A stretch of 21,501 nucleotides of DNA from a virus. Positions 1-21,501 of this stretch are shown in pieces. The stretch is from positions 1 to 21,501 of IMG/VR virus record IMGVR_UViG_3300033571_008901. One strand, 5' to 3'. A program made the translations under genes and the position numbers. Within the stretch, counting starts at the first letter, position 1, and every line of letters begins with the position of its first letter. A model generated the notes under the pieces. It was not told where the DNA came from. It was given only the letters and a program-made list of their open reading frames with translations, and did not search any database.

Positions 1-21
1 CCCAATCTTCTGTAAAAGAAG

Positions 22-49
22 TTGGCAAGAGGGGGGTGTTGCGTATAAA
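22..49 (+). promoter_or_regulatory. Candidate sigma70-type promoter upstream of the terminase genes
   Basis: A -35-like TTGGCA (22-27, 5/6 to TTGACA) and a -10-like TATAAA (44-49, 5/6 to TATAAT) are separated by 16 bases. Predicted initiation falls around 55-57, immediately before the ATG at 58, so a transcript from here would be almost leaderless. The spacer contains a run of six G (31-36), which is unusual. It could drive the packaging and head genes, or it could be chance similarity in A+T-rich DNA. No experimental support is visible. Confidence 0.4.
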
Positions 50-57
50 CTACAGTC

Positions 58-528
58 ATGAACAAACTTCCACCAGAACTACACCTTGTACATGGCACAA
101 AGCCTGAGCACCAAGCCATCACTTTGCCCGAATCGGTGAAAAAGAGAATCCCTGAAGCAGAGTGGATGACCAATCCCACCAGATGGGACAAAGCAACTTT
201 TGTGGCTGAAACTGCTGATTACTTATTTGATGTTTATGGAATTGGCTCAGACCAAGACAAGCACACCTTGGCTATGTTGGCAGATCAGATAGACTTGTAT
301 GTGGCTTGCAATATGCAACTATCTAATAGCGATCTGGTAATTTCCACAAATGATGGAAAAACACTTGCTCCTAACCCTATTATCTCCATCAGGAACAATG
401 CACTAAAATTGGTCATACAATTAATGAATGAATTAGGGCTAACCCCTAGAGGTAGGTTAAATAAGACAGAAGGCAATGTTAGTGATAACTCTGCTGTTTC
501 CAAGTTTTTAAGGGGAGTTAAAGGATAA
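58..528 (+). CDS. terS: Terminase small subunit, P27 family
   Basis: Small terminase subunit (156 aa), which recognises the phage packaging site and recruits the large subunit to begin DNA packaging. The protein shows the P27-type layout: an N-terminal HGTKP-like motif (residues 12-16), a W-containing stretch (36-43), a helical middle in which G63-D67 matches the family's 'G-x-x-x-x-D' turn, an NP pair (106-107) and the C-terminal GLTPRGR motif (127-133), close to the family's GLTPxxR. Length is typical. The start is fixed because an in-frame TAA lies at 46-48 and ATG 58 is the first start after it. No good Shine-Dalgarno precedes it, only a G-run more than 20 bases upstream. It lies 1 base before the large subunit gene, as expected. 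Assignment is by motif and context. Confidence 0.85.
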   Translation: MNKLPPELHLVHGTKPEHQAITLPESVKKRIPEAEWMTNPTRWDKATFVAETADYLFDVYGIGSDQDKHTLAMLADQIDLYVACNMQLSNSDLVISTNDGKTLAPNPIISIRNNALKLVIQLMNELGLTPRGRLNKTEGNVSDNSAVSKFLRGVKG

Positions 529-529
529 G

Positions 530-2197
530 ATGAACTATCAGGATGGCATCCAATATGCTAATCAGGTAGCCAAAGGGGAAATAGAAGTTTGTAGGAATGT
601 TAGGCTTGCTTGTCAGCGTTTCTTAAATTTTCTTGAAAACAAAGAATGGGAATGGGAGTTTGACCCAGATTACCCCAATCATGTTTTAGGTTTTGCATCC
701 CTACTAAAACACACCAAAGGACATCAGGCTGGGGAAAATGTAGTCCTAGAGCCTTTTCAGATTTTTTTTATTTGTGCCATCTATGGCTTTAGGTCAAAAA
801 AGGATCACAACAGAAGAATGGTAACTGATGTCATTTTGTACATCCCAAGGAAAGCTGGTAAATCTACCCTTACTGCCATCATTGCACTTTATGAATTAGC
901 TTGTGGGGAAGCTGGTGCAGAAGTCTTTACTTTGGCAACCAATAGGGAACAGGCTTCTATTGTTTTTGATGCGGCTAAAGGATTTATTGAAACCGGACCA
1001 AAAGACATTGCCAGCCTGTTTTCAGTCAGCAAATACCAGATTGGAAAGTTTGGAGATTCCCAAACAATGTTCAAGGCATTGTCTAGGGACACCAAAAAGA
1101 CAGGAGATGGTAAAGCACCATCTTGTGTAATTGTGGATGAAGCATCTGCCATTGTTGATAGGAACTCAATTGAGGTTTTGCACTCTGGTATGGTTGCCAG
1201 ACAAAACCCTTTAAGAATCTATATTACAACTGCCAGCTTTAGCAAAGACACCAAGTTTTATGAAGATATGTCCATGCTGGAATCAATGCTAAATGGAGAA
1301 GCCACAGATAACCCAAGGTGGTTTGGATTGCTTTATTCACTTGATCCCCAAGATGATTGGCGAGATCCTAAGACTTGGGCAAAAGCCAATCCCATGCATG
1401 GCATTAGCATTTTTGAAGAAGCCATCCAGCAAAGAGCAGAAGAAGCCAAAGCTAAACCAGCCGCCTTAAATGAATTCTTATGTAAAACCTTGAACATATT
1501 TGTTAGTGCCAATAGTGCATGGATAGATAGGGCAAATTGGGATAAACCAGAGTGTATTCAGCCAATTCCTGAACAAGAGCCAGATGCAGTTTTTATTGGT
1601 TTTGACTTAGCGGCAACTAGGGACTTAAATGCAGTATGCACACTAAAGCGATATGGAGAGTTAGATTACCATGCTCATTGGAAGTTCTTTTTGCCTGAAG
1701 CTGGATATGAGCTAATTCCAAAGCATTATCAGGACATCTTTAGGGTTGCAATTGATTCTGGCATCCTAAAGCTAACTGAAGGCAATGTTATGGATGACAG
1801 GGAAATATCAGATTACATAAAACAGCAATGCGAGAAATACAATGTCAAAGAAGTTGGCTATGATGCCTATAATGCCGCATCCCTTGTGGCTCGATTATAT
1901 GATGCTGGAATACCAGTTAAAAAAGTGGGACAGGGCATGGCAGTATTATCTAATCCTTCTAAATATGTGGAAAAGTTAATACTTAATCAGCAAATCAAGC
2001 ATGATGGAAACCCATTTATAGGTTGGCAATTAGGTAACTGTGAAGTCTATGAAGATGTAAATGGAAACATCAAAGTTCGCAAAAATGAAGCTGATAAATC
2101 TGCAAAAGTTGATGGAATCATTGCATTAATCATTGCTTCCCATTGCAGTTTAGATAATCCTTTTGTGTCCAGTAGCTTTGGATTTAGAAGTTTCTGA
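530..2197 (+). CDS. terL: Terminase large subunit (ATPase and nuclease)
   Basis: Large terminase subunit (555 aa), the packaging motor that hydrolyses ATP to drive DNA through the portal and cuts the concatemer. The N-terminal ATPase has a Walker A-like PRKAGKST (residues 106-113), Walker B IVDEAS (201-206, D203 and catalytic E204) and a coupling motif TTAS (233-236). The C-terminal RNase H-like nuclease shows three candidate metal-binding acidic residues: D359 in GFDLA, D445 in GYDAYNA and D528 in KVDGIIAL. Length and order fit the HK97-type Terminase_1 family. All key residues are present, so it is probably active. Arginine codons are mostly AGG/AGA, unlike the capsid genes downstream. It follows the small subunit with a one-base gap. 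The portal gene follows after 39 bases. Confidence 0.95.
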   Translation: MNYQDGIQYANQVAKGEIEVCRNVRLACQRFLNFLENKEWEWEFDPDYPNHVLGFASLLKHTKGHQAGENVVLEPFQIFFICAIYGFRSKKDHNRRMVTDVILYIPRKAGKSTLTAIIALYELACGEAGAEVFTLATNREQASIVFDAAKGFIETGPKDIASLFSVSKYQIGKFGDSQTMFKALSRDTKKTGDGKAPSCVIVDEASAIVDRNSIEVLHSGMVARQNPLRIYITTASFSKDTKFYEDMSMLESMLNGEATDNPRWFGLLYSLDPQDDWRDPKTWAKANPMHGISIFEEAIQQRAEEAKAKPAALNEFLCKTLNIFVSANSAWIDRANWDKPECIQPIPEQEPDAVFIGFDLAATRDLNAVCTLKRYGELDYHAHWKFFLPEAGYELIPKHYQDIFRVAIDSGILKLTEGNVMDDREISDYIKQQCEKYNVKEVGYDAYNAASLVARLYDAGIPVKKVGQGMAVLSNPSKYVEKLILNQQIKHDGNPFIGWQLGNCEVYEDVNGNIKVRKNEADKSAKVDGIIALIIASHCSLDNPFVSSSFGFRSF

Positions 2198-2225
2198 TAT
2201 AAAATATAGAAAAACCGAAAGAAAC

Positions 2226-2239
2226 AAAGGATTATCATG
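2226..2239 (+). promoter_or_regulatory. Strong ribosome binding site of the portal gene
   Basis: AAAGGA (2226-2231) is followed by TTATC and ATG. Nearly the same string, with one extra A, precedes the major capsid gene at 4566-4580. It supports ATG 2237 as the portal start and suggests shared high translation of two head genes. Confidence 0.6.
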
Positions 2240-3637
2240 GGTATTTTAGATATTTTCAGTAGAAAAAAACCACTAGAAAAAGAATCAAATACCCTGTTTG
2301 GGCAGACCCAGCTTGGTAATAATGTTATTTATCAAGGTGCATCTGGCAGACAGACAGTTTCCCAGCAACTATTATATGTAACTACAGCAAGCACTACTGC
2401 GGCTGGCAGACCATTGGATATGTCTGTTCTTAGCCGAAACAGCACAGTCATGTCCTGTGTAGGTGTAAAAGCTAGAGCATTATCCCAGTTGCCAATTGAA
2501 ATTATGTCTAAAGATGAGAATGGTGTATTTGTTAATGCCATTAAATCAAGCAAAGTAGGCACTAGAGATAAGACTAAAGCCAAGCAAGTATTGTCTTTAT
2601 TGCAATCCCCAAATAATTTCCAAAGCCAATATGAGTTTTGGTATCAATGGTCAATGTGGCAAGATTTGGCTGGTGAATGCTTTACCCTTTGGTGGAGAAA
2701 AGACCAACAAGATGCTGTAGCTACCCCGCTAGAAATGTATAACCTAGATGCTACTTTAATCACCACTCAATTAACCCCAGCTAGGTATCCTAGCTATAGA
2801 TTATCAACCCCTAGCTATGGATTTAACAAAGATGAGCCATTATCAGCCCATCAAGTTATGCATATTAGCGAAGCGGCTTGGCAAGGTGTAGCTGGCTTTA
2901 ACAAAGGCATTTTGGCAACCGAATTAGTGGCTTTAGACCAAGATATTGATATTTATGCCAATTATGTCATGTTAAATGGTGCAAAACCATCTGGCTTGTT
3001 TAGAACAGAGCAAGTGATTCCTGATGCTAAATATAAGGAAATTGCTGGCAGACTTAAAGAAGCATGGGCAAGCATGGTTGGTTCTAGAGATACCGATTTA
3101 TCTAAGCCGGGTCAAGGAATGCTGTTAGATCAGGGCATGACATTTGAAACAGTCAAAATGCTAACCCTACAAGATGCTGATGCGGCTAATCTAAAGATAC
3201 AAACCATGAAGCGAATTTGTGCTTTGTTTGGTGTACCCCCACAAATGCTAGGAATTGCAGAAGGTAAGTTTAATAACACTCAGACATTACTTGATGAGTT
3301 TTATAAAACTACTATGTACCCAATGATTATTAATATTGAGCAAAAGCTAAATCAGCATTTGTTAAAAGGGTATCCAAATTTATGTATTCGTTTTGATACT
3401 AAAGATTTCTTAAAGGGTGCTCCATTAGATCAAATGAATTTTGTTAATGCTGGTGTATCTGGTGGCATAATGACCCCCAATGAAGCAAGAGAATATCTAA
3501 ATATGCCTAAAGTTGATGGGGCAGATGAATTAAGTGGTAAATCAACTCCACAAGATAATATTGCTGGTTCTTCTCCACAGGATACTGGTGGGGGTGGTGG
3601 AAATCAAACCAGAAAAATGAATATAGGGAAACAATGA
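2237..3637 (+). CDS. Portal protein, HK97 family
   Basis: Portal protein (466 aa): the dodecameric ring at one capsid vertex through which DNA enters and leaves and to which the connector binds. The sequence follows the HK97-type portal pattern: an N-terminal region, the aromatic FWYQWSMW helix (about residues 134-142) followed by DLAGECF, the segment with HQVMHI and an A-W-x-G-V-x-G loop, and near the C-terminus ICALFGVPPQMLG (about 327-339) followed by an N-rich helix ending in YPMIINIEQKLN. The tail is low-complexity and Gly-rich. Length is normal for the family. The start is supported by AAAGGA eight bases upstream of ATG, and the TGA overlaps the next ATG (ATGA). Gene order, terminase then portal then protease, also supports the call. 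Confidence 0.93.
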   Translation: MGILDIFSRKKPLEKESNTLFGQTQLGNNVIYQGASGRQTVSQQLLYVTTASTTAAGRPLDMSVLSRNSTVMSCVGVKARALSQLPIEIMSKDENGVFVNAIKSSKVGTRDKTKAKQVLSLLQSPNNFQSQYEFWYQWSMWQDLAGECFTLWWRKDQQDAVATPLEMYNLDATLITTQLTPARYPSYRLSTPSYGFNKDEPLSAHQVMHISEAAWQGVAGFNKGILATELVALDQDIDIYANYVMLNGAKPSGLFRTEQVIPDAKYKEIAGRLKEAWASMVGSRDTDLSKPGQGMLLDQGMTFETVKMLTLQDADAANLKIQTMKRICALFGVPPQMLGIAEGKFNNTQTLLDEFYKTTMYPMIINIEQKLNQHLLKGYPNLCIRFDTKDFLKGAPLDQMNFVNAGVSGGIMTPNEAREYLNMPKVDGADELSGKSTPQDNIAGSSPQDTGGGGGNQTRKMNIGKQ

Positions 3638-3840
3638 AATTACTAGATAAAGTTTATTCCTTACTATCTTTGCAAATAAAAACAAGTAATGTTAAACTTC
3701 CCATAATAGATGCAAAATCCCCTAAAATACAAGATAATAACCAAGCTATTTCTAATGGGGCTATAAATGAAAAATCTAATTCTAGTTTGCGAAGCAAAAG
3801 TCCAACTGGGACAATCCGCAGACGAAGCACAAAATCCTAG
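3634..3840 (+). CDS. Small unknown protein between portal and prohead protease
   Basis: A possible 68-residue protein, not recognised. Its ATG overlaps the portal stop (ATGA), and AGGGA lies a few bases upstream inside the portal gene, so translation initiation here is credible. The predicted product is basic and Ser/Asn/Lys-rich, with a short hydrophobic start and no clear domain. Its last 74 bases overlap the protease gene in another frame, and the C-terminal residues (many R, S, K) look like a shadow of that gene. In its favour, positions 3638-3766 would otherwise be an unusually long gap in this very compact cluster. It may be a real small gene, or a translated leader that carries ribosomes to the poorly initiated protease start. 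No role is claimed. Confidence 0.4.
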   Translation: MKLLDKVYSLLSLQIKTSNVKLPIIDAKSPKIQDNNQAISNGAINEKSNSSLRSKSPTGTIRRRSTKS

Positions 3841-4567
3841 TGGCAAGATAGAAGCAAGAGCTACTACTTGGGGTGCTAGAGAAGGTGCTGATGGTAGAAA
3901 GTTTAATTACCAGCCTGAAGGTTTTGCACAATGGGCTGATGAATTCAATAAAGCTGGCAAACCTATGCCAATGTTCCTAAATCACAATGATATGGGAATG
4001 CCTGTTGGTCAATGGGATGAAGTAATGTTTGATGAAGGTGGAATGACTGCAAAAGGTCGTTTATTCATGAACACAGTAGGTGGATCAGACATTTATTCAG
4101 TATTAAAAGAATCTCCTAACCTATTTGGTGGTGTTTCTGTTGGTGCTTATGCAGATGAAGCGTGTATGGTTGATGAAGCTGGCAACCCATTGCAATTAGG
4201 CATTGATTCAGATGAAGGCTATTTCCAAATCACTAAAGGTGGTTTGCGTGAAATTTCTGTAGTTATGTATCCTAATAATCCAGCCGCAGAAGTTATGAAG
4301 CTAGAATATTTTGATGCAGATGGTCATGCTAACCCAAGAATAATCGAAAAAGCCTTGCGTGATGCTGGGCTTTCCAGAAAAGATGCGACCACCGCATCTT
4401 CAATCCTCAAGAAAGTTTTGGAACAGCGTGATGTTGAGCCAGAAGTAATTACTGAGGTAGCCCCACAACAAGGTGAGCTTGAAGCGGTGGTAAATGAAGC
4501 TGATGCAATTCTAAAAGCCTTACAGGAAAGAGAATTGTTGAAAGCATTATCTAATCGCATTAAATAA
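3767..4567 (+). CDS. Prohead protease, peptidase family S78 (HK97 gp4-like)
   Basis: Capsid maturation protease (266 aa), which cleaves the delta domain from capsid subunits in the procapsid and then itself. The S78 domain begins near residue 27 (KIEARATTWG). Candidate catalytic residues are H73 in MFLNHND and S124 in GGVSVGAYA; the family signature LREISVVMYPNNPAAEV follows at 160-176. The C-terminal part (190-266), with LRDAGLSRKDA and charged helices, is the usual self-removed scaffolding-like tail. The start is forced: TAA at 3764-3766 directly precedes ATG 3767 in frame. The only Shine-Dalgarno-like element is GGGG at 3757-3760, so initiation may depend on coupling to the upstream ORF. 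It ends 10 bases before the capsid gene on which it acts. Confidence 0.9.
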   Translation: MKNLILVCEAKVQLGQSADEAQNPSGKIEARATTWGAREGADGRKFNYQPEGFAQWADEFNKAGKPMPMFLNHNDMGMPVGQWDEVMFDEGGMTAKGRLFMNTVGGSDIYSVLKESPNLFGGVSVGAYADEACMVDEAGNPLQLGIDSDEGYFQITKGGLREISVVMYPNNPAAEVMKLEYFDADGHANPRIIEKALRDAGLSRKDATTASSILKKVLEQRDVEPEVITEVAPQQGELEAVVNEADAILKALQERELLKALSNRIK

Positions 4568-4580
4568 AGGAATTATCATG
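4566..4580 (+). promoter_or_regulatory. Strong ribosome binding site of the major capsid gene
   Basis: AAAGGAA, then TTATC and ATG, almost identical to the portal site at 2226-2239. It fixes ATG 4578 as the start and fits the high expression expected for a capsid protein. Confidence 0.6.
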
Positions 4581-5921
4581 AAAGAAGTTATTGAGAAATT
4601 AGACACAATCGAAGCCGCTTCTGTAGCTAAGATTGAAGAAGTAAAAGCTGAAGTTGCTACTACTGTTGAAGCCGCTAAAGCCGAATTTGCTGAGAAAGTT
4701 GCAAATTTAGAAGCTCGCATTTCTGAAGTACAAGCTCCAGCAATCGTTAAAACTTACACATCTTTGACACAAGAACTTAATCGTTCTGTTCGTGAGCAAA
4801 TTCGTGATTTCTACAAAGCTGGTAACAAAGTAGAAAAAGAAATCAAACTGTTTGAATCAGTAGATCAGTATGATGCATACATGAAGGAAGATGGCTCACA
4901 GTTGGGTAATCCAGCCGGTTATGGTTCTGGTTACAATGTGGGTGGTCGTACTGGTTACGATCCTGTATTCGTTTCTTTGCGTCAAACTAACCCATTGCGT
5001 GGTGTTTCTCGTTCTGTTGCTACTGATGGTTCTGCTTATCAGTTCCGCGCAAAAACTGGAAATGCTGGTGCTCAATGGGGCTATGCAATTCAGAACAATG
5101 GTGCTCCAACAACTCAAAACACAAACATCTGGCAATTGGTGTTGAAAGATTTGAACTGTGAATTCCCTGTTCGTACAGCTACCCTTGATGATATTGATGG
5201 TTTAGAAGGCAACATCATTTCAGACATGATGGCTGAATTTGGACAAGTTGAAGCTCAGTCTATGATCCTCAACAATGACCAAACAGATTCACCAAATACT
5301 TATGGTGGTACAAATGGTTTGCGTGGTTTAAATCAGTATGCTTATTCAAGCACTTATGCTGGTGGTACAACTCATGCTGCGGCTTATGGTACAAGTGGTG
5401 TTTCAACCAGCAATGGTCTGTCCACTATTACTACTTATGACCAGATCACAACCAATGGTACAAGCACAACAACCAACAACATCACTTACAAAGATGTAAT
5501 CAACTTTATCTACAGCTTGCCTAACCAATACTGGACTGAGAATGCTAAGTTCATGATTAATCCAATTCAATTGCAAGCAATTCGTGGATTAACTGATGAC
5601 CAGAAGCGACCAATCTATGTTGATGGCTTGGCTCGTACAGATGGCATCGTAGGTCAGTTGCTTGGCTTTGATGTTGTTGTTAATAAGTATTGCGATACTC
5701 CAAATGATCCGGGCACTTCTCCAAAAGCAGATTTGTTCCCAATGTTCTTTGGTGATTGGACAAAAGGTCATGCAATTGTTGATCGTTTAAACATGGTATT
5801 GCGTAGATACGACCAAACTCAACCGGGTTTCATCACATTCTATGGCGAAAAGCGCCTAGCAAGCTCTGTGGTAGATCCATTTGCGTTGGTAGCTTATCGT
5901 TCTACTCATACAGCAGACTAA
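4578..5921 (+). CDS. Major capsid protein 1, HK97 fold with N-terminal delta domain
   Basis: Main shell protein (447 aa). Residues 1-55 form an Ala/Glu/Lys-rich coiled coil, and helical sequence continues to about 105; this is the delta (scaffolding) domain that the S78 protease would remove. The HK97-fold body starts near GGRTGYDPVF (122-131) and carries NPLR, AKTGNA, WGY, LNNDQ and GLRGLN motifs and, near the end, QTQPGF and GEKR. Arginine is coded almost only by CGT/CGC (one AGA, one CGA among about 19), in contrast to AGG/AGA in the terminase, which suggests selection for high expression. The start has a strong AAAGGAA site. The stop lies at the base of an intrinsic terminator. A paralogous second capsid gene follows, so this one is taken as the main subunit because of its delta domain, strong initiation site and codon bias. 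Confidence 0.93.
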   Translation: MKEVIEKLDTIEAASVAKIEEVKAEVATTVEAAKAEFAEKVANLEARISEVQAPAIVKTYTSLTQELNRSVREQIRDFYKAGNKVEKEIKLFESVDQYDAYMKEDGSQLGNPAGYGSGYNVGGRTGYDPVFVSLRQTNPLRGVSRSVATDGSAYQFRAKTGNAGAQWGYAIQNNGAPTTQNTNIWQLVLKDLNCEFPVRTATLDDIDGLEGNIISDMMAEFGQVEAQSMILNNDQTDSPNTYGGTNGLRGLNQYAYSSTYAGGTTHAAAYGTSGVSTSNGLSTITTYDQITTNGTSTTTNNITYKDVINFIYSLPNQYWTENAKFMINPIQLQAIRGLTDDQKRPIYVDGLARTDGIVGQLLGFDVVVNKYCDTPNDPGTSPKADLFPMFFGDWTKGHAIVDRLNMVLRRYDQTQPGFITFYGEKRLASSVVDPFALVAYRSTHTAD

Positions 5922-5953
5922 AGGCTGGGGGAGAAATCCCCCACCTTTTTTTT
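5920..5953 (+). terminator. Intrinsic terminator after major capsid gene 1
   Basis: The 5' arm AAAGG-C-TGGGGGA (5920-5932) pairs with TCCCCCACCTTT (5937-5948), with one bulged C and a GAAA tetraloop of the GNRA type (5933-5936). It is followed by an uninterrupted T tract (5946-5953). The stem begins within the TAA stop of the capsid gene. This is a classical rho-independent terminator. It should reduce transcription into the second capsid gene and everything downstream, so later genes presumably rely on read-through or an unseen promoter. Confidence 0.9.
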
Positions 5954-5972
5954 AACTTATTTGGATTGAAAT

Positions 5973-7007
5973 ATGAACACCACTCTGATTTATGAAGCTA
6001 TTAAAAAAGCCTTAATTGAAGGCGAAGCCAAAGTAACATTTAATGAAGCATCCAATCTTACTGGCTCTGGATCAGGGATTGGTGGTCGTACAATTTATGA
6101 TGATTCTTTTGCATCATTGCGTATGGCTAACCCATTGCGTACTTATGCAAGAAAAATTACAACCATTGGCTCAGATGAAGCCTTTGTAGCAAAAACTGGT
6201 AATGCAACAAACCCAACAAATCCTTGGGGCTATGAATTTACACCCAATGTGGGAACACCCGGCGAAGATACTGCTTACTGGCAAATTCCAGTAAAAGTTA
6301 TTTCAGCACAGATTCCAATTCGTACTGCTGTTTTATCTGATATTAATGCATTAGAAGAATCAGTAGTAATGGATTTAGCTTTAGAATTTTTACAACAAGA
6401 AGCATTGTCCATGATGCTCAATAATGATCAATCAGGCTCTACCACCACTACAACTGGTGCTGAATATGGCTTGCGTGGTCTGAACTCTTATCCGAGTTCA
6501 ACAACTGAGGCATCTTTTGGCACAAATGGTTCTGCTTTAGATGATGGTATTCATACTGTATTAACAGTTCCACAAGCTAATGAATATTTAGTTTATAACG
6601 ATATTGCTAACCTAGCTTCTGCATTGCCAGCACAATATTGGAACTTTGATACAACTTGCTGGATGATGCATCCTACAACCATCAAGAATTTGCGTGAATT
6701 AACTGGTGGCACAAGTGGTTTGCCAGTATTTTTAGAGGTTGGCGATAAAGATGGTAGTGCTGTAGGCAATATTTTTGGTCATGAAGTGTTGCCTAACCCT
6801 TATATGGATGTAGAAGGTGGAGTAGGCAAGTTCCCTGTTTATTTAGCTGATTGGTCTAGATTTTTGACCATTGCTGATAATGAAGAATTTGTGCTCAAGC
6901 GTTTTGAACAGACCCAACCCGGCTTTGTAACTCTGTATGCTGAAAAGCGTGTAGTTTCTACAATTCGTGATGTGTTTGCTGGAGTTCGTTTAAGCTGGTT
7001 TGATTAA
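5973..7007 (+). CDS. Second HK97-fold capsid protein, paralog lacking the delta domain
   Basis: A 344-residue protein clearly homologous to the preceding major capsid protein over its whole body. Shared landmarks in the same order are GGRT, a SLR-x-x-NPLR segment, AKTGNA, WGY, a P-[VI]-RTA-x-L-x-DI segment, LNNDQ, GLRGLN, LP-x-QYW, QTQPGF and EKR. Only about 37 residues precede GGRT, against about 121 in protein 1, so the coiled-coil delta domain is absent. The two proteins have diverged strongly, so this is an old duplication or an acquired homolog. It lies just after an intrinsic terminator and has only a weak GGA-type initiation site, which suggests lower abundance. It may be a vertex (penton) or minor shell protein, by analogy with T4 gp24 beside gp23, or an alternative subunit. 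The fold is certain from similarity; the role is inference. Confidence 0.85.
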   Translation: MNTTLIYEAIKKALIEGEAKVTFNEASNLTGSGSGIGGRTIYDDSFASLRMANPLRTYARKITTIGSDEAFVAKTGNATNPTNPWGYEFTPNVGTPGEDTAYWQIPVKVISAQIPIRTAVLSDINALEESVVMDLALEFLQQEALSMMLNNDQSGSTTTTTGAEYGLRGLNSYPSSTTEASFGTNGSALDDGIHTVLTVPQANEYLVYNDIANLASALPAQYWNFDTTCWMMHPTTIKNLRELTGGTSGLPVFLEVGDKDGSAVGNIFGHEVLPNPYMDVEGGVGKFPVYLADWSRFLTIADNEEFVLKRFEQTQPGFVTLYAEKRVVSTIRDVFAGVRLSWFD

Positions 7008-7015
7008 GGTTAAAA

Positions 7016-7681
7016 ATGTCTAGCACTCTTACAAGTGGCTCATATTATGGATTGCCAAGGAATCCTTATAGCTATGAAAAAGTAGAGCAAATTAGTCGTG
7101 ATACAGTCACATCATGGCTAACTTTGGAAGAAATTACCCAACAGCTAAACCTTTTTCAGGATGAAAGCCAAGATTCATACTTATCTGGGCTTGAATTGGC
7201 TGTGCGTATGGCGATTGAGGACTATCTTGGTATGTCCATATTCCCAATCACTTATAAAGCCTACTATGGGGCTACAAACAATTCTATGGGGATGCAGACA
7301 TCGTTTGATCTGCCAGAAGTATCCCAGAACTTTAATAATCAGGCTGGAACAGTCATTAATTCAGTTGCTTACTACAATGGGGATAACCCACCAGTATTAA
7401 CAACAATAGCATCTACAGAATACTTTTATGATCCAACAGGAAATAAAGTTGTTGTAAATGCTTTGCCAAATGACATTAGCACAGTAATGACCAGCCCTGT
7501 TGTTATTACTTGGCAGACTAAAGCTAACCCAATAGCCCAGTATCCTGTTATCAAACAAGCTGGATTATTGCTTTTGACCCATTTATATAATAATCGTAGC
7601 AATTCTAATGCGGCTGTAATGCATGATATTCCATTTGGAGTTACTTCCCTTTTAAGACTTTATAAACCTTTGGTGCTATAA
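7016..7681 (+). CDS. Head-tail connector (phiE125 gp8 / HK97 gp6-like adaptor)
   Basis: Probable adaptor ring protein (221 aa) that binds under the portal. After a Tyr-rich leader the protein has the family pattern WLTLEEITQQLNL (about 35-47), followed by D-x-x-L-x-x-L-x-x-A and IEDYLG (about 67-72), which matches HK97 gp6-like connectors and the phiE125 gp8 family; the remainder is beta-rich. AAGG overlapping the upstream stop gives a plausible ribosome site seven bases before ATG. Its position directly after capsid genes and before the head-closure protein is the standard one. It abuts the next gene, with TAA followed at once by ATG. Confidence 0.75.
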   Translation: MSSTLTSGSYYGLPRNPYSYEKVEQISRDTVTSWLTLEEITQQLNLFQDESQDSYLSGLELAVRMAIEDYLGMSIFPITYKAYYGATNNSMGMQTSFDLPEVSQNFNNQAGTVINSVAYYNGDNPPVLTTIASTEYFYDPTGNKVVVNALPNDISTVMTSPVVITWQTKANPIAQYPVIKQAGLLLLTHLYNNRSNSNAAVMHDIPFGVTSLLRLYKPLVL

Positions 7682-8026
7682 ATGTCTATTGCTCGTTATG
7701 AAAATGTAGTTATTAATAATGTTACCAATAGTGTTAATGCCTATGGTGAGCAAACTACAACCATTACTGAGTGGTTTGAAACAAGAGCTAGAGTAGCTGA
7801 TGTGGCAAATAGTGTAAGAATTGCTGATAAATACCGAGTTTATAGCGATTTAGTTAATTTTACTTTTAACTATACCCCTAATCAAAAGCAAATTGTAGAT
7901 AATCAGAATCTATTTAGTATTACTTGGCGAGGGTTTGATTGGCGAATTACTGATGTGCGTGAATCCAATGATAGGATGAATGTTACCCTTTTGTGCTACA
8001 GAAATGACCCAAATACCCCAGTATGA
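7682..8026 (+). CDS. Head closure protein (SPP1 gp16 / head-tail joining family)
   Basis: A small beta-rich protein (114 aa) resembling the phage head-tail joining family, whose SPP1 member gp16 is the stopper that closes the filled head. Visible features are the YGEQTTTITEWFE segment (about 21-33), typical of 'G-x-x-T-x-x-W' in the family, a central 'F-x-x-x-Y-x-x-N' region and the final W-x-G-x-x-W-R-I-x-D-V segment (about 82-92). Length and position between connector and tail terminator fit. Its stop overlaps the next start (ATGA), which suggests coupled translation. The family call rests on pattern and gene order. Confidence 0.7.
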   Translation: MSIARYENVVINNVTNSVNAYGEQTTTITEWFETRARVADVANSVRIADKYRVYSDLVNFTFNYTPNQKQIVDNQNLFSITWRGFDWRITDVRESNDRMNVTLLCYRNDPNTPV

Positions 8027-8445
8027 GTACCCAACAAAATCCTGTTGTATATGCCCAAGCTATTCAGTATCAACTGAATGACATATTATCGCCTGTGCCT
8101 GTATATGCCAATTTTAATAGAAATTGGGCTACCCAGACCCAGTTTGTTACATGGCAATTAAGAAATGTCCATCAGCCTGTATATACAGGGCAACAACAAA
8201 GCAATAAAGGTATCGATACCCCAGTATTCCAGATGTCTGTATTCAATACAAGTTTAGAAGGTGCTTTTAATATTTCTAATACAATATTACAATCACTTCA
8301 TGGATATTCAGGAATGTTTGGCGATCCTGAAGATAATGGCTTTTTTATTGCCAAAGCAGATGTAGTATGGCTTTATAATACTTATGATAATGAAATTGGA
8401 ATGCAACAGATTATTTTGGATTGCACTCTGTATGTACCAACTTAA
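8023..8445 (+). CDS. Probable tail terminator / tail completion protein
   Basis: A protein of 140 residues in the slot normally held by the tail terminator (lambda gpU-type), the ring that caps the finished tail and binds the head. Residues from about 66 onward (FQMSVF, then a helix with NISNTILQSL, then beta strands ending in QIILDCTLYVPT) give the alpha/beta pattern of DUF3168-like terminators. No sequence motif is decisive. Translation is probably coupled to the upstream gene through ATGA. It is followed by a 40-base A+T-rich gap and then the tail-tube gene. Confidence 0.6.
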   Translation: MSTQQNPVVYAQAIQYQLNDILSPVPVYANFNRNWATQTQFVTWQLRNVHQPVYTGQQQSNKGIDTPVFQMSVFNTSLEGAFNISNTILQSLHGYSGMFGDPEDNGFFIAKADVVWLYNTYDNEIGMQQIILDCTLYVPT

Positions 8446-8485
8446 TAAGATAGAATTTATTAACTAATTTTTTACGAGGTTCAAA

Positions 8486-9010
8486 ATGGCTCTTATTAAT
8501 AAAGTATTGCCCGGTTATGTGGCAACCCTATGGATGCAAGAAGGTGCTAGTCCAACAGCATTAACTGATGCTCAATTGTCCACATGGACAGGACAAGTTG
8601 CAAATATCGTTGGTACTGAAGCTGGTGGTGCTGGCACAGATGGTTTATTTGTTCCTGTTGAAGCTATCCCAGCCTTTGGTGCTGATGATGCATTTGCCGC
8701 CTATAATGTGGCTGGTGCTAGAACTGGTGCTAAGATCACCACTCAAAATCAAGTTACTTCTTTGACAATTACTTCTGCATGGAATCCAGCAGATACAGCA
8801 CAATTGTTAATTCGTGATGATGGCTACAATGGCACAATTATCCGTACTTATGTAATCGCTGTTTATGATGGTACAGATACAGTTGCTTATGCATTTAATG
8901 GTCGTGTAGGTGGTTTGCAATGGGATATGTCTCCAACTGCTGAAGGTAAATTTATCTTCACTATTCATCCAGTTGGTGGCAATTCTTATGGCTGGTCTAA
9001 CAATACTTAA
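8486..9010 (+). CDS. Major tail (tube) protein
   Basis: Probable tail-tube subunit (174 aa), which polymerises around the tape measure to form the tail. The sequence is rich in short beta strands and in Gly, Ala and Thr, with no coiled coil or hydrophobic helix, as in siphovirus tube proteins. It sits between the tail terminator and the chaperone/tape-measure genes. GAGG about 9 bases before ATG is a good initiation site, and arginine codons favour CGT, like the capsid genes, consistent with a high-copy structural protein. Specific family membership cannot be confirmed by eye; position, size and codon use are the main support. Confidence 0.7.
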   Translation: MALINKVLPGYVATLWMQEGASPTALTDAQLSTWTGQVANIVGTEAGGAGTDGLFVPVEAIPAFGADDAFAAYNVAGARTGAKITTQNQVTSLTITSAWNPADTAQLLIRDDGYNGTIIRTYVIAVYDGTDTVAYAFNGRVGGLQWDMSPTAEGKFIFTIHPVGGNSYGWSNNT

Positions 9011-9021
9011 TAGAAAAATAT

Positions 9022-9249
9022 ATGACAGCACAGAATGGATCACAAGATTTACTAAACTACATTATTTCCCAAGCCAATTCAGAAAGTAAGAATTGGTTTG
9101 GGTTTAAGCAACAGCGTATTGCTGGAATCAGTATGGCTTATGAAATAGCCAAATATCATGCAGACAAGCTATCACCAGAAGAAGTGGTAGATTATGTTGG
9201 CAAATTAAACAATGCTATTTTCCATAAGCTAATTAAAGCGGTGGAATAA
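9022..9249 (+). CDS. Small unknown protein in tail module
   Basis: A 75-residue protein, not recognised. It is predicted mostly helical, with the central GFKQQRIAGISMAYEIAKYH segment and the helix SPEEVVDYVGKL. It has no signal peptide, membrane segment or cysteine. It starts 12 bases after the tube gene with a poor Shine-Dalgarno, and ends one base before the HK97 gp10-like gene. The tight spacing on both sides and the lack of any overlapping alternative make it a credible gene. A structural or chaperone accessory role in tail assembly is possible but unproven. Confidence 0.65.
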   Translation: MTAQNGSQDLLNYIISQANSESKNWFGFKQQRIAGISMAYEIAKYHADKLSPEEVVDYVGKLNNAIFHKLIKAVE

Positions 9250-9250
9250 A

Positions 9251-9712
9251 ATGGCTGAAATTATTTCAGTCAAAACAGAAGGCTTCAAAGAACTAGAAGC
9301 TGTATTAATAGAGATGGGTGAAGATTTGTGTTATGGCAAAACTGCCAGCAAAGTCCTTTTGCCAGCTATCAGAAATGCTATGCAACCAGTTTTGCAAAGT
9401 GCAAGGCAATTAGCCCCTTATGATGAAAATAACAATACCACTCCTCACTTAAAGGACAGTATTAAACTTACTGCTAGAGTTCCCAACTCAAGAGATCAAA
9501 GGTCTATATATTCAGAGCCAAATGATATAGCCATTGGTATAGTGTCAGCCAGAACAGACAAAAGAGGTATTTCACAAGAGTTTGGCAATAAAGCAGTTGC
9601 TCCACAGCCTTATCTTAGACCAGCATTAGAATCCCAAGCATCTAGAGTAATTAACATTCTAGGCACTTTTTTAACTTATAAACTTCAACAATACAAATCA
9701 AAAAAGGTATAA
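9251..9712 (+). CDS. HK97 gp10-like neck/tail completion protein
   Basis: A 153-residue protein with the HK97 gp10-like pattern: an opening 'V-x-x-x-G-[FL]-K-E-L-x-x-x-L' (residues 7-19), a helix with A...V...AR..AP (about 44-57), a 'L-K-D-S-I' strand (67-71), a charged middle, EFGNKAVAPQPYLRPAL (110-126) matching the family's E-F-G-T...P-[FY]-[LM]-R-P-A motif, and a terminal helix. Members of this family act at the head-tail junction. In HK97-type genomes the gene usually lies before the tail-tube gene; here it lies after it, which is an unusual order. It is followed after three bases by the chaperone gene. Confidence 0.8.
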   Translation: MAEIISVKTEGFKELEAVLIEMGEDLCYGKTASKVLLPAIRNAMQPVLQSARQLAPYDENNNTTPHLKDSIKLTARVPNSRDQRSIYSEPNDIAIGIVSARTDKRGISQEFGNKAVAPQPYLRPALESQASRVINILGTFLTYKLQQYKSKKV

Positions 9713-9715
9713 AAC

Positions 9716-10192
9716 ATGAGCAGATTAGCAGAATCATTGAAGGTCAATTTAGATGCTATTAGAACTAGGACATTTGATTTTAAAGGTCAAGAGTTCAAGG
9801 TCAGAATTCCTAAGACTAAAGAAGCAGAAGAAATATTTAAAAAATCTGAAGCTCCACCACCAGAATTGGTGGAAGAAAAATATGTAGAGCTAACTAAAGG
9901 GATTTTGGCTAGAAAAGAAGAAGTTGAAAATTCAGATGCAGACATTCAATTTCTAGAAAATGATGTAATGATGGGTGAAACTTCTTTGAGAAAACTTGCA
10001 GAAGCTCAGGCTGGTAGCGAGATTAGAATTGTGGAATCATTCAAATTGTTAGTGCTTCCTAACGGAGAAACCCTTACAGATATTACCTATGAAGAAATTT
10101 CTGAGGATTTTCCAAAGCCTGTTCAATATGATTTGGTTAGAAAAATTGCAGAAGTAATTAGCCCTAGCTATGAGGAAATAAGAAAAAACTAA
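9716..10192 (+). CDS. Tail assembly chaperone, short (gpG-like) product
   Basis: A 158-residue protein preceding the tape measure gene: the zero-frame product of a G/GT-type tail assembly chaperone pair. In lambda the equivalent coats the tape measure before tube polymerisation. The N-terminus is basic with beta strands (FDFKGQEFKVRIP), and the middle is charged and helical (EEIFKKSE, ELVEEKY). The last codons are AGA AAA AAC TAA, which forms the slippery heptamer A_AAA_AAC directly before the stop. A fraction of ribosomes should shift -1 and continue through 10533. The identification rests on position, size and the frameshift signal rather than on a recognised sequence family. Confidence 0.8.
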   Translation: MSRLAESLKVNLDAIRTRTFDFKGQEFKVRIPKTKEAEEIFKKSEAPPPELVEEKYVELTKGILARKEEVENSDADIQFLENDVMMGETSLRKLAEAQAGSEIRIVESFKLLVLPNGETLTDITYEEISEDFPKPVQYDLVRKIAEVISPSYEEIRKN

Positions 10193-10245
10193 TTAGCTCC
10201 ATCAGACAGCAAGCTAAGATTTATATGTTGGCTCATGGAGCTAAT
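10183..10245 (+). promoter_or_regulatory. Programmed -1 ribosomal frameshift site with stem-loop
   Basis: The slippery heptamer A_AAA_AAC occupies 10183-10189 in phase with the chaperone reading frame, followed at once by TAA (10190-10192). A perfect 11-bp inverted repeat follows: ATTAGCTCCAT (10192-10202) and ATGGAGCTAAT (10235-10245), with a 32-base loop that can hold a smaller imperfect stem (AGCAA with TTGGCT). The stem starts only two bases after the heptamer, so the lower A-U pairs are probably open when the ribosome pauses. After the shift the -1 frame is open from 10189 to 10533. All elements of a standard G/GT frameshift signal are present. Confidence 0.9.
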
Positions 10246-10533
10246 CCAGATGAACTAGATGAAGATATTTTTAGACAAATTGTAGTCATGTATGCAGATG
10301 GACAAATTGGCAATCAAAGCATTGTTGAAGCCATTGGCAGTTTAACTACAGGGGTATATAATTATATAAGAGAGCCAAATAAACCAGCTTATAAATTACA
10401 AGAAGTAATAGGTAAGCGATTTTATGAGTATCTTTATCCACCACAAGATAATAAACAAGTAGTAAATGAAGCCCTATCTATGTTTATTACTAGGGCAAAA
10501 GGGTTTGATCCAAAAAGATTTAAGGGTGGGTAA
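10189..10533 (+). CDS. T-domain extension of the tail chaperone, made by -1 frameshift
   Basis: This is the -1-frame extension of the upstream gene. Reading shifts at 10183-10189, and 114 codons follow to TAA at 10531-10533, giving a fusion of about 272 residues spanning 9716-10533. The extension starts LISSIRQQAKIYML and contains acidic DELDEDIF and later FYEYLYPPQ. An ATG at 10225 could give a 102-residue free protein, but it has no ribosome site and lies inside the stem-loop, so independent initiation is unlikely. In lambda the GT fusion links the tape measure to tube subunits and is absent from the finished tail. The tape measure ATG directly abuts this stop (TAAATG). Confidence 0.85.
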   Translation, partial: LISSIRQQAKIYMLAHGANPDELDEDIFRQIVVMYADGQIGNQSIVEAIGSLTTGVYNYIREPNKPAYKLQEVIGKRFYEYLYPPQDNKQVVNEALSMFITRAKGFDPKRFKGG

Positions 10534-12387
10534 ATGTCAATACTTGCAAGATTAGGTGTCAAACTAGCTTTAGATTCTTCTGAATTTAAGGCTGGTTTAG
10601 AAGATGCCACCAAAAACACTAAGCAATTTGAAGCCAATCAAAAGAAGGCTTTTAGAAATGCCCAGCAAGCCGCATCAGAATTTGGTGCGACTATGGGCAA
10701 GGTTGGTCTTGGTGTTGGTCTTGCTATGGCTGGTCTTTATAAAATATTTGAAAAAGCCGATGCCATATCGGATATGGCAGATGCATTTGATACCAGCATA
10801 GGTGCTATTGTTGGCATGGGCAAAGCCCTAGAAATGTCAGGTGGCAAAGCTGAAAACTTAGGAGTAATGCTTACTAAGCTGGCAGTCAATACTCAAGAAG
10901 CAAAAGATGGTAGCGACAAACTTAGAGATGCTTTTAAACAAGTAGGTATTACTGCCGCTGAAGTTCAAAAACTAAACCCAGAACAATTGATGCAAAGAGT
11001 TGCAGAGCAACTGGGAGCAATTGAAGATCCAATTTTAAGAAATGCTAAAGCAGTAGAGCTTTTGGGCAAAGCCGCCAAAGGCATAGATTGGGAAAAATAT
11101 ACAGAGCAATATAAAAAGATTGCAGATCCAGAATTGGAATCTGCTTTAAGAGATGCTGGAGATGCTTGGGATAATATCCAAAAAGGTGTAAGCAATACTT
11201 ATTACTTTATGGTTAAGCTGATTCAGCCATTGACTGCCATTGTTAATTATTTGGCAACTCTTAAAGAGCAATATCAAGAATTTAAAGATCAAGGTGGCAC
11301 AATTAACTTTGATCCTAATAACCCAATGGCTCAAGGAACTGAATTTTCTGGAGCTAATGCACCTAAAAAACCTAAAGAAGCACCAAAGCCTTTGTTAGAA
11401 GGCACAAAGTATGACAAGTTATCGGAAAAAGAAAAGTCTATTGCCGATAAAGAAAAAACTATGCTTGAAATGGCAAAGTTAATTTCAGTCGAATATGAAA
11501 GACAGCAAAAATTTGCATTACAGCAATTAGATACTAGAATCAAAATGGCTGGAATGACAAATGATGAAAGAAGGGTTCAAGAAACCATCAATCAAGTCTT
11601 GGATACAACCAGCAGAAAAATTGATGACATTACCAAAAGGCGAGAAGAAGCGGCTGGTCGTGATGCTACACAAAAAGTTTTAGATGAATATGATAGACAA
11701 ATTGCTAAGGTTCAAGAGCTTAGTGATGCTTTTGTAAAAGCCGCTCAAGCAAAAGAGCAAGCCGCCATTGCTGAACAAAGAACATTTGCGTATGGCTGGG
11801 ACAGGGCATTTGCTCAATATGCTGAAGATGCTGGCAACTATGGCAAATTAGCATCAGATATGTTCAGTTCATTTACAAGCAACATGAATACTGCAATTGA
11901 TAATTTTGTAAACACAGGAAAAATTGCATTTGGCGATTTTGCATCTAGTGTTATTAAAGACCTTATCAAAATTCAATTGCGTATGCAAATGATGCAATTG
12001 TTTAGCTCTGCCGCTGGTGGTTTATTTGGTGGATTTAATTCTACTGCTGTAGGTGCTGGAGCAAGCCCCGGTGGAGCTTTTACTGGGGTTGGTGGAGCAT
12101 CATTTACTATTGGTGCAGCGGCAGATGGTGGTTATATTGATCAACCTACATTAGTTGGCGAAAATGGACCGGAACTATTTATTCCACAAAGAGGTGGAAC
12201 TGTAATTCCAAATCAACAATTAAGTAGTCAATTAAGCAATCAAGCACAGACTGTTTACAATGGTCCGGTTATTCAAAGTATGCAAGCTATTGATACTCAG
12301 TCTGGAATTCAATTTCTTGCTAAAAATAAAATGACGATTTGGAGCATGAATCAATCTGCTAATCGTTCAATACCAGCGGGTAGATAA
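10534..12387 (+). CDS. Tail tape measure protein
   Basis: Tape measure protein (617 aa), which sets tail length and leaves with DNA during ejection. The N-terminal part opens LGVKLALDSSEFKAGL, typical of tape measures, followed by amphipathic helices and a hydrophobic Gly/Ala-rich segment (about 49-70). Long charged helices, probably coiled coil, occupy about 280-420. The C-terminal domain (about 425-490; W-D-R-A-F-x-x-Y, then F-x-x-F...GKIAFGDFASSVIKDL) matches the lambda-type tape-measure C-terminal family. The usual end follows: a Gly-rich linker, DGGYIDQPTLVGENGPELF (about 531-549) and IPQRGGTVIP. The length predicts a tail of roughly 90-95 nm, short for a siphovirus. Arginine is mainly AGA, consistent with low copy number. 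Confidence 0.92.
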   Translation: MSILARLGVKLALDSSEFKAGLEDATKNTKQFEANQKKAFRNAQQAASEFGATMGKVGLGVGLAMAGLYKIFEKADAISDMADAFDTSIGAIVGMGKALEMSGGKAENLGVMLTKLAVNTQEAKDGSDKLRDAFKQVGITAAEVQKLNPEQLMQRVAEQLGAIEDPILRNAKAVELLGKAAKGIDWEKYTEQYKKIADPELESALRDAGDAWDNIQKGVSNTYYFMVKLIQPLTAIVNYLATLKEQYQEFKDQGGTINFDPNNPMAQGTEFSGANAPKKPKEAPKPLLEGTKYDKLSEKEKSIADKEKTMLEMAKLISVEYERQQKFALQQLDTRIKMAGMTNDERRVQETINQVLDTTSRKIDDITKRREEAAGRDATQKVLDEYDRQIAKVQELSDAFVKAAQAKEQAAIAEQRTFAYGWDRAFAQYAEDAGNYGKLASDMFSSFTSNMNTAIDNFVNTGKIAFGDFASSVIKDLIKIQLRMQMMQLFSSAAGGLFGGFNSTAVGAGASPGGAFTGVGGASFTIGAAADGGYIDQPTLVGENGPELFIPQRGGTVIPNQQLSSQLSNQAQTVYNGPVIQSMQAIDTQSGIQFLAKNKMTIWSMNQSANRSIPAGR

Positions 12388-12389
12388 TT

Positions 12390-13079
12390 ATGAGCTTAAA
12401 TCAAATTCTCGCTATTAGCGAATCAGTAGGAATTAATGACCAAAGATTTGTTGGTCAAATGGTTAGCAGAAACCAAAGAATAAGCACTTCAGAAATCATT
12501 ACTGTTGTGCCATTTGCTTTTGAATTAAAGCCAATGAACTATCTTCTTTATAGCGAAAATAGAGCATTGCTAAACTCATTGCGAATTCCAGATAAAGCCT
12601 TGGCTCAATATTTAAATTTTGGCACTACAGGCTGGGAAAATTATATTTATTATCAAGGCGAAATGACATCTGGGCAAATTTCTACTGCTCAATGGCAAAC
12701 CAGTTCAGCTAATAAAAATTTAGTATTGGGCAATTTGCCAAACAACACAGATATGCCATCTAACAAATATGTTGTTCGTGCTGGTGATTTTTGTCAGGTT
12801 GGATTGTATTCTTATATTGCAACTGCTGATGTATTGCGTGGCTCTGGATCTACTGTTACTATCCCTGTTCATCGCAACTTAATTACTACATTAGTCAGCC
12901 CAGTTAATGCTGTTATTGGACAATATGGAACAACAGTAAGCATGGGTGGAACAACTTATACAGGGATTACATTTCAGGTTGTTCTTAGGGATTACCCTAC
13001 ATATACTTTAAAACCAATCACTAATGATTCTTTTATTGAATGGTCTGGATCATTTAGAGCTTTTGAAAGTGTCCTATGA
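12390..13079 (+). CDS. Minor tail protein (distal tail region)
   Basis: A 229-residue protein directly after the tape measure, where lambda-like phages encode tail-tip assembly proteins (gpM, gpL). It is mainly beta, with a conserved-looking core AGDFCQVGLYSYIATADVLR (about 131-150), followed by TVTIPVHRN, and ends with a strand containing WSGSFRAFES. No transmembrane segment or enzyme motif is seen. The gap to the tape measure is two bases, and the stop overlaps the next start (ATGA). A role as distal tail or hub component is inferred from position and fold character; the exact family is not recognised. Confidence 0.6.
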   Translation: MSLNQILAISESVGINDQRFVGQMVSRNQRISTSEIITVVPFAFELKPMNYLLYSENRALLNSLRIPDKALAQYLNFGTTGWENYIYYQGEMTSGQISTAQWQTSSANKNLVLGNLPNNTDMPSNKYVVRAGDFCQVGLYSYIATADVLRGSGSTVTIPVHRNLITTLVSPVNAVIGQYGTTVSMGGTTYTGITFQVVLRDYPTYTLKPITNDSFIEWSGSFRAFESVL

Positions 13080-13681
13080 ATGTAATTCCACCAGTAAACA
13101 ATACAAATAATATTCGATATGCAGATTTTGTTAGGGTAACTACACCTGATGCAATCTATCGCTTTGCATCTACAGCATCAGCAATTACAGTTCCAGAAGT
13201 TGATTCACAGCCATTTGATGCTTTGGGAGTATTAATTAAAGTAGGCGATACTCAAAGAGATATTAAATCTACTGCAAATGAAACCACTTTTACTTTGGTT
13301 GGTATTGATACAGCCGCTTTAGGCTGGGTATTGGGAAACCAAATTAAGGGAAGCCAAATTGAAGCATGGAAAGGCTTTTTTAATACTGATGGTGAATTGC
13401 TAACAACTGGTGGATCAGGTGGTTTGTATCAATTCTTTAATGGCTATATTAACTCTTTTGCTATTGATGAAACTTGGATGGAAGAAATAAGGGCATTTGT
13501 TGGTGTTATTACAGTTGCCGCATCTTCTATTCAACTAATACTTAAAAATAGAACTGCTGGAAGATATACCAATAATAATAATTGGCAATTTTTTAATGCT
13601 GGTGATACCAGTATGGATAGAGTTGCTTTTATTACTAATATTAATTACAACTTTGGCAAAGGAGCATCGCCAAACTCATGA
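13076..13681 (+). CDS. Minor tail / tail hub protein
   Basis: A 201-residue beta-rich protein. The N-terminal part (YADFVRVTTPDAIYRFAS) and the 'F-x-A-L-G-V-L-I-x-V-G' strand resemble phage hub proteins that carry a thin beta-sandwich. The C-terminal section with NRTAGRYTN (about 158-166), a D-T-S-M-D-R segment and a terminal 'NFGKG' matches the R-x-[ST]...D-T-x-[FM]-x-x-[VI]...WGK pattern seen in minor tail proteins upstream of J-type tip proteins. This is lambda gpL-like in position, but no cysteine cluster for an iron-sulfur site is present. It overlaps the neighbours on both sides by ATGA. Function is by context. Confidence 0.6.
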   Translation: MNVIPPVNNTNNIRYADFVRVTTPDAIYRFASTASAITVPEVDSQPFDALGVLIKVGDTQRDIKSTANETTFTLVGIDTAALGWVLGNQIKGSQIEAWKGFFNTDGELLTTGGSGGLYQFFNGYINSFAIDETWMEEIRAFVGVITVAASSIQLILKNRTAGRYTNNNNWQFFNAGDTSMDRVAFITNINYNFGKGASPNS

Positions 13682-14112
13682 TAAGACAAGCCACAAGACA
13701 AGATAAAGAGCAGATTATTGAATTAATGAAATTGTTTAGAGCAGAATCTAATATTAAACAATATCAGGGATTAGATAATGAGCCATATTGGAATAAGATG
13801 TTAGATACAATATTGGCTGGTGCTGGAATTATATTTATAGAAGATAATGTGGGATTAATAATGGCAATTATTACTCCTACAGTATGGTGCGACAAAACCT
13901 TATATATGCAAGAATTGGCATGGTATGTTAAACCAGAAAAAAGAAATACAAGTATTGGATATAGATTATTAAAAAAATATGTTGAATATGGAAATAAGTT
14001 AAAAGAAGAAGGCAGAATAGCTATGTTTGCAATAGCAAAAATGGTTACTAGCCCTGATATAAAGTATGGAAAATTTGGGTTTACAAAATTAGATGAAAAT
14101 TGGATTCAATAA
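13678..14112 (+). CDS. GNAT-family N-acetyltransferase
   Basis: A 144-residue protein with the GNAT layout. The N-terminal strand and helix IRQATRQDKEQIIELMKLF (2-20) are typical. Motif A lies at 79-98 (ELAWYV, then PEKRNTSIGYRLL), where acetyl-CoA pyrophosphate would bind; the usual R/Q-x-x-G-x-G/A is R89-N-T-S-I-G94, with Ser in place of the first Gly. Motif B-like YGKFGFTKLDE lies near the C-terminus (130-140). The enzyme would transfer acetyl from acetyl-CoA to an amine; the substrate is unknown. It sits inside the tail operon, overlapping the hub gene (ATGA) and the tip gene (TAATG), which implies co-translation with tail components. It could modify a tail protein, a host protein or a surface component. 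Confidence 0.85.
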   Translation: MIRQATRQDKEQIIELMKLFRAESNIKQYQGLDNEPYWNKMLDTILAGAGIIFIEDNVGLIMAIITPTVWCDKTLYMQELAWYVKPEKRNTSIGYRLLKKYVEYGNKLKEEGRIAMFAIAKMVTSPDIKYGKFGFTKLDENWIQ

Positions 14113-17100
14113 TGAATAAAAAAATACTGGTATTTTTATCTTTGCTAACATTAGCATCACCAGTATTTGCTATTGGTGCAACCATTGTAGTTGCATTGGG
14201 CTATTCTGCGGCAGTTGGTACAGTAGGATTTTTTGCGGCTATGGCAATCAATATGGTTGTAGCCATGATTGTCACAAAGGCTTTTTCTAATCAACCCTCA
14301 TTTGATACTGGAATATCTGGTGGTAGCGAAAACCCCGGTAATCGCCAACAAATTTCTCCAGCAACAGATAATAAACTTCCTGTGCTTTATGGCTCTGCTT
14401 ATGTTGGTGGAACTGTAACAGACCTTACTATTAGCGAAGATAATCAGCAAATTTATTATGTGCTTTCTATTGCAGAAGTAACCAATACAAATGATGGACA
14501 AACCCCTGATGAATATACATTTGGTGATATTTATTTTGGTGGCAAATTAGTTACTTTTCAAGGAAATGGATATACAGTAGCAAGCCTTACAGATGAATCA
14601 ACTGGTATTGTAGATACAACTGTTAATGGAAGAATTGAATTTTATCTTTATAGCAATGGATCAAACAGCCCAGTAAATTCTCCATATACTGCTATTGAAG
14701 TATTGCAAGCATCTGGGCTTACTTATACATGGGATGACACTAAATTAATGAGCAATTGTGCTTTTGCAATTCTTCATTTGTCTTATAGTCAATCAGCCAA
14801 CATTCGTGGTCTTGAGGCAACAAAATTCCAAATTACAAATCCCAGAAGCTCTACTGGAGATTGTTTTTATGATTATTTAATTAATACCAGATATGGTTGT
14901 GCTATTCCAGCCAATCAAATTAATACTGATAGTCTTGATGCTCTTACTGTGTATTCAGATGAAAATTTTGAATATATCCCTTATGGTGGTGGATATGCAA
15001 CACAACCAAGATTTAAGTTTAATGGCACATTAGATACAACCAAAACAGTCATGCAAAATTTACAAGACATGGCTACTTGTTGTGATTGCTTAATTAAATA
15101 TAATGAAATTACTGCACAATGGGGTGTAATAGTTCAAAAGCCTGATTATGAAACAGTAATGGATATTACTGATAGCAATATGATTTCTGCTATTAGCATT
15201 ACTCCATTAGATATTGCCAATTCTTATAATATTATTGAAGCAAAATTCCCAGATGAATCAAATCAAGATGCATTTAATTCTTCTACATTTGATTTGGCAC
15301 AAATTAATCCATCGCTTTTATATCCCAATGAGCCTGTAAATAAAGTATCTATTAGTTTGCCATTAACTAATAATAGTGTTACTGCACAATATATTGCTAA
15401 TAGATTATTAAAAGCTGGTCGTGAAGATTTGCAAATGCAAGTTACTGTTAATTTTGAAGGCATCCAATTAGATGCTGGAGATATTGTATCTGTAACAAAC
15501 TCAAATTATGGCTGGACAGATAAACCATTTAGAATTAATAAAGTTGTTCAAGCATTTAATGATGATGGTTCTATTGGTGTTCAGCTTAATATGTCTGAAT
15601 ACAATGCTTCTGTTTATGATGATGTAATGGTAACTCAATTTACCCCAGCACCTAATACTGGTATTGGAGATCCCACATTTTTTGGCATTCCAGAAGCCCC
15701 ACAAATAATATCTCAATTTCCAACTGCCACAAATCCATCTTTTGTTGTTCAAGTAAAAACTGCTCCTTCTGGCATTACACAATATGCTGAAGTTTGGTAT
15801 TCAGCTTTTGCTAATCCATTGCAAGAGCAAATGTATTTTGCTGGCACAAGTGAAATTCAATCTAATGGAACACCTTGGAATGTAAATACAATTCTTCCAA
15901 ACATTACATTAACTAATATTCCAGCCGGTGATTGGTATTTCTTTAGCAGAATGGTTAATAGTCTTGCTTCTTCTGCTTATAGCCCTCATAGCACTTTATT
16001 GCAATGGAGACCAACAACATTTCAATATGCTTATCAAAATTTGAATGTTGCTTATGCTGATGCTATTGATGGCACAGGATTTAGTCTTAACCCAAGAAAC
16101 AAAACTTATTATGGTTTGCATAATACTGCCAATACTGATGTCAGCACAGATCCAGCAGATTACACATGGTATCTAGCACCTACAGCTTTTGGAACAAATG
16201 TATATTTATTATTTAGCAATAGAACTGGTCGTAAATTTAGTTTTTCTACTGGTTTTGCTGATTATGCCGCTGGTACTGCCGCTTTTGTTCCAACACAAAT
16301 TCTTGTATATGACCCTTCAATTTGGAATGGTTTGCCTGATGGCACAAATAATATTAATCTTGATGTAAGAACTGGACAATTAACCACTACAGGAACTACA
16401 TCTGTTGGTACTGGACAAGTCAAAATCTACAATAATGCTGATGGAAACATTGTTGCTGGCTTGCAAGAATACTTAGATTTTGGCGGTCCATATACAAAAA
16501 CTTCTTCTGTAGCGACTTTAACCATTGATATTTATGGTCGTGTAGTAGGATTTCAGACCCCAGATGATTTCTATTACACAGAACAGCAATTTACAGCTAC
16601 TTCTGGTCAAACTGTGTTTACAGTAACTAGATCATCAGGATATATAAGTGGTCAATGCTTAGTATTCCAAAATGGCTGTTTATTAAATCCTAGCGAATAT
16701 ACCGATACTGGTGGCTCAACTGGCACAGTTACTTTGGCTACAGGGGCTACTTTAGGGGACAAAATTACCATTGTGTCCATGAAATCTGTAAATAGCACAA
16801 CTGGGGTATATGCTTCTTTTACTAGAAATTCAGCCAGCCTAAGCAATCAGGGCTCTTATACTGCATCAGGGTTTACCATTACAGATGGCTATGAATTGCT
16901 TTTCCTTAATGGAACTGTGGTAAATGCCCAAGATTACAATTTATCAGACCAAACTATTACCTTTGTTGGCAATACTTCTGGGGACTTAGAGGTAATCCAA
17001 TGGTCACCAAATAACCTTGGGGTAGCCAATGGAACACCAGTAAATGTGGATGCTTTTACAGTAATTGGACAATCTAATTACAGTTTTAGCTACAATATTA

Positions 17101-17252
17101 ATGCTTTTAATCTATATAATAATGGAATATTGCAGTTTAATGGAACAGATTTTACAGCTACATCAGGATCGCTTTATACTTTAACAACAACCCCAACAGT
17201 AAATACTAACATTTTAGTGCAACAAACTTTTGCCAGAACAGGAGCAGTCTAA
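14112..17252 (+). CDS. Tail tip / host specificity protein, lambda J-like
   Basis: Central tail-tip protein (1046 aa, close to lambda J). ATG 14112 is chosen over the in-frame TTG at 14100 because it overlaps the GNAT stop (TAATG) and has GGA seven bases upstream. The N-terminus looks like a signal peptide: MNKK, hydrophobic 5-15, then SPVFA, with V18 and A20 satisfying the -3/-1 rule, followed by another hydrophobic stretch (21-56). The main body (about 80-490) carries the J-type sequence LPVLYGSAYVGG, then hub domains, and DAGDIVSVTNSNYGW. Fibronectin-like beta domains follow. From about 827 to the end there are three diverged copies of a module with a 'F-x-N-G' strand, also found at the end of the collagen-like fibre. 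Role: tail-tip hub and probable receptor contact. Confidence 0.85.
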   Translation: MNKKILVFLSLLTLASPVFAIGATIVVALGYSAAVGTVGFFAAMAINMVVAMIVTKAFSNQPSFDTGISGGSENPGNRQQISPATDNKLPVLYGSAYVGGTVTDLTISEDNQQIYYVLSIAEVTNTNDGQTPDEYTFGDIYFGGKLVTFQGNGYTVASLTDESTGIVDTTVNGRIEFYLYSNGSNSPVNSPYTAIEVLQASGLTYTWDDTKLMSNCAFAILHLSYSQSANIRGLEATKFQITNPRSSTGDCFYDYLINTRYGCAIPANQINTDSLDALTVYSDENFEYIPYGGGYATQPRFKFNGTLDTTKTVMQNLQDMATCCDCLIKYNEITAQWGVIVQKPDYETVMDITDSNMISAISITPLDIANSYNIIEAKFPDESNQDAFNSSTFDLAQINPSLLYPNEPVNKVSISLPLTNNSVTAQYIANRLLKAGREDLQMQVTVNFEGIQLDAGDIVSVTNSNYGWTDKPFRINKVVQAFNDDGSIGVQLNMSEYNASVYDDVMVTQFTPAPNTGIGDPTFFGIPEAPQIISQFPTATNPSFVVQVKTAPSGITQYAEVWYSAFANPLQEQMYFAGTSEIQSNGTPWNVNTILPNITLTNIPAGDWYFFSRMVNSLASSAYSPHSTLLQWRPTTFQYAYQNLNVAYADAIDGTGFSLNPRNKTYYGLHNTANTDVSTDPADYTWYLAPTAFGTNVYLLFSNRTGRKFSFSTGFADYAAGTAAFVPTQILVYDPSIWNGLPDGTNNINLDVRTGQLTTTGTTSVGTGQVKIYNNADGNIVAGLQEYLDFGGPYTKTSSVATLTIDIYGRVVGFQTPDDFYYTEQQFTATSGQTVFTVTRSSGYISGQCLVFQNGCLLNPSEYTDTGGSTGTVTLATGATLGDKITIVSMKSVNSTTGVYASFTRNSASLSNQGSYTASGFTITDGYELLFLNGTVVNAQDYNLSDQTITFVGNTSGDLEVIQWSPNNLGVANGTPVNVDAFTVIGQSNYSFSYNINAFNLYNNGILQFNGTDFTATSGSLYTLTTTPTVNTNILVQQTFARTGAV

Positions 17253-17870
17253 ATGACACAAGCCTTTAACCTATCGCAATTTGCGAACAAACTAAATTCA
17301 TCAGGTCAAACTGATAATACTGGTTTACAGAATAGTTCTGTAACTGTTACCCCTGGGACAGCATTATCTGGTGGTGGTGCTATTGCTCTTGGTGGTTCTG
17401 CAACTATAAACCATGCAAACTCTGGTGTAACTGCTAATACTTATACTGCGGCAACAATTACAGTAAATGCACAAGGGCATATTACTTCTGCATCAAGCAA
17501 TAGTATTGGTGCTGGAACAGTAACCTCAGTAGCTACTGGTAATGGACTACAAGGTGGAACAATTACAAGTTCTGGAACTTTGTCTGTTGCTTGCCCCGGA
17601 TTTAATACTGTTGGAAGTTATGTTATGGGTGGCGATAGTAGTGGTGCTAGTAATAATTCAGTTTTTAGTAGTGGAAGCAATTATTCTGCTGGCGGTGGTG
17701 CTAATCAAGTTAAGTCTGCTGGACAAACAACTTTTGGTCATTGTGGTCTTGGTATTGATTTAGCTGACAATTTATCAGGAACATGGAAATACATGGGTGC
17801 TACCATTCGAATATCTGAAGCTGGTGCTAGCGGTGGAACTGGGGTTGGTTTATTTTGTCGTGTTGCTTAA
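17253..17870 (+). CDS. Tail fibre-like protein
   Basis: A 205-residue Gly/Ser/Thr-rich protein. Two tail-fibre repeats are visible: TPGTALSGGGAIALGGSATI (33-52) followed by SGVTANTYTAATITVNAQGHIT, and VTSVATGNGLQGGTITSSGTLSV (about 90-112). These beta repeats are common in trimeric phage fibres. The C-terminus, with GTWKYMGATI and ending GLFCRVA, resembles the distal knob end 'G-T-W-R-x-x-G...R-V-x' of many fibres. No hydrophobic helix or signal peptide is present. The start abuts the tip-protein stop (TAAATG). It probably forms a short fibre or a tip accessory, with receptor binding as a likely but unproven role. Confidence 0.7.
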   Translation: MTQAFNLSQFANKLNSSGQTDNTGLQNSSVTVTPGTALSGGGAIALGGSATINHANSGVTANTYTAATITVNAQGHITSASSNSIGAGTVTSVATGNGLQGGTITSSGTLSVACPGFNTVGSYVMGGDSSGASNNSVFSSGSNYSAGGGANQVKSAGQTTFGHCGLGIDLADNLSGTWKYMGATIRISEAGASGGTGVGLFCRVA

Positions 17871-17884
17871 TAAAGGAAAATAAA

Positions 17885-18130
17885 ATGCTAACAATTGAAT
17901 ATGCAAAAGACCCAGTTTGGAATGATGCACAACATACTGCAATTAATTTAATTGTAAAATTTGAAGAAATGGCTGATGAACTTCCATTTTTAGCAACTCC
18001 TTATGACCCAATGCCTTATGGTGTAGAGTTATTTAATAATGCCGTTGCTGGTGATTATGGAACTATTGCCCCTTATGTTCCACCACCCTTACAAGACCAA
18101 CCACAAACCACAGGAACACAATCTGCATAA
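17885..18130 (+). CDS. Small protein of the tail-fibre region
   Basis: An 81-residue acidic protein, starting at ATG 17885 with AAAGGAAA nine bases upstream. An upstream in-frame TTG exists but has no such site. Visible features are WNDAQHTAINLIVKFEEM (12-29), ELPFLATPYDPMPYG (32-46), a GDYGTIAPYVPPP segment and a Gln/Thr-rich tail. The pattern H-T-x-I-x-L-x-V-x-F-E-E...E-x-P-F-x-A-x-P is one I associate with small genes beside tail-fibre genes in environmental phages. It may be an assembly factor; function is not established. TAA overlaps the next ATG (TAATG). Confidence 0.7.
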   Translation: MLTIEYAKDPVWNDAQHTAINLIVKFEEMADELPFLATPYDPMPYGVELFNNAVAGDYGTIAPYVPPPLQDQPQTTGTQSA

Positions 18131-18303
18131 TGGAATATGGGATTTATCCTAACTCTAGCCCAGAGTTTCGTATGTTTCAAAAAGAAATTGGAACAATAGA
18201 AATGCAGGTGCGATATATAAATGCACCAATGGGATATGTTGGTAAATGGATGCCTGTAAAAACGAAAAAAGCAAATGGTCAAACAAGCCAACTTACGACA
18301 TAG
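18130..18303 (+). CDS. 57-residue protein, tail-fibre region
   Basis: A short ORF beginning MEYGIYPNSSPEFRM and including the core MQVRYINAPMGYVGKWMPV (about 25-43), a basic linker and a polar end. It starts at TAATG with the preceding gene, so translation is probably coupled. The last 29 bases overlap the cupin gene in another frame. The compact aromatic core with VRY-I-N...G-Y-x-G-K-W looks like a small beta domain and not random sequence. The function is unknown. Its inclusion explains the otherwise empty stretch 18131-18274. Confidence 0.65.
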   Translation: MEYGIYPNSSPEFRMFQKEIGTIEMQVRYINAPMGYVGKWMPVKTKKANGQTSQLTT

Positions 18304-18556
18304 TTTTACTTATGATGGAACACAATTAAGTGTGTATCATGCCAACATAGGTGAAGGTTTGCCAAAGCATGAACATAATTATTCTCATGCAACAATTTGT
18401 AATGCTGGTTCTTGTTTAGTAAGTCTTGAAGGTCGTAGCTATACAATTAATAAGGATAGCCAGCCTTTAAATTTACCCGCTGGTGAGTGGCATGAAATTG
18501 AAGCATTAGAAGATGGAACAGTATTTGTAAATGTATTTGCTGAAGGCAAGTATTGA
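18275..18556 (+). CDS. Small cupin-fold protein
   Basis: A single-domain cupin (93 aa). Motif 1 is GEGLPKHEHNYSHATICNAG (26-45): H32 and H34 form the H-x-H pair, and H38 stands where the usual glutamate is found. Motif 2 is LPAGEWHEIEA (67-77), with H73 as the third histidine. A metal site of three or four histidines is therefore likely. Cupins include enzymes and sugar- or metal-binding proteins, so the reaction cannot be named. It overlaps the 57-residue gene by 29 bases and lies between two groups of fibre genes. A tail-linked role such as fibre decoration or ligand binding is possible; a moron-like metabolic role is the alternative. Confidence 0.8.
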   Translation: MVKQANLRHSFTYDGTQLSVYHANIGEGLPKHEHNYSHATICNAGSCLVSLEGRSYTINKDSQPLNLPAGEWHEIEALEDGTVFVNVFAEGKY

Positions 18557-18638
18557 AGTTAAAATAAACAAAAAAGACAATATATGATTCGTAGGTGAGT
18601 GGAGTGCCATTCCCTATTAACCGAGAATTGGAGAAATC

Positions 18639-19124
18639 ATGGCAGTCTTTAACAAGAACACACTTACACAAGTAAGTGGGTTTGACAATCAAATTATTGC
18701 TGGCGAACTTGTCTGGCAACAAAAAACTTTTTGGAATTTGCAATTATTGGACAATGATGGAATTGCCATTAATCTTGCAGATGCCACAATTGATGCACAA
18801 ATCATTCGCAGAACATTAACCAATGTTCGAGATAGTCGGTATGGATTGACTTTTGATATTGGCGATTACACACCAACTCCAGATCCTATTGATTTGACCA
18901 TTACAAATATTAGCGATGTTGATGGGTCATTTACACTTGTAATTGATGATGATGCTTGGGATTTAATTGCTGGGCAACCAGAATTGGATATAGCAAATGT
19001 CAATGGTGCTGGCTTTTCTGGTCGCATTAAAATTTCTTTTTCGGCATCTGGTACAACTCCAGCAAATGACTTGATTATTTTCTTGTTATTTATTGTTCGT
19101 TCTGATGCTATTGTTAATAATTAA
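18639..19124 (+). CDS. Probable fibre-base (Ig-like beta) protein
   Basis: A 161-residue beta protein directly before the collagen-like fibre. The region VWQQKTFWNLQLLDNDGIAINLADATIDAQIIR (about 25-57) resembles the N-terminal Ig-like domains of phage upper baseplate or fibre-anchor proteins, where 'F-x-L-x-D-x-D-G-x-x-I-x-L-x-x-A-x-x-x-A-x-I-R' is common. The rest alternates strands, with an acidic stretch (SDVDGSFTLVIDDDAWDLI). GGAG gives a good ribosome site. An 82-base gap without a convincing gene precedes it (18557-18638, A+T-rich at first). It probably anchors or pairs with the fibre encoded next, an inference from adjacency. Confidence 0.6.
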   Translation: MAVFNKNTLTQVSGFDNQIIAGELVWQQKTFWNLQLLDNDGIAINLADATIDAQIIRRTLTNVRDSRYGLTFDIGDYTPTPDPIDLTITNISDVDGSFTLVIDDDAWDLIAGQPELDIANVNGAGFSGRIKISFSASGTTPANDLIIFLLFIVRSDAIVNN

Positions 19125-19133
19125 GGTCTAGTC

Positions 19134-21494
19134 ATGCCAACAATCAATTATGAAAATCCTAATCAAATTACTTTAGTCATTGACAAAGGAACTGCTGGAC
19201 CGGCTGGAGCAACAGGAGCATCTGGATATTCTGGTTTCTCAGGGTTCTCGGGCTATAGTGGTTTAAATGGCAATGCTCAAAGTGGTGTATCAGGCTATAG
19301 TGGTTATTCGGGCTTTAGTGGGGCTACAGGAGCTTCTGGAACATCAGGCTATAGTGGCTACTCAGGAAGTGGCATATCAGGCTTCTCAGGCTTTTCTGGG
19401 GCTTCTGGTTCAGGCACATCAGGATATTCTGGCTTTTCAGGACAATCTGGAGCAAGTGGATATTCTGGTCAGGTTGGTGCATCTGGCACAAGCGGATATT
19501 CTGGATATAGTGGAATTGGTGTAAGTGGCTATTCAGGATTTTCAGGAGCACAAGGCACATCAGGATTTAGCGGTTATTCTGGTCAAAATGGACAATCTGG
19601 CATTTCTGGTTTTAGTGGTCAAGATGGTGCTTCTGGTATATCTGGTTTTTCTGGGGAATCTGGCATTAGTGGCTATAGCGGATTTTCTGGCTATAGTGGT
19701 CAGCAAGGCACATCAATTAATATTCTTGGCACAGTACCAACACCAGAAGATTTACCTACAACTGGCAATTTAAATGATGGTTATATTGTTGAATCAAATG
19801 GTGATCTGTATATATGGACAGGATCATCATGGACTGATGTTGGACAAATAGTTGGTCCGGCTGGTCAAAGTGGAATTAGTGGTTTTTCAGGTTTCTCTGG
19901 TGAATCTGGAATTAGTGGTTTCTCAGGATATTCTGGCGAATCAATACAAGGCGAATCTGGCTATAGTGGCTATTCAGGACAAGATGGACAGTCTGGTTAT
20001 AGTGGCTATTCAGGTCAAGATGGGCAATCAGGATTCTCAGGCGAATCAGGATATAGTGGATTTTCTGGTCAAGATGGATTAAGTGGTTTTTCAGGCGAAT
20101 CAGGCACTTCTGGTTTTTCTGGCTACTCTGGTGATTCTGGTATTTCTGGCTACTCAGGGTTTAGTGGCGATTCTGGTATTAGTGGTTTCTCTGGTTTTTC
20201 AGGGGATTCTGGAATCTCTGGATTTAGTGGCGATTCTGGCATAAGTGGATTCTCTGGCTATTCTGGCGATAGTGGCATTTCTGGATTTTCTGGCATATCA
20301 GGATATTCTGGAATTAATGGTCTAAGTGGTTATTCAGGTCAAAATGGACAATCTGGAATTTCTGGCTTTAGTGGAATTTCTGGATGGTCTGGACAATCAG
20401 GTTTCTCAGGCGAATCTGGAATAAGTGGATTTTCAGGATATAGTGGTATATCAGGATATTCTGGTTTTAGTGGTGATTCAGGCATATCTGGATATAGTGG
20501 ATTTAGTGGAGAGCGCGGATTATCTTCAAGTTATTTTCAATATCAAGCAAGAGCAAATATACAATCTGGTTATCCGGGTAATGGAAATATTCTTTGGAAT
20601 AATTCAACTCAAATAGATGCTACTGCAATTAATGTTTCACATCTAACATCGAATAATATTGATATTGATATTTATTTATCATTATTGTCCAATGGTGAAC
20701 AATTTGTAATTCAAGATTCAAACTCAAGTGCCAATAATCAAGTTTGGACAATTTCTGGAACTCCAACTGTTACTAATGCTGGTACATCTACTGCCTATTG
20801 GACTTATCCAGTAACTTTGGTATCAAGCTCTGGAACTGGAACAACAAACTTTTCAAATACAAGTAATTTAATTTTTGCACTTGTTAATGGTGTGTCAGGT
20901 TATTCAGGCTATTCTGGATATTCAGGGTTTAGTGGCTATAGTGGATTGTCAGGATTTAGTGGCATTAATGGCGCATCTGGATTTAGTGGCTATTCTGGTG
21001 CTGTAGGTGCAAGTGGTATATCAGGTTATTCAGGCTATTCAGGATCAGGTGTATCTGGTTATTCTGGTTTCTCAGGCATTAATGGGACATCTGGTATTAG
21101 TGGATTCTCTGGTGCAAATGGAGCATCAGGCTTTAGTGGCTATTCGGGTGCAACAGGGGCAACAGGGACATCAGGGTTTAGTGGCTATAGTGGGGCAACT
21201 GGAGCAACAGGACTGTCTGGATTCTCAGGCTACTCTGGAGCACAAGGCACATCAGGCTACTCAGGCTATAGTGGTAATGCAACTGGATTAATTTATGATG
21301 TATTTACTGCTACTGCATCGCAAACAACATTTACAACTTCCGTAACATATTCTTCTGGCAAAATTGAAGTATTTGCCAATGGAGTTAAAATGCGAAATGG
21401 AAGTGATGTAACAGTAACAAGTGGAACATCGGTAGTATTTGCAACTGGTTTAACATCAGGAACATTGGTAGATTTAGTCTATCCAAGACCATAA
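19134..21494 (+). CDS. Collagen-like tail fibre protein
   Basis: A 786-residue fibre. A short N-terminal strand (1-18) is followed by three Gly-X-Y tracts (about 19-194, 241-461 and 586-716), about two thirds of the protein. Position Y is nearly always Ser; position X is mostly Tyr, Phe, Ile, Glu or Asp; proline is almost absent. Insert 1 (195-240) is the hinge module with PEDLPTTG, GYIVESNGDLYIWTGSSW and DVGQIVGPAG seen between collagen tracts of other phage fibres. Insert 2 (463-585) is a larger beta domain. The C-terminus (717-786) is a 'F-x-N-G' beta module related to repeats in the tip protein. Likely a trimeric host-recognition fibre. A polyglycine-II-like bundle is an alternative to a collagen helix. 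Confidence 0.85.
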   Translation: MPTINYENPNQITLVIDKGTAGPAGATGASGYSGFSGFSGYSGLNGNAQSGVSGYSGYSGFSGATGASGTSGYSGYSGSGISGFSGFSGASGSGTSGYSGFSGQSGASGYSGQVGASGTSGYSGYSGIGVSGYSGFSGAQGTSGFSGYSGQNGQSGISGFSGQDGASGISGFSGESGISGYSGFSGYSGQQGTSINILGTVPTPEDLPTTGNLNDGYIVESNGDLYIWTGSSWTDVGQIVGPAGQSGISGFSGFSGESGISGFSGYSGESIQGESGYSGYSGQDGQSGYSGYSGQDGQSGFSGESGYSGFSGQDGLSGFSGESGTSGFSGYSGDSGISGYSGFSGDSGISGFSGFSGDSGISGFSGDSGISGFSGYSGDSGISGFSGISGYSGINGLSGYSGQNGQSGISGFSGISGWSGQSGFSGESGISGFSGYSGISGYSGFSGDSGISGYSGFSGERGLSSSYFQYQARANIQSGYPGNGNILWNNSTQIDATAINVSHLTSNNIDIDIYLSLLSNGEQFVIQDSNSSANNQVWTISGTPTVTNAGTSTAYWTYPVTLVSSSGTGTTNFSNTSNLIFALVNGVSGYSGYSGYSGFSGYSGLSGFSGINGASGFSGYSGAVGASGISGYSGYSGSGVSGYSGFSGINGTSGISGFSGANGASGFSGYSGATGATGTSGFSGYSGATGATGLSGFSGYSGAQGTSGYSGYSGNATGLIYDVFTATASQTTFTTSVTYSSGKIEVFANGVKMRNGSDVTVTSGTSVVFATGLTSGTLVDLVYPRP
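19188..19715 (+). repeat. Collagen-like G-X-S repeat tract 1
   Basis: About 58 nine-base units coding Gly-X-Y, with small phase breaks (for example GNAQS, GSG and GIGVSG). Ser is coded by TCT, TCA, TCG, AGT and AGC, and Gly by all four codons, so the DNA is less repetitive than the protein. Confidence 0.9.
19854..20516 (+). repeat. Collagen-like G-X-S repeat tract 2
   Basis: About 73 Gly-X-Y units with a single visible break (GESIQGES). Higher-order blocks such as G[ED]SGISGFSGYS recur, and the acidic residues D and E appear regularly in position X, more often than in tracts 1 and 3. Confidence 0.9.
20889..21281 (+). repeat. Collagen-like G-X-S repeat tract 3
   Basis: About 43 Gly-X-Y units. 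It starts with consecutive GYS/GFS triplets and has GATGAT blocks towards the end. One GSG break is visible. It leads into the C-terminal beta module. Confidence 0.9.
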
Positions 21495-21501
21495 TATATG
21501 A

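Follow-up and report, generated by a model that had tools for sequence, protein, structure and literature searches.

Introduction

How hexamers and pentamers are built from one capsid protein is a central question in capsid assembly. That a separate paralog may take the pentamers is already known in phages, with T4 gp24 and the SaPI protein Ccm as the cases met in the literature consulted. The T4 genes for gp23 and gp24 are adjacent. The gp24* protein, a paralog of gp23, forms the pentamers and loses 10 residues compared with 65 for gp23, and the pair is thought to derive from a duplication (PMC9958956). In SaPIbov5, the capsid homolog Ccm fills all of the pentamers and the capsid protein (CP) of phage phi12 all of the hexamers, and through this pentamer occupancy Ccm shifts the phi12 heads from prolate to isometric (PMC8569155). 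HK97-fold paralogs are reported to co-assemble also in the two-component encapsulins, in variable proportions (PMC12407261).

Here we analyze two tandem genes, P1 and P2, in a 21.5-kb virus record (the window, meaning the whole stretch of DNA that was analyzed). As in T4, the two proteins are HK97-fold paralogs and the second is encoded beside the major capsid protein, in tandem in all testable loci; their identity is 38%, compared with about 20% for the T4 pair. T4 is a 170-kb prolate myovirus with separate core proteins, whereas the P1/P2 phages have genomes of ~36-41 kb and their scaffold is the delta domain of P1. As with phi12 CP and Ccm, an HK97-type delta-domain capsid protein is accompanied by a second capsid homolog. 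Ccm is satellite-encoded and serves to hijack the head; it carries an 87-residue delta domain and shares 24% identity with CP. P2, in contrast, is the phage's own gene, is always present and has no delta domain. The Rhodobacter GTA capsid (Rcc01687) and HK97 gp5 share the fold of P1 and P2, as well as the delta domain and S78-type protease seen for P1, but there one capsid gene serves all positions, whereas the P1/P2 phages have two. A keyword search, in a literature mostly without subscription papers, returned no published penton paralog of a siphophage. New within the literature searched are the obligate pair in a small siphovirus family, the use of the capsid's own delta scaffold, and the P2-specific insertions.

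Results and discussion

Two HK97-fold paralogs in one head operon

The window encodes, in order, TerS, TerL, portal, S78 protease, P1, P2, adaptor, connector and tail genes. The head genes considered here are the following.

2237..3637, + strand: portal protein, which sits at the twelfth vertex (PF04860, phrog_12)
3767..4567, + strand: head maturation protease (Peptidase_S78), candidate processor of P1 and P2 (PF04586, phrog_80)
4578..5921, + strand: P1, major capsid protein of 447 aa and HK97 fold, bearing a delta (scaffold) domain at the N-terminus (PF05065, TIGR01554, phrog_10, AlphaFold2, Foldseek)
5973..7007, + strand: P2, the second capsid paralog (HK97 fold, 344 aa), which lacks a delta domain and is a proposed minor or vertex subunit (PF05065, TIGR01554, phrog_10, AlphaFold2, Foldseek)
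7016..7681, + strand: head-tail adaptor, immediately 3' of P2 (phrog_40)

The protease (3767..4567) scored under the cut-off of the TIGR01543 model. An ORF of 68 aa (3634-3840), for which no family match was found, overlaps both the stop codon of the portal gene and the beginning of the protease ORF.

The open reading frames of 447 and 344 aa were found where a previous reading made from the DNA alone (the sequence-only reading) had placed them, and the eight landmarks that it listed occur in the same order in both proteins (8/8). BLASTP aligns the two at 38% identity over residues 116-438 of P1 (329 columns, 207 bits, E 1e-67), which is far above chance level. Both match PF05065 (112 bits for P1 and 67 for P2, curated cut-off 24.2), TIGR01554 (116 and 76 bits, curated cut-off 27.5) and phrog_10, the major head protein family. 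A phmmer search of P2 against the PDB sequences gave no match, to T4 gp24 or otherwise, and the closest known capsid to P2 among those found was P1 itself.

Single-chain AlphaFold2 models were built from alignments of 90 and 85 relatives, with pLDDT values of 69 for P1 and 79 for P2. Both models present the E-loop, spine helix, P-domain and A-domain of the HK97 fold. Their top Foldseek match is the Rhodobacter GTA capsid (PDB code 6tb9; E 3.3e-18 for P2 and 2.8e-17 for P1), followed by HK97 (1ohg) and other capsids, and P2 aligns to 6tb9 with a Z of 25.4 (VIA-align). The P2 model thus matches solved HK97-fold capsids, and the assignment of P2 to this fold, on which the sequence-only reading depended, stands. 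T4 gp24 was not among the structural matches listed for P2, which has no bearing either way. Covalent chainmail of the HK97 type is not expected, since the acceptor N356 of HK97 aligns with an invariant glycine in both proteins (G417 in P1, G317 in P2); the position of the catalytic E363 is retained.

Comparison of the two families bears on how P1 and P2 would share the shell. Conservation across both extends to 62 positions, including the K-x-G-N of the E-loop, and the structural matches of P2 include a two-component Family 2B encapsulin, a type of shell reported to vary in composition (PMC12407261). Together with the common fold, these features would agree with a P2 that joins the hexamers, or hexamers and pentamers alike, at variable occupancy and is not a dedicated penton. 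We regard such mixing as rather unlikely. The E-loop holds a fixed difference between the families (R157 in P1, V72 in P2), and the P1 loop positions G255, G262, T291 and N293 are missing in P2; these differences suggest that the two proteins pack differently in their capsomers, and the expression signals of P2 (below) indicate a low share of the shell.

N-terminal regions and a candidate processing site

The two proteins differ ahead of the fold.

4578..4889, + strand: delta region of P1 (residues 1-104), with long helices predicted up to the invariant E104 (putative processing site YMKE/; model secondary structure, invariant column)
5973..6047, + strand: P2 N-terminal stub, residues 1-25, up to the invariant E25 (FNE/ASNLTGSG), counterpart of E104 in P1

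In the AlphaFold2 model of P1, helices 2-50, 63-80 and 95-105 precede the fold, whereas the fold of P2 is preceded by no more than about 25 residues, which include a single short helix of low confidence. P1 has the N-terminal helical domain, ahead of a putative processing site, that marks a fused delta scaffold, and P2 is without it. The claim that the delta domain belongs to the first protein only is borne out, but P2 does keep its stub of ~25 residues.

Immediately N-terminal of the fold, most members of both families carry the motif [L/M/F]xE-AS-x-L-T-G-S-G, and one glutamate, E104 in P1 and E25 in P2, is invariant in both alignments. The P1 of the window retains the glutamate, and its sequence diverges beyond it (MKEDGSQLGN). 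The motif around this residue is a candidate processing site common to P1 and P2. Prohead cleavage in T4 takes place after x-x-Glu. The prohead protease of SPN3US also cuts after x-x-Glu (AXE), preferably with Ser as the next residue (PMC10052503). We infer that the upstream protease would cut both P1 and P2 at the invariant glutamate. The putative P2 propeptide of ~25 residues would then resemble the short one of T4, where gp24 loses 10 residues and gp23 65 (PMC9958956).

The pair is found together in every testable relative

A 36-kb IMG/VR record is near-identical to the window across the compared stretch. Among cultured phages, Methylophilaceae phage P19250A (KX815270) comes nearest to the window; it has the gene order of the window and both paralogs: gp05 is 60% identical to P1 and gp06 53% identical to P2. 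While gp06 carries the annotation "hypothetical protein", and no study of it was found in the literature searched, our analysis corrects the annotation of gp06 and of many relatives to capsid proteins. Synteny with P19250A has been reported for the marine OM43 phage Venkman (PMC8163748). Venkman was considered as a second cultured member and rejected; its annotated head genes comprise a scaffold gene of its own and a single major capsid gene, and P1 and P2 do not match it.

The search for the same gene pair in other phages returned hundreds of IMG/VR loci in addition to P19250A. The survey comprised 226 loci, a count that overstates the number of phages because several loci overlap on the same contig, and 139 distinct complete pair sequences. 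P2 was present at all P1 loci with more than 1.5 kb downstream (183, plus the flagged locus L220), and P1 at all P2 loci with more than 1.9 kb upstream (n=178). Apparent lone copies of either gene all proved to be contig ends or broken ORFs. Additional scans seeded with the two most divergent P2 sequences gave the pair in 150 of 160 loci, the other 10 of which begin at a contig end. Around the related, single-capsid type of Rhizobium phage RHph_X2_25, a second capsid gene was found in 0 of 78 loci (one had a split ORF). Nine relatives of 36-41 kb were searched whole with PF05065, which detected two genes in seven and P1 alone in two. In one of the latter (L004), direct comparison does reveal a P2, 93% identical, so that the miss reflects the sensitivity of Pfam; the other (L355) had entered the survey through its P2. 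The phages with the pair are a family of small freshwater tailed phages (siphoviruses), with genomes of about 36-41 kb.

All P2 sequences form one clade (support 100/100) on a long stem, and a single old duplication is the simplest account of the pair. The rooting of this duplication is weak because the outgroup branches are very long, and for the same reason the tree does not settle which paralog is nearer the ancestor.

Both genes have omega values of about 0.1-0.2, and P2 is thus maintained. For P2, omega was 0.12-0.20 against the close relatives of the window, with a median of 0.09 over 61 pairs, the relatives being non-independent data points. P2 varies somewhat more than P1, with a mean column identity of 54% compared with 68%, and in one relative (L085) P1 is 93% and P2 65% identical to the window. 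This divergence is what one would look for in a functionally redundant or decaying duplicate, a reading to which we give almost no weight in view of these omega values and of the fact that no testable locus is without P2. The purifying selection and the hundreds of relatives also led us to reject a pseudogene or an assembly artefact, so the decay in relatives that would have counted against the sequence-only reading was not seen.

A further possibility is that P2 sets the size or shape of the head by fixing curvature, selecting one T number or the isometric form in the manner of Ccm with phi12. Ccm is a clear precedent (PMC8569155), and such a role is compatible with a place at the vertices, neither excluding the other. 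As an explanation in its own right we think it quite improbable. P2 is present throughout the family, and the long records that were searched in full measure 36-41 kb, so that neither two size classes nor a conditional use of P2 is indicated. Furthermore, P2 is not encoded by a satellite but belongs to the head operon of the phage itself, where it lies between P1 and the adaptor.

Expression signals point to a minor subunit

The expression signals around the two genes are as follows.

4566..4571, + strand: Shine-Dalgarno AAAGGA of P1, duplex -5.6 kcal/mol
5926..5953, + strand: intrinsic terminator immediately 3' of P1, TGGGGGAGAAATCCCCCA CC TTTTTTTT, conserved in relatives
5961..5965, + strand: weak Shine-Dalgarno TTGGA of P2, -3.1 kcal/mol

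The terminator after P1 is a strong one and recurs in the relatives, where 114 of 121 and 101 of 105 distinct regions 3' of P1 have it (94-96%), compared with 0.9% of shuffled P1 regions. The sequences of stem and loop vary greatly, while the hairpin and the T-run persist. After P2 a terminator was seen in 3 of 117 and 0 of 116 distinct regions (0-3%), and after TerL, portal, protease and adaptor in none of the relatives. Mean Shine-Dalgarno energies are -5.8 kcal/mol for P1 and -4.0 kcal/mol for P2. The fraction of favoured C-ending codons is 0.42 in P1 and 0.28 in P2, with P1 above P2 in 111 of 117 cases. The loci are related by descent, and p-values would exaggerate this case. Given the intergenic terminator, the weaker Shine-Dalgarno site and the less biased codons of P2, this protein is probably made in smaller amounts than P1, in support of the minor-subunit role suggested by the sequence-only reading.

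One-capsid phages, too, commonly have a terminator behind the capsid gene (25 of 62 in the outgroup, and a putative one annotated in the HK97 record), and hence this feature does not set paralog pairs apart. The terminator is a mark of high P1 expression and does not single out P2; its effect in the P1/P2 phages is to place P2 among the less expressed genes. A gene of no known family in the window (8486-9010) has a terminator-like hairpin directly 3' in 12 of 100 relatives, and is perhaps a highly expressed major tail protein.

A low predicted expression, and the fact that P2 adjoins the connector genes, could also be read as the mark of an assembly factor absent from the virion, for instance one that nucleates the shell around the portal, or of a protein at the portal vertex only. 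We hold this to be very unlikely, as P2 keeps the complete capsid fold and a putative processing motif of the P1 type, for which a transient factor would have no need.

A proposed model with P2 at the pentameric vertices

We consider it highly likely that P2 is a minor shell subunit of some kind. The arrangement that we favour, with a rough probability of 0.6, has hexamers of P1 and pentameric vertices of P2; the vertex location is suggested by T4 gp24 and SaPIbov5 Ccm, precedents whose place in the shell is known and which both fill pentamers. In this model, for which we infer the protein amounts, the cleavage, the T number and the place at the vertices, two HK97-fold paralogs from one old duplication would build the head. 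P1 would be the abundant subunit, carrying the delta scaffold and forming the hexamers. The terminator after P1 would halt most transcripts and, with the weaker ribosome-binding site, lead to less P2. P2, without a scaffold domain, would enter the shell through contacts with P1 and form the pentameric vertices, at about 55 copies compared with about 360 of P1 if T=7, a value assumed from genome size. The S78-family protease would then probably trim P1 and P2 alike at their common [L/M/F]xE-AS motif. A ratio of about 55 to 360 is in line with the attenuated expression of P2.

Since the pair is obligate, one member is in culture and natural variants affect P2 only, these phages would be a simpler system in which pentamer specification, the setting of copy number by a terminator, and the vertices as display sites can be tested.

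Added domains and divergence in P2

Additions to the capsid fold were seen in P2 at two places, the first of which corresponds to an uninterrupted E-loop in the window.

6204..6221, + strand: site within the E-loop of P2 (residues 78-83) at which a domain is inserted in one clade; no insert in the window

In the clade with the insert (e.g. L087, L093-L107, L110 and L114), ~75 residues lie between AKTGN and WGY, within the E-loop and between strands 68-75 and 99-106 of the P2 model (coordinates L087:4291-5529, L094:5923-7170, L104:5965-7209 and L114:4976-6211 for insert-bearing P2). Both phrog_21413 and a family of tail fibres match the insert, and the P1 proteins of the same phages are without it. 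The inserted domain is possibly a binding domain displayed on the head.

In another clade (e.g. L017, L026 and L091), a ~100-residue domain of phrog_2859, a family of unknown function, is found in frame upstream of P2, right behind the terminator (L017:5701-7023, L026:5701-7026 and L091:5953-7284). An internal Shine-Dalgarno and ATG remain at the usual P2 start, so two products from one frame are possible. The statement that P2 has no scaffold of its own thus applies to the window and most relatives, with the exception of this subclade and its upstream domain.

Divergence between close relatives follows the same pattern: in L087, P1 is 89% and P2 63% identical to the window, similar to the values for L085 given above. 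This suggests that P2 is swapped by recombination or evolves faster. Its tolerance of added domains would suit an exposed minor subunit. From the P2-only E-loop insert, the N-terminal fusion and the divergence of P2 where P1 is nearly unchanged, we advance, as a tentative idea more doubtful than not, that this family of small siphoviruses evolved a dedicated HK97-fold penton separately from T4, and that the vertices serve it as a display platform that can be altered.

Two observations concern the tail genes of the window. A possible GNAT acetyltransferase lies within the tail module (13678-14112; phrog_1249, with Pfam matches under the cut-off). A tail-region protein of 786 aa (19134-21494) contains many collagen triple-helix repeats (PF01391, 7 stretches, E 1e-70).
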